DNA of 64,000 nt, from assembly GCF_000317675.1 (NCBI RefSeq), contig NC_019776.1, forward strand, positions 3,968,001 through 4,032,000. The letters are read 5' to 3'. Positions 1 to 64,000 of this stretch are shown here, one piece after another. Position 1 is the first letter of the stretch. Each line of letters begins with the position of its first letter. The notes beneath the pieces were generated by a model, which saw only the letters and a list, made by a program, of their open reading frames with translations, ran no database searches and was not told where the DNA came from. A program made the position numbers and the translations under genes. The DNA is from Cyanobacterium aponinum PCC 10605 (GTDB lineage Bacteria; Cyanobacteriota; Cyanobacteriia; Cyanobacteriales; Cyanobacteriaceae).

Positions 1-505
1 TCACCCCCCATGCCGGGTTTTGACTTCTTAAATAATAATCAAATTCTTCATTACTGGGAGCAGTATGCTGGTTGTTGAGTTTATAAGCCCCATACAGATA
101 TAAAATACCATTGAGAGGTAACAGGTCTCCTGCACCTTCCATTAAGCCGAGACAAGCCTCCCAAGGGGCAATATGAATCATATTAATACAAATTATTGTG
201 CTTATTTTTTCCGTTTTTAGAGACAAATACCAATCACTCTCCATAACATCAATCATTAAAGGTGATTGTAAATTAGCACAGGGATATTCTTCTCTCCATG
301 CTTTGATACTAGCGATAGATTCTGGATTTTGATCAGAGGGAATCCATTTTTGTTGAGGAAAATGAGGTGCAAAAAATATAGAGTGTTCTCCTGTGCCACT
401 AGCAACCTCTAAGATGTTACCCGTGTCATTATTTGCAATTATGCTTTTTAATACTTCTAGTATGGGCTTACGATTGTTAATTGTTGCAGGAGCGTGTTTT
501 TTCAT
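1..505 (-). CDS. DUF938 family SAM-dependent methyltransferase (3' end beyond window)
   Basis: This gene is cut by the window edge and lacks its C-terminus, so 168 codons are visible from the ATG at 505. Reading the minus strand gives a protein that begins MKKHAPATINNRKPILEVL and carries a clear motif I, ILEVASGTGEH, at residues 31-41, the glycine-rich loop that binds S-adenosylmethionine. The phrase NPAWGV just before the edge is typical of the DUF938 family (relatives of human METTL26). The substrate of the family is unknown. No partner gene is visible upstream, where about 330 bases of AT-rich sequence follow. The family call is firm; the function beyond methyl transfer is not. Confidence 0.85.
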   Translation of the reverse strand, partial: MKKHAPATINNRKPILEVLKSIIANNDTGNILEVASGTGEHSIFFAPHFPQQKWIPSDQNPESIASIKAWREEYPCANLQSPLMIDVMESDWYLSLKTEKISTIICINMIHIAPWEACLGLMEGAGDLLPLNGILYLYGAYKLNNQHTAPSNEEFDYYLRSQNPAWGV

Positions 506-836
506 AAAATTTCCATCGATTTTTTATTGTTATCTAATCAAAAATTTTGGGTTACAAATTTTTAACTCTTTCGGTGGATCTCAGATCTTTTTTTATCGGT
601 TAAGATTAAAATGGGAATTACAATAATTACTATAGCAACCATTAACTACTTCTTTGTTGATAATTTAACTCAAAATCTTTTCTTCACTGTTAGAATATTG
701 ATTGTTTAACTATTAAATTTTGCTATTTTAGTATTTGATATTATTGCTATTTTAGCTTTTCTTCGTATTTTGTTTTTTTAGAAGAAATAATTTTATTATT
801 CATTTATTTTACTGCACTATTTTTATTTTTTCAGCT
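506..836. other. AT-rich intergenic region between divergent genes
   Basis: About 330 bases between the divergent methyltransferase and GNAT genes. It is very T-rich on the plus strand and must hold the promoters of both genes, but no convincing -10/-35 pair, operator or RNA structure stands out. Confidence 0.5.
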
Positions 837-2012
837 ATGAATACTTACTCTAAATCTAAGTCTATTATGCAAATTCGTCCTATTCAATATCGTGATTTAG
901 GTGCGATCGCACGCTTATTACAAGAACGTTTATCTATCGAATTTAACAGTCGTCAAAACGCTTTATTAGAGAAAATTCAAAAATATCAAAGTTGTTATGG
1001 TTTATTACAATTAACAAAAATTTTACCTTGGACTGTTGATCAAGATTTTTATGTTTATGTAGCGGAAAAAGACCAACAAATTCAAGGGTTAATTCAAGTT
1101 TATCCCATTAACCATAATCGCAGTACTTGGAAAGTTGAACAAGTTTTAATCAATCACAATACTTCTTTAAGTCACTTATTAATCGGTAATTGCAGTATTG
1201 GTTCTCAACTATTACGTTATTGTTTTGAGAAAATTTGGGAAGCTAGAACTTGGGTACTAGAGGTTAATGTAAATGAAAAAAATACCATTGGTTTATATAG
1301 GGAAAATGGTTTTCAACCGATGGCACAGATTACCTATTGGCAATGTGATGGGGATACCTTAGAAAAACTGGCACAACAAGAACCTAATTTGCCGAATTTA
1401 CTACCTGTCAGTAATGCAGATGCCAAACTTATTTATCAGTTAGATTGTGTTTCCATGCCTCCGATGTTAAGACAAATTTTCGATCGCCATGTGGATGATT
1501 TTAAAACTAATTTATGGCAATATTTAACGGGCAAAATACAAGAATTATTTAATCATACAGAAGTAGTTAGCGCTTATGTCTTTGAACCTCAGAGAAAAGC
1601 TGCGATCGGTTATTTTGAAATTAGCTTATGTAAAAACGGAAATCATCCTCACAAAGCAAAACTAACAGTACATCCGGCTTATACATGGCTATATCCTAAA
1701 TTGTTATCGCAAATGGCAACCTTAATTAAGATTTATCCCTCTCAATCTTTAATATTGTCCTCGGCTGACTATCAAGCAGAAAGAGAAGAATTTTTAGAAC
1801 AATTAGGGGCAACCCGTCAAGATCACAATTTATTAATGTCTCGTTCTGTATGGCATAAGCTGAAAGAAAGCAAATCTCTCGATCTGAGTTTACCTGAAGT
1901 TTTAAACAGTTTAAAACCAGCTCATACCCCTATTCCCACTCCTTGGACAAAATCCCACTGGCAAGATAATCCCCATAATTCTCAGAATAAATCAGCAGAC
2001 CATCAAGAATAG
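837..2012 (+). CDS. GNAT family N-acetyltransferase
   Basis: A 391-residue cytoplasmic protein with a GNAT fold in its N-terminal half. The sequence from about residue 115 to 170 shows the acetyl-CoA-binding region and the typical ending in which E-V-N-x-N-E-K-N-T-I-G-L-Y-R is followed by a GF dipeptide. The C-terminal half has a weaker GNAT-like pattern and may be a second, degenerate acetyltransferase domain. The in-frame ATG at 867 (MQIRPIQYRDL) fits the usual GNAT start better than the ATG at 837 and could be the true start. The acceptor is unknown. It stands alone, followed by a repeat element at 2027. Confidence 0.75.
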   Translation: MNTYSKSKSIMQIRPIQYRDLGAIARLLQERLSIEFNSRQNALLEKIQKYQSCYGLLQLTKILPWTVDQDFYVYVAEKDQQIQGLIQVYPINHNRSTWKVEQVLINHNTSLSHLLIGNCSIGSQLLRYCFEKIWEARTWVLEVNVNEKNTIGLYRENGFQPMAQITYWQCDGDTLEKLAQQEPNLPNLLPVSNADAKLIYQLDCVSMPPMLRQIFDRHVDDFKTNLWQYLTGKIQELFNHTEVVSAYVFEPQRKAAIGYFEISLCKNGNHPHKAKLTVHPAYTWLYPKLLSQMATLIKIYPSQSLILSSADYQAEREEFLEQLGATRQDHNLLMSRSVWHKLKESKSLDLSLPEVLNSLKPAHTPIPTPWTKSHWQDNPHNSQNKSADHQE

Positions 2013-2026
2013 TGAAGAAACCCTAA

Positions 2027-2255
2027 CTAAACTGAGTTCGGAATAAATTGTAATTGTCATCTATGAGTGATGGCGAAAAGGTCAATTAGTGAATAGTGAA
2101 TAGTAAATAGTGAATAGTGAATAATTAATAATTAATAACTCCGAATCTCATTACTCATTACTCGTTACTTATTACTTTCTCCAACACCTGCAACCTGCAA
2201 CCTACAACCTGACACCTACCCTTACCCGATATTCTTAAATCGAACTGAGGTTAAC
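2027..2255. repeat. MITE-like repeat element, copy 1
   Basis: One end reads AAACTGAGTTCGGAATAAATT (about 2029-2049) and the other CGAACTGAGGTTAAC (2241-2255), so the termini are inverted repeats of the family described under findings. Between them lie TAGTGAATAG-type low-complexity sequence and an array of CAACCTG/CTGCAACC heptamers. The right end overlaps the stop codon of the NUDIX gene (TAA read from 2253 to 2251). Confidence 0.75.
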
Positions 2256-2706
2256 TAATAGTATTTTTACCTTCTAAATAATCTTGTATTTGGCGATCGT
2301 GATCATGAGCTAAATTGCCAATGGGAATTTCTTGGGGTGGAAAAGCCTTAACTTCGGAAATTTCCCAAGTATCTTTGACTGATAATTCTCCAGTTGCTTC
2401 GACTTCAATAAGAACACAAATAGAATGTAAACGGGGATCTCGGTCTGGAGATGAATAAACACCCACTAAGCGTGAAATATTGACCAAATCTAAACCTGTT
2501 TCCTCTTTCAACTCTCGACGGGCAGTATTGGGGACATTTTCACCCCAATCAATCATTCCTCCGGGTAAACTCCATTGTTGACAATCTCTACGATAAACCA
2601 AAACAACTCTACCATCAGGTAATACCGGTACGAGGGTAACACCCATGACAGGATGACGGAAAATTATTTTGAGAACTCCAGAAATGAATTGCCAATTACG
2701 CCACAC
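2251..2706 (-). CDS. NUDIX hydrolase
   Basis: A 151-residue NUDIX pyrophosphatase. The complete Nudix box is visible: G50, five residues, E56, seven residues, R64-E65, then E68-E69-T-G71, which coordinates the metal and cleaves nucleoside-diphosphate-linked substrates. The sequence WSLPGG before the box is typical of ADP-ribose or mutator-type enzymes but does not fix the substrate. The final codon and stop lie in the end of a repeat element, so the C-terminus may have been trimmed by its insertion. No operon partner is apparent. Confidence 0.88.
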   Translation of the reverse strand: MWRNWQFISGVLKIIFRHPVMGVTLVPVLPDGRVVLVYRRDCQQWSLPGGMIDWGENVPNTARRELKEETGLDLVNISRLVGVYSSPDRDPRLHSICVLIEVEATGELSVKDTWEISEVKAFPPQEIPIGNLAHDHDRQIQDYLEGKNTIS

Positions 2707-2838
2707 TTTTTTTAGTGCTTTAAAACTTAGTAAATAATATCTTGATGTTATCAGACTTGGATGATTTGTGGGTATTTTATACCTAACACCTACTACTTAA
2801 AACCCTATCAAAACAATTAATATTATCTATAATATTAT

Positions 2839-3933
2839 CTATTTCACGGGTAAAAATTGAAAAGGTGTTTCTGAAACTAGATTATCGGTTGCATCCCCCG
2901 CATAAAAAGTTCCATCTGTTAAAGAAAGTTTTTTCACAGAAGCTGTTGGGCTGAAATCTAACTGGCTAAAATCAATCCAAAAAACATTAGGGCTTGTAGC
3001 AGAATCGAAATAGTAAGTCATATTTTTCTGATCTGCCACCACTCGCCACACCGTAGAAGCGATATTTGGTTGATCTGGAGTGGTTATCCCTAAAGGAACA
3101 GATACACTACGCACCACACTTAAAACACTAGCAAGAGCTTGGTTTTGGTATTTTTGTTCAGGAACAGCACTGATATAGTTAGAAACTGTTTGTTTTGGAA
3201 TAGAATTGAGTAAGAAGTACGCACGAGCAAAACGATCCGCCGCCCGATTGGTTCCGGGGAGAAAGTTTAAACCGCCAATACTTTGCCAATATTGATTTAA
3301 AGCTAGTTGTTTTTCAAATATAGGAGAGTTAGTTACAACTTTATATTCTTTACTGTGATGAATGACTAATTTACCGTCAATATATTCAAAGATAGCTGAA
3401 TCGCCACTACTATCAGAAATGGCAAGGTGTAATTGAGCTTGAGAGCCATTAGGTAAAGTGGATGTTATTACTCGAAAAGGCTCGTTTTTGAGTTCTTCCA
3501 CTGCTTGGGCAACAGTTGCATAGTTATCTAAGACATATTGAGCCCAAAGACTCATCGAAAGAGTGGGTTTGCCTTGTGTATCACCATAGTCTGATTCTGC
3601 TAAATAGAGAAGATTTGCCACTAAACCTTTTTCATTCATGCCGTCAGCAGTCCCAATGTCATACCCTGTCACCACGACACTACCATACTTTGATTTCCAT
3701 TCAATGGAGTTTTCCCCTGCTAGTCCATTGCGATCGCGTCCTCTCGGAAAAACCCATAAATTAGAACGAATATCCTCTTTCCAATCCATTGATCGCCCTG
3801 TAATAACCGTGTTATCAGAACCCGAATAAACCACACGGGTACAGGCTAATACACTCAAGCCGAAAAGTGCAGATAAAGTTAAAGTCGTTGGTATAACAAG
3901 AGAAATACTTTTGAGAATGTGTAAAAAAGTCAT
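2839..3933 (-). CDS. secreted linear amide C-N hydrolase (choloylglycine hydrolase / penicillin V acylase family)
   Basis: A 364-residue Ntn-hydrolase with an N-terminal signal peptide (hydrophobic stretch about residues 9-29). Cleavage after A30 would expose C31 (L-A-C-T-R), the family's N-terminal nucleophile; R33 and D50 (in GRSMDW) match further active-site positions. Family members hydrolyse linear amides such as bile-salt conjugates, penicillin V, N-acyl ethanolamines or acyl-homoserine lactones. In a cyanobacterium a bile-salt role is unlikely. L-A-C could also be read as a lipobox, but a lipidated cysteine could not act as nucleophile, so periplasmic secretion is favoured. Single gene between NUDIX and DUF1815 genes on the same strand. 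Confidence 0.82.
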   Translation of the reverse strand: MTFLHILKSISLVIPTTLTLSALFGLSVLACTRVVYSGSDNTVITGRSMDWKEDIRSNLWVFPRGRDRNGLAGENSIEWKSKYGSVVVTGYDIGTADGMNEKGLVANLLYLAESDYGDTQGKPTLSMSLWAQYVLDNYATVAQAVEELKNEPFRVITSTLPNGSQAQLHLAISDSSGDSAIFEYIDGKLVIHHSKEYKVVTNSPIFEKQLALNQYWQSIGGLNFLPGTNRAADRFARAYFLLNSIPKQTVSNYISAVPEQKYQNQALASVLSVVRSVSVPLGITTPDQPNIASTVWRVVADQKNMTYYFDSATSPNVFWIDFSQLDFSPTASVKKLSLTDGTFYAGDATDNLVSETPFQFLPVK

Positions 3934-4040
3934 GTTGTTTATTTATATAATCACTGAAATTATATTAACAACCAAACTACTTCACACAAAACCAACCTTA
4001 ATATTAGACATTAATTACCACTAATTATTAAAAGCTATTT

Positions 4041-4397
4041 CTAGCCCACCAAAAGACTATGATCATAGGTTGGTATTTTACTCTCACTGGCTTTAATCTG
4101 ATATTTGACTAAGTCAGCTAACTCTTGTAATTGACTGATAGCTTCCGCTCCTTCAAGTTTCATTAATTCTCTGTCATCCTGCATTTCTGTCCAGGTTATG
4201 CCGTAATCGGACACTAAAAAGCGAATTAAATGATTATCTCCCAAACTTACCATAAAGGAGGCACTATTTAATTGAGTTCCACAAGTATAGCAGGAAGCAA
4301 TGTAGCCTCTTTTTTCTAAGACGATGGCTAAGGCTTGTAGATTCAGTACTAAATCTTTAACGAATTCTCGATATTGTTGTGCTAAGCGAATAAACAT
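4041..4397 (-). CDS. DUF1815 family protein
   Basis: A 118-residue soluble protein I recognise as the cyanobacteria-restricted DUF1815 family, starting MFIRLAQQYREFVKDLV. It has two cysteines in a C-Y-T-C arrangement (residues 36-39) that could form a disulfide or bind metal. No function is known. A strong AGGAG-like Shine-Dalgarno lies just upstream of the ATG (AAGGAGGC at about 4400). Confidence 0.8.
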   Translation of the reverse strand: MFIRLAQQYREFVKDLVLNLQALAIVLEKRGYIASCYTCGTQLNSASFMVSLGDNHLIRFLVSDYGITWTEMQDDRELMKLEGAEAISQLQELADLVKYQIKASESKIPTYDHSLLVG

Positions 4398-4677
4398 TTA
4401 TGCCTCCTTATTGCACCATTTTTAATTTTTTTACTTTTCTTAATGTTTTTTTAAGATTTCCCTTTTAAATTATATGGTAAGTTCATCAAAAAATGCAAAA
4501 TTAGATAAGATTAATGGTTTAATTTAAGGATAGATCAGTTTTTTGGTGTTGGAACAAAAGAATTGTTGACAACGGATGAACTTTCAATATTAGAGAATTC
4601 CAAGAAAATTTCTGACGATTAAACTATTTAAACCCTAATACCCTAACACCTGACACCCTTAAATCAGAACTCCTCAC

Positions 4678-6333
4678 CTACCTTATTGCCACCTGTGACG
4701 GATTGAGAACAGAATTTGTTTCAGCAATTTGCGTATAAGTTTGAGACACCTGACTATTAATAGCTACAGTGGTTGTATCATAAAGGTTAGTTGCCATTTT
4801 AGGATAAAGTCCGATCGCAACTACTAACACAAGGAAGCAAAGGGCAATAAATACCTCTCTGGGTTTAGCATCTTCGTAAACTGCCTCAGTGGGTAAAATA
4901 CAGTTAGTACCAAAACACACCGCAGGTTCATTGTCTTGATCAGTGGCAGATAGTTCCTCTTTACCAAGAATACACATTTGCACTTGATCATTGCCATAGA
5001 ATAATTGTCTGAGCATAGATAAGAGATAAATAGGAGTAACAATTAAACCTACAGCACTTAAAAGCACGGTAATGGTGCGGAAACTAGAGTCGTAGATAGG
5101 ACTATTACTAAACCCAACAAATACAGCTAATTCGCTCACAAATCCACTCATACCGGGTAAGGCTAAAGAAGCTAATGCACCAGCAGTAAATAAGGCAAAT
5201 ACTTTAGGCATTGCTTTACCGATATTACCCATTTCATCTAAATACATAGTATGGGAGCGATCATAGGTTACACCAGCAAGGAAGAATAATAAGGCGGCAA
5301 TTAAACCGTGGGAAAGCATTTGTAACATTGCTCCACTGATGGCTAAATCAGAGAAAGAAGCAATACCAATTAAAACAAATCCCATGTGAGAAACAGAGGA
5401 GTAAGCTAGACGGCGTTTCATGTTAGTTTGTCCAAAGGAAGCGAAACCGCCGTAAACAATGTTGATTACCCCCAAAATTACTAATAAAGGAGCAAAATAA
5501 ACATGAGCTTCGGGTAAAAGCCCTAAATTGAGACGTATTAAGCCATAACCGCCCATTTTTAACAAAACTCCCGCTAAAATCATCGATACAGGAGAGGAGG
5601 CTTCACCGTGGGCATCTGGTAGCCATGTATGAAGGGGAAAAATAGCCAATTTAACTCCAAAGGCAACCAACAAGCCACCATAAAGTAAAATTTCTAGGGC
5701 GATAGGATATTCCCTTAATCCCAATTCCACCATATCAAAAGTAATTTGTTGCCCACCAGATAAAGCTAAGGCTAATCCAGCTATGAGAATGAAGATAGAA
5801 GCTAAGGCAGTGTAGAGTAAAAACTTAGTAGCCGCATAACGTCTTTTTTGACCACCCCAGATAGAAACTAATAAATATACAGGTACTAATTCCAATTCCC
5901 ACATGATGAATAGTAGTAATATATCTTGGGCTACAAAAACACCAATTTGGGCAGAATATAATAATAACATTAAAAAATAAAATAATCGGGGTTTGCGATC
6001 GACTTGCCATGCAGAAAACATGGATAAAGTTGTGACGAAACCGGCTAATAAAACTAAGGGCATAGATAAACCATCAACGGAAACTGCCCAACTTAAACCT
6101 AATTGAGGAATCCAAGAATACTTCTCTGTTAACTGAAAACTGGCATTAGTTGTATCGTAATTTTGCCAGAAAACATAACACATGAGTATAAAATCAGCCA
6201 ATCCAACAGCTAAAGCATACCATCTCAGGGTTTTTCCTTCTTTGTCAGGAATGAGAGGAATTAGCAAAGCGGCGATTAAAGGCAAGGCAATCATTGCGGT
6301 AAGCCATGGAAATTGATCCGCTATCATATTCAC
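4678..6333 (-). CDS. ndhD1: NAD(P)H-quinone oxidoreductase chain 4 (NdhD1)
   Basis: A 551-residue polytopic thylakoid membrane protein, an antiporter-like proton-pumping subunit of the photosynthetic NDH-1 complex. Characteristic segments are visible: [20 protein letters not shown] with the conserved membrane glutamate, [17 protein letters not shown], and [18 protein letters not shown]. The length and sequence suit NdhD1 of the respiratory/cyclic NDH-1L form rather than the CO2-uptake forms NdhD3/D4, but the paralogue call is by overall resemblance. ndhF1, often beside it, is not here. Either M1 or M3 (MNMIADQ) could be the start. The upstream 370 bases hold a repeat element. Confidence 0.92.
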
Positions 6334-6443
6334 TATTATTCTAAACTTTCAAATATTTTTAATTAGACCATCTTACTACACTCTGTTAACTTTTATTAAG
6401 GTTTATTAGTTATTTATACTTATTGAGTTTAAAAGTGATGTTT

Positions 6444-6703
6444 ATAACCCTAGTTCTGTTTAAGAATATTGGATAAGATTAGGGTCAGGTTGCAGGTTAC
6501 AGGTGTTGGGGGGATGGGGGGATGAGGGGAGAGGGAGAAGTAGGGGCGAATGGCCATTCGCCCGTACCGGAGTTCGGGGTTTTTAATTCTTAATTCTTAA
6601 TTTTTCCTTTGCCCCTTGCCCCTTGCCCTTTGCCCTTTTACTTTGCACATTGTCTTTTTCGTCATCACTCATAGATGACAAGTTATCCCAAACTCAGGTT
6701 AAA
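6444..6703. repeat. MITE-like repeat element, copy 2, with nested palindrome
   Basis: Ends read AACCCTAGTTCTGTTTAAG (from 6446) and CCCAAACTCAGGTTAA (to 6702), a degenerate inverted pair of the TTAACCTSAGTTCGG family. Inside are CAGGTTGCAGGTT heptamers, a perfect 20-base palindrome at 6544-6563, and a TTGCCCCTTGCCC tract. It lies directly behind the adhE stop codon (TAG at 6707-6705). Confidence 0.75.
6544..6563. repeat. REP-like palindrome GGGCGAATGGCCATTCGCCC
   Basis: A perfect 20-base palindrome flanked by TAG on the left and G-TAC on the right. Imperfect or identical copies are at 33795-33822 and 43481-43500. It can form a strong hairpin and could act as a terminator for adhE, which ends about 140 bases away. 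Confidence 0.8.
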
Positions 6704-6704
6704 T

Positions 6705-9344
6705 CTAGTTAACCACTGTCTCTTCCTCTGGTTGGTGATAGAATTGGGATTCAAGATTAAAGCCACGATAAGCCATGATATACAATTCCTTCATATCTTT
6801 AATTAAAGGATAGCGGGGATTTGTACCAGTGCATTGATCATCGAAGGCTTGTTCTGCTAAACTTTCTATCTCATCATAAAATTGTTGATCTTCAATGGAT
6901 AAGACTTCTCGGATGGTAAGAGGTATATTTAACTCTTTTTTCAGGTTTTCCACCGCTTCGACGAGTTTCTCTACCTTCTCATCATCGGTGACGCCCCCTA
7001 ACTGTAAATAGTCGGCAATTTGAGCATAGCGAAATTTAGCGTTAGGATACTTATATTGAGGGAAAATCGCCTGTTTAAAGGGTGCATCCGTGGCATTGTA
7101 ACGAATAACGTGGGAAATCATCAACGCATTAGCCAATCCGTGAGGTACATGGAAACTTGAACCTAGTTTGTGAGCCAATGAGTGACAGATACCTAAGAAG
7201 GAGTTAGCAAAAGCCATTCCGGCAATGGTAGCGGCGTAGTGTACTTTTTCCCTTGCTTTGAGATCTTTTGCCCCGTTATGATAAGCATTGGGTAAGTATT
7301 TAAATAAAAGTCCGATCGCCTTTAATGCTAAACCACTGGTAAACTCGGTGGAGTAGATAGACACATAAGCCTCTAAAGCGTGGGTTAAAGCGTCAATGCC
7401 TCCAAATGCCGTCAAACTTTTGGGCATATTTAACACCAATTCAGGATCAACTATGGCAATATTAGGGGTTAAAGCATAGTCAGCAAGGGGATATTTAATG
7501 CCCGTTTTTTCATCGGTGACGACTGCAAAAGGTGTTACTTCTGAGCCTGTGCCTGATGTAGTGGGAATGGCTACCATAATCGCTTTTTTGCCCAACTCTG
7601 GTAAGTCATATACCCGTTTGCGAATATCCATAAACCGAGTGGCGATGCCTTCAAATTCGATATCGGGTTGTTCGTACATTAACCACATCACTTTTGCCGC
7701 ATCCATCGGTGAACCTCCCCCGAGGGCGATGATAACATCAGGATTAAAGCTGTTTAACAGAGCTAAACCACGACTGACGGTAGCAAGGCAAGGATCAGGC
7801 TCAACATCGTAGAAAATATCATATTTTATGCCCATTTGCTCTAAAACACTCTCTATTTTCTTTGTCATGCCCAATTCGTAGAGAGGTTTATCGGTGACGA
7901 TGAAAGCCTTTTCTTTTCCTGCTAAATCCCCTAAAGCAACGGGTAAGCTACCGTATTTGAAGTAAACCTTCGGCGGTACACGAAACCAAAGCATATTTTC
8001 TCGCCGTTCGGTGATAGTCTTAATGTTGAGTAAATGTTGCACTCCCACATTACCACTGATGGAGTTACCGCCCCAACTACCACAACCGAGGGTTAAAGAC
8101 GGATCAAGACGGAAGTTATATAAATCCCCGATCGCACCTACGGAGGAGGGAGTATTTACTAATACCCTAGCGGTTTCCATTTTACTTTCAAAATAAGCGA
8201 TTTCTTTGTGCTTATCAGGACTAATATAAATTGAGGATGTATGCCCTTTTCCACCCAATTCTACTAATTGAGCCGCTTTTTCTGTTGCATCTTCAAAGGT
8301 GTCTGCTCGATACATTGCTAAAATGGGAGATAATTTTTCATAAGCAAAAGGCTCATCATAACCAATTTTTTCCACTTCTCCAATTAATACTTTGGTGTCG
8401 GCAGGAATGGTAATATTAGCTAGTTGAGCGATTTTTTGCACGGACTGCCCCACTATCTCTGCGTTGATTCTACCATCTTTGAGTAGAATATTTCTCAATT
8501 GATCAGTTTCTTTATCTTTGAGGAAGTACGCCCCCCTAAGCTCAAATTCCTGTTTAAATTCCTCATAAATAGCATTTTCAACTATCACAGACTGTTCAGA
8601 AGCGCAAATCATGCCATTATCAAAGGTTTTACTGAGCATAATCGAAGATACTGCCATTTTGATATGGGCGCTTTTTTCGATAACAGCGGGGGTATTTCCT
8701 GCCCCTACCCCTAAAGAAGGATGTCCAGAGGAATAAGCCGCTTTCACCATCCCCGGTCCTCCTGTGGCAAGGATTAGCTTAATATCTGGGTGTTGCATCA
8801 ATGCCTGAGAGGCTTGTAATGTCGGCTCTTCTATCCATCCAATTATATCCTCCGGTGCTCCAGCCGCGATCGCAGCATCTCTGACAATTTTTGCTGCTTC
8901 GATGGTACATTTTTTCGCTCTAGGGTGAGGAGAGAGAATAATTGCGTTGCGAGTTTTGAGGGCTAAAAGAGTTTTAAAAATTGCCGTAGAAGTGGGGTTA
9001 GTAGTGGGAATAATTCCTGCGATTACTCCTAAAGGTTCAGCAATTTTTTCTATACCATAACATTCATCTTTTTCTACGACTCCGCAAGTTTTTTCGTCAC
9101 GATATTTGTTATAAATAATTTCAGAAGCAAAGTGATTTTTTATTACTTTATCTTCAACAATTCCCATCCCAGTTTCTTCACAAGCCATTTTAGCTAAGGG
9201 GATTCGGGCTGAGTTTGCTGCCAATGCCGCCCTTTTGAAGATGCGATCTACTTCTTCTTGAGAAAAATGTGCATACTTTTGTTGAGCTTTTTTAACATTA
9301 CTAATTAACTGCTCTAAGAATGCTAAACTACTAGCAAATTCCAT
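6705..9344 (-). CDS. adhE: bifunctional acetaldehyde-CoA/alcohol dehydrogenase AdhE
   Basis: An 879-residue full-length AdhE. Residues 1 to about 440 are a CoA-acylating aldehyde dehydrogenase domain: FDNGMICASEQS holds the catalytic cysteine. From about 450 follows an iron-dependent alcohol dehydrogenase domain with the NAD loop GGGSPMDAAK, and the metal-binding stretch with D (FGGIDALTHALEAY) and histidines (CHSLAHKLGSSFHVPHG). It converts acetyl-CoA to ethanol with two NADH, a fermentative redox sink that works in dark anoxia. The AdhE spirosome type is not universal in cyanobacteria. An AGGAG lies 8 bases before the ATG. Confidence 0.95.
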   Translation of the reverse strand: MEFASSLAFLEQLISNVKKAQQKYAHFSQEEVDRIFKRAALAANSARIPLAKMACEETGMGIVEDKVIKNHFASEIIYNKYRDEKTCGVVEKDECYGIEKIAEPLGVIAGIIPTTNPTSTAIFKTLLALKTRNAIILSPHPRAKKCTIEAAKIVRDAAIAAGAPEDIIGWIEEPTLQASQALMQHPDIKLILATGGPGMVKAAYSSGHPSLGVGAGNTPAVIEKSAHIKMAVSSIMLSKTFDNGMICASEQSVIVENAIYEEFKQEFELRGAYFLKDKETDQLRNILLKDGRINAEIVGQSVQKIAQLANITIPADTKVLIGEVEKIGYDEPFAYEKLSPILAMYRADTFEDATEKAAQLVELGGKGHTSSIYISPDKHKEIAYFESKMETARVLVNTPSSVGAIGDLYNFRLDPSLTLGCGSWGGNSISGNVGVQHLLNIKTITERRENMLWFRVPPKVYFKYGSLPVALGDLAGKEKAFIVTDKPLYELGMTKKIESVLEQMGIKYDIFYDVEPDPCLATVSRGLALLNSFNPDVIIALGGGSPMDAAKVMWLMYEQPDIEFEGIATRFMDIRKRVYDLPELGKKAIMVAIPTTSGTGSEVTPFAVVTDEKTGIKYPLADYALTPNIAIVDPELVLNMPKSLTAFGGIDALTHALEAYVSIYSTEFTSGLALKAIGLLFKYLPNAYHNGAKDLKAREKVHYAATIAGMAFANSFLGICHSLAHKLGSSFHVPHGLANALMISHVIRYNATDAPFKQAIFPQYKYPNAKFRYAQIADYLQLGGVTDDEKVEKLVEAVENLKKELNIPLTIREVLSIEDQQFYDEIESLAEQAFDDQCTGTNPRYPLIKDMKELYIMAYRGFNLESQFYHQPEEETVVN

Positions 9345-9756
9345 AAGAAATAACTCCTATTTTTTAGGTCAAATGTGGAGAGATATTGAGTAAGAGTCGG
9401 AAGATAAAAAAATTTATTTTTATTCTCTAACTTCATTATAGACAATTCTATAAATTGAATTATTTATTTTTTGTTAAGCTATTTCCATATTTCTCTCAAA
9501 AATTATCCAAATGCAATATATTAGACCTCTCCATAAATTATTTTTCGTTGGCTCGTAGTAAGGGCTTCAGCCCCTAAAATGTCTATTATTGGAGATGTCT
9601 ATTGGGGTCTTATAAGATTTTTATCAGAGTTAATATTTCGTAAAAAACATAAACTATTATTCTTTTTAAATAGAAGTTGCTGGAAAAGTGTTGTCATGAA
9701 GATAAGTGGATAAATAAACAATCCAATTGACTCTACTATTTGAAACCTCTTTCAAA
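9345..9756. other. intergenic region upstream of adhE with small dispersed repeat
   Basis: About 410 bases with no gene. It holds the adhE leader and, at 9558-9577, TAGTAAGGGCTTCAGCCCCT, a short hairpin (GGGCT-TC-AGCCC) of a kind common between cyanobacterial genes. Nothing else is recognised. Confidence 0.5.
9430..9445 (-). promoter_or_regulatory. possible adhE promoter -10 region
   Basis: On the minus strand a perfect -10 hexamer TATAAT (plus-strand positions 9435-9440) lies about 90 bases upstream of the adhE start. No good -35 element is found at the correct distance, so it may be an activator-dependent promoter. This is prediction from sequence only. Confidence 0.35.
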
Positions 9757-10310
9757 TTAATAACTGACGTTACGCACTTATTGATGTGTTAAGTTAAGGG
9801 AGGTTTCAGGTTTCAGGTTTCAGGTTTCAGGAAATAATAAAAATGATTGAACTAAAAAGTTATCGAGATTTAACGGTTTGGCAAAAATCAATGGATTTGG
9901 TAGTAATATGTTATCAATTAACTTCTCAATTTCCCAAAACAGAAATTTATGGTTTAAGTAGTCAAATACAAAGAGCCGCAGTTTCAATTCCTGCCAACAT
10001 CGCAGAAGGAAAAGGGAGAAATCATTTGGGTGATTATATTCGTCATCTTTCTATGGCAAATGGCTCACTCAAAGAATTAGAAACTCATTTGATGATTATA
10101 GGACGATTAGGCTATCTTAAAGAGCAAGAATTAAAAGTTACTTTAAACAAATGTGAGGAAATTGGCAGAATGTTACATAGTTTAATCGAAAAACTAAGTC
10201 AAAATAAAAAAGGGTGAATTTTTCTGACTTTAAACCTGACACCTGATACCTGACACCTGATACCTCAAAACAACAACTAATTATCTTTTTGCGTAACATC
10301 AGTTAATAAA
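9757..10310. mobile_element. putative mobile unit: IVP gene inside terminal inverted repeats
   Basis: The left boundary TTAATAACTGACGTTACGCA (about 9757-9776) and the reverse complement of the right boundary (10289-10308, TTATTAACTGATGTTACGCA) match at 18 of 20 positions. Just inside lie heptamer arrays in opposite orientation: AGGTTTCAGG repeats at 9801-9831 and CCTGACACCTGATACC repeats at 10235-10264. Between them is the four-helix-bundle gene. A second, inverted copy of the left boundary, array and gene is at 62314-62671, showing that the unit has been duplicated in the genome. No transposase is encoded. Confidence 0.6.
9843..10217 (+). CDS. four-helix bundle protein (IVP / S23 ribosomal intervening-sequence family)
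   Basis: A 124-residue helical protein of the family first seen in intervening sequences of 23S rRNA genes and also including the Avd accessory protein of diversity-generating retroelements. The family core is clear: YRDLTVWQKSMDLV at residues 7-20, then the signature SQIQRAAVSIPANIAEG and a GSLKELETHL segment. It probably forms a pentameric barrel that binds nucleic acid; no enzymatic role is known. There is no rRNA gene or reverse transcriptase nearby. It lies inside a repeat-bounded unit and has a broken near-identical copy at 62314-62590, so it is probably mobile. Confidence 0.88.
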   Translation: MIELKSYRDLTVWQKSMDLVVICYQLTSQFPKTEIYGLSSQIQRAAVSIPANIAEGKGRNHLGDYIRHLSMANGSLKELETHLMIIGRLGYLKEQELKVTLNKCEEIGRMLHSLIEKLSQNKKG

Positions 10311-10475
10311 AAAACTGGGCGTTGCTTAATCATGATATGAAATGTAATGAAATTATGTCAAAAATTGAGACATCAAAATATTATCACTATTGACCATTGC
10401 TCCTACCCGCACTTAAATGAGAAATCATATCTAAAATCAGCAATGCAGAAAACTAACTTAATAAATTACGTGACG

Positions 10476-10655
10476 TTAGTTATTATTTTTTAAGATAGGT
10501 AATCTCTCACCTCGGAAAATTTCTTCACTAGCTTTTCCCATATCCACTAACAAACTCATCAAATTATTTCCCAACATTTGCCCTAAAACCATAGGGGGAG
10601 TTAATAGACTAAGGGCAACACAGGGTAATTGAAATGATGATTTTTGATCAGCCAT
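10476..10655 (-). CDS. small conserved-looking hypothetical protein
   Basis: A 59-residue ORF starting MADQKSSFQLPCVALSLLTP and ending in GERLPILKNNN. It has a good Shine-Dalgarno (GGAGGAAAAATC then ATG) and is followed by the ferredoxin/DUF1257 genes upstream on the same strand, 41 bases away, so it is likely the last gene of that operon. The hydrophobic middle (about residues 9-37) could be one membrane-associated helix. Its last codons run into a sequence (10462-10490) resembling the IVP-unit inverted repeat, so the natural C-terminus may be altered. I do not recognise a function. Confidence 0.6.
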   Translation of the reverse strand: MADQKSSFQLPCVALSLLTPPMVLGQMLGNNLMSLLVDMGKASEEIFRGERLPILKNNN

Positions 10656-10696
10656 GATTTTTCCTCCAATATGTGAATGATTAACTTTTGACTTAC

Positions 10697-11125
10697 TTAT
10701 TTATTAACTTTTGATTTATTCTTTTTCGTGTTTTTTCCCGACTTATTGACTTGGGGATAACCTAAAGGACGTATTTCTTGATATTTTCTTTCTTCTTCTT
10801 TTTTTCTAATTTCTGTGTAGTCTAGCCAGTGAATACAGTCCACAGGGCAAGTGTCGATCGCTTCTTGAACGATTTCCTCTGTATCTCCATCCTGATTATA
10901 CACCCTAGAACGCCCATAATCATTTTCAATATAAAAAGTATTGGGAGCGACATGAACACAATTTTTACAACCGATGCAAGTCACCTCATCCACATAAACA
11001 CCTTTTTCTCTGTCAATGCCTCCTAACTCTGGCTCAAAACCACTTCTATCGGGATTATCTCGCCAAATGCCTCCTAATTCTGGTTCAAAACCTGTTTTTG
11101 ATTCTCGATCCCCTTGATCTAACAT
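10697..11125 (-). CDS. 4Fe-4S ferredoxin-like protein
   Basis: A 142-residue ferredoxin when started at the ATG at 11125 (MLDQGDRES); the ATG further upstream at 11194 would add an atypical 23 residues. The cluster site is CIGCKNC at residues 50-56 with a distant C-P in TCPVDCIHW. The fourth position of the first motif is alanine, so one [4Fe-4S] cluster is expected. The N-terminus has a duplicated unit, GFEPELGGI at residues 12-20 and 29-37, and the C-terminus is lysine-rich. It sits with DUF1257 (Ycf35) 193 bases upstream, a conserved cyanobacterial arrangement as I recall it. Electron partner unknown. Confidence 0.88.
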   Translation of the reverse strand: MLDQGDRESKTGFEPELGGIWRDNPDRSGFEPELGGIDREKGVYVDEVTCIGCKNCVHVAPNTFYIENDYGRSRVYNQDGDTEEIVQEAIDTCPVDCIHWLDYTEIRKKEEERKYQEIRPLGYPQVNKSGKNTKKNKSKVNK

Positions 11126-11318
11126 AATAAAAAAAATTAAACTGTCAATGCTAATAATAATCGTTTGTCTATATAATGGTTTTGGGATAAACAAGGTAGT
11201 AGAATGGGAAATCCGTATCTAAACCTTGTCTATCGCAATCATTGGTGAGTATTCAAGTTATATAACAAGCAGAAATCGGGATGATTAGCCCAAATTTCAG
11301 TAGAAAAGAGAAAAGGGA

Positions 11319-11702
11319 TTAACTCCAACGCTGAACAACTAAACGAATTGAACCATCGTTATTTTTTTGTTGTTCAGTGACAGAAAAGCCCTGTTTAGAA
11401 GACTCTTGAAGGACTGTATGCAAAGCATAACCTTGAGTAACACGCTGTAAAAAACCATCAACAGTCCAAGGCTGTTGCCAGTATTGTAAATCAGCGACTA
11501 ACTCATACTCTTGACCATTCCAAGCAAAACCAATATCATAGTTATTCTCTTGTTCAATAACTATTTGGGCTTGGGTAGTTTGTCCTTGATAACCTCTGAC
11601 GGTGGAAGGACCATTTTTCCACTCAATACCCAAATTATTTAAAGAGGCTTGTAATGATTCCAGATTCCGAATTTGAGTCTTTATACTGCTAAAGTGAGAC
11701 AT
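11319..11702 (-). CDS. ycf35: DUF1257 domain protein (Ycf35)
   Basis: A 127-residue soluble protein recognised as DUF1257/Ycf35, present in cyanobacteria and red-algal plastids. It begins MSHFSSIKTQIRNLESLQAS, typical for the family, and has WNGQEYELVADLQYWQQPW in the middle. The function is unknown. The family usually neighbours a ferredoxin and DUF2997, both of which are here on the same strand; DUF2997, however, is 1.6 kb upstream, separated by three genes on the opposite strand. Confidence 0.87.
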   Translation of the reverse strand: MSHFSSIKTQIRNLESLQASLNNLGIEWKNGPSTVRGYQGQTTQAQIVIEQENNYDIGFAWNGQEYELVADLQYWQQPWTVDGFLQRVTQGYALHTVLQESSKQGFSVTEQQKNNDGSIRLVVQRWS

Positions 11703-11878
11703 AGTTTTTTATGACTAAATTTGATTAAATCGGACAAGATGAAAATTATATTCATTAAGTTTAACAAAAAATCAGGGTTGTAAAGACCTTCTTTTGAACA
11801 GTGTGTGATTAGTTATAATTGAAGCGAAAAAGAGAAGATAATTGATTAATATACCAGTAGCGAAAGTCGAGGTTTAAC

Positions 11879-12481
11879 ATGGTAACGGCAATCACCAAAG
11901 GTGCGACTACGTCTAAGACATCTCCCATCACCGTTGAAGAATATCTAGCACAAGAAGAAATCAGCAAGGAGAAAAACGAATTTATCGAAGGAGAAATCAT
12001 TAAAATGGCAGGTGCTTCAGCTAATCATAATCGTTTAGCGGTTAATTTTAGCCGTTTATTACCCTTAGAAATCAATAATCAAAGTTACGAGATTTTTGTG
12101 AGTGATATGAAATTATTAGCTCCTGATGGTGAGAATTATTTTTATCCTGATGTTATGGTAATCAAAGGTGAGCCAAGATTTACTAATGAGAAACAAACGG
12201 CGGTGACGAATCCTTGCTTGATTGCAGAAATTTTATCAAATTCAACAGAGGGATTTGACAAAAATCAAAAATTTGCCTTTTATCGCACTATTCCTGAATT
12301 AAAAGAATATATTTTGATTGATCAAGAAGATTATCGGGTTGAATTGTATCGCAAAGTAGGTAAAAATCAATGGTTATTAACAGAATTAATGAGTCAAGAG
12401 GATGTGTTAACTTTAGAATCCATTGAGGTAGAAATTAGTTTGGCAGATTTGTATAAACGGGTTAAGTTTACAAATAAATAG
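11879..12481 (+). CDS. Uma2 family endonuclease-like protein (DUF820)
   Basis: A 200-residue protein of the Uma2/DUF820 family, greatly expanded in cyanobacteria and predicted to have a PD-(D/E)xK nuclease fold. Candidate active-site residues are D in YFYPDVMVIKGEP, E in LIAEILSNST and K in FDKNQKFAFY, in the expected order and spacing. The biological role is unsettled; a link with mobile DNA or toxin-antitoxin-like modules has been proposed. It is the first of three plus-strand genes that lie between DUF1257 and DUF2997. Confidence 0.88.
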   Translation: MVTAITKGATTSKTSPITVEEYLAQEEISKEKNEFIEGEIIKMAGASANHNRLAVNFSRLLPLEINNQSYEIFVSDMKLLAPDGENYFYPDVMVIKGEPRFTNEKQTAVTNPCLIAEILSNSTEGFDKNQKFAFYRTIPELKEYILIDQEDYRVELYRKVGKNQWLLTELMSQEDVLTLESIEVEISLADLYKRVKFTNK

Positions 12482-12545
12482 CAATACATAATTAAATAAC
12501 TATTTTCGATAAATCTTCACAAAAAACCTTGATTAAAAATAAATT

Positions 12546-12869
12546 ATGAATAATCAATTATTGTCATTACCGATAACTATACCAAGAAAAAAATTAGATA
12601 AATTTTGTCAAGTTTATCATATTAGTAAATTATCTCTATTTGGTTCAGTTTTAAGAGATGATTTTAATGAAAATAGTGACATTGATTTTTTAGTAGAATT
12701 TAAAGCCGATTATATTCCCACATTCTTTAAATTATCAGAGATGGAAAGAGTATTATCAACATTATTTAATGGGCGAAAAATCGACCTGAGAACAAAAGAA
12801 GAATTAAGTCCTTATTTTCGAGATAAAGTTATCAAAGAAGCGGTGATTCAATATGACAGCAATAGATGA
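12546..12869 (+). CDS. mntA: MntA-like nucleotidyltransferase antitoxin
   Basis: A 107-residue minimal nucleotidyltransferase. The catalytic signature is G33-S34, ten residues, then D45-I-D47, with a third acidic residue in GRKIDLRT. In characterised MntA/HepT pairs the enzyme transfers AMP to a tyrosine of the HEPN toxin and neutralises it. Its end overlaps the HepT gene by 17 bases (12853-12869), which indicates translational coupling and supports the pairing. Confidence 0.87.
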   Translation: MNNQLLSLPITIPRKKLDKFCQVYHISKLSLFGSVLRDDFNENSDIDFLVEFKADYIPTFFKLSEMERVLSTLFNGRKIDLRTKEELSPYFRDKVIKEAVIQYDSNR

Positions 12870-13215
12870 TTTTACTAGACTAAAACATATTGCTGATGCC
12901 TGTCAAGAAGCATTAGATTTTATCAAAGGTATAACCAGACAAGAGTTAGAAAATGATAGAATGCTTAGTTTAGCTTTGGTAAAAGAATTAGAGATTATTG
13001 GCGAAGCGACTAATCATATTTCTTCAGAATTAAAAAATCGTCATCCAGATGTTTCTTGGCAAGATATGATCGGTATGAGAAATCGTTTAGTACACGTTTA
13101 TTTTGGTATTAATTATGATATTGTCTGGCAAACTATAACAGAAAATTTACCCATTTTACTAGCACAAATTAATGATATTCTAAAACTAGATTTTCCTCAA
13201 AATAAATCACTATAA
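12853..13215 (+). CDS. hepT: HepT-like HEPN-domain ribonuclease toxin
   Basis: A 120-residue HEPN (DUF86) protein. The RNase motif is R76, four residues, H81, and the modification motif H-x-Y is H81-V-Y83; the tyrosine is the residue AMPylated by MntA in studied systems. The sequence KELEIIGEATNHIS is typical of this family. All key residues are intact, so the toxin is probably active and held by the overlapping mntA. It likely cleaves tRNA or mRNA, by analogy. Confidence 0.88.
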   Translation: MTAIDDFTRLKHIADACQEALDFIKGITRQELENDRMLSLALVKELEIIGEATNHISSELKNRHPDVSWQDMIGMRNRLVHVYFGINYDIVWQTITENLPILLAQINDILKLDFPQNKSL

Positions 13216-13274
13216 TTAAATTTAAGAATAATTGAAAGTAAAGGTTGAAAAAAAAATCAACCCCTACCTTAAAA

Positions 13275-13493
13275 TTACCAACTATAATTATTTGTTTGAT
13301 GATGATTAAATTGATTAGTAGTTTCTAAATTTTCCTGATAATAGTCTCCCGTTTTTTCCTGAGAGATAATCCTGCCTAATTGTGCCTCAATGGCTTCGGT
13401 TACTTCCTGACAAGACTTTCCGATAATGCCTGTGACTTTTTCTTGTACTCTACCGTCAGGATAGATAATAAATTCTAATGTTTCCATGGACAT
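13275..13493 (-). CDS. DUF2997 domain protein
   Basis: A 72-residue protein recognised as DUF2997: METLEFIIYPDGRVQEKVTG followed by GKSCQEVTEAIEAQLG. Only a short beta/alpha domain is visible, with a polar Q/N/H-rich tail. M1 or M3 can be the start. In cyanobacteria as I recall it, this family lies beside DUF1257 and a ferredoxin; here that neighbour is separated by the Uma2/MntA/HepT genes. It is divergent from mtnB, with only 47 bases between the starts. Confidence 0.82.
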   Translation of the reverse strand: MSMETLEFIIYPDGRVQEKVTGIIGKSCQEVTEAIEAQLGRIISQEKTGDYYQENLETTNQFNHHQTNNYSW

Positions 13494-13540
13494 AAATTTA
13501 TTTTCCCTTTAGCTAAATTATCTTTTTCAAATTTTAACCT

Positions 13541-14170
13541 ATGGTTTATTCTCAATTCGACTTTGATCAAGCCTGTCAATCTATTATTTCTACTGCTAAC
13601 TATTTGTATTCTCAGGGATGGACTCCCGCCACTAGCAGTAATTTTTCGCAAAAACTTGATAATAATTATTGTGCTATTACTGTTTCTGGAAAAGATAAAG
13701 GTAGGTTAATCGCCGATGATATTATGATAGTTGATTTTGAGGGTAAACCCCAAACTAATCAAAAACCATCAGCTGAGACTTTACTTCACACCAGTCTTTA
13801 TGGTTGGAATGATACTATTGGGGCAGTTTTACACACCCATTCTCTCAATACCACTCTCATTAGCTTATTAACAAATAATAATATTTTGCAATTAGAAGGC
13901 TATGAATTATTGAAGGCTTTTAGTGGTATTAGCACCCATGAAAATGCGATCGCATTTCCCATTTTTGAGAATACTCAAGATATAGCCAATTTAGCTCAAG
14001 AAGTGATTAATTATTTGAATACTGATGTGCCTTGTTGGGGATATTTAATTAAAGGACATGGGGTATATACTTGGGGGGAAGATATGGCTTCAGCCTTGCG
14101 CCACTTAGAAGCGATAGAATATTTAATGAAGTGTGAATTAGAAATAATGAGGATTAAAGGCAGAAAATGA
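13541..14170 (+). CDS. mtnB: methylthioribulose-1-phosphate dehydratase
   Basis: A 209-residue class II aldolase-like enzyme that dehydrates 5-methylthioribulose 1-phosphate in methionine salvage. Zinc-binding histidines are visible in LHTHSLNT and in KGHGVYTWG, and the start, ANYLYSQGWTPATSSNFS, is characteristic of MtnB. It overlaps the next gene by four bases (ATGA), so the two are co-translated. The mtnC step between them in the pathway is not encoded here. Confidence 0.9.
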   Translation: MVYSQFDFDQACQSIISTANYLYSQGWTPATSSNFSQKLDNNYCAITVSGKDKGRLIADDIMIVDFEGKPQTNQKPSAETLLHTSLYGWNDTIGAVLHTHSLNTTLISLLTNNNILQLEGYELLKAFSGISTHENAIAFPIFENTQDIANLAQEVINYLNTDVPCWGYLIKGHGVYTWGEDMASALRHLEAIEYLMKCELEIMRIKGRK

Positions 14171-14730
14171 CAGCATTAAAAATCTTTTTAGATAATCAAC
14201 CCTCTACACCTATTTTTGATAGTGATAGTATTCCTGAAGTGGATAGAGTTAGTAAAATTACTCATAAACTAGAAGAAGTGGGAGTGCGCTTTCAACAGTG
14301 GCAAACCATCGAAAATTTAACTTCTGGGGTGTCTCAAGAGGAAGTATTAAACGCCTATCAACAGGAAGTAAAACAGTTAATGGATGAGGAAGGTTATTTA
14401 ACTGTTGATGTAGTTAGTTTAACCTCAGCTCATCCCCAAAAGGCGGAATTTAGACAAAAATTTTTAGATGAACACACTCATAGTGAAGATGAAGTAAGAT
14501 TTTTTGTGGATGGTAAAGGATTGTTTAGTCTTCATATTGATAACCAAGTGTTTGAAGTACTATGTACTAGGGGAGATTTAATCAGTGTACCTGCGAATAC
14601 TCGTCATTGGTTTGATATGGGGGAAAATCCCCATTTTACTGCCATCCGCTTTTTTAATAATCCTGAAGGTTGGGTAGCAAATTTTACTGGTAGCGACATT
14701 GCCCAACATTTTTCTCGTTTAGACTCTTAA
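14167..14730 (+). CDS. mtnD: acireductone dioxygenase
   Basis: A 187-residue cupin that oxidises acireductone to the keto acid precursor of methionine (Fe form) in the salvage pathway. The metal site EHTHSEDEVRFF gives H-x-H and E, and the fourth ligand is the histidine of NTRHWFDMG. Start ATG overlaps the mtnB stop as ATGA. Downstream is queD after 65 bases, perhaps in the same transcript. Confidence 0.93.
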   Translation: MTALKIFLDNQPSTPIFDSDSIPEVDRVSKITHKLEEVGVRFQQWQTIENLTSGVSQEEVLNAYQQEVKQLMDEEGYLTVDVVSLTSAHPQKAEFRQKFLDEHTHSEDEVRFFVDGKGLFSLHIDNQVFEVLCTRGDLISVPANTRHWFDMGENPHFTAIRFFNNPEGWVANFTGSDIAQHFSRLDS

Positions 14731-14795
14731 GACAAATCTTCCCTAATCTCTGTATTCCTTTCGATTGAATTGACTACCCCTTACCCTTAACTAAA

Positions 14796-15173
14796 ATGGA
14801 TGAATGGATTATTTACAAAGAAATAACCTTTGAAGCCGCTCACAAACTACCTCACCATGACGGAAAATGTGCAAGGTTACACGGGCATAGTTGGAAAGCA
14901 AGAATTTATGTCCGTAGTAATCACCTAATTAACGAAGGTACTAAACAAGGGATGGTGATGGATTATGGTGATATTAGGGCTTATGTGCAACCCATTTTAG
15001 ATCAATATTTGGATCATTACTACCTCAATGAATCATTGGGCTTAGAAAACCCCACTAGCGAGGCGATCGCACTTTGGCTATATAATAAACTAGAATCGAT
15101 GGGAATGCCTAACTTATATGCAGTAGAAATACAGGAAACTTGCACGGCGGCGGCAAGATATATGAGAATTTAA
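14796..15173 (+). CDS. queD: 6-carboxytetrahydropterin synthase QueD-type
   Basis: A 125-residue PTPS-family enzyme. Zinc-binding histidines are in EAAHKLPHH and RLHGHSW, and the cysteine of DGKCARLHGH fits the QueD catalytic position. It would make 6-carboxytetrahydropterin from dihydroneopterin triphosphate for queuosine/deazapurine synthesis. A role in tetrahydrobiopterin-like pterin synthesis is an alternative within this family. It is convergent with recQ, whose stop is three bases away. Confidence 0.87.
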   Translation: MDEWIIYKEITFEAAHKLPHHDGKCARLHGHSWKARIYVRSNHLINEGTKQGMVMDYGDIRAYVQPILDQYLDHYYLNESLGLENPTSEAIALWLYNKLESMGMPNLYAVEIQETCTAAARYMRI

Positions 15174-15176
15174 CTT

Positions 15177-17300
15177 TTATTTAATTTTATAGGAAGCTAA
15201 TTTAGCTTTAACTAATTTGATTTCATCATAACTATATTCGCTACCTAAATAGTCTCTAATGGGTTTGAGAAATTTATCTCCTATTTTATTAAGGGCTTCA
15301 CTGATATTTTTCTGTTTTTCGGGGTTAACAAATTCATTTACATTGACGGGTTGATTCAATTCAATTAATTCACAAAAATGGCTAATAATTGTTGATTCTG
15401 TTAAGCCTCTTTTTTTTGCTATTTCACTTACTGTTAAGCCTTGTTGATAGAATTGTAATGTTTTCATATGAGTATGAGAAGGTAAAGGAGTTATTACAGG
15501 TTGTTCATGATTAAACGCAATAATTTCTCTGAGAAAATAGTTTCCATATTTGTTTAATTTATATTCTGTAACTCCAGATATTTTGCTTAAACTCTCTAAG
15601 GAAATTGGTTGTAGTTGTGCCATGACTTTTAAGGTAGAATCGCCGAAAATAACATAAGGGGCTATATTCTCTTCATCTGCCAATTTTTTTCTTAATTTTT
15701 TTAGTCTGGATAGTAAAATTTCTGTTTCTAATTTTCTGGGATTATCTAAGTCTTGAGAATTATTATTTTGCTCATTGTTTAATGCTATTTTTACTTTTCT
15801 TTTATGTTGTAAAATTTTCCAGCTTTCATTATTTAGTTTTAAAATTTTATAACCATCGTTACTTTGACTTACTAAGCCTTGATAAACTAAAGATCTTCCT
15901 AAGTATTGCCATTCTTTGGTTGTGTGGTCTTTTCCAATACCATAAGTGGATAATAAATGATGTCCATATTGATAAATTTTCTGATTTTTTGCTCCTCTTA
16001 AAATGTTGATAATATGGTTCATGCCAAATTTTTCTCTCGTTCGAGCAACACAGGATAAAAATTTTTGAGCTTCAATGGTCCAATCAACAAATTTTTTGGG
16101 ATTTAAACAGTTATCACAACCTCCGCAATCCCCTTTATATTTTTCGCCAAAATAGCCTAATTGAACTATTCTACGACAGTAATTTGTTTCTGCATATTCT
16201 TGTACTTTTTTTAGTTGTTCTCTTGCTTGTTTTTGTTCGTTGATATTTTCTTTTTGTTTGATAAAATAATTGATTTTATATTCATCGCTAGGATTATATA
16301 ACAGAATACATTTTGCCGGTTCTCCATCTCTGCCTGCTCGTCCTGACTCTTGATAGTAACTTTCAATGTTACGAGGTAAATCGTGGTGGATGACAAAACG
16401 GACATCAGGTTTATTTATACCCATGCCAAAGGCTACGGTAGCAACCATTATACGGGCATCATCTCGAATAAAACAATCTTGATGGTGCGATCGCATCTCA
16501 TCGGTTAAGCCACCGTGGTAAGGGAGAGCAGAAATATTGTCTTGACGAAGTCTATAGGCTAAATCTTCTGTGGTTTTACGAGCTAAACAATAAATAATAC
16601 CAGAACCTTCTAAAGAATTGATTAACTGCAAAATTTGGTGATAGTTGCGTTTTTCCCGTGGTCTTACTTCATAATAAAGATTAGGACGATTGAAGCTAAA
16701 GCGACGAATAATCGGATTACGAAGCCGTAACTGTTGAATAATATCCTGTTGCACTCTGGGGGTTGCCGTGGCAGTTAAAGCTGTAATTGGTATTTGCGGA
16801 AAACGTTGACGTAATTGCCTTAATTGTCGATATTCTAAACGAAAATCATGGCCCCACTCAGATATACAATGAGCTTCATCAATAGCAAAAGATGCGATCG
16901 CATTAGTCTTAGCAACGGTATTTAAAAATGACTGAAACTTCTCACTAATAAGCCTTTCAGGAGCAAGATAGAGTAATTTAATTTTACCAGAAAGAATTAA
17001 TTGTTCCCGATGCTTAATTTCTTGAAAATCAAGGGTGCTATTGATAAAAGTTGCCCCAATACCATTATCATGCAACGACATAACCTGATCTTGCATTAAG
17101 GAAATCAGAGGAGAAATAACAATTGTCACCCCTTTTTTCAGCAAAGCAGGAAGTTGAAAACAAAGGGATTTTCCGCCTCCAGTAGGCATAATTATCAGTA
17201 AATCACGATTATTGAGGGCATTTTGGATAATTTCTTCTTGTCCTTCCCTAAAGCTATCATAACCGAAGTATTTCTTTAATGACTGGCGTAAGGATGACAT
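15177..17300 (-). CDS. recQ: ATP-dependent DNA helicase RecQ
   Basis: A 707-residue RecQ 3'-5' helicase. Walker A is TGGGKS (about residue 41), the DEAH box is followed by CISEWGHDF, and the RecQ-specific ALTATATPRVQ and GRAGRDGEPA motifs are intact. The zinc-binding subdomain has four cysteines (CRRIVQLGYFGE...CGGCDNC). An RQC winged helix, an HRDC domain around residues 530-610, and a C-terminal helix-turn-helix (GLTVSEIAKKRGLTESTI) follow, giving the standard long bacterial architecture. It acts in recombination and replication repair. Confidence 0.94.
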   Translation of the reverse strand: MSSLRQSLKKYFGYDSFREGQEEIIQNALNNRDLLIIMPTGGGKSLCFQLPALLKKGVTIVISPLISLMQDQVMSLHDNGIGATFINSTLDFQEIKHREQLILSGKIKLLYLAPERLISEKFQSFLNTVAKTNAIASFAIDEAHCISEWGHDFRLEYRQLRQLRQRFPQIPITALTATATPRVQQDIIQQLRLRNPIIRRFSFNRPNLYYEVRPREKRNYHQILQLINSLEGSGIIYCLARKTTEDLAYRLRQDNISALPYHGGLTDEMRSHHQDCFIRDDARIMVATVAFGMGINKPDVRFVIHHDLPRNIESYYQESGRAGRDGEPAKCILLYNPSDEYKINYFIKQKENINEQKQAREQLKKVQEYAETNYCRRIVQLGYFGEKYKGDCGGCDNCLNPKKFVDWTIEAQKFLSCVARTREKFGMNHIINILRGAKNQKIYQYGHHLLSTYGIGKDHTTKEWQYLGRSLVYQGLVSQSNDGYKILKLNNESWKILQHKRKVKIALNNEQNNNSQDLDNPRKLETEILLSRLKKLRKKLADEENIAPYVIFGDSTLKVMAQLQPISLESLSKISGVTEYKLNKYGNYFLREIIAFNHEQPVITPLPSHTHMKTLQFYQQGLTVSEIAKKRGLTESTIISHFCELIELNQPVNVNEFVNPEKQKNISEALNKIGDKFLKPIRDYLGSEYSYDEIKLVKAKLASYKIK

Positions 17301-17370
17301 TATCTAAATTCCCACCTCTGTCTGACTTGCAATCAACAAAACTCAGCATCTCGACTTCACTCGATAACTA

Positions 17371-17697
17371 CTACTGTAAACTAACCGCAGTACCAGTAGC
17401 AGTAACTAATAACAATACACCTTCTTGATCTACATTAATTGTTCCAGTGTCAACCTTTATACCAATAACGGCATCCGCATTAAGTTTAATTGCGCGTTTT
17501 TTTAATTCTTCAATGGCTTCTAATTGGGCTTTTTCAAAAACTTTTTCATAACTACCAGTACGCCCTCCAAACATATCACGAATCCCAGCAAAAAAGTCCC
17601 TTAAAGCATTAGTGCCATAAATTACCTCTGCTGTAACAACACCTAAGTAAGAAGATATTTCTTGATTCTGAATATTATCTGTGGTAGTAACAATCAT
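17371..17697 (-). CDS. YbjQ family heavy-metal-binding domain protein
   Basis: A 108-residue member of the YbjQ/DUF74 family, a pentameric beta/alpha fold with unproven metal binding. Family landmarks are VVTAEVIYGTNALRDFFAGI, GGRTGSYEKVFEKA and LNADAVIGIKVD. The ORF spans essentially the whole family length. It lies 70 bases upstream of recQ on the same strand but no functional link is known. Confidence 0.87.
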   Translation of the reverse strand: MIVTTTDNIQNQEISSYLGVVTAEVIYGTNALRDFFAGIRDMFGGRTGSYEKVFEKAQLEAIEELKKRAIKLNADAVIGIKVDTGTINVDQEGVLLLVTATGTAVSLQ

Positions 17698-17816
17698 TGT
17701 GGTAAAAGTAAATATAATTTAATTTCTAATTTTAAATAAGCTCAGATTATTATATAATAACAACAGTAATAAAATTTCTCCAGCAATCACCAATTAATAA
17801 TAGAAAATGACTGTCC

Positions 17817-18776
17817 ATGATTGACCTTAATCAACTATTTTCTTCCATTGATCCTAATCCATTTGTATTATCAATTCTTGCCAAAATCAAACATGATTTA
17901 GAAGTTGATCAAGTATTTATTAGTCAATTTAATTCTAGTGGTGAATTAGAAAATATTATCAATGGTTCAGAGCTAATTTCAAAAAAAAAAGATTCCTTTC
18001 AAGAAAATAGCTTATATGAAATTAGTGATTCTTTAATAGGAAAAATAAAGAAAAATCAACAATCTTATTTTACCCATGACAGTGATGATTTAACAGAAGA
18101 TACTTATCCCTTAAAAAGAGCAGAATTACTGTTCCCTATTAAGCTCAAAACACCTCAAGTTATAACCGTTAATGAAGATATTGAGCTTTGGGGAATTTTA
18201 TCTATTTATGACTATAATTATGAGCGTAAATGGCAAGAAGAACAAATTAAACAAATTGATGAAATTATTAGTATTTTAACTTTAGCAATAGAGCGAAAAA
18301 TTATCTTTGATAAGTTACTAGAAACACAGCAAAAATGTCAATCTTATTCCCTTCTTGATGATCAAACTGGTTTGGCAAATTATTCAGCTTTTATTGACTG
18401 TTTAGATTATGAATGGAGAAGACTAGCAAGGGAAAAGCAACCTCTTTCATTAATTTTATTCAAATTAAGATTTGAAGCTGAATTTAACACAAGAATTTTA
18501 GCAAAAATCGGTTATTTAATTCAAGAAGAAATAAAACGTCCTGCTGATTTAGGTGCTTATTTTGGGAATAATAAAATAATGATTATGCTTCCTAATACAA
18601 ATAGCAGTGGTGCTTTATGGGTGAAAAAAAATATTTTCAAATCCTTAGCAAAAATAACTAATGCTCAAAAAAGTTTTCAGTGCGTCGCAGAAATTTTAAC
18701 GATCATTCCTGAATATAATCAAGACTATAATTCTATCATTAATAATTTAGAAAAGTCTCTACCTAATTTTGAATAA
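17817..18776 (+). CDS. GAF domain protein with degenerate GGDEF domain
   Basis: A 319-residue cytosolic protein. Residues about 15-160 look like a GAF sensor domain (LAKIKHDLEVDQVFISQFN, then WGILSIYDYNYERKWQEEQ). From about 180 a GGDEF-like domain begins with the usual DDQTGLAN sequence, but the GGDEF loop is replaced by FGNNKIMIMLPNT, so diguanylate cyclase activity is not expected. It may be a receptor or a pseudo-enzyme signalling by protein contacts. It stands alone, divergent from the YbjQ gene. Domain identity of the GAF part is moderately certain. Confidence 0.7.
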   Translation: MIDLNQLFSSIDPNPFVLSILAKIKHDLEVDQVFISQFNSSGELENIINGSELISKKKDSFQENSLYEISDSLIGKIKKNQQSYFTHDSDDLTEDTYPLKRAELLFPIKLKTPQVITVNEDIELWGILSIYDYNYERKWQEEQIKQIDEIISILTLAIERKIIFDKLLETQQKCQSYSLLDDQTGLANYSAFIDCLDYEWRRLAREKQPLSLILFKLRFEAEFNTRILAKIGYLIQEEIKRPADLGAYFGNNKIMIMLPNTNSSGALWVKKNIFKSLAKITNAQKSFQCVAEILTIIPEYNQDYNSIINNLEKSLPNFE

Positions 18777-18864
18777 ACTATGTAGAAATTTTATTTGAAT
18801 TGTGATGTGGTGGTTAAGGAAGAATCCAGAAGTTAGGAGTCAGTGTTTTCCATTTAGTAGGGTT

Positions 18865-19926
18865 CTATTTTTTCTTTTTCTTCTGAGAATCGGTAATCCA
18901 TTCTAAAAAGCGATTCCATGCCCACCATTTATCTTGATCATTCCACTGTTTTTGACAGTTTTTACTACTAATATAACCGACGTGACCGCCATATTTTGTA
19001 AGAGTTAGGTCAATCCAAGGATTGTTTTTGCTTACTTTGACAACTTCTTCGATTAAACAGGGGGCAAACATGGGATCATCTTTAGCATATAAGATTAAGG
19101 TCGGTTTTTTGATTTGAGCCATGATTCCCAGAGGGCTACTAAGTCGATAATATTCCTCTAAGCTATCAATACCTAATTGGGGAATAACTAAATTTCGATC
19201 GAACTCTTTTATACTATTGACTCGATCGAGTTGTTGTTGATTAAAATGATGAGGATGAGCTTGAAATATCTTTTCTGCCAATTGTCGTAAATTACGGGTA
19301 ATTGCCTTTTCTAATTTACTACCTACGGGATGAGCTTCCAGATAATTTAAGGATTTCCAAGCATCTAAACTCGGACAAATAGCACAACCTCCTCCTATAT
19401 CTTCTTCTGATAACTCTAAAGAATCTTCATACTTACTCAGATGGGATGCTTCATATAATGCCCATAACGTTAATTTTCCCCCCAGAGAATAGCCTGTAAA
19501 CCAAAATTGAGGAGGGCAACCTAATTTTTTACTTTCAGAGGCAATACACAGAAAATCTTGTCCTTCATATAAGCCATCAGAGGTTAACGTTGGAGAAAGC
19601 AAAGCGGTTTTACCATGGGCTCTCCAATCAAACATAACTACCGCATAATTCTGAGCATATGCCTTAGCCGACAAAATCTTTAAAAACCATTGGTCTTGTA
19701 AACTTCCTGTAACTCCATAGGTAGCAATAATCGTACCTTGAGCATGGGGAGGAATTGCTACTAAACCATAAATGGCTACATTATTCGCACCATAGAATAT
19801 ATGTTCTTGATAATTCGGCTCACTATATTTGATGGTTTTATGCCAATTTCTGTGGGCAAAAAGGGCAACATAGAGAGTTTGAATTAAACCACTACGCAAA
19901 AAGATACTCGGTTCATAATACCACAT
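18865..19926 (-). CDS. alpha/beta hydrolase
   Basis: A 353-residue alpha/beta hydrolase. The nucleophile elbow is G-Y-S-L-G-G in WFTGYSLGGKLTLWALYEA; an aspartate in LYAKDDPMFAP and a histidine in TKYGGHVGYIS complete a plausible triad. The pattern resembles the YheT/ABHD1-3 family of esterases. No signal peptide. The substrate is unknown. The C-terminus is lysine-rich. Single gene between convergent signalling gene and yjbQ. Confidence 0.82.
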   Translation of the reverse strand: MWYYEPSIFLRSGLIQTLYVALFAHRNWHKTIKYSEPNYQEHIFYGANNVAIYGLVAIPPHAQGTIIATYGVTGSLQDQWFLKILSAKAYAQNYAVVMFDWRAHGKTALLSPTLTSDGLYEGQDFLCIASESKKLGCPPQFWFTGYSLGGKLTLWALYEASHLSKYEDSLELSEEDIGGGCAICPSLDAWKSLNYLEAHPVGSKLEKAITRNLRQLAEKIFQAHPHHFNQQQLDRVNSIKEFDRNLVIPQLGIDSLEEYYRLSSPLGIMAQIKKPTLILYAKDDPMFAPCLIEEVVKVSKNNPWIDLTLTKYGGHVGYISSKNCQKQWNDQDKWWAWNRFLEWITDSQKKKKK

Positions 19927-20003
19927 AATTAATTAGGAATTAGTAATTAAGACAAGGCAATAGCAATTAGTGAATAGTTGATAATTACTTATTACTCCCC
20001 TAA

Positions 20004-20022
20004 ACCTGCAACCTGCAACCTG
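20004..20022. repeat. short heptamer array (CCTGCAA)
   Basis: Two to three copies of CCTGCAA between the alpha/beta hydrolase and yjbQ. Same family as the arrays within the MITE-like elements, here without the terminal inverted repeats. Confidence 0.6.
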
Positions 20023-20030
20023 AATTCAAA

Positions 20031-20447
20031 TTATTCCCCTTGAATATGGATAGCAATTTGGCGAAGATGAGATCGCATTCTATGTTCCCATAAATATAAT
20101 CCTTGCCAAGTACCTAACCATAAACGCCCCTGATGAATAATGATATTCTCAGAAGTGCTAGTCAAGACAGAGCGAATATGACTGGGCATATCATCAACAC
20201 CTTCGGCGCTATGGAGATAATCAGCACTTTCAGACACTAACTTACTAAAAAAACTACTCAAATCAGCTAATACATCAGGATCAGCATTTTCTTGAATAAT
20301 TAAACTTGCGCTAGTATGAAGAATAAAAACTGTACATAAACCCGTGTTAATACCTGAATTAATGACCACGTCATTCACCTGAGAGGTTATTTTGTGTAAA
20401 CACTTGCCGCTAGTTTTGACTTGGATTACTTGTTGGTGAAGTTTCAT
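20031..20447 (-). CDS. YjbQ family (secondary thiamine-phosphate synthase-like) protein
   Basis: A 138-residue member of the UPF0047/YjbQ family. The signature FILHTSASLIIQENADPDV and the histidines in DDMPSHIRSVLTS and LYLWEHRM are conserved metal or active-site positions. Some members show weak thiamine-phosphate synthase activity, which gives the family its alternative name; the physiological role is unknown. It overlaps no real gene: the divergent GNAT gene begins 24 bases away. Confidence 0.88.
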   Translation of the reverse strand: MKLHQQVIQVKTSGKCLHKITSQVNDVVINSGINTGLCTVFILHTSASLIIQENADPDVLADLSSFFSKLVSESADYLHSAEGVDDMPSHIRSVLTSTSENIIIHQGRLWLGTWQGLYLWEHRMRSHLRQIAIHIQGE

Positions 20448-20471
20448 AACAGTAAAAAATTAAACAAAAAA

Positions 20472-20960
20472 ATGGAAGAATTGAGTTTTTCAATGGCAAC
20501 AGAGAGAGATTTTGACACCCTCCAACAAATATACCGTTATACGGTTCAAAAACTTGCCCCTAGCTTATATTCTCCAGCACAGGTAGAAGCATGGTCTGCC
20601 GCCCCTAATAATTTTAACTGTTTTCAATATTTTATTTTTGATCCTGATACATATTTACTATTGATTAAGCAACAAATAGTTGGTTTCTGTGGTTTACGCA
20701 AAAATGGACACATCGCCTCATTATATATTCATCCAGATTATACTCGCCAAGGTTATGGTACTAAACTACTAAATTATGTTTTAAATATAGGTGTTAACCG
20801 ACAAATAAAAAGATTTTTTACGGAAGCTAGTTTTTTTTCCTATCCTGTTTTTACCCGTTGCGGTTTTACCGTAATTGAAATGGAAACAGTAAATTATGGA
20901 GATGTTGCCTTCGATCGTTATAAAATGGAAAAAATTATTCCATACACATCAGACTCATGA
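20472..20960 (+). CDS. GNAT family N-acetyltransferase
   Basis: A 162-residue GNAT when started at the ATG at 20472 (MEELSFSMATERDFD), preferred over the upstream ATG at 20421, which would overlap the divergent yjbQ start. The acetyl-CoA loop is visible in HPDYTRQGYGTKLLNY. The C-terminal residues TEASFFSYPVFTRCGF are typical of the family. The stop overlaps the rhomboid start in ATGA, so the two genes are co-translated. The acceptor is unknown. Confidence 0.85.
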   Translation: MEELSFSMATERDFDTLQQIYRYTVQKLAPSLYSPAQVEAWSAAPNNFNCFQYFIFDPDTYLLLIKQQIVGFCGLRKNGHIASLYIHPDYTRQGYGTKLLNYVLNIGVNRQIKRFFTEASFFSYPVFTRCGFTVIEMETVNYGDVAFDRYKMEKIIPYTSDS

Positions 20961-21541
20961 GCGATGAGAATTTAAAAGCATTGGCAAAGGAGATAAAAAT
21001 CCAATTTACTATCCTCGGCGTTTTTGTCATTATTTTCTGGTTAATTGAAATTATAAATCTGACTTTCTTCGGCGATCGCCTCGATTCTCTTGGAATTATG
21101 CCGAGGAGTTTAATCGGCTTAAGAGGTATCATTCTCGCCCCTTTTTTACATGGAGATATACCTCATTTAATCGCTAATACTTTCCCTTTTGTCATACTAG
21201 GATTCTTAACCATGTTACGAAAAACCAGTGACTTTTTCATCGTGACTTTTTTCTCGATGATCATTAGTGGGTTAGGAGTTTGGCTATTCGCTTCTCCTAA
21301 CTCTATTACAGTGGGTGCTAGTGGGGTGATTTTCGGTTTTTTAGGATTTTTGATGTTTCGGGGCTTATTCCAAAAAAATATCCCTTCTATCGCCGTTTCC
21401 TTGATTGTTATTTTTTTATATGGTGGAATGGTATGGGGCGTATTACCAACCGACCCTCGTATTTCATGGTTAGCTCATCTATTTGGTTTTTTTGGAGGAG
21501 TTTTAGCGGCGAAATTTATTGCTGATAATCAAGATAATTAA
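20957..21541 (+). CDS. rhomboid family intramembrane serine protease
   Basis: A 194-residue membrane protein with about six transmembrane helices. The catalytic serine is in GASGVIFGFLGF and the histidine in AHLFGFFGG; HGDIPHLIANTFP supplies the conserved L1-region histidine/asparagine. It would cleave transmembrane substrates in the bilayer. It is translationally coupled to the preceding acetyltransferase, whose connection is unknown. Confidence 0.9.
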   Translation: MSDENLKALAKEIKIQFTILGVFVIIFWLIEIINLTFFGDRLDSLGIMPRSLIGLRGIILAPFLHGDIPHLIANTFPFVILGFLTMLRKTSDFFIVTFFSMIISGLGVWLFASPNSITVGASGVIFGFLGFLMFRGLFQKNIPSIAVSLIVIFLYGGMVWGVLPTDPRISWLAHLFGFFGGVLAAKFIADNQDN

Positions 21542-21648
21542 CCTCAGTGTGGGTAGTCACTTGGGTATAGAGTAAATTTTTGAGTTAGGAATAAAAACTG
21601 CTATCCTAAAAATAGAAAATTCATAAGGCACAATTTTATTATATTCTT

Positions 21649-21930
21649 ATGGCACAAATAAAGAAGATCGGGAGTAATGGACAAATTTCTTTGGGTAAAG
21701 AGTTTGCCGGTCAAAATGTTTTGATTGATAATCCTGAATATGGTATTTGGACTATTAAAATTGGTACATTTATCCCTCACAATGAACAATGGTTACTGGA
21801 AAAAGATAATGCTACCAAACTTGACGAGGCTTTGGATTGGGCTAGCAATAATCAACCTACATCCACTGATTTAACGGAGTTAGAAAATTCTATATCTTCC
21901 CATTTCAATAGTAATAATGATAATAATTAA
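21649..21930 (+). CDS. AbrB-like antitoxin
   Basis: A 93-residue protein whose first half, MAQIKKIGSNGQISLGKEFAG, has the beta-strand pattern of an AbrB/SpoVT swapped-hairpin DNA-binding domain, though the match is not strong. The polar, disordered C-terminus would be the toxin-binding tail. The next gene, 22 bases on, has a RelE-like pattern, so the pair is probably a type II toxin-antitoxin module, with the antitoxin repressing its own promoter. Identity is inferred mainly from context. Confidence 0.6.
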   Translation: MAQIKKIGSNGQISLGKEFAGQNVLIDNPEYGIWTIKIGTFIPHNEQWLLEKDNATKLDEALDWASNNQPTSTDLTELENSISSHFNSNNDNN

Positions 21931-21952
21931 GGAGTATTTTAACTATCCATAA

Positions 21953-22252
21953 ATGGCTAATATTTTACTTGATTTAAACTCTCCTGTTTTTCAAAAAGAT
22001 TTATTTTCTTTGAGTAAGGAAGATGCCTATAGTGTAATAAATACTTTAAAGAAAATTACTAAAATAGATTGGGATAGTCTCTATAAAAGTAAAGGGTTGA
22101 AATGGGAGTTAATTTATTCTAAAAAAGGAAATAAGGGTGAAAATGTTTATAGTTTTCGTATTAATAGAAAGTATAGGGCAACGGCTTTAAGAGATGGTAA
22201 TTATTTGAGAGTGCTTAGTTTACATCTTGATCATGATTCTACTTATAAATGA
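21953..22252 (+). CDS. RelE/ParE-like toxin
   Basis: A 99-residue basic protein. The pattern of two helices followed by a sheet ending YSFRINRKYRATALRDGNYLRVLSLHLDHDSTY fits the RelE/ParE superfamily, which comprises ribosome-dependent mRNA interferases and gyrase poisons. The RINRKYRATA segment corresponds to the basic substrate-binding strand and the final H-D is characteristic of several subfamilies. It is downstream of a likely antitoxin. Confidence 0.7.
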   Translation: MANILLDLNSPVFQKDLFSLSKEDAYSVINTLKKITKIDWDSLYKSKGLKWELIYSKKGNKGENVYSFRINRKYRATALRDGNYLRVLSLHLDHDSTYK

Positions 22253-22529
22253 AGTTATTAAGGAGTAATTTCTTGAGTAAAACGTGTGATCGCACCCTTG
22301 AACTCACAGAAAAACTCCTCACAGGTAAACTCTCTCTTACAGCGCTTTTTTATTTAATCAATAAGCTACATTTTTTATCTCTCGCAAAGTCGCAAAGGAG
22401 AATGCAAAGTGTAGTTTAAGTAAATGAAATTTGCTGTATGCTGAATTCAGGTTAATTGGAGGTTGACCAGTGGTATTCTTGAGAGTAAGTAATAGGCGAT
22501 AGTCCAAAACACTTATTAATCAAGGACTC

Positions 22530-23348
22530 CTATAAAATATAAGATGCGATCGCATCTGCAACTCCATCATTTTCCACATCTTGAGTAACCCCCGCCGCAA
22601 TAGCCCTAATTTCTGGGGGTGCATCCCCCATAGCAATACCCAAGCCAACATAATCCAACATGGTGTAATCATTGTAATTATCACCAATTGCCATAACTTC
22701 TTGAGGGTTATAGCCTAAGATTTTTTCCACAAGATATTTTACTGTTGAACCTTTATTGACATTCGCTTGAGTTGCTTCTAAATAGATAGGATTAGATTGA
22801 GTTAAATATAGTTCATCTGTGGAGTAGCGAATTTGTAAATCTTGTAAAAGGTTGCCGATAAAATCAGCATCAGGACTTTGTGCTAAAACTTTTGTGGGAT
22901 GATTATTTAATAAAGTTTCTAATTTTTCCACTACATTAAAATTAATTCCAGATCTAGTAACATAAAAATCTGTTTTTTCTGAGAAATTTTCCACATATAA
23001 TTGATCATCATAATAAAGATGAATTTCCAATTCATTATCTATTTGTTTTTCCCTAAAATATCGCATTAATTCCTGAGCAATGTTTTTATTTACAGGCTGA
23101 TGTAAAAGTATTTCCTGATTATCAACTCTTTGCATCCAAGCACCATTATAAGCAATTATAGGTAAGTCAGCGTTAATTTCTTGGTGAAATCTTAAAGCAG
23201 AACAAAACATTCTCCCTGTAGCTAAACCAACTTTTACCCCTTTTCCTTGGGCTTCTTTAATGGCATTTTTTACCTTTTCTGTTACCTGATTAGATTTTCC
23301 AGAAATCGTGCCATCAATATCGAGAATTAGCAATTTTATATCTGTCAT
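22530..23348 (-). CDS. Cof-type HAD-IIB family phosphatase
   Basis: A 272-residue HAD-IIB phosphatase. Motif I is LILDIDGTISG near the N-terminus (nucleophile Asp9 region), motif IV is MAIGDNYNDYTML, and VKVGLATGRM is the Cof-family landmark. Family members dephosphorylate sugar phosphates, FMN, PLP and other small phosphates; the substrate cannot be told. It lies upstream of mazG on the same strand with a repeat-rich 140-base gap. Confidence 0.9.
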   Translation of the reverse strand: MTDIKLLILDIDGTISGKSNQVTEKVKNAIKEAQGKGVKVGLATGRMFCSALRFHQEINADLPIIAYNGAWMQRVDNQEILLHQPVNKNIAQELMRYFREKQIDNELEIHLYYDDQLYVENFSEKTDFYVTRSGINFNVVEKLETLLNNHPTKVLAQSPDADFIGNLLQDLQIRYSTDELYLTQSNPIYLEATQANVNKGSTVKYLVEKILGYNPQEVMAIGDNYNDYTMLDYVGLGIAMGDAPPEIRAIAAGVTQDVENDGVADAIASYIL

Positions 23349-23484
23349 TTTTTTATAATAAATATTAATTAATTAAAACACAGGACAAAGGCAATTAAAA
23401 ATTAGTAATTAGTAATTAAGACAAGACAATAGGCAATAGTGAATAGTTAAGAATTAAGAATTAAAAACTTCTGACTTCTACTAA

Positions 23485-24306
23485 TTACTCGTCAATAGAT
23501 AATTGTTTCTTGGCAGATTGCCAAAGAACTTCTAATTCAGTCAAAGAATATTCTTGCAAGGGGCGATCGCATTTTTGTTCCATGAGGGAAAGCCTTTGAA
23601 TAAAACGATTATTTGTTCCCTGTAGGGCAACAGTGGGGTCAATCCCATACCAACGCCCTAAGTTAACTACTGTAAATAATAAATCACCTAGCTCCGTTTC
23701 GGCGTGTTGTAGATCACCTTTAATAATAGCTTCTTGAAATTCTTTTAATTCTTCCTGAAACTTATCCCACACTCCTTCTACATTTTCCCACTCAAATCCC
23801 GCTTTTGCCGCCTGTTTAGAAATTTTTAAGGTTGCCATCAGAGGAGGCAAACTACGCACATAAGTTTTGAGTTTTTCACTTAATAAAGCATGGGTTTTTT
23901 GTTTTTCTTCTTGCTTAATTTTTTCCCAGTTATGATGTACTTCTTCTTCACTTGCTACCTCAACATCACCAAAAACGTGGGGATGACGGCGAATTAGTTT
24001 TTCACTGATACCCTCGGCAATATCTTCAAGGGTGAAATATTCATTTTCTTGAGCAATTTGTGCTTGTAAAACCACCTGTAATAGTAAATCTCCCAATTCT
24101 TCCGCTATTTCTGCCTGATTTTGAGAGTAAATAGCGTCCACTGCTTCGTATGCTTCTTCAATAATGTAGGGAATTAAAGATTCTTGAGTTTGGGCTAAAT
24201 CCCATGGACATCCCCCTAGAGGCGATCGCAACTTGGCTACTATGTCGATCAAGCGTTCTAATGCCGTTAAGATTTTTTGATTAGCGTGACTGGCAAATTT
24301 GGTCAT
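23485..24306 (-). CDS. mazG: nucleoside triphosphate pyrophosphohydrolase MazG
   Basis: A 273-residue MazG with the standard two domains. The first has GGCPWDLAQTQESLIPYIIEE and EELGDLLLQVVLQA; the second has ETELGDLLFTVVNLGRW. Both EExxD metal-binding clusters are visible. The enzyme hydrolyses (d)NTPs to monophosphates and pyrophosphate, limiting abnormal nucleotides and modulating (p)ppGpp. Normal length, no truncation. Confidence 0.94.
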   Translation of the reverse strand: MTKFASHANQKILTALERLIDIVAKLRSPLGGCPWDLAQTQESLIPYIIEEAYEAVDAIYSQNQAEIAEELGDLLLQVVLQAQIAQENEYFTLEDIAEGISEKLIRRHPHVFGDVEVASEEEVHHNWEKIKQEEKQKTHALLSEKLKTYVRSLPPLMATLKISKQAAKAGFEWENVEGVWDKFQEELKEFQEAIIKGDLQHAETELGDLLFTVVNLGRWYGIDPTVALQGTNNRFIQRLSLMEQKCDRPLQEYSLTELEVLWQSAKKQLSIDE

Positions 24307-24447
24307 GATTATTTCAGAGGGTGATTAGATGATAATGTCAAATAATAGTTGACAATTGATACAATATAAAGACAATTAACAATTAAAAGTTAACAATTAA
24401 GACAAGAAAACAGAGTTGAATTAACTTCTCCCTAACCCCTTAATCCC

Positions 24448-25236
24448 CTAACCCCGAACTTCAATTTGTCTCATTCTCTCATGTAAGATCAGAGAAGATG
24501 CGATCCCAACGTTAAGGGATTCCACATCATTAAATAAGGGAATTTTGAGCTTGTGAGTGGCTAAGTTTTTTAAATTTGCCGATAATCCTCTGGACTCATT
24601 TCCCATAAGTATAATCGTGGGAGCGGTTAAATCAACTTGCCACGGTTTTATATCTCCTTGTAAATCAGTGGCAATAATTTGATAACCTTTTTCTTGATAT
24701 TCGGTAATTAAAAGTGATAAATTATCTTCTACCTTTGCCTTAATCTTAAACCATTCTCCCACCGAAGCTCTCATTACTTTGGGATTATCCAGATCGACAC
24801 AATCTCGACTTAACCAGATAAAATCTACACCCATGGCCACGCTACTACGAATGATAGTACCTAAATTTCCGGGGTCTTGGATGCGATCGAGAATTAACCC
24901 CAATTGTAAATTTTGCCGAGGATGAGACACCACCGAATCCCGTTTAGCGGTTGCCACCACCCCATCAGGATTGACGGTAGTTGCTAGTTTCGTCATCACT
25001 TCTTCAGAAACCGTTTCAACTCTTTCCCCTTGGCTCTGTAATTTTTCCCATAAAAAAGGATTTTTTTTCTGCCATAACTCAGTAGTTAACACCGTGACTA
25101 AGGGATAACTGACTTCCAATGCCACAGAAATTAAATTAGTGCCTTCTAACAGATGCAAATTTTGTCTATGTCTTTCTTTACTATTATGTAGTTTGCGAAC
25201 TTGTTTAACAAGGGGATTCTGCACACTGATTAACAT
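24448..25236 (-). CDS. TrmH/SpoU family RNA 2'-O-methyltransferase
   Basis: A 262-residue SPOUT-fold methyltransferase. The three knot motifs are present: RIQDPGNLGTIIRSS, IILMGNESRGLS and IPLFNDVESLNVGIASSLIL. An N-terminal L30e-like domain precedes. It transfers a methyl group from SAM to a 2'-OH of tRNA or 23S rRNA; the site is not predictable from sequence alone. Start ATG at 25236 (MLISVQNPLVKQVRKL), usual for the family. Confidence 0.92.
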   Translation of the reverse strand: MLISVQNPLVKQVRKLHNSKERHRQNLHLLEGTNLISVALEVSYPLVTVLTTELWQKKNPFLWEKLQSQGERVETVSEEVMTKLATTVNPDGVVATAKRDSVVSHPRQNLQLGLILDRIQDPGNLGTIIRSSVAMGVDFIWLSRDCVDLDNPKVMRASVGEWFKIKAKVEDNLSLLITEYQEKGYQIIATDLQGDIKPWQVDLTAPTIILMGNESRGLSANLKNLATHKLKIPLFNDVESLNVGIASSLILHERMRQIEVRG

Positions 25237-25408
25237 AAAAAATAATTAAATAATTCCGCTATTCATCAATTAAATTTTATCTAATTATTGTTACATAATA
25301 TGTTGTAACCCTATGAGCTTTAACTTTTGTGTAAGGAAATAAAATTATTTCTAAAAATAAATGATTGACAAAAAAACTAAAATATTAACAATTATTTGAA
25401 ATTAATTT

Positions 25409-26515
25409 ATGATTATGGATCTAGATATTCTGTCCATGACCTTGATATTTCGTTGGCTAATAGGCTGGATATTAATGTGGAATTTGCCAAGACTTCCAGA
25501 CATTGCAGTTATTGGTTCACCGAAAGTATCAGTCTTAATTCCAGCAAGAAATGAAGAAAAATCTCTTCCTCATTTACTAACCGCATTAAACAATCAGTCT
25601 TTCAAACCTTACGAAATTATCGTTATTGATGACCAGTTCATCGATAACACTGCTAACATCGCTCAACAAACAGGTGTAAAAGTAATACAAAATAATTTTT
25701 TGCCAAAGGGTTGGACAGGAAAAAATTGGGCTCTCAAAACAGGTTACAATAACTCATCAGGAGATATTCTTGTATTTCTTGATGCTGATACAGAACCCGG
25801 ACAAGATTTACTTCGTAGATTAGTGGCGACAGTTCAACACTTAGGAGGTCTAGTTTCCATCCAGCCTTATCACCGCACTGAACGTCCCTACGAACAGTTA
25901 GCAATGCTATTTAATCTTGTTGGTTTAATGTCTGTTAAACTGGGGGCAAGAGGAGGTGTGGCTTTTGGTCCAGCTATGGCTACTAGCAGAGAAAACTACG
26001 AACTTGTCGGTAGCCATGAAGTCGTAGCCAAGTACGTTGTAGAGGACTGGTTCATGGCTCATGCCTATGAGAATTCAGGACTTCCAGTAAGTGCATACAT
26101 TGGCTATGAGCAATTAAATTATCGTATGTATCCAGATAACATACAAAATCTTATTGATGGTTTTGACAAAAATTTTGCCACTGCGGCGGGGGAGGTTTCT
26201 TGGGTAAGAATGTTCGCTGTTTTACTTTGGCTTTCAGGATTGTTTTGGGCGGCTTGGTGTTTTCCTGCATCCCTATTTGGTTTACCCATGGTGGGAAATC
26301 AATCTCTACTGTATAACGGTGTACTTTATTTTGCCTTTGCTATACAGTTAGCGATAGTTATAAAGCCCGTTGGTTCTTTTAGATTAACCACTTTTTTCTT
26401 CCCTATTCCAGTTGTTTTTTTTCTTGCAGTGTTTATAAAATCAATTTTAAAACTCAAACATGGTCAAATAGAATGGAAAGGAAGAAAGATAAGCACGCGG
26501 ATACAAAGTAAATAA
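25409..26515 (+). CDS. family 2 glycosyltransferase resembling carotenoid glycosyltransferase CrtQ
   Basis: A 368-residue membrane-bound GT-A glycosyltransferase. The N-terminal part reads VSVLIPARNEEKSLP and IIVIDDQFID, with the metal-binding D-x-D in FLDADTEPG; VVAKYVVEDWFMAHAYE gives the later E-D motif and a hydrophobic C-terminus has three to four helices. The sequence resembles 4,4'-diaponeurosporenoate glycosyltransferase (CrtQ) more than general GT2 enzymes. The next gene 18 bases on resembles the matching acyltransferase CrtO, which supports this reading. The actual substrate in this organism is uncertain. Start may be M1 or M3. Confidence 0.75.
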   Translation: MIMDLDILSMTLIFRWLIGWILMWNLPRLPDIAVIGSPKVSVLIPARNEEKSLPHLLTALNNQSFKPYEIIVIDDQFIDNTANIAQQTGVKVIQNNFLPKGWTGKNWALKTGYNNSSGDILVFLDADTEPGQDLLRRLVATVQHLGGLVSIQPYHRTERPYEQLAMLFNLVGLMSVKLGARGGVAFGPAMATSRENYELVGSHEVVAKYVVEDWFMAHAYENSGLPVSAYIGYEQLNYRMYPDNIQNLIDGFDKNFATAAGEVSWVRMFAVLLWLSGLFWAAWCFPASLFGLPMVGNQSLLYNGVLYFAFAIQLAIVIKPVGSFRLTTFFFPIPVVFFLAVFIKSILKLKHGQIEWKGRKISTRIQSK

Positions 26516-26533
26516 TTGTACTTATGCTAAATA

Positions 26534-27031
26534 ATGCTGTTAAATTTAAATGATGGAAGAGTTTTACTTCTTTGCGTAGTAGGTTGGGCCGCTTGGTCAC
26601 TTTTAATCGGCTTTGTTGGTTATAAACTTCCTCTAAAACATTTAGAAATAGATACTTGGTTAACTCAGCCAAGACCTTGGGGTGAAACTCGTAAATGGTA
26701 TGAGCAAGTTTTACGAATCAAGGATTGGAAAGATTGGTTGCCAGAAGCAGGAAATTTTTTTCCTGGAGGTTTCCAAAAAACTTCTATAGGTGGTGGAAAC
26801 TATGCACTAATGTTTCGTTTTGTCGCTGAAACCCGTCGAGCAGAATATGTTCATATAGCTATCTGGTTTTTTTGGTTGGTGACTATACTCTGGACATCTG
26901 GGTGGGGAGTTGTACTAAATTTAGTCGTGGGAACAACTTTTAATTTGCCTTGTTTATGGGTGCAACGTTACAATCGACTCCGACTTCAGCATTTGTTGTT
27001 ATTAAAAAAAACAAGAAAAATTACCTGCTAA
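26534..27031 (+). CDS. acyltransferase resembling glycosyl-diaponeurosporenoate acyltransferase CrtO
   Basis: A 165-residue membrane protein with two N-terminal and two C-terminal hydrophobic stretches. ETRKWYEQVLRIKDWKDWLPEAGNFFPGG near residue 50-80, FVAETRRAEYVHI and the C-terminal WVQRYNRLRLQ are the hallmarks shared with staphylococcal CrtO, which esterifies the glucose C6 of a carotenoid glucoside with a fatty acid. It follows the CrtQ-like gene by 18 bases and forms an evident two-gene operon. The rest of the diapocarotenoid pathway (CrtM, CrtN, CrtP) is not in the window. Confidence 0.75.
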   Translation: MLLNLNDGRVLLLCVVGWAAWSLLIGFVGYKLPLKHLEIDTWLTQPRPWGETRKWYEQVLRIKDWKDWLPEAGNFFPGGFQKTSIGGGNYALMFRFVAETRRAEYVHIAIWFFWLVTILWTSGWGVVLNLVVGTTFNLPCLWVQRYNRLRLQHLLLLKKTRKITC

Positions 27032-27083
27032 CTGATTGTTAAGTTATTGTAGAAGTATAATTTTGAAGAAAAAATCTTAGGAG

Positions 27084-27410
27084 TTGTCTATGTCAACCTC
27101 ATCAGTGCCCAAAAAAACGGCTGTGCTGGTTGTTATGATCGGTGAAACCGTTTTACAAGACCCTATTATTAAATTACTAAAAGATTTGGGCGTTAATGGC
27201 TATACTTTAAGCCAAGCCCAGGGTGCAGGTCGTCATGGAAGTCGCAGAGGAGATATGGCAGGTTATAACACTAATATTGAGATTAGAACTATCGTATCCC
27301 AAGAATTATCTGAGGCTATCTTTTCTGGTTTGACAGAGTATCAATCGAATCATGCTTTAATTGCTTTCAGACAAAATGTAGAGGCTTTGAGTGGGTTTGA
27401 AATCATCTAA
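27084..27410 (+). CDS. P-II-like (SbtB/GlnB superfamily) protein
   Basis: A 108-residue protein with the beta-alpha-beta order of P-II: VLVVMIGETVLQDPIIKLLKDLG, then GVNGYTLSQAQGAGRHGSRRGD. The T-loop region GAGRHGSRRGDMAGYNTN differs from canonical GlnB and lacks a GlnB-type modifiable tyrosine or serine. It also lacks the C-terminal CGPDGC-like loop of SbtB. It could be a nucleotide-sensing regulator, but the partner is unknown; no transporter gene neighbours it. An AGGAG lies before the ATG. Confidence 0.75.
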   Translation: MSMSTSSVPKKTAVLVVMIGETVLQDPIIKLLKDLGVNGYTLSQAQGAGRHGSRRGDMAGYNTNIEIRTIVSQELSEAIFSGLTEYQSNHALIAFRQNVEALSGFEII

Positions 27411-28018
27411 TAAAGAGTATTGAAACAAATAAATTTGGCTCTATTACTTCCAGTCATGTAAATTATTTGTTAAGTTAGGTAACAGGCAACACAGGATTCT
27501 TAAATAGTAAAAGATAAAATTTTAATCTATTGCTTGTGTAATAATAATCTGAAGCTCTTATTTTCTATTAATTTATCATAACTACTATAGAAAAGCTATA
27601 AATTTTAGTATTAGAAAACTTTTAAATAAATATAGACATATTGTAAATAGGTGATGTCACGTCAGTTCGGCATAAAATTATCGGTGTAGGTAGGCAACAA
27701 GAAAAGTGTTTATAATTGAAACGAACTGCATTTAAATTGATTTTAAATAGGTTTTTTCTATAAATTAATTATTTTTTGACAGTAAAATTTTATTGACTAT
27801 AGTTTTCAACGCCTTATTTTTCAATATTTCTTTTCTCCAACTCAAGTGGTATCGATATATAAATCTTAATTAGGGTCTGCTTTTGAGAATTAAAAGCGTT
27901 ATCAGATAAAGGCTTTAAATATAATTTCCACTTGGCAAAGTAGCAAAAATAGACTGTTTTCTTCGAAAAATTCTGTATTTCCTCCATTCTAATTAATTGA
28001 AACTTGGATGAAACAAAA
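27411..28018. other. AT-rich intergenic region
   Basis: About 600 bases without a gene between the P-II-like gene and the SRPBCC gene. At about 27659-27700 it contains a run (GTCAGTTCGGCATAAAA, then TTATCGGTGTAGGTAGG) that resembles a decayed left end of the MITE-like family, but no partner end is seen. No tRNA or strong hairpin noted. Confidence 0.5.
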
Positions 28019-28471
28019 ATGCACCAGCATATAGTAGAGGTCAATGTAGCTTGTTCGGTAGAAGAAGTTTATAATCTTTGGCAAAGAGTTGAAAATGTTC
28101 CTCGTTTGATGCCTCTGGTGAAGGAAGTGGAGATTATAAAGGGTTCTGATGATTTATCGCTCTGGAAATTTGGTTTAGGATTTCCTTTGCTTACTCAGTG
28201 GACTTCACATATTACTCAACGTGTCCCTCAAAAGTTGATCGCTTGGGAATCTGTTTCTGGACTAAAAAACAGAGGTTGTGCCGAGTTTTTTTCTACGGAT
28301 AAAGGCTGTCGTTTATGTCTTACCGTTGCCTTTGATTTACCCGGAGGAGTGGTTGGTACTTTACTTAAAACTGTTAATATAGATCGTTGGTTGGAAGCAA
28401 ATCTTGTAGAAAGTTTGAACCGCTTTCAATCTCTAATTGAAAAAGAAGTTTTGCGACAAAAAGGTTGGTAG
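28019..28471 (+). CDS. SRPBCC (START/Bet v1-like) family protein
   Basis: A 150-residue protein starting MHQHIVEVNVACSVEEVYNLW, the typical first strand and helix of polyketide-cyclase/START-fold proteins; the ATG at 28004 would add five residues. WQRVENVPRLMPLVKEVEI and the C-terminal helix NLVESLNRFQSLIEKEV match the fold. It likely binds a hydrophobic ligand. Cyanobacteria have several of these, with no known substrate for this one. Confidence 0.8.
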   Translation: MHQHIVEVNVACSVEEVYNLWQRVENVPRLMPLVKEVEIIKGSDDLSLWKFGLGFPLLTQWTSHITQRVPQKLIAWESVSGLKNRGCAEFFSTDKGCRLCLTVAFDLPGGVVGTLLKTVNIDRWLEANLVESLNRFQSLIEKEVLRQKGW

Positions 28472-28499
28472 CTGTAATGCTCAACTTTTATACATAACG

Positions 28500-28740
28500 A
28501 AATTTGAGTTTGGGGTAAATTTTCATCGATGAGTGGTGGCACAAAAGGCAAGAGGCAAAGTAAAAAGGGCAAAGATGAATAGTGTTGGGGTGAATAGTTG
28601 ATAATTAAGAATTAAAAATTAAAAATTAAGAATTAAAAACTCTGAACTCCGTTCACGACTGAAAGGAGTGTACGAGCGCTTGAGCATTCTCTCCGAACTC
28701 CGAACCCTTATCTGATATTCTTAAACCGAACTGAGGTTAA
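28500..28740. repeat. MITE-like repeat element, copy 3
   Basis: Ends are AATTTGAGTTTGGGGTAAATT (from 28501) and AAACCGAACTGAGGTTAA (to 28740). The interior has AAGGCAAAGTAAAAAGGGCAA and TTAAGAATTAAAAATT tracts. Near its right end is a sequence with TTCACGACTGAAAGG also seen (inverted) at about 30850. Confidence 0.7.
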
Positions 28741-28749
28741 ATACTTTAA

Positions 28750-28779
28750 CCCTTACAGTTTATAAATGTAGTGTAAGGG
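28750..28779 (-). terminator. possible sigA terminator hairpin
   Basis: An inverted repeat CCCTTACA / TGTAAGGG (28750-28757 and 28772-28779) with a 14-base loop lies 27 bases past the sigA stop. No long T-tract follows, so intrinsic termination is possible but not certain. Confidence 0.4.
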
Positions 28780-28805
28780 CTAAATATTATTCTATAAAAC
28801 CGCAA

Positions 28806-29966
28806 CTATCGGATATATTCTTTTAAAATACTATTCCGATTAGGATGACGTAACTTACGCAAAGCCTTAGCTTCAATTTGTCTGATTCTTTCACGGGTAA
28901 CATTGAAGATTTGCCCTATCTCCTCTAAAGTCTTCATTCTGCCATCATCTAAGCCGTAGCGTAGTCTTAAAACGTCTCTTTCTCGAGGACTAAGGGAGTC
29001 TAACACATTTTCTAAATCTTCTCTCAATAAATTTTTAGATACTTCATCTTCTGGGGTTTCTCCATCTGCCTCGATAAAATCTCCTAAACGGGAGTCTTCT
29101 TCCTTACCAATGGGAGTTTCCAGAGAAATGGGTAATTGTGCCGATTTTGCAATGAAGCGTAACTTTTCAATGGTCATTTCCATATCTTCGGCAATTTCTT
29201 CCTCTGTGGGTTTGCGTCCCATTTTCTGAGATAACATCTTTGTGGTTTTTTTGATGCGAGAAATTGTTTCGTAAAGATGCACTGGAAGACGAATAGTTCG
29301 GGATTGATCTGCGATCGCTCTTGTAATTGCTTGTCGTATCCACCATGTGGCGTAAGTGGAGAATTTATAACCTTTTTCGTGGTCAAATTTTTCGGCGGCG
29401 CGAATTAAACCGAGTGAACCTTCCTGAATCAAATCCTGAAAAGATAAACCCCGATTCATGTACTTTTTAGCGATAGATACCACTAAACGCAAATTGGATT
29501 GTACCATCTTATCCTTTGCCTTACGTCCAATATGTAAGCGACGATTAAATTGACGCATATTCGGCATATCAGATGCGATCGCCCATTCTTCATCCGTTGG
29601 CACACGCCCCAAATGTTCAATCAAAGTAGAACGTATATACTCAAGATCCAATAAATCAGCAATTTGTCGGGCTAACTCAATTTCCTCCTCGGCTCGTAAT
29701 AACCTGATACGACCTATTTCTTGCAGGTAAACACGAATAGAATCTTCCGTAAAGGGCTTTTTCTTCGATTGACCTCGACGACGGGGAGTAGCAGATAACT
29801 TGCGGGATTTCTTACTACTAACATCTGCCACACCAATGGAATCAGCCTCGACAATCATCTCACTTAATTCTCCTTCTCTGCCAGAAACAGAAGAATTATA
29901 ATCAAACATTTCTTCTAAATCATTAACGGGTGAGATAGTTGCTAAAATTTCTCGTGCTTGGGTCAT
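28806..29966 (-). CDS. sigA: principal RNA polymerase sigma factor SigA (RpoD)
   Basis: A 386-residue group 1 sigma-70. Region 1.2 ([13 protein letters not shown]), region 2.2-2.4 ([35 protein letters not shown]) and region 4.2 ([20 protein letters not shown]) are all intact. The basic linker [20 protein letters not shown] after a short region 1.1 is characteristic of cyanobacterial SigA. It directs housekeeping transcription. Single gene; its neighbours are unrelated. Confidence 0.95.
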
Positions 29967-31283
29967 GCCGTTTTCCTCGTACTCCTTCTGAAAATTTACT
30001 GAGAAGATAGATTAGATAATCAAAAAATAAATAAATACAACAAATTATCTTTCCTCCAAAACAACTTCACCATAAATAAGCACCAACAAAACCCTCACCA
30101 TTGCACCGATATTAGCGAATAGAGAGTAAAAATTAATTGTTAGTGTCATCTAAAATATAGTTAGTGAATGTTTTACTTAGAGAAAAGACATTCAGGAATC
30201 AACCTGAAGTTAATAACCTTAACCTTTATAAATCAAGGCAAGTCTAGCCGACTGTTTTCTTTTTATTTTGGAAAATTCCACAGTCTGATATACTTGTAGA
30301 TCAGCGAAAGATAAAAGTGTTTGATTCTGGCTAACAGAAAGTAGGAAGGGTTGAGGGTTCTCATTACTGACTAACCTTATCTCCTTTTCCTTATTTTCCA
30401 TTAACAACTGAATCTCTTTATCTTGTTATTCTCCCAAAACTTTTATATCAAAATAAATAAACATCATGGAGTTTTTAATAAGTCCGATTATTAAAATCTT
30501 CAGATATTGTAATGAATTTCACAGAAAATAGCATCCAGAAACGATACTTTTCTCTCATAGAGCATTCATGTTCTTTATGGTACATATGTAAATTATGATT
30601 GTTTCTTAATCATCCCTGACCACTAGGTTAACAAACCTTTTCGATTTTGGGCATAGTCTGTGTAATTTTACTGATAATTTGTCATCGAATTTTAATGGAT
30701 TACCCAATACAATTAAAATCAACATTCTGCACTTCCTTTTGTAATGCTTGGGTGAGGTAGTCAGGTGTTGAAAGTTAGGATGTGAAGGTGTTAGGAAAGA
30801 CGAGTTAGGAGTTAGGAGAATTCGCTGAACTCTTACACTTTTTTTCAGTCGTGAACGGGGTTTAGGGTTTTTAATCTGACGGAGAGACAATGAAACTGCA
30901 ATGAGGGTAGGTTTTAGGTTTTAGGTTTCAGGTTTCAGGTTGCAGGTTTCAGGTTGCAGGTTTCAAATACATGAACAGTATTTTGTATTTACGAAATAAA
31001 TAGCCAGACATATTATCTCAAAATGTTGATAATCCAATAGTTTTGCCTATTATTTGAACCATTGGGTAAATAGAAATAATGATAAATATTAGTGGATACA
31101 AAACCTAACACCTGCTACATGCTACCTATAAGATTTTTAGAATTATTGTCACCCCTTCAGGTTTTTAATTCTTAATTCTTAACTATTCACTTTTTTCTGG
31201 GTTGTTTTTTTTAAATAATAATGATAAAATTTTGCAATAACTAGAGTTAAAATAAAAATAGAAATCAGTTATTGGGAGTTCTT
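29967..31283. other. gene-poor 1.3-kb region with repeats
   Basis: About 1.3 kb with no gene I can support. At 30883-30964 lies a block AGAGACAATGAAACTGCAAT followed by CAGGTTT/CAGGTTG heptamers; a nearly identical block is at 45630-45693. Just before it, TTTCAGTCGTGAACGGGG matches part of the element at 28500-28740 in inverse orientation. The remainder is AT-rich. A 60-residue ORF at 30219-30401 on the minus strand is too weak to call. Confidence 0.5.
30883..30964. repeat. repeat block with heptamer array (CAGGTTT/CAGGTTG)
   Basis: Begins AGAGACAATGAAACTGCAAT and continues GAGGGTAGGTTTTAGG, then seven-base units. About the same order of about 40 bases plus heptamers occurs at 45630-45693. 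No coding capacity. Confidence 0.7.
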
Positions 31284-31463
31284 ATGTACGTTTGTATTTG
31301 TAATGGTGTAACAGAAAAAGATATTCACAAAGCTGTTGAAGGAGGTATTTGTTCATTAGATCAGTTATCCGCAAAAACCTCTGTTACTAAGCATTGTGGC
31401 TGTTGTACAGAATACGCTTGTAAAGTGATTGAAGAAGCAATGGCTCAACGTCAAGTAAGATAA
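31284..31463 (+). CDS. bacterioferritin-associated ferredoxin-like [2Fe-2S] protein
   Basis: A 59-residue Bfd-type protein when started at the ATG at 31284; a TTG at 31272 would add four residues, but a GGAG is seven bases before the ATG. The four cluster cysteines are C4-I-C6 and HCGCC (C39 and C42 positions), with a basic patch VTKHCG. In other bacteria Bfd reduces the heme of bacterioferritin to release iron. No bfr is beside it in this window. Confidence 0.87.
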   Translation: MYVCICNGVTEKDIHKAVEGGICSLDQLSAKTSVTKHCGCCTEYACKVIEEAMAQRQVR

Positions 31464-31544
31464 TATAAGCGGGATAGAAAATGAAAAATAGTACAAGTAC
31501 AGCAAGATATATTTAATAGTAATTATCAAGTTTATTGAGAATAA

Positions 31545-32219
31545 TTAAAGACTTTTCCAAAATAATTGTAACTCTTGCCAAATGTTATCCAGACAATTAT
31601 TCAAACTGTGATCGCTATTTAGTTCGATTAAGGTAGCGTTATTATGTTTTTTGAGATAATCTCGACTAGATTGGATTGGTATAGTTTCATCGTTGATACC
31701 ATGAAAAATCAGAGTGGGGATAGAATGATTAATTAACGACTCGTCATAGGATAGTAAATCTGTCCAAAAATTATAGTTTAAAGACATTTGTTGCTTGTAG
31801 CCATAATGGTAGATAGAAAAGAAACCGTCTTTTTGCCATTGAATAAAAGCCTCTTGTGTTTGTAAATTTTTTAAGTGCAAGGCAAAGTTAAAAGCTGGTG
31901 CAAGAAGAATTAAGGCTTTAATTTTATCAGGGTTGTTGTGGGCTACCCAACTGGCGGTTAAACCTCCAAAGCTGGAACCAATTAAAATAAATTGTGGATG
32001 TATCTTTTGCCCTTCCCAAGATTCTTGTTTCTCTGTTATTACTTTTGTTACCTGATTAATTTGCCGAGAAAGAGATAAATTAGTAAAGTCTGGTTGATTA
32101 AAATCCATGATTGCGAGGGGAGTATTGATTTCTTGATACCTTTGCTGAAAATAAAGGGCTTTAGTGGAATTGGGGCTAGATGCAAAACCGTGTAAATATA
32201 AATGCAGATAATTACTCAT
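31545..32219 (-). CDS. YqiA/YcfP-type alpha/beta hydrolase (esterase)
   Basis: A 224-residue esterase. It has LHGFASSPNSTKA near the N-terminus, the nucleophile elbow I-G-S-S-F-G-G, and a C-terminal LIFHGINDETIP and NSDHSLNN, which supply the aspartate and histidine. The family includes short-chain acyl-CoA thioesterase/esterase-like enzymes without known physiological substrate. Divergent from the FIST gene. Confidence 0.87.
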   Translation of the reverse strand: MSNYLHLYLHGFASSPNSTKALYFQQRYQEINTPLAIMDFNQPDFTNLSLSRQINQVTKVITEKQESWEGQKIHPQFILIGSSFGGLTASWVAHNNPDKIKALILLAPAFNFALHLKNLQTQEAFIQWQKDGFFSIYHYGYKQQMSLNYNFWTDLLSYDESLINHSIPTLIFHGINDETIPIQSSRDYLKKHNNATLIELNSDHSLNNCLDNIWQELQLFWKSL

Positions 32220-32317
32220 AAAAATTAGAGAGTTTTGATAATTGATAAGGAATACGGAATAATGAATTGTTAATAGTAAATATAAATGGAAAAGTATTAG
32301 TTGGGGAAAGAAGAATT

Positions 32318-33574
32318 ATGGCAAACAAAATGCAATGGATTAATGCTTTATCGATAAATCCTTCTTTAGAAAAGGCGATTGATGAGGTAGTAGATAAGAT
32401 TAAGAGTAAACTTGATGGTAATGCTGATTTAGGTATAATTTTTATTTCCTCGGCTTTTGCTAGTGACTATCCCCGTTTAATGCCGATACTGTTAGATAAA
32501 TTACCTTTGCCCTGTGTTATTGGTTGTGGGGGAGGGGGAATTGTGGGCATGAAAAATGATTATCAACCTCAAGAAATAGAAGGGAATCCTGCTTTAAGTT
32601 TAACTGTTGCTAGTTTGCCTGATGTTGAAATTACTCCTTTTCATATTATTCCTGATGATTTACCAGATTTAGATAGTCCTCCTTCGGCTTGGTGTAGTAT
32701 GATAGGAGTAGAAATACAAAAAGAGCCTAATTTTATTCTTTTATCTGACCCTTTTTCAGCAAAAATTAATGAATTATTGGAAGGATTGGATTTTGCTTAT
32801 CCCGGAGCGGTAAAAATTGGTGGTTTAGCTAGTACCAGTACTATGGGGGTTGGAAGTGGTTTATTCTACTATGATGGCTCTAATTCTGATCAGTTATTCC
32901 GTACAGAAGGCACAGTAGGTATTGCATTGACGGGGAATATTCAAGTGGAATCTATTGTTGCTCAAGGTTGTCGTCCTATTGGTGAAACTTATCAGGTAAC
33001 AAAGGGACAAAGGAATGTTATTTTAGAGATGAGTGATAGAGAAGGAAAAATAGATAGTCCGTTAAATTTACTGCGAGAATTAATTAATAGTTTAAGTGGA
33101 GAGGATCAAGAATTAGCTCAGTATGCTTTATTTATGGGCATTGCAAGGGATGAGTTTAAGTTGGAGTTGGGGGCTGGGGATTTTTTAATTCGTAATTTGG
33201 TTGGAGTTGATCCCAAATATGGTGCGATCGCAGTTGGAGATAAAATTAGAACAGGACAAAGAATCAAATTTCATTTGAGAGATGCCAAAGCCTCTGCTGA
33301 TGATTTAGAAACTCTACTGGCTACTTACTATAATAATAAACAATCTTTAGATCAAACCATTGGTGCATTAATGTTTTCTTGCTTAGGTAGAGGAGAAGGA
33401 TTATATGGCAAACCAAATTTTGATTCTCAATTATTTCTTGACTATGTAACAGATATTCCTATTGCGGGTTTCTTTTGTAACGGAGAAATAGGCCCTGTGG
33501 CAGGTAATACTTTTTTACATGGTTATACTTCTGTTTTCGGCATTTTTTCTTCTAAAGATACTGTGATTGATTAA
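32318..33574 (+). CDS. FIST domain signal transduction protein
   Basis: A 418-residue protein started at the ATG at 32318 (MANKMQWINALS), with GGGGAAAGAAG before it; the ATG at 32267 would add 17 unlikely residues. FIST N-terminal features are GIIFISSAFASDYPRLMPIL and CVIGCGGGGIVG; the FIST C-terminal domain has FSCLGRGEGLYG and FFCNGEIGPVAGNTFLHGYT. FIST binds small ligands, perhaps amino acids, and usually feeds kinases or chemoreceptors; no partner kinase is adjacent. Confidence 0.9.
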   Translation: MANKMQWINALSINPSLEKAIDEVVDKIKSKLDGNADLGIIFISSAFASDYPRLMPILLDKLPLPCVIGCGGGGIVGMKNDYQPQEIEGNPALSLTVASLPDVEITPFHIIPDDLPDLDSPPSAWCSMIGVEIQKEPNFILLSDPFSAKINELLEGLDFAYPGAVKIGGLASTSTMGVGSGLFYYDGSNSDQLFRTEGTVGIALTGNIQVESIVAQGCRPIGETYQVTKGQRNVILEMSDREGKIDSPLNLLRELINSLSGEDQELAQYALFMGIARDEFKLELGAGDFLIRNLVGVDPKYGAIAVGDKIRTGQRIKFHLRDAKASADDLETLLATYYNNKQSLDQTIGALMFSCLGRGEGLYGKPNFDSQLFLDYVTDIPIAGFFCNGEIGPVAGNTFLHGYTSVFGIFSSKDTVID

Positions 33575-33674
33575 CTTTAATTTAGTGGCAAAAATATTTA
33601 ATTGGGGTAGGTGTCAGGGTGTTTAGGAGATGAGGGGATGAGAGGGAAATGAGTTCGAGGCTCGGAGTTATTAA

Positions 33675-33976
33675 TTAACCTCAGTTCGGTTTAAGAATAT
33701 TGGATAAGGGTAGGTGTCAGGTTTCAGGTTGCAGGTTGCAGGTGGTAGGGGTTAAATATATTCAACCCTTACGGAGATGAGGGGAGAGGGGGAAGTAGGG
33801 GCGAATGGCTATTCGCCCCTACAGGTGTTCGGGGTTTTTAATTCCTAATTCCTAATTCTTAATTTTTCCTTTGCCCTCCCCCCTCTCGAGGGGGGATATA
33901 AGGGGGGTTTGCCTCTTGCCTCTTGCCTTTTTTTCTCCATCATTCATAGATGAAAATTTATCCCGAACTCAGGTTA
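33675..33976. repeat. MITE-like repeat element, copy 4, with nested palindromes
   Basis: Ends are TTAACCTCAGTTCGGTTTAA (from 33675) and ATCCCGAACTCAGGTTAAT (to 33976): the clearest pair of the family. Interior: CAGGTTTCAGGTTGCAGGTT heptamers, the near-palindrome GTAGGGGCGAATGGCTATTC at 33795, a hairpin CCCCCCTCTCGAGGGGGG at about 33889, and a CATAGATGAAAATTTATCC right end. It is flanked on both sides by AATTA/TTAAT sequence. Confidence 0.85.
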
Positions 33977-34072
33977 ATTATTAACTATTCACCTTTGCTC
34001 ATTGCCCCTTTAACTTTGCTCCTTACCTTTTCTCAACTTGATCAAAAATCATAGTTTGAATTGATAACACTC

Positions 34073-35104
34073 TTATTTTTTTCTGCTACTTCTGTTTAAA
34101 CGCTCATATTCTTCTAAAACTTTACCAGTGCCGTAAACAACACATCTTAAAGGATTTGGAGCAACATGAGTAATAATGCCAGTTTCATTTGCGATTAAAC
34201 TATCTAAACCTCGAAGTAATGCCCCCCCTCCTGCTAACATAATGCCTCTGTCAATAATATCCCCTGCCAATTCGGGGGGTGTTTGTTCCAAAGTTTTCTT
34301 AATAGCATCAACAATTAAACCAACTGTATCTGCAATACATTCTCTGATTTCTACGGTGGTTATATTGACAGTTTTAGGGAGTCCTGAGACTACATTTAAA
34401 CCTCTAATTTCCATCCCTTGGGGTTCATCATCCATCGGATAAGCTGAACCTATTTCTGTTTTTAGCTGTTCTGCACTGCGTTCTCCCACAATAACATTGT
34501 AATTTCTTTTCAAATGACGCTTAATTGATTCGGTTATTTCATCTCCCGCAATCCTGACTGAGTCACTTAAAACAATTCCTTGTAAACTTAACACCGCAAC
34601 ATCTGTTGTACCGCCACCAATATCGACGATCATACTCCCTACAGGCTCATCGACGGGTAAACCAGCCCCAATTGCCGCCGCCACGGGTTCATCAATAAAT
34701 TCTATATTATCGATCGCACCGGAGGTTTCCATTGCTTCCTCTATAGCTCTTCTCTCAACACTGGTGATACCACTAGGAACACCGATGATAATACGGGAAC
34801 GAGTTAAGTTACTATTACCTCTAACTTTTTTGATGAACTCCTTTAACATCATTTCTGTTTCTTTCACATCAGTAATGACACCATCTTTAAGGGGACGAAT
34901 GGTGCGAACATTTTTAGGAGTGCGTCCTAACATTCTTTGAGCTTCTTTCCCTACTGCGATCGCCTCTTTTGTTTGTTCATCAATAGCAATTACGGATGGT
35001 TCATCCAACACAATATCCTTCCCGGGCATATAAATTAAAGTATTAGCTGTACCTAAATCAATACCCATATCTTGGGACTCAGAAAATAATTCAAATAAAC
35101 CCAT
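34073..35104 (-). CDS. mreB: rod shape-determining protein MreB
   Basis: A 343-residue bacterial actin. MGIDLGTANTLIYMPGKDIVL, VDIGGGTTDVAVLS and the adenosine motif GIMLAGGGALLRGLD are present. It forms membrane-associated filaments that guide wall synthesis. The mreC and mreD genes usually downstream are absent: a repeat element and the FIST gene follow, so mreCD are elsewhere or lost. Start MGLFELFSESQDMG; AGGTAATATT precedes the ATG. Confidence 0.95.
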   Translation of the reverse strand: MGLFELFSESQDMGIDLGTANTLIYMPGKDIVLDEPSVIAIDEQTKEAIAVGKEAQRMLGRTPKNVRTIRPLKDGVITDVKETEMMLKEFIKKVRGNSNLTRSRIIIGVPSGITSVERRAIEEAMETSGAIDNIEFIDEPVAAAIGAGLPVDEPVGSMIVDIGGGTTDVAVLSLQGIVLSDSVRIAGDEITESIKRHLKRNYNVIVGERSAEQLKTEIGSAYPMDDEPQGMEIRGLNVVSGLPKTVNITTVEIRECIADTVGLIVDAIKKTLEQTPPELAGDIIDRGIMLAGGGALLRGLDSLIANETGIITHVAPNPLRCVVYGTGKVLEEYERLNRSSRKK

Positions 35105-35320
35105 TAATATTACCTCAGATGCTTCTTTATAAAAACTTCACATAATCACATTATCTTAATTCACTTCTTTTCTTTTGGGTAGCTAAACAAACGACTAATC
35201 ATGTTTGGTCAATTTAAGAGCGTGATTTATAATTTCTCATAAAAATTAATCATTTACTATTCTCCAAATAGTCTAGTAATATGAATGAGAGTATAAAAAA
35301 ACTAAATTATTTCCCTGAGA

Positions 35321-37450
35321 ATGACAAAAAAATTCTCCATTTATAAATTATTATTATCTTCCACTTATATCTTGATACTATTTTCTGTGGTTTTTGCCTT
35401 CACTGAGAAAGGAAATTGCCAAACAACAACGGAAATATCTTCTCAAAAAGAAAAACAAGATCTTCAGAACTCCGCAGATACTAGACAAAAACAATTATAC
35501 ATTGACCCAAACTATCGTATTCCTCCGAGGATTGTACCAAAGGATAAAGTAAGTCAAGAAACTACTTCTTTTTCTCTTAATGGTGTTGCAGTAAGTCATC
35601 TGACAGAGTGGCAAATTCTTGGCGGTAGTACCTTCGGAGATAACATAAATTATCAACCTTCTTTTAACAGCATTTTTACTTTATCTTCTCAAGTAGAAGA
35701 AAGTTTGAGTAATGACAATATTTTTGTGCGTAAACACACTGGCTCTTATCTTCAAGTTAGAACCATTAGAAGTAAAAAAACTATTACCACGACAACAAAA
35801 ATACCTCAAACCTTATTGGGCTTTCAACTACAGTTAAGTTTGACGGGGGATTGTGACTTATTTTATCTTGGTTCAAATACCACAGATCAATGCACTCTCA
35901 CCCCCGGTGTCGTTATTGACAAAGAAGATAATATCAATCCAGAAACTCTGTTGCCCAGAAACATATCTCAAACAAGTCGAGTTGGAACAGTAGTTTCTCA
36001 AGAAAATTTAAACTTTATTCGTCAACCCGGCTTCCAAAGAGGTATAGAGGGACAAGAAATCGGCATAGATTTATATATTCCTAATGCAGGAGCTGTGTTT
36101 GGTAATTCTATCAGTCGTCAAACAACTATTCGTCGGCAAGAAGAAATTGATGTATTACCTGCAGGTTCTTTTTCTACTATTGAACAAATTATTAAAGTTA
36201 ATCATGAAAAAGCTGTTTTAGGACGTACCGTTCGGGGTATCCCTGTTATTCCTGAAGGAGAAGAGCCTTGGCTTTATACTCTATCATCGGGAGCGAGTTT
36301 TCTTTTACCAACTATAGACCCCAAATTAGAAGGTAGTGATAAACCAGTTGATCCTCGTGCTAATCGTAATCTATTTTTAGCCAGTAATAATGCTCGTTTA
36401 CCTCCTGCTAGTTTTGTCGTCTATCAAATTGGAGTAGGAGAAGCGGATACCCCTAAATCAGAGGTGGAAGAATTGAGTCAGTTACCTTCTGCCATGTATA
36501 ACAGTATTTGGTTTGGTTTTTCTCCCGATGTGCGAATTTCTCTCCATAATCGTTCTTACCTAGAAATTCTTGGTTCAGAAAGAATAATTGAAAGTGCTGG
36601 AGGAGAAGGGGGTGTAGCTGATTTTAGTAATATCAATTCTATTGTTAGTTTTAGCAACCAAATTATTAACCCTGATGATTTAAGTCGATTTTATGTTCAA
36701 GCCTATGCCCGTTTTTTTGCCACAGAGGTAAATGCGATTAATCAAACTATTATTGATGAGGACACTATTTATGCTCCCCATATTAGTTTTACGGGAAATT
36801 TAACTTATACTGATAAGGTTTTCCGCTATTACCTGGGTACAATTTTTAGTGATGATGTTAGATCTTACTTGGGTGCTGACTATAATCAAAATCTCTCTAA
36901 TGATCTTGATTTGAATATAGGTGCGATCGGTTATATTAATCCTAATCGAGAATATTACAGTCAAACATGGGGGAGTCTAACTAAGAATTTTCCCTTAAGT
37001 GATAATCAGCATTTTACTTTAGTAGGTCGGTTTAATTATGCAATAGACAGACCAGTTCAAGCGAGCAATTTTGCAGAGGCTATATTTCCTTCTTTAGCTA
37101 GTTTTTTGATCTTAGAAGGTCAATATAATTGGGATTGGTTCTCTATTAAAATTGGTAATAATTTTGGTGGTGTTTTGCCTAATTCTTTGAAAAATCAACT
37201 TTTTCTGGGAACTATTTTTAATATTAGTCCATTTGTCAACTTATCAGGCTATTTCGCTCCCATTGATGAAAACTCATCGAGTATCAAAGCTAGTGCTGGA
37301 ATTAATTTTCGCCTTGGACAAAACTCTAATAGTCCATTCTTAAGTTTTAATTGGAGTCAATATCGTTATGATTTTGGTACTACTCCTCAAGGAGATGATT
37401 TAATTCAAAAAGATAATATTTTTCAGGTAGTAATTCGTTTTGGAGGATGA
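35321..37450 (+). CDS. secreted or outer-membrane beta-barrel-like protein of unknown function
   Basis: A 709-residue protein with an N-terminal signal segment (hydrophobic residues about 9-26, then CQTTTE). The rest alternates hydrophobic and polar residues in long strands, especially from about 480 on (YLGTIFSDDVRSYLGADYN, FTLVGRFNYAID, LNLSGYFAPIDEN), and it ends in FQVVIRFGG; this pattern suggests a C-terminal outer-membrane barrel of about 8-12 strands preceded by a periplasmic domain. I do not recognise the family. The next gene, a secreted small protein 130 bases on, shares the strand and may be its partner. Confidence 0.65.
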   Translation: MTKKFSIYKLLLSSTYILILFSVVFAFTEKGNCQTTTEISSQKEKQDLQNSADTRQKQLYIDPNYRIPPRIVPKDKVSQETTSFSLNGVAVSHLTEWQILGGSTFGDNINYQPSFNSIFTLSSQVEESLSNDNIFVRKHTGSYLQVRTIRSKKTITTTTKIPQTLLGFQLQLSLTGDCDLFYLGSNTTDQCTLTPGVVIDKEDNINPETLLPRNISQTSRVGTVVSQENLNFIRQPGFQRGIEGQEIGIDLYIPNAGAVFGNSISRQTTIRRQEEIDVLPAGSFSTIEQIIKVNHEKAVLGRTVRGIPVIPEGEEPWLYTLSSGASFLLPTIDPKLEGSDKPVDPRANRNLFLASNNARLPPASFVVYQIGVGEADTPKSEVEELSQLPSAMYNSIWFGFSPDVRISLHNRSYLEILGSERIIESAGGEGGVADFSNINSIVSFSNQIINPDDLSRFYVQAYARFFATEVNAINQTIIDEDTIYAPHISFTGNLTYTDKVFRYYLGTIFSDDVRSYLGADYNQNLSNDLDLNIGAIGYINPNREYYSQTWGSLTKNFPLSDNQHFTLVGRFNYAIDRPVQASNFAEAIFPSLASFLILEGQYNWDWFSIKIGNNFGGVLPNSLKNQLFLGTIFNISPFVNLSGYFAPIDENSSSIKASAGINFRLGQNSNSPFLSFNWSQYRYDFGTTPQGDDLIQKDNIFQVVIRFGG

Positions 37451-37477
37451 GTGAACCTAATACGAAAAGTAACCCTT

Positions 37478-37521
37478 AAACTTTACATAAACTTTACATA
37501 AACTTTACATAAACTTTACAT
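37478..37521 (+). promoter_or_regulatory. four perfect 11-bp direct repeats (AAACTTTACAT)
   Basis: AAACTTTACAT is repeated four times in tandem without change, ending 62 bases before the start of the secreted protein at 37583. The 11-base period keeps the copies on one face of the helix. TTTACATA is close to the half-site of OmpR-type regulators such as RpaB (HLR1) and the spacing is close to the cyanobacterial Pho box. A binding site for a response regulator is inferred; which one is unknown. Confidence 0.6.
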
Positions 37522-37582
37522 AACATTTGTAATCTTCTTATATAATTTTGATTAGAATAATCTACAAAAATTTCACTAAAAA

Positions 37583-38071
37583 ATGATAAAAAATTTACTT
37601 AAGTATAGCTCAGTAGCTATTGCGGGAGTGACCGCATTAAGTTTACCTATTTTGATGAGTCAGAATTCTGCACAAGCAGGTCAGGGCGGTTTAGCGGCGG
37701 CTGTTTCATTTACAGTAGATAGCAACCAAAATGTTAATGGTGTTGCGGCGGCTGTCGGTATTGGTAAAACAGATGCGGCGGCTTCTGCCTTTTTTGAAGT
37801 TGATCCTGTTGATGGATTTTTTAACGGTTCTGCTACCGCTTTAGGTTCTAGTAGCCCTATTACTATTGATGAAATTAATGCTATTGATATTAACTTTATA
37901 GAATCTTCTGGTGACAGAGGCGATCGCGATTTAGATATTGCCCAAGAGAATGAAATTGATGGTTTAGCTTTAATTGCTAGTAACGGAGACCTTATTGGCG
38001 GTGGTGTAATTACCTTTGGTTCTGTCATTGATGCTTTCACTGATGGCGGTGGCTTACTTCCTGATGAATAA
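37583..38071 (+). CDS. small secreted alanine/glycine-rich protein
   Basis: A 162-residue protein with a Sec signal peptide (ILMSQNSAQA, cleavage after about residue 32). The mature part begins GQGGLAAAVSF and has repeated alanine-rich segments (VNGVAAAVGIG, DAAASAFFEV) followed by an acidic region and a glycine-rich tail GGGLLPDE. No enzymatic motif. It follows the 709-residue barrel-like protein and four operator-like repeats, which suggests a regulated secreted or cell-surface component. Confidence 0.7.
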   Translation: MIKNLLKYSSVAIAGVTALSLPILMSQNSAQAGQGGLAAAVSFTVDSNQNVNGVAAAVGIGKTDAAASAFFEVDPVDGFFNGSATALGSSSPITIDEINAIDINFIESSGDRGDRDLDIAQENEIDGLALIASNGDLIGGGVITFGSVIDAFTDGGGLLPDE

Positions 38072-38445
38072 AGTGTCTATAGGTTTTTATTCTTTAGGCA
38101 AAGGTGTTTTTTTATAAAACTTTTGTTTAAATTATCAAAAGTTACAAACAAATTGAACAAAAATCACAATAAATCATTAGTTTTGTTTATAAAAACTATT
38201 ACCTCTCAAGTAGGACAGTGTAATATTTTTCCCTGTTTTCCTTGGAGGGATTTTTTATGTCATCATGAGAAAGAAACAATTTACAGTATTTTGTGAAAAA
38301 GACTATTACACAAGTAGTCAAGGAGCAAAAATGCGTGAAAACAATTAGCGATACCGACAAAAATTGTTTTTCAATAACCTCTAGTTATTAATGTTTCTAA
38401 TTTTCAGGTAATATTTACTAATGATAGTTTTAAACAAGAATAACT
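38072..38445. other. intergenic region upstream of ndhB
   Basis: About 370 AT-rich bases. It contains GGAGGGATTTTTTATG and AAGGAGCAAAAATG, each a good ribosome-binding site but followed by only a few codons. No recognisable RNA or operator was found; the long leader may contribute to ndhB expression. Confidence 0.4.
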
Positions 38446-40023
38446 ATGGATTTTTCCAGTCAAATAGCTAGTCAACTAAATGCAGTCACGATTCTGCCAG
38501 AAGGAATTGTCACTGTAACCTTATTATTAGTCTTAATTGGTGATTTAATTTTTGGACGTAAATCAGCTAACGCCTTAGCATACTTATCCGTAATTGGTTT
38601 ATTTAGTGCGGTTGTTGCCTTATTTTACGGTTGGAATAACACAGAAATAACCTCTTTTTTAGGTGCTTTCACCGCCGACAATTTGAGTATTGTTTTTCGT
38701 GCAATTGTAGCTCTTTCAACGGCGATAACTATTTTAATGTCTATTGCCTATATTGAAAATACAGGAACATCTCTCGCTGAATTTATCGGTATTATGCTTA
38801 CCGCTACTTTAGGGGGAATGCTTTTATGTGGAGCTTCTGAATTAGTAATGGTGTTCGTATCCTTAGAAATGCTTAGTATTTCTTCCTACTTAATGACAGG
38901 ATACATGAAACGAGATCCCCGTTCTAATGAAGCCGCTTTGAAATATTTGCTAATTGGTGCGGCAAGTTCTGCCATTTTCCTTTATGGTTCTTCCTTACTA
39001 TATGGTTTGTCTGGAGGATTGACCAACATTAACGAAATCGGTGCAGTATTACAAGCAGGAGAAGGCTTAGAATCTCTCGGTTTAGCCATTGCCTTAGTGT
39101 TCATGATTGCGGGGATTGCGTTTAAAATTTCCGCCGTGCCTTTCCACCAGTGGACTCCTGATGTTTATGAAGGTTCTCCCACCCCAGTAGTTGCATTCTT
39201 ATCTGTGGGTTCAAAAGCGGCAGGATTTGCGATCGCAATTCGCTTATTAGTCACAGTATTTGAACCAGTAACTCAACAATGGCATTTCATTTTCACGGCT
39301 TTAGCCATTTTAAGTATGGTGTTAGGCAACGTAGTGGCATTAGCCCAAACAAGCATGAAACGTATGTTAGCTTACTCTTCCATCGGACAAGCAGGATTTG
39401 TCATGATTGGTTTAGTTGCTAGTACGACAGCCGGTTACTCAAGCATAATCTTTTACTTGTTTATTTATCTATTCATGAACCTCGGTGCTTTTGCCTGTGT
39501 CATTCTTTTCTCTTTAAGAACAGGAACTGATAAAATTAGTGATTATGCAGGACTATATCAAAAAGACCCCTTACTAACTTTAGGATTAAGTCTTTGCTTA
39601 CTATCCTTAGGCGGAATTCCTCCCTTAGCAGGGTTTTTCGGTAAAATATACATTTTTTGGGCGGGTTGGCAAGCAGGACTTTATAGCCTCGTGTTAGTAG
39701 CCCTCGTTACCAGTGTTATCTCCATTTACTACTACATTAGAGTAGTCAAAATGATGGTTGTTAAAGAACCCCATGAAATGTCAGAAGTCGTGAAAAACTA
39801 TCCATCCGTGCGTTGGAATATGAGTGGAATGCGTCCCATTCAAATTAGTTTAATCGTCTTAACCATTGCCACATCCCTCATCGGAATATTATCTAATCCT
39901 GTAGTTAACGTTGCTAATCAATCTGTAACTAGCAGTAGAGTTTTAGAAGCATCTTTGACTCAAGCTAGTGCTAACATTGATAGTACTATGGATAATCAAA
40001 GAAAAAATATCGCACTACGTTAA
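38446..40023 (+). CDS. ndhB: NAD(P)H-quinone oxidoreductase chain 2 (NdhB)
   Basis: A 525-residue thylakoid membrane protein, the core antiporter-like subunit shared by all NDH-1 complexes. Landmarks: [21 protein letters not shown] with the conserved glutamate, [20 protein letters not shown], and [19 protein letters not shown]. It supports respiration, cyclic electron flow and CO2 uptake. It is a single gene here, 30 kb from ndhD1. Confidence 0.95.
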
Positions 40024-40137
40024 AAAAACTAGGGAATAGCTAATAAAATATTAGATTAGGAATTGAATAAATGTTATGCAAAAAATTCCTGATTATAATA
40101 CTATTCCCTTTAATTATCGCTTTTAGAATGGATTTTG

Positions 40138-40278
40138 ACCTCAGTTCAATTTAAAAATATCGAATAAGGGTAGGTATCGGGTAGTAGGTTTCAGGCTTTA
40201 ATTACTAATTTTTGATTATCTTTGCTCCTTGCCCTCTTTCTTAGCATAACCAAGAAAATTTATCCAGAACTCAGGTTT
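40138..40278. repeat. MITE-like repeat element, copy 5 (short)
   Basis: Ends GACCTCAGTTCAATTTAAA (from 40138) and TATCCAGAACTCAGGTTTA (to 40279). At 140 bases it is the shortest complete member seen. It carries only one or two heptamers and a TTGCTCCTTGCCC tract. Confidence 0.7.
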
Positions 40279-40367
40279 ACCTTGTTTATAGTCTCACTAA
40301 TTTATTTTTCAAATTTGTTGGCATTTTTTTTGATGTTTAGTTATAATTAGTAAATGTGAAAACAAAA

Positions 40368-40449
40368 GGGTCGATGCCCGAGTGGTTAATGGGGGCGGAC
40401 TGTAAATCCGCTGGCTATGCCTACGCTGGTTCAAATCCAGCTCGGCCCA
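40368..40449 (+). tRNA. tRNA-Tyr (GUA)
   Basis: Class II tRNA of 82 bases with discriminator A. The acceptor GGGTCGA pairs with TCGGCCC, the anticodon GTA is at 40402-40404 in GACTGTAAATCC, and the long variable arm CTGGCTATGCCTACG precedes the T arm GCTGGTTCAAATCCAGC. The 3' CCA is not encoded. It lies three bases before a tRNA-Thr gene. Confidence 0.96.
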
Positions 40450-40452
40450 TTT

Positions 40453-40524
40453 GCCTTTGTAGCTCAGTGGTAGAGCACACCCTTGGTAAGGGTGAGGTCA
40501 CGAGTTCAATCCTCGTCAAAGGCT
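40453..40524 (+). tRNA. tRNA-Thr (GGU)
   Basis: A 72-base tRNA. The acceptor GCCTTTG pairs with CAAAGGC, the anticodon GGT is at 40485-40487 in CCCTTGGTAAGGG, and the T arm is CGAGTTCAATCCTCG. CCA is not encoded. Probably co-transcribed with tRNA-Tyr from a shared upstream promoter, then a T-rich run (TTTTTCTTT) follows at once. Confidence 0.96.
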
Positions 40525-40854
40525 TTTTCTTTGAATATTGCATATTAGTGCCTTCATATTCTTGAGGTGACTTAATCGTTAGATGAAGTATATATAAGTT
40601 GCCCAAAATGTCTAACGCTGTAAATATTATTATCATTCCCTATTCTCTATCTAAACTAAAAATCAAAATCATAGCTTAATTCACCAACGTTAAGTTTTTT
40701 AGTCAACTATTTTTCTATCCGTGTGTTCTAAAATAGAATCTATACAAGACTTGAATTAGTTGCAAGGATTTTTTTTAGCGGGATTGCTCACACTTTCTTG
40801 ATATGATAGGGATTAGATAAATTCAAAACGAATTGTAAGTTATATCATAAGGTA

Positions 40855-41334
40855 ATGGTTTTTTCTCAGGTAATTAGTTTGGTTTTAGCTTTGATAATTG
40901 CTTTTTTTTCCGTTAGCCCGTCTGCTGAGGCTTTAGACTATACAAAACGGGATTTAGCAGAAGTGGACTTTTCTGGACAAAATTTGACAGATGCCACTTT
41001 CAATAAAACAAATTTACGCAGTGCCAATCTTAGTCAGTCTGATTTACAAGGAGTTAGCTTTTTCGGGGCGAATATGGATTCTATTAATTTAGAAGGGGCT
41101 AATTTGACTAATTCTATTCTCGATTCAGCGAGGCTTACCCGTGCGAATCTTCGCAATGCAGTGCTTGAAGGTGCATTTGCCACGAACACAAAATTTGAGG
41201 GGGCTAATATTGAAGGGGCTGATTTTACTGATGTTATTTTACGTCCTGATGTAGAAGAGATGCTATGTGAGAAGGCAAAAGGAGTTAATCCCACCACTGG
41301 CAGAAAAACCCGTGACACATTGTATTGTCCCTAA
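40855..41334 (+). CDS. pentapeptide-repeat protein, probably thylakoid-lumen or periplasmic
   Basis: A 159-residue protein with an N-terminal signal peptide (VLALIIAFFSVSPSAEA). From about residue 30 to 130 it is a run of A(N/D)LXX pentapeptides (NLTDATFNKTNLRSANLSQS and LEGANLTNSILDSARLTRAN) that fold as a right-handed quadrilateral helix. It resembles the lumenal pentapeptide proteins. It ends with a Cys-containing tail, CEKAKGVNPTTGRKTRDTLYC, whose two cysteines may bond. Function unknown. Confidence 0.87.
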   Translation: MVFSQVISLVLALIIAFFSVSPSAEALDYTKRDLAEVDFSGQNLTDATFNKTNLRSANLSQSDLQGVSFFGANMDSINLEGANLTNSILDSARLTRANLRNAVLEGAFATNTKFEGANIEGADFTDVILRPDVEEMLCEKAKGVNPTTGRKTRDTLYCP

Positions 41335-41420
41335 ATGTAATCTCTAAATGTAATCTCTACTCATTCCTTAGTTTTAATGCGTTTTATACAGACTCATCGT
41401 TTAAATAATTAAAATAATTA

Positions 41421-41657
41421 TTACTTGTTATATATTTTTACTGCTTTTGGTGTAAATACAGGGATACGAATACATAACAATGCTAATAATGCCAACATAT
41501 GTATTGACCAATGTGCGATCGCAAGTCCCCAAATAATAAATACTGAAGCGGTGAAAATGCCTAAAATAAGATGAATGTCTTGATTCGTGCGTTGATAAAT
41601 AAATATACTAGCGATGGTGGTAATAAATAAAAGTGTCATGAAGATGGGTATTAGCAT
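41421..41657 (-). CDS. small two-helix membrane protein of unknown function
   Basis: A 78-residue protein started at the ATG at 41657 (MLIPIFMTLLFI), with GAGGTGATTGCC before it; the upstream ATG would add 14 residues from a poorly conserved stretch. Two or three hydrophobic segments are visible (residues about 1-18, 28-50 and 52-68), ending in VFTPKAVKIYNK. I do not recognise the family. Confidence 0.55.
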   Translation of the reverse strand: MLIPIFMTLLFITTIASIFIYQRTNQDIHLILGIFTASVFIIWGLAIAHWSIHMLALLALLCIRIPVFTPKAVKIYNK

Positions 41658-41799
41658 GGCAATCACCTCGAGTCTTGATAAGAAAAACAGAAGCAACACA
41701 AAGGCAACAAAAATTAAATTTATGGTTATGATTTGAGTAAAAATTTGCGTTTATTTCCTGCTGTGACTATAACTTAACATTTTTGCGTGGCGATGATAG

Positions 41800-43413
41800 T
41801 TAAATAGGATACTTTGAATTAGAATTTGATAAAACTTCACAGTTATTAATATTTTGCTGTAGTTTTTTTTCTTCAAAATTATTATATTTTTCCATCCATT
41901 TTTTTAGTTCATAAGTGCCTTGACAGTCATCTTCATTATAAATAACAATGTACTCTAACCAGGTAGAATCGCCCGTTTTTAACCATTGATCATACCAAAA
42001 CACACATTGATCCCCCCCTACATTACCACCATTAGAAGATAATTTTCCTATTTTTGGGTCACGCCATCTAAAACCCAACCAATTAGCAACGGTTTTCAAA
42101 GAATAATTTTCTACTGGTAAATAAAAAGAATTAATGAGTATTTTATGTAAATCAAATAATCGAGATAATAATGTTTTTAATTGAATAGAAGATGTTTGAT
42201 ATAAATGGGCTAGTCTTTTAATGGTTTCAACTTCATATTCTGAGTAATGGAAAATCGGGGCATTGGGATATTGATTGATAAATTCTAAGAATTGATGCCA
42301 AATAATTTTTTCTTCTTCTGGGGTTTTTGCTAAAAAGCTATAGTATTTTTGTTGGTTATTTTTTTTGTCAATTAATAAAATTCCTAACAGATAATCTAAG
42401 GTGCGATCGCACCACATACTATTACTCAAATTATTACCTTGTGTACTACCTTGCAAATTACCATCTGCTTCAATATCAAAATATAACTCGATGTCACTAT
42501 TAGGTATTGGGAGTAAATTCGGTTGTTTAAAAATTGCTTGATGAGAAATAAGAGAAATAGACTGTTGTAAGAGCCTATCAGCAATACCTTTGGTGAAAAC
42601 AAAAGTTAAATCGGCTATAGAAGTTTGAGAAAGGGTAGTCATATTGTTAACCCCTATTTGTTTTAAATATTCAATTCTTTTTGGTGTCATACCAGGAATA
42701 AGAGACAAATGTTGATCTGATTTTGCTTTTTGATAACAACCTTCATACCAAGGACAAAAACTGCACTTCTGACGAGATATATATACATCAGGTATATTTT
42801 CTCCTACCAACATCTGAAAACACTCATTAATTAATTCCTGAGTACGAGAAAACCATACTTTGAGGTTGATTTTATGAGGCTTACGATTATCCCGCAAAGC
42901 CATTTCTCCTCTAGTAAGATTAATTCCCTGAATTTGATTAAGAATATCAATGGTAAAAGCCATTAATAATTTATATTCAGGTTTAACATTTTTTCCTAAA
43001 TGAATATTTAATGGATAATAACTCCAGTTTCCTAATTCAGAGGGAATATTTTGCTTAATTAAAACTGTGGGGGTAGCGGTTAGGGTTATTTTTCCTGCCT
43101 CACCATCGATAAGATTCCAAGCCACAACTCCTTTATAAATACTTTCTACCCCTTGACTCATTAATTGTTTTGTTAATACAATTAGTTTTTCCTTATCTAC
43201 CTCTTCCTCTTGTGTCTTCAACATATTTCGAGGTTGATGAGGGTTTAAACCATAATGAGAAATAATTTGTTGATGATGAAATTCTTTTTCTGCTTTTAAC
43301 TTAAAGAGAAAATCCTTCTCTGGTGACTTTTGACCTTCTTCACCATAAATATCAAGAAAAGCGCGACGGGAACAACGTCTATAGTGAAGCAATAATTCGT
43401 CTGTCAAAAGCAT
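41800..43413 (-). CDS. TM0106-type RecB-like nuclease
   Basis: A 537-residue protein started at the ATG at 43413 (MLLTDELLLHYRRCSRRAFLD). A longer reading from 43494 would translate repeat DNA. The N-terminal half is a RecB/Cas4-like domain with an iron-sulfur-type cysteine set: C in YRRCSRRAF and then CSFCPWYEGC. The C-terminal half is an RNase H-like exonuclease domain: YFDIEADG, FHYSEYEVETIK, YNEDDCQGT. The function is unknown, probably in DNA repair or defence. Convergent with nothing nearby; metK lies upstream. Confidence 0.82.
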   Translation of the reverse strand: MLLTDELLLHYRRCSRRAFLDIYGEEGQKSPEKDFLFKLKAEKEFHHQQIISHYGLNPHQPRNMLKTQEEEVDKEKLIVLTKQLMSQGVESIYKGVVAWNLIDGEAGKITLTATPTVLIKQNIPSELGNWSYYPLNIHLGKNVKPEYKLLMAFTIDILNQIQGINLTRGEMALRDNRKPHKINLKVWFSRTQELINECFQMLVGENIPDVYISRQKCSFCPWYEGCYQKAKSDQHLSLIPGMTPKRIEYLKQIGVNNMTTLSQTSIADLTFVFTKGIADRLLQQSISLISHQAIFKQPNLLPIPNSDIELYFDIEADGNLQGSTQGNNLSNSMWCDRTLDYLLGILLIDKKNNQQKYYSFLAKTPEEEKIIWHQFLEFINQYPNAPIFHYSEYEVETIKRLAHLYQTSSIQLKTLLSRLFDLHKILINSFYLPVENYSLKTVANWLGFRWRDPKIGKLSSNGGNVGGDQCVFWYDQWLKTGDSTWLEYIVIYNEDDCQGTYELKKWMEKYNNFEEKKLQQNINNCEVLSNSNSKYPI

Positions 43414-43480
43414 ATAAGCAAAGTGCAAGGGTAAAGGGCAAAGGGCAAAGGTGAATAGTTGATGTTGATAACTTCTGTAC

Positions 43481-43500
43481 GGGCGAATGGCCATTCGCCC
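43481..43500. repeat. REP-like palindrome GGGCGAATGGCCATTCGCCC, second copy
   Basis: Identical 20-base palindrome to that at 6544-6563. It lies between the TM0106 nuclease start and metK, in a heterogeneous intergenic patch with AAGGGCAAAGGGCAAAGG tracts. It probably forms a hairpin. Confidence 0.8.
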
Positions 43501-43567
43501 CTAACTAACTCCGAACTCCCTAAGCCCCCTTTCACCCTAACACCTTTTTTTACCTATGACTCAATAA

Positions 43568-44830
43568 TTATCCGTTGGTGAATGCAAGATTTTGACTGAT
43601 ACTATCTCTAAGAATAGCCGCCTTATCTGTACGTTCCCATGGTAAATCTAAATCAATTCTGCCAAAATGCCCATAAGCGGCAACATCTTGGTAAAAACGA
43701 CCATTTCTTTGGGCAGGTAAGTTTCTTAAATCAAACATTTGAATAATACCTGCGGGGCGTAAATCAAAGTTAGCTTTAACTAAAGGTAATAATTTATCTT
43801 CAGAAACAGTAGAAGTGCCAAAAGTCTCAATTAAAATACTAACAGGTTGAGCAACTCCAATGGCATAGCTAAGTTGTACTTCACATTTACTAGCTAAACC
43901 AGCCGCAACAATATTTTTTGCTACATAACGGGCGGCATAAGAGGCACTGCGATCGACTTTTGTAGGATCTTTTCCAGAAAAAGCACCACCTCCATGGCGA
44001 GAATAACCACCATAGGTATCAATAATAATCTTACGACCCGTTAAACCAGAATCCCCTTGAGGACCACCAATCACGAATTTTCCAGTAGGATTAAGTAAGA
44101 AACGAGTTTTATCAGAAGGCTTTAGGTTTAAATCCGAAAATACAGGATTAATTACCACTTCTTGGATAGCTTCTTTTAAAGTAGCCTGAATTTTATCATT
44201 GTCGGTAATATTACCGATAGTTTCACTGTGTTGAGTAGAAATGAGAATGGTGTCAATACCCACAGGTTGATCATTTTCATAGGCAATGGTAACTTGAGTT
44301 TTACCGTCAGGACCCAAATAAGGTAATTCTCCAGATTTTCTTACCGTTGCTAAACGTCTTGATAAGCGATGAGCTAAACTAATAGGCATGGGCATCAATT
44401 CAGGAGTTTCGTTACAAGCATAACCAAACATAATACCCTGATCTCCAGCACCAATACTGTCTAATTCATCTTCACTGAGAGATTCCCGTTTTTCCTGTGC
44501 CTGATTGACTCCTTGGGCAATATCGGCAGATTGTTCATCTAAAGCCACTAAAACGGCACAACTGTTGGCAGAAAAACCGTTACTAGCATCGGTATAGCCA
44601 ATTTCAGCAATTTTTTTACGAGCTAAGTCCACGTAGTTAACATTGGCTTGGGAGGTAATTTCCCCAGTAATTAAAACTAAACCAGTATTAACAACTACTT
44701 CAGCCGCAACTCGACTAGATGTATCTTGAGCTAATAAAGCATCTAAGATAGTGTCGGAAATTTGGTCACAGATTTTGTCCGGATGCCCCTCTGTAACGGA
44801 CTCGGACGTAAAAAGATAACTACGACTCAA
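43568..44830 (-). CDS. metK: S-adenosylmethionine synthase MetK
   Basis: A 420-residue enzyme that joins methionine and ATP to form SAM. Signatures [25 protein letters not shown] and [17 protein letters not shown] are intact. It is slightly longer than the E. coli enzyme, as usual in cyanobacteria. No SAM riboswitch was recognised in the 90 bases upstream. It is functionally joined to mtnB/mtnD through methionine but not in the same operon. Confidence 0.96.
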
Positions 44831-44922
44831 TTGTTTATTCCTCTATATTTAGGTTTGATATTTTATGATAGGTTAATATTGCCATAAATAAAACAGACAA
44901 ACCTATCTTTAATTTTCCTAAC

Positions 44923-45516
44923 TTGTTATACTTTCAATCGCTTTTGAATCGTTTTTGCTCATATGTCTTAATTTTGTTATTGTTCAGTTGCCAAAAAGAA
45001 ACTAGAGAAAATTCTGAGCTAGAAGCAATTATTATCACTCCAGAAGAAAAGCAGGTAATTATTAGCAAAATTTATGAAAATCAGAAAGACATAAAACTGT
45101 GTAATCAAGAAAGAGACCAAGCCTTATCTATTGATTCTACAGAAATTTATCCTCTAAAGGAAAATCAGTATTTAGTAGAGATTTTATGTTTTTTAGGGGC
45201 GTATCAAGGTAACTATCAATATCTGTTATACAATCGTGTTAATTCAGCTATAGAAAAAATTAGTTTTGCTACTTTCAGAGATAATCCCCAGAATTTACAG
45301 TTAACTAACACTTTTACTCTCAATGGCTCTCCAGAATTTGATCCAATTAGTCAAACTCTATCTTTAGAGACAAAATCTAGGGGTTTAGGAGACTGTGGTA
45401 GCTTTGTAGTTTATCAGTGGCAAAATAGCGAATTTACCTTAAGAGAATATCGTTATAAATCTGATTGTGATGGGGTTTATCTGTCTCCCGAAAAGTATCC
45501 TCTTATTTATCCGTGA
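44923..45516 (+). CDS. DUF1176-like lipoprotein
   Basis: A 197-residue probable lipoprotein: signal peptide with lipobox LLFSC (Cys at about residue 23). The start here is TTG at 44923. The mature protein has the DUF1176 pattern: KLCNQERDQALSIDSTEIYPL near the N-terminus and RGLGDCGSFVVYQW, REYRYKSDCDG near the C-terminus, with cysteines spaced to form disulfides. The envelope role is unknown. Divergent from metK with about 90 bases between. Confidence 0.75.
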   Translation: MLYFQSLLNRFCSYVLILLLFSCQKETRENSELEAIIITPEEKQVIISKIYENQKDIKLCNQERDQALSIDSTEIYPLKENQYLVEILCFLGAYQGNYQYLLYNRVNSAIEKISFATFRDNPQNLQLTNTFTLNGSPEFDPISQTLSLETKSRGLGDCGSFVVYQWQNSEFTLREYRYKSDCDGVYLSPEKYPLIYP

Positions 45517-45570
45517 AGTACTCATTCTCGCTATGCTGAAATTAAGGACTTTTCACCCGTATCATAAAAA

Positions 45571-45700
45571 TAACCTCAATTCAGGATAAATTTTTATAGA
45601 AAGTGATTGAGAAAAGGGCAAAAGCTGACAGGGAGACAATGAAACTGCAATGAGGGTAGGTTTTAGGTTTCAGGTTTCAGGTTGCAGGTTTCAAAAAAAA
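45571..45700. repeat. partial MITE-like end and heptamer block
   Basis: TAACCTCAATTCAGGATAAA at 45571 resembles one end of the family; no second end was found before the next gene. At 45630 the block GGGAGACAATGAAACTGCAA begins, repeated from 30883, with the following heptamers (CAGGTTTCAGGTTGCAGG). About 90 bases later the sigma-like gene starts. Confidence 0.6.
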
Positions 45701-45788
45701 TCTCAAAAGAATCAAATTAGTGAAAAAATTTTTGCTGAAATTGCATAAATCGGAAAAAAGACACTGATAAGTAGATAAGGAAACCCTC

Positions 45789-47267
45789 ATGGTGAAAAAC
45801 CATTGGAAATCTACTTTTATGAAAATGCAAAAACGCACTAATCTTGTTATGCAGTTTTCTTCCTTTCTCTGTTTGAAAGAAGAATCATCTTCTCTGATTA
45901 CCTACTGGAAAATTACTCCTGAATTAGAGCAAAATATGAGGCAATTATTGGATCAGCAAGAAATTTTAGCTGAAGAAGATGACCTTATTGCCCAAGAATT
46001 TTTGGAGTGGTTGCGAGATAACCAAGATAATTTAAAGAAAAAGCATTTAATCGCTTATTTGCAAGAATCTTGTTTCTTTGCCACAAAAAAAGTTTATCAA
46101 CGATTTAAAAATTGTTGGAATATATTTACTTGGCAGGATTACTTCCAATGGGCTAATTTGCTTTTGGCATCTCCCACAAAATTATTAGCTAAATACAATC
46201 AAAGTCTTCGGTATAAATTAACTACCTATGCTCGAAGCAAAATAGAATCCCAATTAATAGATCGGGCATATCAATATATGGGATGGGAAAGAGCTTCTGA
46301 TTGGGGGTTGTTAAGACAATTAAAATCTGGGACTCGGAAAAAATGTTTACAGATAATAGGAGGTTTAAAAGATAGTGATTTAGAAAAATACCTATTGGTG
46401 TGGGAATGTTTTAATGTAGTTTATTCATCTAAAACTATTAAAAAGAATCAAAAACTACCACCTCCTTCTGCTAATCATTTTTTAAAAATAACTCAAGAGT
46501 ACAATTTTATTGTTAAAAATAAAGGAGCTAATTTACCTAATATTAATCAAGAAGAATGTAATTTAATTATTAGTAATTGTATCGAATTTGCTCGTCAATA
46601 TTGTAGTCCTAAAATTTTAAATAGTGGAGAATACACAGAAAATTTAGTTGATCAAGTTAATGTAAATGTTCGAGAAGAAAAGGAACTTCAAAAAGAAGAA
46701 TATAATCAGGTGGATACCATATTGACTAATGCCTTTTATGAATTAGATTTAACCCAGAAAATTTTATTTGAATTATGGAAAGGTTTACAGTTAACTCAAA
46801 CAGAGATAGCTGAAATTATGGGGGTTAATTATGGTGAGTTTGTCAGAGAACAATATCAAGTTACCCGTCAAATTAATTCTACCCGACAAGAATTATTGGA
46901 AAAATTGGTCAGAGAAATTTTAGCTGATTCTCAAATTACTATAACTAAGCAAAAATTTAAAGAGTTAAAAAATCCTTTAGATCAATGGTTACAAGAATAT
47001 TGTAAAGAGGTTTTATCTCAAAAAATTACAGAAATTTATCAATTATTGTCTGATAATGAAAAGTCAACAATTATGAACAATTTTCAAGAAAAAAATTTTA
47101 CTGATAGTGATACATTGAACCATGATTTAAACCCTTTAGCGAAAAATTTGAAAACAAAATTAATAGAAGATTACCAATTGTTTTTCCCAGAAACTAATCA
47201 CATTAATCTTTGTTTTGTCCATTTAGTAGAGGATTGGTTTATTAATAATTATCCTAATTTTATTTAA
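45789..47267 (+). CDS. sigma-70-like protein (cyanobacterial, DUF1822-associated)
   Basis: A 492-residue protein. The segment LTTYARSKIESQLIDRAYQY resembles sigma region 2/3 and LTQTEIAEIMGVNYGEFVRE has the helix-turn-helix pattern of region 4.2, but the classic region 2.3-2.4 signature of full sigma factors is missing. I recall a cyanobacterial family of this size annotated as sigma-70-like and encoded beside DUF1822, as here. It could be a specialised sigma factor or a DNA-binding protein that lost core binding. Start at MVKNHWKS is assumed. Confidence 0.6.
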   Translation: MVKNHWKSTFMKMQKRTNLVMQFSSFLCLKEESSSLITYWKITPELEQNMRQLLDQQEILAEEDDLIAQEFLEWLRDNQDNLKKKHLIAYLQESCFFATKKVYQRFKNCWNIFTWQDYFQWANLLLASPTKLLAKYNQSLRYKLTTYARSKIESQLIDRAYQYMGWERASDWGLLRQLKSGTRKKCLQIIGGLKDSDLEKYLLVWECFNVVYSSKTIKKNQKLPPPSANHFLKITQEYNFIVKNKGANLPNINQEECNLIISNCIEFARQYCSPKILNSGEYTENLVDQVNVNVREEKELQKEEYNQVDTILTNAFYELDLTQKILFELWKGLQLTQTEIAEIMGVNYGEFVREQYQVTRQINSTRQELLEKLVREILADSQITITKQKFKELKNPLDQWLQEYCKEVLSQKITEIYQLLSDNEKSTIMNNFQEKNFTDSDTLNHDLNPLAKNLKTKLIEDYQLFFPETNHINLCFVHLVEDWFINNYPNFI

Positions 47268-47319
47268 TAGTTTTTTTACTTTTGCAATGATTTTTACCAA
47301 TATAAATTCAATAAATATC

Positions 47320-48723
47320 ATGTCTTTAGATCTATTTACTGCTTTTAACTCTGAAGATTTGTGGCTAAAATTTTCTGACAAAGAATATGATATAGCCATG
47401 GAAAAAGCCAAAAATTTTGCATCTTTAGCACAGCAACATCAGGCTTTAATCAATTTTCTTGCTAGTAATTGTCTGATTAAATGGTTAAACATGACCTACG
47501 GTGATTTGATCCGTCAAGTTAATTTTGAGTTTGAAGAAAAAGATTTATTTAGTATTTGGCAATTTGTTAATGGAACACCGCTTATTATTAATAATCTTTC
47601 ACGTCGTCTAGTTGTAATACCTGAAGAATGTGAAGATTTGAGTGAATTTAATATCCCTCAAGAATGGTTAGATATTCCTCAACTTAGAGGAGATTATTTT
47701 TTACCAGTACAAGTTAATTTAGAGACAGGTTGGTTAAGATTTTATGGTTTTACAACCTATGAATACATAAAAAAATATAGCTATTATAATCGTTATTTTG
47801 CTTACTATATTTTACCTGAACATTTTTTAGATGATGATCTTAACCTAATATTTCTTTTCGAAAAATATCAATTATTTAATCATGTTGAATATCAGGCTTT
47901 ACCACAATTTTCTAGTGTGGAAAAAAGACAATTTATGGAACAATTAAATAATATTGAGGCTTCAAGAGTTCGTCATCATTTGAATTTTGTTCAATGGGCG
48001 GCTTTATTTGCAGATAAATCTTGTCGTTTATCTCTTTATAAGAAATATCAACCAATTAGTCTAGGTTCTTGGTTAGAGAATAATTTTTATCAGGCTTATA
48101 GTCAAGGATGGCAAAATTTGACTGACTTGATGGATAGCTTAAATTTTATTTCCTCTTCTCCTTCTGTTAGTAGTAACGGAATTGTAATGCGTTCTGGGAA
48201 TGTTAATTTAGAATATATTTATCAAATAAATGATGAGAAGCAGTTGAAGGTTGCGGCACAAAGATTAAGTGTTTTACCGACTAATAGTGTGCATAAAAAT
48301 CAAGTTTTACAAGCTCTAAATTATATTATGAGTCGCTCCCATGATGATGAAACAAGATGGCACGCCGCCGAGGGAATTTGGCGTTTAGAACCGAATAATC
48401 CTAATGCAGGTTTATGGTGTGGAAAACGTTTAAATTTAGGTTTGGAAATGGGGGATTTATCTTTGGCTTTAGTGATAGGAGTATTGCCGAAATCTGATAG
48501 TCAAAATAGTATCTTTTTCCGTCTTTATCCTACTAATAATCATTTATTACCAGCTAATTTGAAAGTACAAATTATGGATGAGGAAACTAAAGTGTTTAAA
48601 CAATTAACTTCCCGAGAAGGCGATCGCATCTTACAATATAAATTCTGGGGTAATAAGGGAGAGTTTTTCTGGATACAAATGAGTTATCACTCTACCCAAC
48701 TTAGTGAAGCCTTTATTATTTAA
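47320..48723 (+). CDS. DUF1822 family protein
   Basis: A 467-residue soluble protein, started at MSLDLFTAFNSEDLW (47320); the ATG at 47287 would add 11 residues. It matches the cyanobacteria-specific DUF1822 family: HAAEGIWRLEPNNPNAGLWCGKRLNLGL and VIGVLPK are landmarks. It has a structured N-terminal alpha/beta part and a C-terminal beta-rich, ligand-binding-looking half. Its gene is 52 bases after the sigma-like gene. The family usually co-occurs with sigma-like and CHASE2-type genes; the latter is absent here. Function unknown. Confidence 0.8.
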   Translation: MSLDLFTAFNSEDLWLKFSDKEYDIAMEKAKNFASLAQQHQALINFLASNCLIKWLNMTYGDLIRQVNFEFEEKDLFSIWQFVNGTPLIINNLSRRLVVIPEECEDLSEFNIPQEWLDIPQLRGDYFLPVQVNLETGWLRFYGFTTYEYIKKYSYYNRYFAYYILPEHFLDDDLNLIFLFEKYQLFNHVEYQALPQFSSVEKRQFMEQLNNIEASRVRHHLNFVQWAALFADKSCRLSLYKKYQPISLGSWLENNFYQAYSQGWQNLTDLMDSLNFISSSPSVSSNGIVMRSGNVNLEYIYQINDEKQLKVAAQRLSVLPTNSVHKNQVLQALNYIMSRSHDDETRWHAAEGIWRLEPNNPNAGLWCGKRLNLGLEMGDLSLALVIGVLPKSDSQNSIFFRLYPTNNHLLPANLKVQIMDEETKVFKQLTSREGDRILQYKFWGNKGEFFWIQMSYHSTQLSEAFII

Positions 48724-48770
48724 ACGTTAAGGGTTTTTATGGTTTGGGGTATTAGGAAAGAGGTGTCAGG

Positions 48771-48793
48771 TATCAGGTTGCAGGTGTCAGGTT
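48771..48793. repeat. short heptamer array (CAGGTAT/CAGGTTG/CAGGTGT)
   Basis: Three to four units following the DUF1822 gene, with no MITE-like terminal repeats. Similar isolated arrays are at 20004, 52066 and 55982. Confidence 0.6.
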
Positions 48794-48901
48794 TAGGGAG
48801 TAATGAGTAATGAGTAACGAGTAACGAGTAATTATCAACTATTCACTATTCACTATTCACTATTTACCTTTGCCCCTTTCTCTTTTAACTGCATTGAATA
48901 C

Positions 48902-49186
48902 TTAATTTTCTTCCTTCTCTTTTTCTTGCTTTGACATTAAACCAAATTTAACTTCGTCAATAGCGTGATTGAGTTGATTGATTTTTTCTTCTAAACTTAA
49001 TCTTGCATTCTCCATGGCAAATTCATCTTCGAGGCTAGAATAAGAAGTCTTTTTCTGGTTTGAATTATCAGAATCTTTGCTTTGTTGACTTTTACTTGCT
49101 ACCAAACTACCCACAACACCGCCTACTAATCCTCCGACAATTGTACCGATAATAAATCCACTACCGAAATTATCTTTGTTACTCAT
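48902..49186 (-). CDS. YtxH-like membrane-anchored stress protein
   Basis: A 94-residue protein. A glycine-rich hydrophobic segment (GFIIGTIVGGLVGGVVGSLV, residues 10-29) anchors it in a membrane and the C-terminal half is a charged, coiled-coil-like helix (LSLEEKINQLNHAIDEV). This is the YtxH/gas-vesicle-like pattern of a general stress protein. Function unknown. Confidence 0.7.
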   Translation of the reverse strand: MSNKDNFGSGFIIGTIVGGLVGGVVGSLVASKSQQSKDSDNSNQKKTSYSSLEDEFAMENARLSLEEKINQLNHAIDEVKFGLMSKQEKEKEEN

Positions 49187-49352
49187 AATAAATAATAAAT
49201 AATCAAATGCCTTTGTTAAGAAAATCAGTAATTATCTTTAACTCAAGAAAATACACCGTAAACTTAATTTTACACTACAAAAAAAATAACTGATCAAAAT
49301 AGTCTTTTTTCGGTTATTATCTCTTTTCACCGCTCTTTTTTATTTGTATAGC

Positions 49353-49904
49353 ATGGTTAATTTTCCCAAAATCTTATCTTATCCTTTAGTTATTTCTCTT
49401 TGTTTTTTCGTTTCTAGTTGTGATACAGGAGAAAATTCTTTATCTCAAGCACAAAATGAGGAAAATATATCTACTCTTTCCATAGCAGATGTTTCCTCGC
49501 CCCAAAATCTTCCCATTAATGCCATTTTATCCATCGATAATCAACAAATAGAATTGGAAGTGGCAGAAACTCCTGAACAACAACAGTTAGGCTTAATGTT
49601 TCGTACCGATTTACCTCCTGATAGAGGGATGCTTTTTCTTTTTCAGCCACCTACGATTGTGAATTTTTGGATGAAAAATGTTTTTATTTCTTTGGATATG
49701 CTATTTGTTCGAGATGGAGTTGTACAAAATATAGCTCACAATGTCCCCCCTTGTACGAAAGAGCCTTGTCCTTTATATAGCTCTGAGGTCGAAATTGATC
49801 AAGTAATAGAGTTAGCTGGAGGGAGAGCAAAAGAATTAAATATCAAAAAAGGCGATCGCATCTCTGTGGAATTTTTGCCGTCAGAAAACTCTTTGAAAAA
49901 GTAG
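49353..49904 (+). CDS. DUF192 family lipoprotein
   Basis: A 183-residue protein started at the ATG at 49353 (MVNFPKILSYPLVISL); a TTG three codons earlier is less likely. A signal peptide ends in a lipobox FVSSC. The mature part has a DUF192 domain: VAETPEQQQLGLMFRTDLPPDRGMLF and FWMKNVFISLDMLFV, then CPLYSSEVEIDQVIELAGG. The role of the domain is unknown. Confidence 0.85.
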   Translation: MVNFPKILSYPLVISLCFFVSSCDTGENSLSQAQNEENISTLSIADVSSPQNLPINAILSIDNQQIELEVAETPEQQQLGLMFRTDLPPDRGMLFLFQPPTIVNFWMKNVFISLDMLFVRDGVVQNIAHNVPPCTKEPCPLYSSEVEIDQVIELAGGRAKELNIKKGDRISVEFLPSENSLKK

Positions 49905-50457
49905 TGCAAATTTTTTTTTAATGGTGTATAATCATTAACTCAAATGTTAATCTCATACTCAAACTTTTAAACTAAGCTCTTTGATGGGAGTTTATTTAGA
50001 AGGAAGATAAATAATCTGAAGGGAAAAGTTTTAATTTAGTTCATATAGCATTTTTCCAATTTATCAGGTACGAGCAGAAGAGTTGAAGCCCTCTATCAAC
50101 AAAGAGTCCGTGTACCTTAATATCTTAGAATGATGGCTATAAACAGATTCATTCATTAAATTGCAAAAACTTTTTCAGCTTAACTGGAAATTTTTTTATC
50201 AGACTATTTTAATTGGCAAAATATCGAGAATGTTTTTATATCAATATCATCTATTAATGATTAATAATCAATGACATATTGGTAGCTATCTAAGCAAAAT
50301 GGCTTAATTTTTCGTGAGAGTGATAATAAATTCAGCAATTTTTCAGAACATAAAATTCTTCCAAGAAAAATCAGATAATGAGTTTTTGTTTTTAACCATT
50401 TCTGTTATTTTTAGTCCAGCTTTTTTAATCTTTTTATATTTTTAAGAAATAAAAATT
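49905..50457. other. AT-rich intergenic region
   Basis: About 550 bases with no gene between the DUF192 and DUF2949 genes. The only structure noted is AGGTAC...GTACCT bracketing 50066-50117 (six base pairs), which is too weak to call a hairpin. No tRNA or repeat family member is seen. Confidence 0.45.
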
Positions 50458-50649
50458 ATGCCTACTATTACTTACACTCGCTTTATCAAATTTTTGCAAG
50501 ATGAAATAAACTTATCTCAAGACTCTATCGCTATGGCTCAAAAAACTGTGGATCAAAACTTAGGACTAATGCCCGTAGTGCTATGGCAATATGGACTAGT
50601 CGATTTACAACAACTCAACAAAATCTATGAATGGTTAGAAACCGCCTAA
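50458..50649 (+). CDS. DUF2949 family protein
   Basis: A 63-residue helical protein recognised as DUF2949: FIKFLQDEINLSQDSIAMAQ and MPVVLWQYGLVDLQQLNKIYEWL are the family landmarks. Its function is unknown. It lies 55 bases upstream of the pyruvate dehydrogenase E2 gene on the same strand and could share its transcript. Confidence 0.85.
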   Translation: MPTITYTRFIKFLQDEINLSQDSIAMAQKTVDQNLGLMPVVLWQYGLVDLQQLNKIYEWLETA

Positions 50650-50704
50650 CACAAAACTGATATAATTATTGGTTTGAACAGTCTATAAGAAGTTTATAAA
50701 CTAA

Positions 50705-52030
50705 ATGATTTACGATATATTTATGCCAGCCCTCAGTTCCACGATGACAGAAGGGAAAATAGTTTCATGGGAAAAACAACCCGGTGATAAAGTTGAGAAA
50801 GGAGAAACTGTTGTTGTCGTTGAATCCGACAAGGCTGATATGGATGTAGAATCTTTCTACTCTGGTTATTTAGCTACTATTCTTGTCCCTGCCGGTTCTC
50901 AAGCTCCTGTGGGAGATGCGATCGCATATATTGCTGAAACCGAAGCAGAAATAGAAGAAGCCAAGAAAAAAGCCAGTCAAGCACAAGGGGGAAATAATGT
51001 CACTTCAACCCCCGCAACTACTCCTGAATTCAAAAAAGAAGTAGAAACCTCTCCTCAACCTGTGGCAACCACTGCTAACACAGAAATCTCTCCCTCAAAT
51101 ACTTCTGAAAATAACGGTAGAATTATCGCTTCCCCCAGAGCAAAAAAATTAGCCAAAGAATTTAAAGTTGATTTAGCCACTATTAAGGGTAGCGGTGTCA
51201 ACGGTAGAATTACCGCCGAAGATGTAGAAAAAGCGGTCGGAAAAGCACCTAGCGTAACCACATCTACTCCTTCATTGCCCACCATTACATCCTCTATACC
51301 TCCTCAAATTACCCCCACTCCTGCCCTCGGTAATGCCGCTCCCATTAATAATTTAGCAGGAGAAACCGTACCTTTTAACACCTTACAACAAGCAGTTGTT
51401 CGTAATATGGTGGCTAGTTTACACGTTCCCACTTTCCAAGTTAGCTATGATATTACCACTGATGCTTTAGATGGCTTATATCGTAAAATCAAAACTAAGG
51501 GAGTTACAATGACTGCATTATTAGCCAAAGCTGTTGCAGTTACCCTACAAAAACACCCCATCATGAGTGCTACTTATACAGAAGGTGGCATTAAATATAA
51601 CGATTCTATCAACATCGCTGTTGCCGTTGCGATGCCCGATGGCGGTTTAATTACCCCTGTGATTAAAAATGCGGCTCAAATAGATATTTATTCCCTTGCC
51701 CGTAGCTGGAAAGATTTAGTAGATCGTGCCAGAGCAAAACAACTACAGCCTGATGAGTACAGTACAGGTACATTTACTCTTTCTAATTTAGGGATGTTTG
51801 GTGTAAGTAGCTTTACCGCTATTTTACCTCCCGGACAAGGTTCGATCTTAGCCATTGGTGGTACTCGCCCCGCCGTAGTAGCTAGTAAAGACGGTTTATT
51901 TGGGGTTAAAAATCAAATGACAGTGACTATCACCTGTGATCACCGTATCATCTATGGTGCAGATGCGGCATCATTCCTCAAAGATTTAGCTAATTTAATT
52001 GAAAATGATCCCCATTCTTTGACATTGTAG
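50705..52030 (+). CDS. pdhC: pyruvate dehydrogenase E2, dihydrolipoamide acetyltransferase
   Basis: A 441-residue E2. The lipoyl domain at residues 1-80 has the lipoylated lysine in VVVESDKADMDVESF; then an Ala/Pro-rich linker, the E3-binding domain (ASPRAKKLAKEFKVDL, residues about 137-175), a second linker, and the catalytic acyltransferase domain ending TCDHRIIYGADAASFLKDL. It moves acetyl groups from lipoyl to CoA in the pyruvate dehydrogenase complex. The E1 and E3 genes are not adjacent. Confidence 0.94.
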   Translation: MIYDIFMPALSSTMTEGKIVSWEKQPGDKVEKGETVVVVESDKADMDVESFYSGYLATILVPAGSQAPVGDAIAYIAETEAEIEEAKKKASQAQGGNNVTSTPATTPEFKKEVETSPQPVATTANTEISPSNTSENNGRIIASPRAKKLAKEFKVDLATIKGSGVNGRITAEDVEKAVGKAPSVTTSTPSLPTITSSIPPQITPTPALGNAAPINNLAGETVPFNTLQQAVVRNMVASLHVPTFQVSYDITTDALDGLYRKIKTKGVTMTALLAKAVAVTLQKHPIMSATYTEGGIKYNDSINIAVAVAMPDGGLITPVIKNAAQIDIYSLARSWKDLVDRARAKQLQPDEYSTGTFTLSNLGMFGVSSFTAILPPGQGSILAIGGTRPAVVASKDGLFGVKNQMTVTITCDHRIIYGADAASFLKDLANLIENDPHSLTL

Positions 52031-52215
52031 GTGATGAATAATGGGTTAGGAGTTCGGAGTTCGGGGTTAAGTTTCAGGTGTCAGGGTGTTTAGGGGATAG
52101 GGGATGAGGGGAGAGGGAGAAACAAGTAATGATTAATGAGTGTTCAGAGTTTTTAATTCTTAATTATCAACTATTTACCTTTGCCCTTTATTATTAATAA
52201 ATTCTTAGTTGAATT

Positions 52216-53337
52216 ATGTATGATTGTATAGTTGTTGGTGCTGGTCCTGCGGGTGCTACCTCTGCTTATCATTTAGCAAAAAAAGGGTATTCTGTCTTAA
52301 TTCTGGAAAAGGCTAGTTTACCCCGTTATAAACCTTGTGGAGGAGGAGTTTCTCCTCTGATTCAATCTTGGTTTGATTTTGATTTATCTCCCGCTATTTC
52401 TCTTAAAAGTCATACTGTTTATTGTACTTGGGAACAGAAAGATGCGATCGCAGTTGATTTAGGAAATAATCCCATTTGGATGGTAAGAAGAGACGTTTTC
52501 GACTATTTTCTAGTAACACAAGCTGTCAAACAAGGAGCAACCCTGAAAGATACAACGAAAGTACGAGGGGTTGAATTTGTTAGTAATGGTTGGATAGTTA
52601 AAACCGAAAATGAGTCATTTAAAGGACGTTATCTTATTGGTGCGGATGGGGCAAAAGGCTCAATGGCTAAATGGTTAGGCTTTGGAAAGCAGAAAAAATC
52701 GGTGGTGGGTGCATTGGAATTAGAAATTCCTGTACAGAAGGTAGAGAATAAAGAAACCTATTTAGAATTTGGTTTAGTACAACACGGCTATGCTTGGAAT
52801 TTTCCCAAAGCAGATGGTTATTCTATTGGTGCTGGGGGTTTTGCTAAAAATAGAAAAGCTCAAAGTTTTCACAAAATTATTGAAAATTATACAGGTTTGT
52901 TCAATCTTAATGCTAAAGATGGTTGCGAACATGGACACCCCCTTGCTCTTTGGAATGGAGTACAAAAATTACATACAGAAAATGCCGTTTTAGCAGGGGA
53001 ATCAGCCTGTGTAGTTGATCCTTTCACTGCAGAGGGAATCCGCCCTTCTATCTATAGCGGTTTAAAAGCATCCGAAGCGGTGGCTAATGCTTTAGCTGGA
53101 GAGGCAAATGCTTTAGCAAAATATAGTGAAATTATGGCTCAAGAATGGGGAAAAGAAATGTTGTGGGCGCAAAGATTAGCTTCTATTTTTTATCGTTTTC
53201 CTCGTCTTAGTTACCAATTAGGGGTTAAGCATCCTTCTGGGGGAAAAACTATGATGAAAATATTTGCAGGAGAAAAAACTTATTCTCAGGTAGCACAAAA
53301 GGGAATTAAATTATTAACTAATCTGAGTTCGGGATAA
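52216..53337 (+). CDS. geranylgeranyl reductase family flavoprotein
   Basis: A 373-residue FAD-dependent enzyme. The FAD-binding motif is YDCIVVGAGPAGATSAYHLA, and KPCGGGVS and LIGADGAKG belong to the GGR/ChlP superfamily, which reduces isoprenoid double bonds. It is shorter than ChlP (about 400 residues), so it is probably another family member, with unknown prenyl substrate. The last residues, NLSSG, and the stop codon come from the end of the MITE-like element that starts at 53321. Confidence 0.85.
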   Translation: MYDCIVVGAGPAGATSAYHLAKKGYSVLILEKASLPRYKPCGGGVSPLIQSWFDFDLSPAISLKSHTVYCTWEQKDAIAVDLGNNPIWMVRRDVFDYFLVTQAVKQGATLKDTTKVRGVEFVSNGWIVKTENESFKGRYLIGADGAKGSMAKWLGFGKQKKSVVGALELEIPVQKVENKETYLEFGLVQHGYAWNFPKADGYSIGAGGFAKNRKAQSFHKIIENYTGLFNLNAKDGCEHGHPLALWNGVQKLHTENAVLAGESACVVDPFTAEGIRPSIYSGLKASEAVANALAGEANALAKYSEIMAQEWGKEMLWAQRLASIFYRFPRLSYQLGVKHPSGGKTMMKIFAGEKTYSQVAQKGIKLLTNLSSG

Positions 53338-53546
53338 ATTTTCACTCATCGGAGTGATGGCGAAAAGGGTAATGGTAAATAGTGTTGGGGTGTTGGGGTG
53401 TTGGGGTGAATAATTAATCATTAATAACTCCGAACACTCATTACTCATTACTCGTTACTTATTACTTTCTTCAACACCTGCAACCTGAAACCTGACACCT
53501 GACACCTACTCTTATCCGATATTCTTAAACCGAACTGAGGTTAACT
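53319..53546. repeat. MITE-like repeat element, copy 6, fused to upstream gene
   Basis: Ends are AATCTGAGTTCGGGATAAATT (from 53320) and AAACCGAACTGAGGTTAAC (to 53545). The left end encodes the final residues of the flavoprotein. A further partial end, GCCTGAGTTCGATATAAATT, begins at 53550, so a second element may have landed next to the first. The interior carries GTGTTGGGGTGTTGGGG repeats and CAACCTGAAACC heptamers. Confidence 0.85.
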
Positions 53547-53686
53547 AGCCTGAGTTCGATATAAATTTGTCGGTTAAGGTTGGCTGAAAGGCAATAGTCA
53601 ATAGAGAGTAGTTAATAGTTTATAGTTGATAATAAAGAATACAAAAAATTCTGACTCCTGACTTCCACTCATTACTCATTATTTTC

Positions 53687-54379
53687 ATGTTTATTATCAC
53701 TAACGATGACGGCATTAACGCTGAAGGAATTAAGGCTTTAAAAGAAATTATTACTGAAGATAAGGTAATCATAGCACCCGATCGCGCTTTATCTGGTTGT
53801 GGACATCAGGTGACGACAAAAGAAGGAATTACTGTTACAGAAACAAAACCTCAAGAATATGCCATTAGTGGGACACCTGCCGATTGCGTTAGGCTCGGTA
53901 TTAGTAAGATTTTTCCCTCCGCCACATGGGTACTTTCTGGAATCAATGCAGGAGGAAATTTAGGTAGTGATATTCACATTTCTGGCACTGTCGCCGCCGT
54001 CAGAGAAGCCGCTATTCATGGTTTAGGTGCGATCGCAATTTCCCATGTTATTAAATATCCTCAACCTATTAATTGGGATATTGCCAAAAAACTAAGTAAA
54101 AAAGTGCTTAAAAAATTATTAAACAAAGACTTACCGAAAGGTTGCTTTTGGAATGTAAATTTACCTCCCCTTGATTATGTGTCCAATCCTGATATAGTAT
54201 TTTGTAGTCCTAGTATTGATCCCCTACCCTTAAACTTCAAACAAGAAGGAAATCAGTATTTTTATCGAGGAGAATATTGGCAAAGAAAAAGAACCATAGA
54301 TACAGATGTAGATGTTTGTTTTTCAGGTAATATCGCCGTTAGTTTAATCAGCATTAATGGAAACTCGACTCACAATTAA
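53687..54379 (+). CDS. surE: 5'/3'-nucleotidase SurE
   Basis: A 230-residue survival-protein nucleotidase. The metal-binding N-terminal motif is TNDDGINAEGI, followed by SGTPADCVRLGI and GINAGGNLGSDIHISGTVAA, all well conserved. It removes phosphate from nucleoside monophosphates. It has the usual length with a shorter C-terminus. The upstream 350 bases are repeat DNA, so its promoter is probably close to the start. Confidence 0.94.
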   Translation: MFIITNDDGINAEGIKALKEIITEDKVIIAPDRALSGCGHQVTTKEGITVTETKPQEYAISGTPADCVRLGISKIFPSATWVLSGINAGGNLGSDIHISGTVAAVREAAIHGLGAIAISHVIKYPQPINWDIAKKLSKKVLKKLLNKDLPKGCFWNVNLPPLDYVSNPDIVFCSPSIDPLPLNFKQEGNQYFYRGEYWQRKRTIDTDVDVCFSGNIAVSLISINGNSTHN

Positions 54380-54442
54380 AATGTCTCAGGTTGGATTCTG
54401 ACCTTGTTAAGTATAAATTAAGTAAAGTAATTAATAGTATCA

Positions 54443-55957
54443 ATGACTCAAAACACGTCAACAAATTCATCTTCTTTAAGCTCATTAATCCCCATTCTTC
54501 TCGGAATTTTTATCGGTGTTTTATTAGGTGGTTTTTTACCTATTTGGGGACAAGAAGTTAAATTTTTAGGAGAATTATTTATTAATGCTTTATTAATGTT
54601 GGTTGTACCTTTAGTTATCACCTCCATGATAGCTAGTATCACTTCTTTAGGCGATATTAGTAAATTAAAAGGTATTGGCTTAAAAACAATTATTTTTTAT
54701 TTTATAACCACTGGAATAGCTGTAATTTTAGGCTTAGTTTTAGTTAATATCACTCAACCCGGAGTTGCTCAAACTGATGCAGAAAGAGTCTTATTAAGAG
54801 GTGGAGAGGTTTTAACTAACGCAGAATATAAAGTTGAAGAAAATGAAGTTTTACTACTAGACACAAATTTAAGAAAATCTTTTGATGATCGTTATTTTGT
54901 TTCTTTAATTGATCAAGATATAAAAGGAAATATTATCGAAAAAGCACCTATTAATAGTCAAAAAATAATTGTCTCTCAGTGGGAAAATAGTCAAGGAGAA
55001 ATTGTATCTCCTTTAAGAAGAGGAAGAGGTATAAACATAGATTTAACTATTGCAAAAAGAATAGAAGGGAAGGAAAAAAGTTCGATCAAAACAACCATTG
55101 AACAAGTAGTCACAGATTTACTTCCCCGTAATTTATTTCAATCAATGGTAGAAAATGACGTTTTACCTTTAATCATTTTTTCCCTCGTTTTTGGTGCGAT
55201 TTTGACTACCTTAGAAGATGGACAAATAGTCATAGATTTTATCTCCGTTTTAAACAAAGCTATCCTCAAAATTGTCGATTTAATTCTTATTTTTGCTCCC
55301 ATTGGTATTGGTGCGTTAATCGCAGGGCGCTTAGGAGATGCAGGAGGATTTGAAGGGTTTGGCAGTGAATTTCTCTCTCTTTGGAAATATTCTAGTACTG
55401 TGATACTAGGTCTAATTTTACATGGATTTTTCATTTTGACCTCTATACTTTACCTTATCACCTCTCGATCGCCCTTTGATTATTTAAGAAAAACGTCTCC
55501 TGCCTTAATTACAGCTTTTTCCACCTCCTCTAGTTCTGCCACAATTCCCGTCACCCTTGAATGTGCCATCAAAAACAATAAAGTCGATAGTAAAATTGCT
55601 GACTTTGTCATACCCCTAGGAGCGACAATTAATATGGATGGTACAGCCCTTTATGAAGCAGTTGCCGCCGTTTTCATTGCCCAAATCTACGGTATAGAAT
55701 TAAGTCTGGGACAATTAATTGTTATTTTCTTGACTGCAACCTTAGCCGCAGTAGGGGCGGCAGGTATTCCCGAAGCAGGACTCGTCACTATGGTCATAGT
55801 ATTAAAAGCAGTTAATATACCAGTAGAAGGTATTTCCCTAATTCTCGTTATCGACTGGTTTTTAGATCGTTGTCGCACTACAATCAATGTCTGGGGAGAT
55901 AGCGTTGGTGCCGCCGTTATTAATCACCTCAATCAAGAGAATGTCAATAGTGAATAG
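54443..55957 (+). CDS. dicarboxylate/amino acid:cation symporter with a large insertion
   Basis: A 504-residue DAACS transporter (GltP/GltT type). Hallmarks: the serine-rich hairpin SSSSATIPVTL, the TM7 motif NMDGTALYEAVAAVF, the second hairpin GIPEAGLVTM, and DRCRTTINVWGDS in TM8. Between about residues 108 and 224 there is a hydrophilic segment far longer than in GltPh, roughly 100 extra residues, placed after VNITQPG, where the family has a short external loop. It probably imports glutamate, aspartate or C4-dicarboxylates with Na+ or H+. Confidence 0.88.
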   Translation: MTQNTSTNSSSLSSLIPILLGIFIGVLLGGFLPIWGQEVKFLGELFINALLMLVVPLVITSMIASITSLGDISKLKGIGLKTIIFYFITTGIAVILGLVLVNITQPGVAQTDAERVLLRGGEVLTNAEYKVEENEVLLLDTNLRKSFDDRYFVSLIDQDIKGNIIEKAPINSQKIIVSQWENSQGEIVSPLRRGRGINIDLTIAKRIEGKEKSSIKTTIEQVVTDLLPRNLFQSMVENDVLPLIIFSLVFGAILTTLEDGQIVIDFISVLNKAILKIVDLILIFAPIGIGALIAGRLGDAGGFEGFGSEFLSLWKYSSTVILGLILHGFFILTSILYLITSRSPFDYLRKTSPALITAFSTSSSSATIPVTLECAIKNNKVDSKIADFVIPLGATINMDGTALYEAVAAVFIAQIYGIELSLGQLIVIFLTATLAAVGAAGIPEAGLVTMVIVLKAVNIPVEGISLILVIDWFLDRCRTTINVWGDSVGAAVINHLNQENVNSE

Positions 55958-55980
55958 TTGACAATTAAGAATTAAGAAAA

Positions 55981-56013
55981 GAGGTGTCAGGTATCAGGTT
56001 GCAGGTATCAGGT
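55981..56013. repeat. short heptamer array
   Basis: GAGGTGTCAGGTATCAGGTT followed by GCAGGTATCAGGTG: four or five units about 30 bases behind the symporter stop. No flanking terminal inverted repeats. Confidence 0.6.
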
Positions 56014-56238
56014 GAATTAAAATTCCTCTCCCCACTCCCCTAATTTTAAAAACTCTCTACTCCTTACTCCTTACTTATTACTTTGTTTCCTCCTTTCGCC
56101 CCTTCCCCTCACCACCTCATCCCCTAATCGCTAATTTAAAACTAAGATAATTAATTCTTCCTATTAATTTATTAAAAGCTATAATAAAGCAAAAATAAAT
56201 TGATTTTTCTGAATCGTTCCTAAAATATTTATTCCTAA

Positions 56239-57609
56239 ATGAACACTACTAATACCCCTATCGATACTATAAACTCTGAAAAAGGATTTGACGACCATAA
56301 CCCTCCCTCACAAAATTTGATTGATCAATGTGTACATTGTGGTTTTTGTTTATCAACTTGTCCCAGTTATAGAGTCATTGGCAAAGAAATGGACTCTCCC
56401 AGAGGAAGAATTTATCTAATGAATGCGATTAATCAGGGAGAAGCAAAATTAGATGAAAGCACAAGTCCTCATTTCGATAGTTGTTTAGGATGTTTAGCTT
56501 GTGTTACTACTTGTCCATCTGGGGTACAATATGATCAGTTAATCGCTTCTGTGCGTCCTCAAGTAGAAAGAAATCAACCCCGCAATTGGTGGGAAAAAAT
56601 CCTTCGCACTCTTATCTTTAATATTTTTCCTTATCCTGCAAGATTAAGTATTTTCTTACCCCTACTGTGGTTTTACCAAATTTCAGGTTTACAGGCTCTA
56701 GTGAGAAAAACGGGCATACTCAAATTTTTTCCTCGTATTGCTTCTATGGAGTCTATCCTTCCATCTATTCAATTAGCTTCTATCAATAAAAAATATCCTT
56801 ATACCATCCCCCCTCAAAAAGAGAAAAAATACCGAGTAGGATTGATTCTAGGCTGTGTACAACGGTTATTTTTTGACCCTGTAAATGAAGCGACTGTAAG
56901 GGTATTAACTGCAAATGGTTGTGAGGTTGTAATTCCTCCATCTCAAGGATGTTGCGGTGCATTACCTGCCCATCAGGGACAAGAAAACCAAGCCCAAACT
57001 CTCGCAAAACAAATGATTGACAGTTTTTTGTCTGCTGAAGTTGATTATATTATTATTAATGCCGCAGGGTGTGGTCATACCCTTAAAGAATATCATCATA
57101 TTTTAAAAGATGATCCCGAAGGGAACTGCTACGCAGCACGCATCTATGAAGAAAAAGCAAAAGAATTTGTCAGCAAAGTCAGAGACATTAACGAATTTTT
57201 AATGGAAACAGGCTTTAATGTTGACTTATCTCCCGTTACCGATGACACTGTCAAAGTTGTTTATCAAGATGCTTGTCACTTGTTACATGGGCAAAAAATT
57301 AGCTTACAACCTCGCCAATTATTGCAAAAAATACCTAACCTAGAATTAAAAGAGCCTGTAGATGCGGCTTTATGTTGCGGTAGTGCGGGAGTATATAATC
57401 TTTTACAACCTGACGTTGCCAACGAATTAGGAGAACAAAAAGTTCAAAATCTTCTTAACACGGGGGCCAGTATAATTGCTTCTCCAAACCCCGGTTGTGC
57501 CTTACAAATCACCAAACATCTCAAATTACAGGGAAAAGAAGTAAAAGTAATGCACCCGATGGAGCTTTTAGATCATAGCATTAGGGGGGAGTTAATCAAA
57601 AGTACCTAA
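56239..57609 (+). CDS. glcF: glycolate oxidase iron-sulfur subunit GlcF
   Basis: A 456-residue protein with two [4Fe-4S] motifs, CVHCGFCLSTCPS and CLGCLACVTTCPS, then two CCG domains (GCCGALPAH; CCGSAGVYN) that bind further cofactors. It is the membrane-associated iron-sulfur component of glycolate dehydrogenase, oxidising photorespiratory glycolate to glyoxylate. GlcD and GlcE are not adjacent. Some related proteins are lactate oxidases; the length and order favour GlcF. Confidence 0.88.
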   Translation: MNTTNTPIDTINSEKGFDDHNPPSQNLIDQCVHCGFCLSTCPSYRVIGKEMDSPRGRIYLMNAINQGEAKLDESTSPHFDSCLGCLACVTTCPSGVQYDQLIASVRPQVERNQPRNWWEKILRTLIFNIFPYPARLSIFLPLLWFYQISGLQALVRKTGILKFFPRIASMESILPSIQLASINKKYPYTIPPQKEKKYRVGLILGCVQRLFFDPVNEATVRVLTANGCEVVIPPSQGCCGALPAHQGQENQAQTLAKQMIDSFLSAEVDYIIINAAGCGHTLKEYHHILKDDPEGNCYAARIYEEKAKEFVSKVRDINEFLMETGFNVDLSPVTDDTVKVVYQDACHLLHGQKISLQPRQLLQKIPNLELKEPVDAALCCGSAGVYNLLQPDVANELGEQKVQNLLNTGASIIASPNPGCALQITKHLKLQGKEVKVMHPMELLDHSIRGELIKST

Positions 57610-57842
57610 CTAACCCCAGTTCAGTTTAAGAATATCGGATAAGATTAGGTTTCAGGTTTCAGGTTTCAGGTTGCAGGTGTTAGGGAGAAATGAGTTAGGA
57701 GTTAGGAGTTAGGAGTTCAGAGTTTTTAATCTTTAATTCTTAATTCTTAATTATCAACTATTTACCTTTGCCCATTGCCTATTGCCCCTTGCCCTTTTCC
57801 CCATCACTCATAGATGAAAATTTATCCCCAACTCAGGTTAAT
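57610..57842. repeat. MITE-like repeat element, copy 7
   Basis: Ends TAACCCCAGTTCAGTTTAAG (from 57611) and ATCCCCAACTCAGGTTAATT (to 57842). Interior: CAGGTTTCAGGTTTCAGGTT heptamers, AGTTAGGAGTTAGGAG tracts and CCCATTGCCTATTGCCCC. It separates convergent glcF and gatC and may carry both transcription ends. Confidence 0.85.
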
Positions 57843-57854
57843 TAATGTAAGATA

Positions 57855-58142
57855 CTAAGCAAGAATTTTTGGGACTTGGAAGAAATCATCATCTCTTTCC
57901 GGGGCGACATTAAGTAAACTTTCCCGATCTTCATAAGTCGATTGTACATCTTCACGGGTAATATTATTAACATCGATCGCTCTTGTGGTAGGTTCTACAT
58001 TTTCCGTATCTAATTCTTTTAGCTGTTCAAAATAATCTAAAATCGCACTTAATTGGGGTGCAAATGCTTCTTCCTCCGCTTCTGTTAAATGTAAACGGGC
58101 TAAATTAGCAACTTTTTTAACTTCTGCTTGACTTAAACTCAT
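57855..58142 (-). CDS. gatC: aspartyl/glutamyl-tRNA amidotransferase subunit C
   Basis: A 95-residue GatC. Landmarks: [42 protein letters not shown] and the C-terminal [17 protein letters not shown]. It is the small stabilising subunit of GatCAB, which forms Gln-tRNA(Gln), and Asn-tRNA in some organisms, from misacylated Glu- or Asp-tRNA. Normal length. Confidence 0.93.
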
Positions 58143-58363
58143 AACTAATTTCTAAACAATGATGATTAATAATAAAAAGCTAATTACTGAAGGCTGAATC
58201 ATTAATAAGCTAAGACGCATTTAACTTGCATTTTTCCTTAGTTTTTGAAAATAACTCAAACCCTTATCTTTTCCCCTCCCCCCTTGAGAGGGGGGAGAAA
58301 GGGGAGTTTCTCTCTTCCCTGTCTTAACCAGACAACTTAAATGCACTCCTAGCTTAGAGAATA
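58143..58363. other. intergenic region with palindromic repeat
   Basis: The region between gatC and ycf3 holds CCCCCCTTGAGAGGGGGGAG at about 58278-58297, a hairpin of a type widely dispersed in cyanobacterial genomes and also present inside the element at about 33889. It may terminate ycf3 transcription. Confidence 0.55.
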
Positions 58364-58885
58364 CTAGAAAAAGACATCAATTTCTGAACGCCCAGTGGTT
58401 TTCAACCAGTTTTGAGCCTCTAAATAACTATTGGGAGATAAACGGATAGCCTGTTTCCAATATTCTGCGGCTTTATCAAATAAACTTTCTGCCTCGTTTT
58501 CATTTCCCGCTTGTTTTGATTTTTCGCCTAAATGATGATAAATCACGGCAATATTATTCAAAGCCGAGGGTTTGCGGGGATTTAAGTCTAAAGACTGGTG
58601 ATAGTACCCCAATGCTTCTTCTAGTTTTCCATTACTGGCATGGATTAAACCCATATTATATAGTATCTCACTGCGATCGTTGGGATCTTCTTCTAGTTTT
58701 AAGGCTTCTTCATAATTTTCTAAAGCCTCCGCATACTCCCCTTCTGCTTGGGCTGACATACCATCACGATAATAAACAAAGGCTTCTTTAGCTTTTGAGT
58801 CAATGGGGAGGACTTTGAGAATTATATCCGCCATGACGGTAAAAGTTTTATCGATAAAGTTATCGTTTCTCTGAGATCTAGGCAT
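58364..58885 (-). CDS. ycf3: photosystem I assembly protein Ycf3
   Basis: A 173-residue TPR protein with [20 protein letters not shown] at the start, then three tetratricopeptide repeats, [39 protein letters not shown] and [17 protein letters not shown]. It chaperones assembly of photosystem I subunits in the thylakoid. The start is immediately after a 16-base tandem duplication (58891-58922). Confidence 0.95.
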
Positions 58886-58890
58886 ACTAT

Positions 58891-58922
58891 GTTATTTATA
58901 CTAAGAGTTATTTATACTAAGA
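58891..58922 (-). promoter_or_regulatory. 16-bp perfect tandem repeat in ycf3 leader
   Basis: GTTATTTATACTAAGA is present twice in a row, 58891-58906 and 58907-58922, ending five bases before the ycf3 ATG. Each unit contains a -10-like TATAAAT in the gene's direction. It may be two overlapping promoter copies, or an expansion by slippage. The effect on expression is unknown. Confidence 0.5.
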
Positions 58923-58966
58923 AAAATTTAAAATCGGTATTTATACATTAAACCTTTTCTTGTCCA

Positions 58967-60082
58967 TTATGCCATTGTTGAAACCATTGCACTGAGTAAA
59001 ATATCAGGAGTCACATTAAAAGGTAAACGGTGAATGTCTGATTCTGGTTTACAAGTAATTTCAGCACATTGACGCAGTTGATTTAAGGTAATATTTGTTA
59101 AGCCTAAATCTTCTAAGGTAATAGGTAAACCGATAGACTGATAAAACTTGATTAATTGTTGTCTGGCAGTTTTGGCAAGTTGATTATTAGCGATGGTTTC
59201 TTCTAATCTCAATTGCACCAGAATACCATAAGCCACTTTTGCACCGTGTAATTTGCCGTGAGTTGCTTCTAAGTGGGTTAAACCATTATGCACGGCATGG
59301 GCGGCAACGGTTCGACAATTTGCACCTCCCAAACCTCCGCTTACTCCTGCAAGTAATACTGTTGCGTCAACTACTTCTTTCCAAGTTTCACTGAGGGGAT
59401 TTTGTAAAGCAGTTTCGGCTTTCTGGAGTAAAATATCTCTCAATACTCTTGCTTGTTGTACAGCGGCAATGGTTAAGGTTGCGGTAGAGTTACCGCTACT
59501 GACGGAGGCTTCATACCATTTTGCGATCGCATCTCCGATTCCTGCTATCAGGGTATATTTAGGAGCAGAAGCAATAATATTGTAATCGAGAATAAGTAAA
59601 TTAGGACAATGACGTAAACTTACATCATATTGAAAAGCTCCCGATTCTGAATAAATATTACTTAAAGCAGTCCAAGCGGCACAAGTAGCCCCAGAGGTAG
59701 GAATGGTAATTACTGGTAAATGGCAATTATGAGCTAATAATTTTGCACTATCAAGGGATTTTCCTCCCCCCACACCGATGATAAAATCGGCTTCATGGGT
59801 TTTGACTGCCTTTTCGAGACGTTTTAAAGATGTTTCACTACAATCGGGAAGATAACTAGCGTAACGAGGTTTTAAATTAAATTTCTTACAAATAGGTTCA
59901 AGATAAGTTTCAATTAATTTTATAGTTTTCTCTCCTCCCACCACTAAGGGCATTTGACCAAAAGATGCGATCGCATCCCCACTATTACTGAGACTGTTTT
60001 CTCCTTTAATAATATTCCCCGGTGCAACCTGTAAGCTAAAAATTTGACCAACTTCAATGCTAATTGATTTTGATTTCGACAT
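58967..60082 (-). CDS. iron-containing alcohol dehydrogenase, glycerol-dehydrogenase-like
   Basis: A 371-residue metal-dependent dehydrogenase of the GldA/Fe-ADH superfamily. The NAD loop is GVGGGKSLDSAK, the metal site is D in GIGDAIAKWYEA and histidines in HAVHNGLTHLEATHGKLHGAKVAYG. TIPTSGATCAAWTALS is typical of the group with glycerol, 1-phosphate or unknown polyol substrates. The physiological substrate is unclear. It is a single gene. Confidence 0.85.
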   Translation of the reverse strand: MSKSKSISIEVGQIFSLQVAPGNIIKGENSLSNSGDAIASFGQMPLVVGGEKTIKLIETYLEPICKKFNLKPRYASYLPDCSETSLKRLEKAVKTHEADFIIGVGGGKSLDSAKLLAHNCHLPVITIPTSGATCAAWTALSNIYSESGAFQYDVSLRHCPNLLILDYNIIASAPKYTLIAGIGDAIAKWYEASVSSGNSTATLTIAAVQQARVLRDILLQKAETALQNPLSETWKEVVDATVLLAGVSGGLGGANCRTVAAHAVHNGLTHLEATHGKLHGAKVAYGILVQLRLEETIANNQLAKTARQQLIKFYQSIGLPITLEDLGLTNITLNQLRQCAEITCKPESDIHRLPFNVTPDILLSAMVSTMA

Positions 60083-60239
60083 TCTTCAACCGTTACTGCT
60101 TGATTAATAGACTATTTTATATAGTAGCAATTAAAAAAAACCTAGTACTATCTGAAAGAGAATTACCACCAGTTTTAGTGATTATTTACAAACTTATAAA
60201 CAATGTAAACAAAATGTTTCTTGTGTCAACCACAAAATA

Positions 60240-60629
60240 CTACAGAGTTTCATTATCGTTGCCCAACTTATAAGAAAGAGGCTCACAAAATTGCTCAATT
60301 CCGTTTTTAACAACATAAATTAGTAAAGGAGTTATTAATAAAGGGGGACAAATTTTTTTTTCCAACAAATACTTAACCGCATTTTCAATGTAATTATCTT
60401 CTAAATCAGAGCGGAAACTAACTTCACAAATAGCAACTCGACAACGCTTTGCCCAACCATCCAACCAATCAACCCTATCAGGAGTTTGCCCAATAGCTAA
60501 AGCAATGGAAGTAGCCGCATCCTCTAAATCTCCTTCCGCATCCTCTATCATATCGAGGGATTTCATCGCCGGCTCACAGTCAGATAATTGATCTCGATAA
60601 TAACTAATTTCTTGACTTGTTAGTTGCAT
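60240..60629 (-). CDS. conserved hypothetical protein
   Basis: A 129-residue cytosolic protein starting MQLTSQEISYYRDQLSDCEP, with no signal peptide. It contains AEGDLEDAATSIALAIGQTPD and WAKRCRVAICEVSFR followed by a hydrophobic segment LLITPLLIYVV. I do not recognise the family. It looks like a real gene from its position and codon use. Confidence 0.7.
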   Translation of the reverse strand: MQLTSQEISYYRDQLSDCEPAMKSLDMIEDAEGDLEDAATSIALAIGQTPDRVDWLDGWAKRCRVAICEVSFRSDLEDNYIENAVKYLLEKKICPPLLITPLLIYVVKNGIEQFCEPLSYKLGNDNETL

Positions 60630-60773
60630 AAATTGTTCTATTCTTCAAAATTATAAATATGAGCAGAAAATTTTTATTTTAATCTTAAAATAAGCGATGT
60701 GTCAGTTATTTTTCGCTAACATTGACAATACTGGTTATATTTAAACTTTAATTATTATTTATTTGGTTATTAC

Positions 60774-61883
60774 ATGAATTGGTGGCGCCGATTAAGAAAA
60801 AATCCCCTTGCTAAATTGGGGGCGGTTACTCTCCTATTGTTTTATTTTATGGTAATTGGAGCAGACTTTATTGCTCCGTATAATCCCTATTCAGTTCAGG
60901 AAAACGGCTCATTATTACCACCAACTACTATTTATTGGCGTAATTCACAAAGACAATTTATCGGGCCTCATGTTTATCCTACTATCCAAGGTGCAACAGA
61001 TTTACAAACGGGCGATCGCATCTTAGAAATAGATTATAGCAAACCCTCTCCCCTGCGGTTATTCCCAAAAACTGAACCCTATCAACTTTTTGCCCTTAAA
61101 TTACCATTGCCCCCTAAATTTGAAGAAAGAGAAATTTTTTCAGGATTTACCATCAACCGTAAATTGTTTGGCACAACAGGAGAAGGAAAAATAAATTTAT
61201 TAGGCACAGATGAACAAGGTAGAGATCAATTTAGTCGTATTTTATATGGGGGAAGAATTAGTTTATTTATTGGTATTATAGGTATCCTTATTTCATTTCC
61301 TTTAGGGATGTTTATCGGCGGAATAGCAGGTTATTTTGGCGGAATAATTGACAGTATTTTAATGCGTTTAGTCGAAGTTTTAATGACTATCCCGGGTATT
61401 TATTTATTAGTAGCTTTAGCCGCAATTTTACCCCCCAGTTTAAGCAGTGCTCAAAGATTTTTATTAATAGTTATGATTACTTCTTTTATTGGTTGGTCTG
61501 GATTAGCTAGAGTCATTAGAGGACAAGTTTTAGCCATTAAAGAACAAGAATTTGTACAATCAGCAAGAGCGATCGGGGCTAATTCATTTTATATAATTGT
61601 AAAACATATACTGCCCCAAACAGCCACTTATATAATCATTTCCGCAACCCTTTCCATACCTAGTTTTATCGTTGCTGAATCAGTATTAAGTTTAATTGGT
61701 TTAGGTATTCAGCAACCAGATCCCAGTTGGGGTAATTTATTATCTTTAGCGACAAATGCTTCTGTTTTAGTTTTACAACCTTGGTTAATTTTTCCCCCTG
61801 CTTTACTAATTATTTTAACTGTCTTATCTTTCAATTTATTAGGGGACGGTTTAAGAGATAGTTTAGATCCAAAAAGTAGATAA
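60774..61883 (+). CDS. ABC transporter permease, oligopeptide (OppC/DppC) family
   Basis: A 369-residue membrane protein. It has the N-terminal OppC-type segment (WWRRLRKNPLAKLGAV), a long periplasmic loop with GTDEQGRDQFSRILYGGRIS, and the cytoplasmic EAA loop EFVQSARAIGANSFYIIVKHILP with six or so transmembrane helices. It forms the channel of a dipeptide, oligopeptide or nickel importer with a partner permease. The partner permease, ATPases and binding protein are not next to it, so this gene stands apart. Confidence 0.9.
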   Translation: MNWWRRLRKNPLAKLGAVTLLLFYFMVIGADFIAPYNPYSVQENGSLLPPTTIYWRNSQRQFIGPHVYPTIQGATDLQTGDRILEIDYSKPSPLRLFPKTEPYQLFALKLPLPPKFEEREIFSGFTINRKLFGTTGEGKINLLGTDEQGRDQFSRILYGGRISLFIGIIGILISFPLGMFIGGIAGYFGGIIDSILMRLVEVLMTIPGIYLLVALAAILPPSLSSAQRFLLIVMITSFIGWSGLARVIRGQVLAIKEQEFVQSARAIGANSFYIIVKHILPQTATYIIISATLSIPSFIVAESVLSLIGLGIQQPDPSWGNLLSLATNASVLVLQPWLIFPPALLIILTVLSFNLLGDGLRDSLDPKSR

Positions 61884-62062
61884 TTATTATGTTTTTAAAT
61901 AGATGTTAATTATAAAATAGTGGGTTCTTCTACAGTGGTTATGGTAAATTAAGAGAAACAGGAATTCTATAATCTTTATTAAATAGTATTTATAGTAAGA
62001 GAAAAACTAAAAGTTTATAAATTATTATTTAATAGTCGCCTATTGCCTATTGGCACATAGAA

Positions 62063-62316
62063 TAACCTCAGTTCGGTTTAAGAATATCGGATAAGGGTAG
62101 GTGTCAGGTTTCAGGTTGCAGGTTGCAGGTTTAGGGGAGTAGTGAGTAATTATCAACTATCAACTATTCACCCCAACACCCCAACACCCCAACACTATTT
62201 ACCTTTGCCCTTTGCCCCTTGCCCCTTGCCCTTTTATTGCCTTTTGCCCTTTTATTGCCTTTTGCCTTTTTTTCTCCATCATTCATAGATGAAAATTTAT
62301 CCCGAACTCAGGTTAA
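62063..62316. repeat. MITE-like repeat element, copy 8, inside pseudogene
   Basis: Ends AACCTCAGTTCGGTTTAAG (from 62064) and TATCCCGAACTCAGGTTAA (to 62316). Interior: CAGGTTTCAGGTTGCAGGTT heptamers, ACCCCAACACCCCAACACCCC, and repeats of TTGCCCCTTGCCC. It abuts the IVP pseudogene at CTATCTTAA, replacing its 3' third. The inner end encodes NLSSG and a stop in the pseudogene frame. Confidence 0.85.
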
Positions 62317-62590
62317 GATAGCCTAATCGTCCTACAATCATCAAATGAGTTTCTAATTCTTTGAGTGAGCCATTTGCCATAGAAAGATGACGAATATAAT
62401 CACCCAAATGATTTCTCCCTTTTCCTTCTGCGATGTTGGCAGGAATTGAAACTGCGGCTCTTTGTATTTGACTACTTAAACCATAAATTTCTGTTTTGGG
62501 AAATTGAGAAGTTAATTGATAACATATTAATACCAAATCCATTGATTTTTGTCAAACCGTTAAATCTCGATAACTTTTTAGTTCAATCAT
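62314..62590 (-). pseudogene. broken second copy of the IVP/S23 four-helix bundle gene
   Basis: Read from 62590 this is nearly identical to the gene at 9843, from MIELKSYRDLTV to GYL. Codon 13, TGG (Trp) in the first copy, is TGA (stop) here, and the final third is missing because a MITE-like element (62063-62316) joins after CTATCTTA. The only open part left runs from the internal ATG at 62542 and ends in the element's NLSSG. It is therefore a doubly disrupted pseudogene. Confidence 0.9.
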
Positions 62591-62671
62591 TTTTATTATT
62601 TCCTGAAACCTGAAACCTGAAACCTCCCTTAACTTAACACATCAATAAGTGCGTAACGTCAGTTAATAATT
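62591..62671. repeat. IVP-unit left end and heptamers, second copy
   Basis: CCTGAAACCTGAAACCTGAA at about 62602 and AACTTAACACATCAATAAG followed by TGCGTAACGTCAGTTAATAA (62651-62670) match the inverted upstream region of the gene at 9757-9842 almost base for base. The shared sequence stops just past this end, in TTTACACGACG, which marks the unit boundary. Confidence 0.8.
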
Positions 62672-62716
62672 TACACGACGAGAAGTGATAGAGCCAAATA
62701 GTGTCACCAATTATGT

Positions 62717-64000
62717 CTAAAATTTTTCTTGAATAAGATTCAAAACCTTATGAGCTTCATCGGCATTTTTTGCTAATTTCGCAAACTCAATTAATCGTCC
62801 TAATTCTTTTTTCATCAAACTTTTTTCCACTTGCCAAATATCTCTTTCTAAAATAGGGGGAATTACAATCATGTCAAATAAATTAGCCTCTTTTTTTCCC
62901 TTATAAGGACGTAAAATTCTTCCCCTTCTTTGAATGAATTGTCGAGGATTACTACTACTAGCTAAAATCACTGCATTATTTATCATCGGTATATCTATTC
63001 CCTCATCAAGACAACGAATCGCAACAATTCCCTGCAATTCCCCTGTAATCAGTTGTTGTTTAATCGTTTCTCTTTCCTCTATAGGTGTTTCTGCAGTATA
63101 GGTATTAACTCGATAATTTAATTCTTTTCCCAAAATACGTGTCACTGCGGCTAATTGTTTTTCATTATTATTCATACTGCCATCTCCGCAATAAAACAAA
63201 GTTGCTTTCATATTTTGATGATTTTGCATTAATTCTTTGAGGGCAACTAATTTATTTTCAGCAGTAGCAACTAAGCGAGATCTCTGTAATAATAATGATT
63301 TTAATTGGGGGTTATCTTCCAAATTATTATTCTCTGATAATATCCAACCAATTCTTTTTGTTAATTTAGCATATTTTAACGCTTCATACTGATTTAATTC
63401 TACTAAAATAGGATAATAATTATATTTAACTAATGCTTGTTTTTTTAATGCTTTTGCTAAAGTAAATTCAGGCTGTAAAACTGCTCCAAAATAATCAATT
63501 AATAAATCAGTACCATCGTTATCAAAATGTCTTTCTGGAGTTGCAGATAGAGCAAGTCTTAAACTGATGTTTTTAGGCAAACAAGAAACAAATCGAGGCG
63601 AACCTAAATTATGGGCTTCATCACCAACTATAAGAGTTTTTTGAGGAAAAAAAGGTAATTGAGATTGAAATCTTTCACTAATAAAGGTTGAATTAGTTGT
63701 AATTATAGTCAAGAAATTTTGTTTTTTTTGGTGAATTTGATAGAGTTGTTGTGATAAATCACTTTGCCAATTATAAACGCTTTGAAAAGCCAATAGGGGA
63801 GATAAATTAAATTTTTTTGCTTCTTTTTCCCACTGTAAAACTAGGTGACGATAAGGACAAATCACCAGTAAAACTTCTAAGTTTATATATTGATATAATT
63901 CAGTCGCAATGGCTAAAGCAGTGATTGTTTTTCCACTACCTGTTGCCATTTTTAATGTGCCTCTCCCTTGATTTTTCATCCAGTTAATAACTGCTTGATT
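62717..64000 (-). CDS. DEAD/DEAH-box helicase family protein (5' end beyond window)
   Basis: A superfamily 2 helicase that continues past the window end; 427 C-terminal codons are seen. Walker A is MATGSGKT, the Walker B region reads IVGDEAHNLGS, LALSATPERH gives motif III, and RCLDEGIDIP and QFIQRRGRILRP are motifs V-VI. The order and lack of extra domains resemble SSL2/XPB-like or type III restriction-type helicases that are common in cyanobacteria. The N-terminal part is needed to say which. Gene context unknown. Confidence 0.85.
   Translation of the reverse strand, partial: NQAVINWMKNQGRGTLKMATGSGKTITALAIATELYQYINLEVLLVICPYRHLVLQWEKEAKKFNLSPLLAFQSVYNWQSDLSQQLYQIHQKKQNFLTIITTNSTFISERFQSQLPFFPQKTLIVGDEAHNLGSPRFVSCLPKNISLRLALSATPERHFDNDGTDLLIDYFGAVLQPEFTLAKALKKQALVKYNYYPILVELNQYEALKYAKLTKRIGWILSENNNLEDNPQLKSLLLQRSRLVATAENKLVALKELMQNHQNMKATLFYCGDGSMNNNEKQLAAVTRILGKELNYRVNTYTAETPIEERETIKQQLITGELQGIVAIRCLDEGIDIPMINNAVILASSSNPRQFIQRRGRILRPYKGKKEANLFDMIVIPPILERDIWQVEKSLMKKELGRLIEFAKLAKNADEAHKVLNLIQEKF

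Follow-up and report, generated by a model that had tools for sequence, protein, structure and literature searches.

Two neighbouring genes of Cyanobacterium aponinum PCC 10605, one for a sigma-factor-like protein and one for a DUF1822 protein, raise the question of whether they form a unit of their own, and what such a unit might do. They lie within the 64,000-nucleotide stretch analysed here (the window), with the following features:

45743..45773, + strand: promoter-like bipartite motif GCATAAAT-N15-GATAAGTA upstream of the sigma gene, a perfect match
45789..47267, + strand: divergent sigma-70-like factor, 492 aa (TIGR02937 E 1.6e-7; class A homologues to E 7e-33; sigma fold match)
45828..46283, + strand: sigma domain 2-like part, about residues 14-165 (VIA-align rows 5h6x_B, 6n4c_F, 3ugp_A)
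46740..46835, + strand: region-4-like helix-turn-helix, residues 318-349 (PF08281 E 0.12; TIGR02937 stretch to residue 366)
47320..48723, + strand: DUF1822 protein, 467 aa, alternative start 47287 (PF08852 E 1.1e-63)
47359..47883, + strand: DUF1822 N-terminal domain, residues 14-188, PD-(D/E)XK-like fold as modelled (block pLDDT mostly 85-98)
48190..48192, + strand: Arg291 codon in the DUF1822 linker (MR-SG), predicted caspase cleavage site

The two boxes of the motif are at 45743-45750 and 45766-45773. The coordinates of both genes given by the first-pass annotation were confirmed (an ORF at 45789-47267 on the + strand, and DUF1822 from the ATG at 47320), as was the family of the second product (216 bits against a PF08852 cut-off of 25). 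The sigma stop and the DUF1822 start are 52 bases apart, or 19 should translation begin at the upstream ATG, 47287. The sigma gene may start at ATG 45819 rather than 45789, as several close homologues open at MKMQKR. The rows that define the domain 2-like part span model residues 1-153, protein residue 13 being model residue 1.

Linkage of the sigma and DUF1822 genes

The pair is real. In the comparison named beforehand, DUF1822 lies within 1.3 kb downstream of 49 of 53 sigma relatives across 60 genomes; in the named genomes it is linked to 76 of 80, the four exceptions all being at contig ends. Counts of DUF1822, CHASE2, CHAT and EACC2-CHAT, here and below, are among the matches listed. A natural sigma-DUF1822 fusion (L030/L274) exists, in G035, with an EACC2-CHAT gene directly after it. 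Control of the sigma factor by DUF1822, as first suggested, is plausible and partly supported, and is strengthened by this fusion. A second sigma-DUF1822 pair occurs in at least seven family genomes, and 32 of the 49 sigma-linked DUF1822 proteins listed are without a listed CHAT gene within 3 kb. In one of the ten genomes with the system (G007) the pair is probably broken, since the sigma gene has one in-frame TGA and the DUF1822 gene one TAG and one TAA; the CHAT ORF there is open.

We propose that the two products make up the cytoplasmic side of a caspase-DUF1822-sigma switch with three components and a candidate regulon, and judge this proposal to stand about evenly between right and wrong. 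DUF1822 would bind the divergent sigma factor and hold it inactive, while a membrane-anchored EACC2-CHAT caspase-like protease would sense a signal and cleave the DUF1822 linker after Arg291. Once free, the sigma factor would take RNA polymerase to promoters that read GCATAAAT-N13-CTGATAA(G/A/T)TA, its own promoter included, and induce genes of stress or defence kinds (Hsp70-, GrpE-, GTPase-, tubulin- and TerD-like). Linkage, co-occurrence, the His/Cys dyad, the conserved linker Arg and the directional motif are computational observations, from which binding, inhibition, cleavage, promoter recognition and the signal are inferred. Rather more doubtful than this outline is the complete chain, in which an unlinked membrane caspase-like protease cuts a nuclease-fold DUF1822 after Arg and so releases a dedicated sigma factor onto a dispersed chaperone-GTPase-tubulin-TerD defence regulon. 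Counting against the switch, three sigma relatives (L269, L270, L275) are without DUF1822, and 31 of the 150 DUF1822 proteins listed have neither neighbour.

Fold of DUF1822 and the linker arginine

The modelled N-terminal domain of DUF1822 resembles PD-(D/E)XK folds, a new observation, matching DpnI (4esj_B, Z 8.6, 3.7 A, 144 aligned) and Eco15I (8q5o_B, Z 8.1, 2.8 A, 112 aligned). By itself Foldseek found nothing significant (E >= 0.43), and no canonical PD-(D/E)XK motif was recognised by eye; nuclease activity is not claimed. Confidence in the model is low from about residue 267 to 433, differing alignment rows being the probable cause, and the block around Arg291 has a pLDDT of 27-31. At this position 126 of the 134 sequences listed have R and 6 have K (the set includes at least seven second copies of counted genes, the window's own among them, arising from overlapping loci), and the next residue is S or G in 107 of 132. 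Upon realignment of the linkers with MAFFT, the frequency of R is 0.94, against 0.14-0.72 in five shuffles; that the aligner can bring R to as much as 72% even in shuffled sequence counts against the switch. Orthocaspases are described as cutting after positively charged residues (PMC6426788), and the conserved linker Arg, new here, is a candidate cut site.

DUF1822 might instead be a positive partner of the sigma factor, either a second subunit or a nuclease-fold DNA-binding helper, with cleavage activating or ending its help. The PD-(D/E)XK-like fold, the natural fusion and the many sigma-linked DUF1822 genes without a nearby CHAT gene are consistent with this. We consider it unlikely, as release is the better fit for a recurrent protease and for a basic residue conserved within a low-confidence linker, and as Csx30 of the CASP system is described as an inhibitor (PMC10028731).

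A promoter-like motif and its candidate targets

With up to three mismatches, chance predicts 1.61 motif matches per window, so a match in this one window is no proof. Across the family, the motif stands before the orthologous sigma gene in all ten genomes that have it, always with a 15-nt spacer (the G007 site has one mismatch). Each of the ten genomes with the system has 1-20 sites with at most one mismatch, and the five without it have 0, 0, 0, 0 and 1 (one-sided Mann-Whitney p 0.0018; p values here overstate independence because the genomes are related). The motif, which is new here, is rare in family genomes that lack the system. The ten genomes hold 92 such sites, from which 64 were fetched (those of G004 and G007 excluded), or 63 after merging a near-identical pair. 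Only 2 of the 63 are inside ORFs of at least 150 aa, against 2152 of 3000 random positions, and the motif is directional: a start codon follows at 15-60 nt in 35 of 63 on the sense strand and in 2 on the antisense strand (random, 377 of 3000). A separate analysis took 47 sites of five genomes and dropped two inside ORFs.

The motif precedes the sigma gene and Hsp70-, GrpE-, GTPase-, tubulin- and TerD-like genes, which are predicted targets. An orthologue of the Hsp70-like gene is present in seven of the ten genomes with the system and in none of the five without, and in all seven the best copy is preceded by the motif, with 0 or 2 mismatches, at a distance of 28-39 nt. The second Hsp70-like copy of G001 and the tubulin-like gene of G010 have no motif site, which counts against the switch. 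PADLOC gave no match for the sigma, DUF1822 or CHAT proteins. Also counting against the switch, no motif was found before the unlinked CHAT gene of the window's genome, either by eye or among the genome sites listed.

A second site subtype has GGATAAATA ends and is close-set in G012 and G014. Separately, a dyad AACAT-N13-TGTAG occurs in 20 of 78 sequences upstream of class A sigma genes (best in one shuffle, 3), mostly in related Nostocales.

It is improbable, to about the same degree as the positive-partner reading, that the motif is read by another sigma factor or regulator of like distribution. The second subtype would suit such a reader, as would the second sigma-DUF1822 pair of at least seven genomes, the single one-mismatch site of G011, which lacks the system, and the fact that in G004 and G007, which have it, the sigma gene's own site is the only one at this threshold, a point that also counts against the switch. 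With two mismatches allowed, the system-less G003, G009 and G011 have 6, 8 and 6 sites, against 1, 2 and 1 for a reversed-pattern control, an excess that likewise counts against the switch. Recognition by the window's sigma factor is favoured by the motif at that factor's own gene in 10 of 10 genomes, by the contrast within genus g3 (12 sites in G006; 0, 0, 1 and 0 in G003, G009, G011 and G013), and by the second pair, before which no motif was seen in the eight upstream sequences inspected.

A proposed caspase-like partner, unlinked

To call the locus a two-gene module leaves out a caspase-like third component encoded in trans. The window has a sigma gene beside DUF1822, as in EACC2-caspase systems, and no EACC2-caspase gene next to the pair; at the orthologous loci of two relatives, G006 and G014, an EACC2-CHAT gene is directly downstream. 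Of seven CHAT matches in the window's genome, the six listed lie outside the window, as do the two listed of three EACC2-CHAT matches. The EACC2-CHAT orthologue of this genome, L259 (G000:C1:2935721-2936860), is unlinked, about 1.08 Mb from the pair. Its product is 62% and 72% identical to the G006 and G014 copies, with which it falls into one clade of ten (100/100 support), and it carries the caspase His and Cys (FFAGH, NSCDG), whose columns are invariant in eight aligned EACC2-CHAT proteins. This putative caspase partner, unlinked here and with orthologues beside the same pair in two relatives, is new.

As first noted, CHASE2 is absent from the window; the genome has three matches elsewhere. 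Its recurrence with these families is true of sister classes, in which CHASE2 is the tail of the EACC2-caspase protein, and was already published (PMC8195603). Where CHASE2 would stand, L259 has what looks like a single transmembrane helix, together with a tail rich in cysteine.

The pair and an L259-type CHAT gene are both present in ten family genomes and both missing from five (Fisher p 3.3e-4 among the matches listed, with the same overstatement through relatedness); two of those five, G002 and G013, reach a completeness of only 67% and 63% and carry DUF1822 of other kinds. This pattern, which includes a split inside genus g3, and the CHAT linkage in G006 and G014 make it decidedly unlikely that the pair works without any caspase and that the co-occurrence is shared history, although G026 has the pair and the conserved Arg with no EACC2-CHAT found at E <=1e-10 among the matches listed, and most sigma-linked DUF1822 genes have no listed CHAT nearby. 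In G013, G036 and G056, DUF1822 occurs without a strong EACC2-CHAT among the matches listed, which counts against the switch.

Is the first protein a sigma factor?

Sigma similarity, which the first-pass annotation had asked to be sought by HMM searches, was found by profile, homologues and fold, the profile match being weak for the window protein itself. NCBIfam TIGR02937 (sigma70-ECF) aligns residues 88-366 with positions 3-158 of its 165, but the protein falls short of the curated score for sigma-70 family membership (31.1 bits, cut-off 42.9), and Pfam r4_2 is also below its cut-off (12.5 against 25.7). The region-4-like helix-turn-helix is present yet weak. The claim of no clear region 2 holds by Pfam and is too strong by TIGR02937, the class A relatives and the model: region 2 is weak by profile and present by fold, and domains 2 and 4 are found in order by TIGR02937 and VIA-align. 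Two class A relatives match TIGR02937 over both regions (E 2e-30 and 7e-33; 105.5 and 113.5 bits). The AlphaFold2 N-terminal domain fits sigma domain 2 (5h6x_B, Z 8.2, rmsd 2.9 A, 96 aligned), and all 50 VIA-align rows shown are sigma factors or sigma-holding complexes (domain 2 at 2.9-3.3 A), a Z of 7-9 being middling for helical folds. The scores below the curated cut-offs, the model's pTM of 0.49 and a best Foldseek E of 9e-3 count against the switch.

Least probable of all is a decayed protein that no longer binds RNA polymerase, a DNA-binding adaptor or a gene on its way out, to which the fall in TIGR02937 match (E 7e-33 in class A, 1.6e-7 in the window, none in paralogue L072) and the stop in the G007 orthologue would point, against stop-free orthologues in six relatives (94% and 53-57% identity), a retained domain 2 fold and a conserved promoter-like motif.

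Significance and comparison with known systems

CHAT-domain proteins are numerous in the genomes examined (2 to 36 per genome among the matches listed), and we know of few with a known substrate. The system offers a candidate substrate and, along with it, a predicted cut site, a promoter sequence and a set of candidate target genes. If the switch exists, it would stand next to the CRISPR-linked CASP as a natural example of a CHAT protease controlling a sigma factor, possibly in response to an outside signal.

Five class A sigma relatives share the Pfam pattern of the r4-only cyanobacterial SigJ.1 family (Gevin 2024, PMC11119718; listed Nostoc loci alr7311, alr1376, all3581), with r4 above and r2 below cut-off, which resembles the r4-only family rather than r2*r4_2 and bears on a possible identity with SigJ or SigI; in contrast to that family, both class A proteins searched with TIGR02937 give an alignment over region 2. 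Several predicted targets match the gene kinds of the GTPase-tubulin-HSP70 conflict systems (Kaur et al. 2020, PMC7159879), which are described as a gene neighbourhood, whereas here scattered genes would share one motif.

The pairing of sigma and DUF1822 with EACC2-caspase proteins was already published (Kaur 2021, PMC8195603), as were the variable C-terminus of the latter (CHASE2, macro, STAND, others) and the proposal that the response may run through the sigma factor. The arrangement here is alike, except that the caspase gene is unlinked and its product ends in an apparent transmembrane helix and a Cys-rich tail. Section 9 of that paper gives neither a cleavage site nor a promoter or targets. 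DUF1822 is described there as a TPR protein, a label set aside here, as Pfam gives no TPR match in the window protein and its modelled N-terminal domain is PD-(D/E)XK-like.

In RseA/RsiW-type regulated proteolysis a protease likewise frees a sigma factor, using DegS/RseP-type proteases and membrane anti-sigma factors in place of the caspase-like enzyme and nuclease-like-fold protein predicted here (PMC10028731). CASP/Craspase (Csx29 TPR-CHAT, Csx30, CASP-sigma; PMC10028731) also combines a CHAT protease with a sigma factor, and one class A sigma factor weakly matches NF041236 (26.9 bits, cut-off 100). CASP differs in its activation by Cas7-11 and target RNA (PMC10028731), and if the switch proposed here is right, the likeness would extend to the sigma-restraining protein.

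A divergent sigma factor and its DUF1822 partner

The gene pair consists of two open reading frames on the same strand of the window:

45789-47267, same strand as the DUF1822 ORF, sigma-like ORF of 492 aa
47320-48723, same strand as the sigma-like ORF, DUF1822 ORF of 467 aa (PF08852, E 1.1e-63)

Judged by sequence, the second product is certainly DUF1822 and the first is distantly related to sigma-70 factors. TIGR02937 (NCBIfam) matches the latter with E 1.6e-7, so that an HMM does recover sigma similarity, though at 31.1 bits the score is below the cut-off of 42.9; the alignment spans regions 2 and 4. In Foldseek, ranks 1-8 for the AlphaFold2 model (pLDDT 75.8, pTM 0.49) are sigma factors or sigma-holding complexes (best E 9e-3), as are all 50 rows shown by VIA-align, where domain-2 fragments superpose at 2.9-3.3 Å over 95-103 residues. 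The first-pass annotation had seen no clear region 2. Because the profile covers both regions and the fold matches are to sigma factors, region 2 is, by model and sequence, present though degenerate. The relatives kept from named genomes (class A, mostly 385-416 aa) are near-canonical sigmas: TIGR02937 gives E 2e-30 and 7e-33 for the two proteins tested, and in the five tested with Pfam, region 4 is above and region 2 below the cut-off. Loci L083 (7113-8951) and L085 (6734-8386) encode large sigma-like proteins, of 612 aa and 550 aa, that match region 4 twice; these genes adjoin DUF1822 and CHAT-CHASE2.

Searching 60 related genomes with the protein yields 53 sigma relatives in 32 genomes; 49 of the 53 relatives have a same-strand DUF1822 match at most 1.3 kb downstream. 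Of 454 places located in named genomes, 80 were kept. DUF1822 is next in 76 of these, at gaps from -102 to 635 bases with a median of 59; at the four misses only 0, 32, 184 and 438 bases of contig remain. The recurrence of the pairing in cyanobacteria, put forward earlier, is borne out by both neighbour counts. The remaining four of the 53 comprise three sigma genes without an adjoining DUF1822 (G004:C14, G007:C101, G040:C71) and, in genome G035, a natural fusion of a sigma-like N-terminus with the C-terminal part of DUF1822:

L274:6562-8478 (= L030:112-2028), fusion gene, one 638-aa protein, with a 558-aa EACC2-CHAT gene directly after

At L269 and L270 (the G004 and G007 loci) the lone sigma is class A-like and has two neighbouring genes, one of 143 aa and one of ~830 aa; the longer one encodes FHA-PAS-GGDEF-EAL in L269.

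Among the 150 DUF1822 matches listed, 17 have both a sigma gene of this family and a listed EACC2-CHAT gene at most 3 kb downstream, 32 have sigma only, 70 CHAT only and 31 neither. Five "CHAT only" loci were inspected (L086-L090). A short ORF precedes DUF1822 in four (218, 218, 279 and 229 aa); for that of L088, Sigma70_r2 gives a weak match of 21.7 bits against a cut-off of 24, and the other three match no sigma family. The fifth differs:

L087:7056-9824 (G048:C63), 922-aa ORF, no short sigma, before DUF1822 and CHAT-CHASE2

CHASE2 forms the C-terminal end of the L086 CHAT protein; the earlier remark that the pairing often comes with CHASE2 proteins holds for sister classes. The arrangement at these loci is that of Kaur et al. 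(PMC8195603).

An unlinked caspase-like EACC2-CHAT gene

A profile of the EACC2-CHAT region, built from eight of these proteins, was searched in the 60 genomes. In G006 and G014 such a gene (454 and 462 aa) lies directly downstream of the orthologous pair; in the window's genome (G000) it lies apart:

G000:C1, about 2.936 Mb, L259, EACC2-CHAT orthologue of 468 aa, apart from the pair

The pair-linked copies share 72% (G014) and 62% (G006) identity with L259. In the family of 15 genomes, the ten EACC2-CHATs of this type form one clade with support 100/100, in a tree that is poorly resolved overall (10/15 inner branches open). L259 keeps the caspase dyad His and Cys (FFAGH, NSCDG), and by eye its C-terminus has one hydrophobic stretch followed by a Cys-rich tail. 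CHAT is its sole significant Pfam match, with no CHASE2. Tails of the type C.CPYD.D..G..CG..SAYSR......CY follow the hydrophobic stretch of the CHAT proteins in L259, L265 and L075.

Among the matches listed for the 15 family genomes, the window-type pair and this CHAT, together the system, are both present in G000, G001, G004, G005, G006, G007, G008, G010, G012 and G014, and both absent from G002, G003, G009, G011 and G013. Both genes of the G007 pair contain in-frame stops, and this pair may be broken. The two EACC2-CHATs of G002 are other types, about 40% identical to the clade, whose members are ~61% or more identical to L259. G002 and G013 are 67% and 63% complete, and both hold other kinds of DUF1822. 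A split also runs through one genus, g3: pair and CHAT are found in G006, and neither in G003, G009, G011 and the incomplete G013. Genome G026 counts against co-occurrence, having a class A pair yet no EACC2-CHAT at E ≤ 1e-10 among the matches listed. The window's genome has a second EACC2-CHAT, which may serve its second sigma-DUF1822 pair at G000:C1:1.343 Mb:

L268:3412-5880 (G000:C1:4783-5880), EACC2-CHAT with a macro domain

A promoter-like motif

Family orthologues of the sigma gene are preceded by GCATAAAT-N15-GATAAGTA, with a spacer of fixed length and varying sequence and a box-to-box distance equal to that of -35/-10 promoters. It occurs in nine orthologues, and in G007 with one mismatch:

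45743-45773, GCATAAAT-N15-GATAAGTA, upstream of the window sigma gene

Similar short repeats of caggttgcaggtttcaggtt type lie on both sides of the gene pair (45660-45700 and 48760-48800, by eye).

Genomes with the system have more sites with at most one mismatch (one-sided Mann-Whitney p 0.0018). At up to two mismatches, with the reversed pattern as control, the system-less genomes keep a slight excess of the motif.

Motif sites per family genome: ≤ 1 mismatch; ≤ 2 mismatches (motif/reversed)
With system
G000: 6; 24/9
G001: 10; 27/6
G004: 1; 4/1
G005: 9; 15/3
G006: 12; 21/2
G007: 1; 5/1
G008: 20; 31/5
G010: 10; 19/7
G012: 16; 30/3
G014: 7; 20/0
Without system
G002: 0; 3/4
G003: 0; 6/1
G009: 0; 8/2
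G011: 1; 6/1
G013: 0; 3/0

Columns outside the search pattern are also kept (C22 38/47, T23 42/47, T17 37/47, T9 31/47). Site context was measured on 63 of 92 sites: two of the 63 fall inside ORFs of at least 150 aa, against 2152 of 3000 random positions in the same loci, and a start codon lies 15-60 nt past the motif in 35 on the sense side and 2 on the other (random 377/3000), counting ORFs of at least 100 aa, or of at least 60 aa where the end of the locus truncates them. Some sites are close-set, many of them of a second subtype ending GGATAAATA that is perhaps read by another sigma:

G012:C71:52443-60028, close-set sites
G014:C1:3.742-3.747 Mb, close-set sites
G000:C1:3.117-3.120 Mb, close-set sites

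Class A sigma genes have a different dyad, AACAT-N13-TGTAG, at a promoter-like place in 20 of 78 upstream sequences (L101, L107, L113, L129 and other Nostocales), and may have their own promoter code.

Genes behind the motif

The genes recurring after the fetched sites are an Hsp70-like gene, a LeoBC-like GTPase (PADLOC E 2.7e-106) and Tubulin_2 (four genomes each), and a dynamin-like GTPase (three). GrpE-like, TerD, TerB-like (Pfam 23.2 bits, cut-off 24.4) and HTH regulator genes, with several others, mostly unknown, follow in two genomes each, pairs from G000 and G001 counting for little as these share one genus. By Pfam, the genes behind single sites include kinases, a helicase, an AAA ATPase and a pentapeptide protein.

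The Hsp70-like orthologue (E ≤ 1e-100) is found in 7/10 genomes with the system and 0/5 without. In all seven, the motif precedes the start of the best copy by 28-39 nt, with 0 or 2 mismatches; the second copy of G001 has no upstream motif, and the partial second match of G010 was left out. Tubulin_2 is found in genomes both with and without the system. The motif lies 28-29 nt before its chosen start, with one mismatch each, in G001, G005, G006 and one G008 copy, which is split between two frames, and at the same place with three mismatches in G014. It is absent from G010 (best 7 mismatches) and from the system-less G003 (6) and G011 (5); G013 and the remaining G008 copies were left out of this comparison. 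At L387 (G010) and L400 (G014) the motif lies 111 and 232 nt before a ~320-aa HTH-type regulator that by eye resembles the WYL kind.

Ter genes belong to stress systems. GTPase-tubulin-HSP70 conflict systems hold the same gene kinds as several predicted targets (PMC7159879). Because the predicted targets resemble these conflict-system and Ter stress kinds, the motif-gene set likely represents a stress or defence response.

DUF1822 fold and a candidate cut site

Model confidence is high for the DUF1822 N-domain, roughly residues 11-250. Foldseek gives no significant match with the DUF1822 model. The top VIA-align rows for the N-domain are DpnI (Z 8.6, 3.7 Å, 144 aligned) and Eco15I (Z 8.1, 2.8 Å, 112), on a scale where a Z of 7-8 can reflect a common arrangement; nuclease D212, NhoI, SPARDA complex chains and HincII also lead, with PvuII and TSEN15 lower. 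These leading rows converge on a single superfamily, of PD-(D/E)XK-type folds.

Across 134 DUF1822 sequences drawn from every class, second copies among them, 126 have R and 6 have K in the alignment column of window Arg291. In 107 of these 132, S or G follows directly. The columns beside the Arg are poorly conserved. Model confidence is very low over 281-310 (block pLDDT 27-31), which fits a flexible linker, but the alignment rows differ there too. When the linkers are realigned, one column holds R at 0.94, and five shuffles give 0.22, 0.72, 0.72, 0.15 and 0.14; the aligner therefore accounts for part of the Arg column, not all. Prokaryotic orthocaspases have a His-Cys dyad and cut after positively charged residues (PMC6426788), and Arg291 is a candidate caspase cut site.

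Proposed mechanism and known systems

The most economical reading, from sequence, models and analogy, is a caspase-gated release of the sigma factor: DUF1822 would restrain it, EACC2-CHAT would cut DUF1822 at the linker Arg, and the sigma would then transcribe the motif genes. This mechanism is directly testable. The sigma-DUF1822 pairing and its EACC2-caspase link are already published; for the unlinked arrangement and the predicted cut site, promoter and regulon no report was found in the open-access literature, most subscription journals lying outside it. Apart from Kaur et al., a full-text search of that literature for DUF1822 gave a mention as an annotation only. There is a functional parallel in CASP, a type III-E CRISPR-linked system in which Csx29 (TPR-CHAT) cuts Csx30, an inhibitor of CASP-sigma (PMC10028731); the present system is likened to it in function and is not classed as a member.
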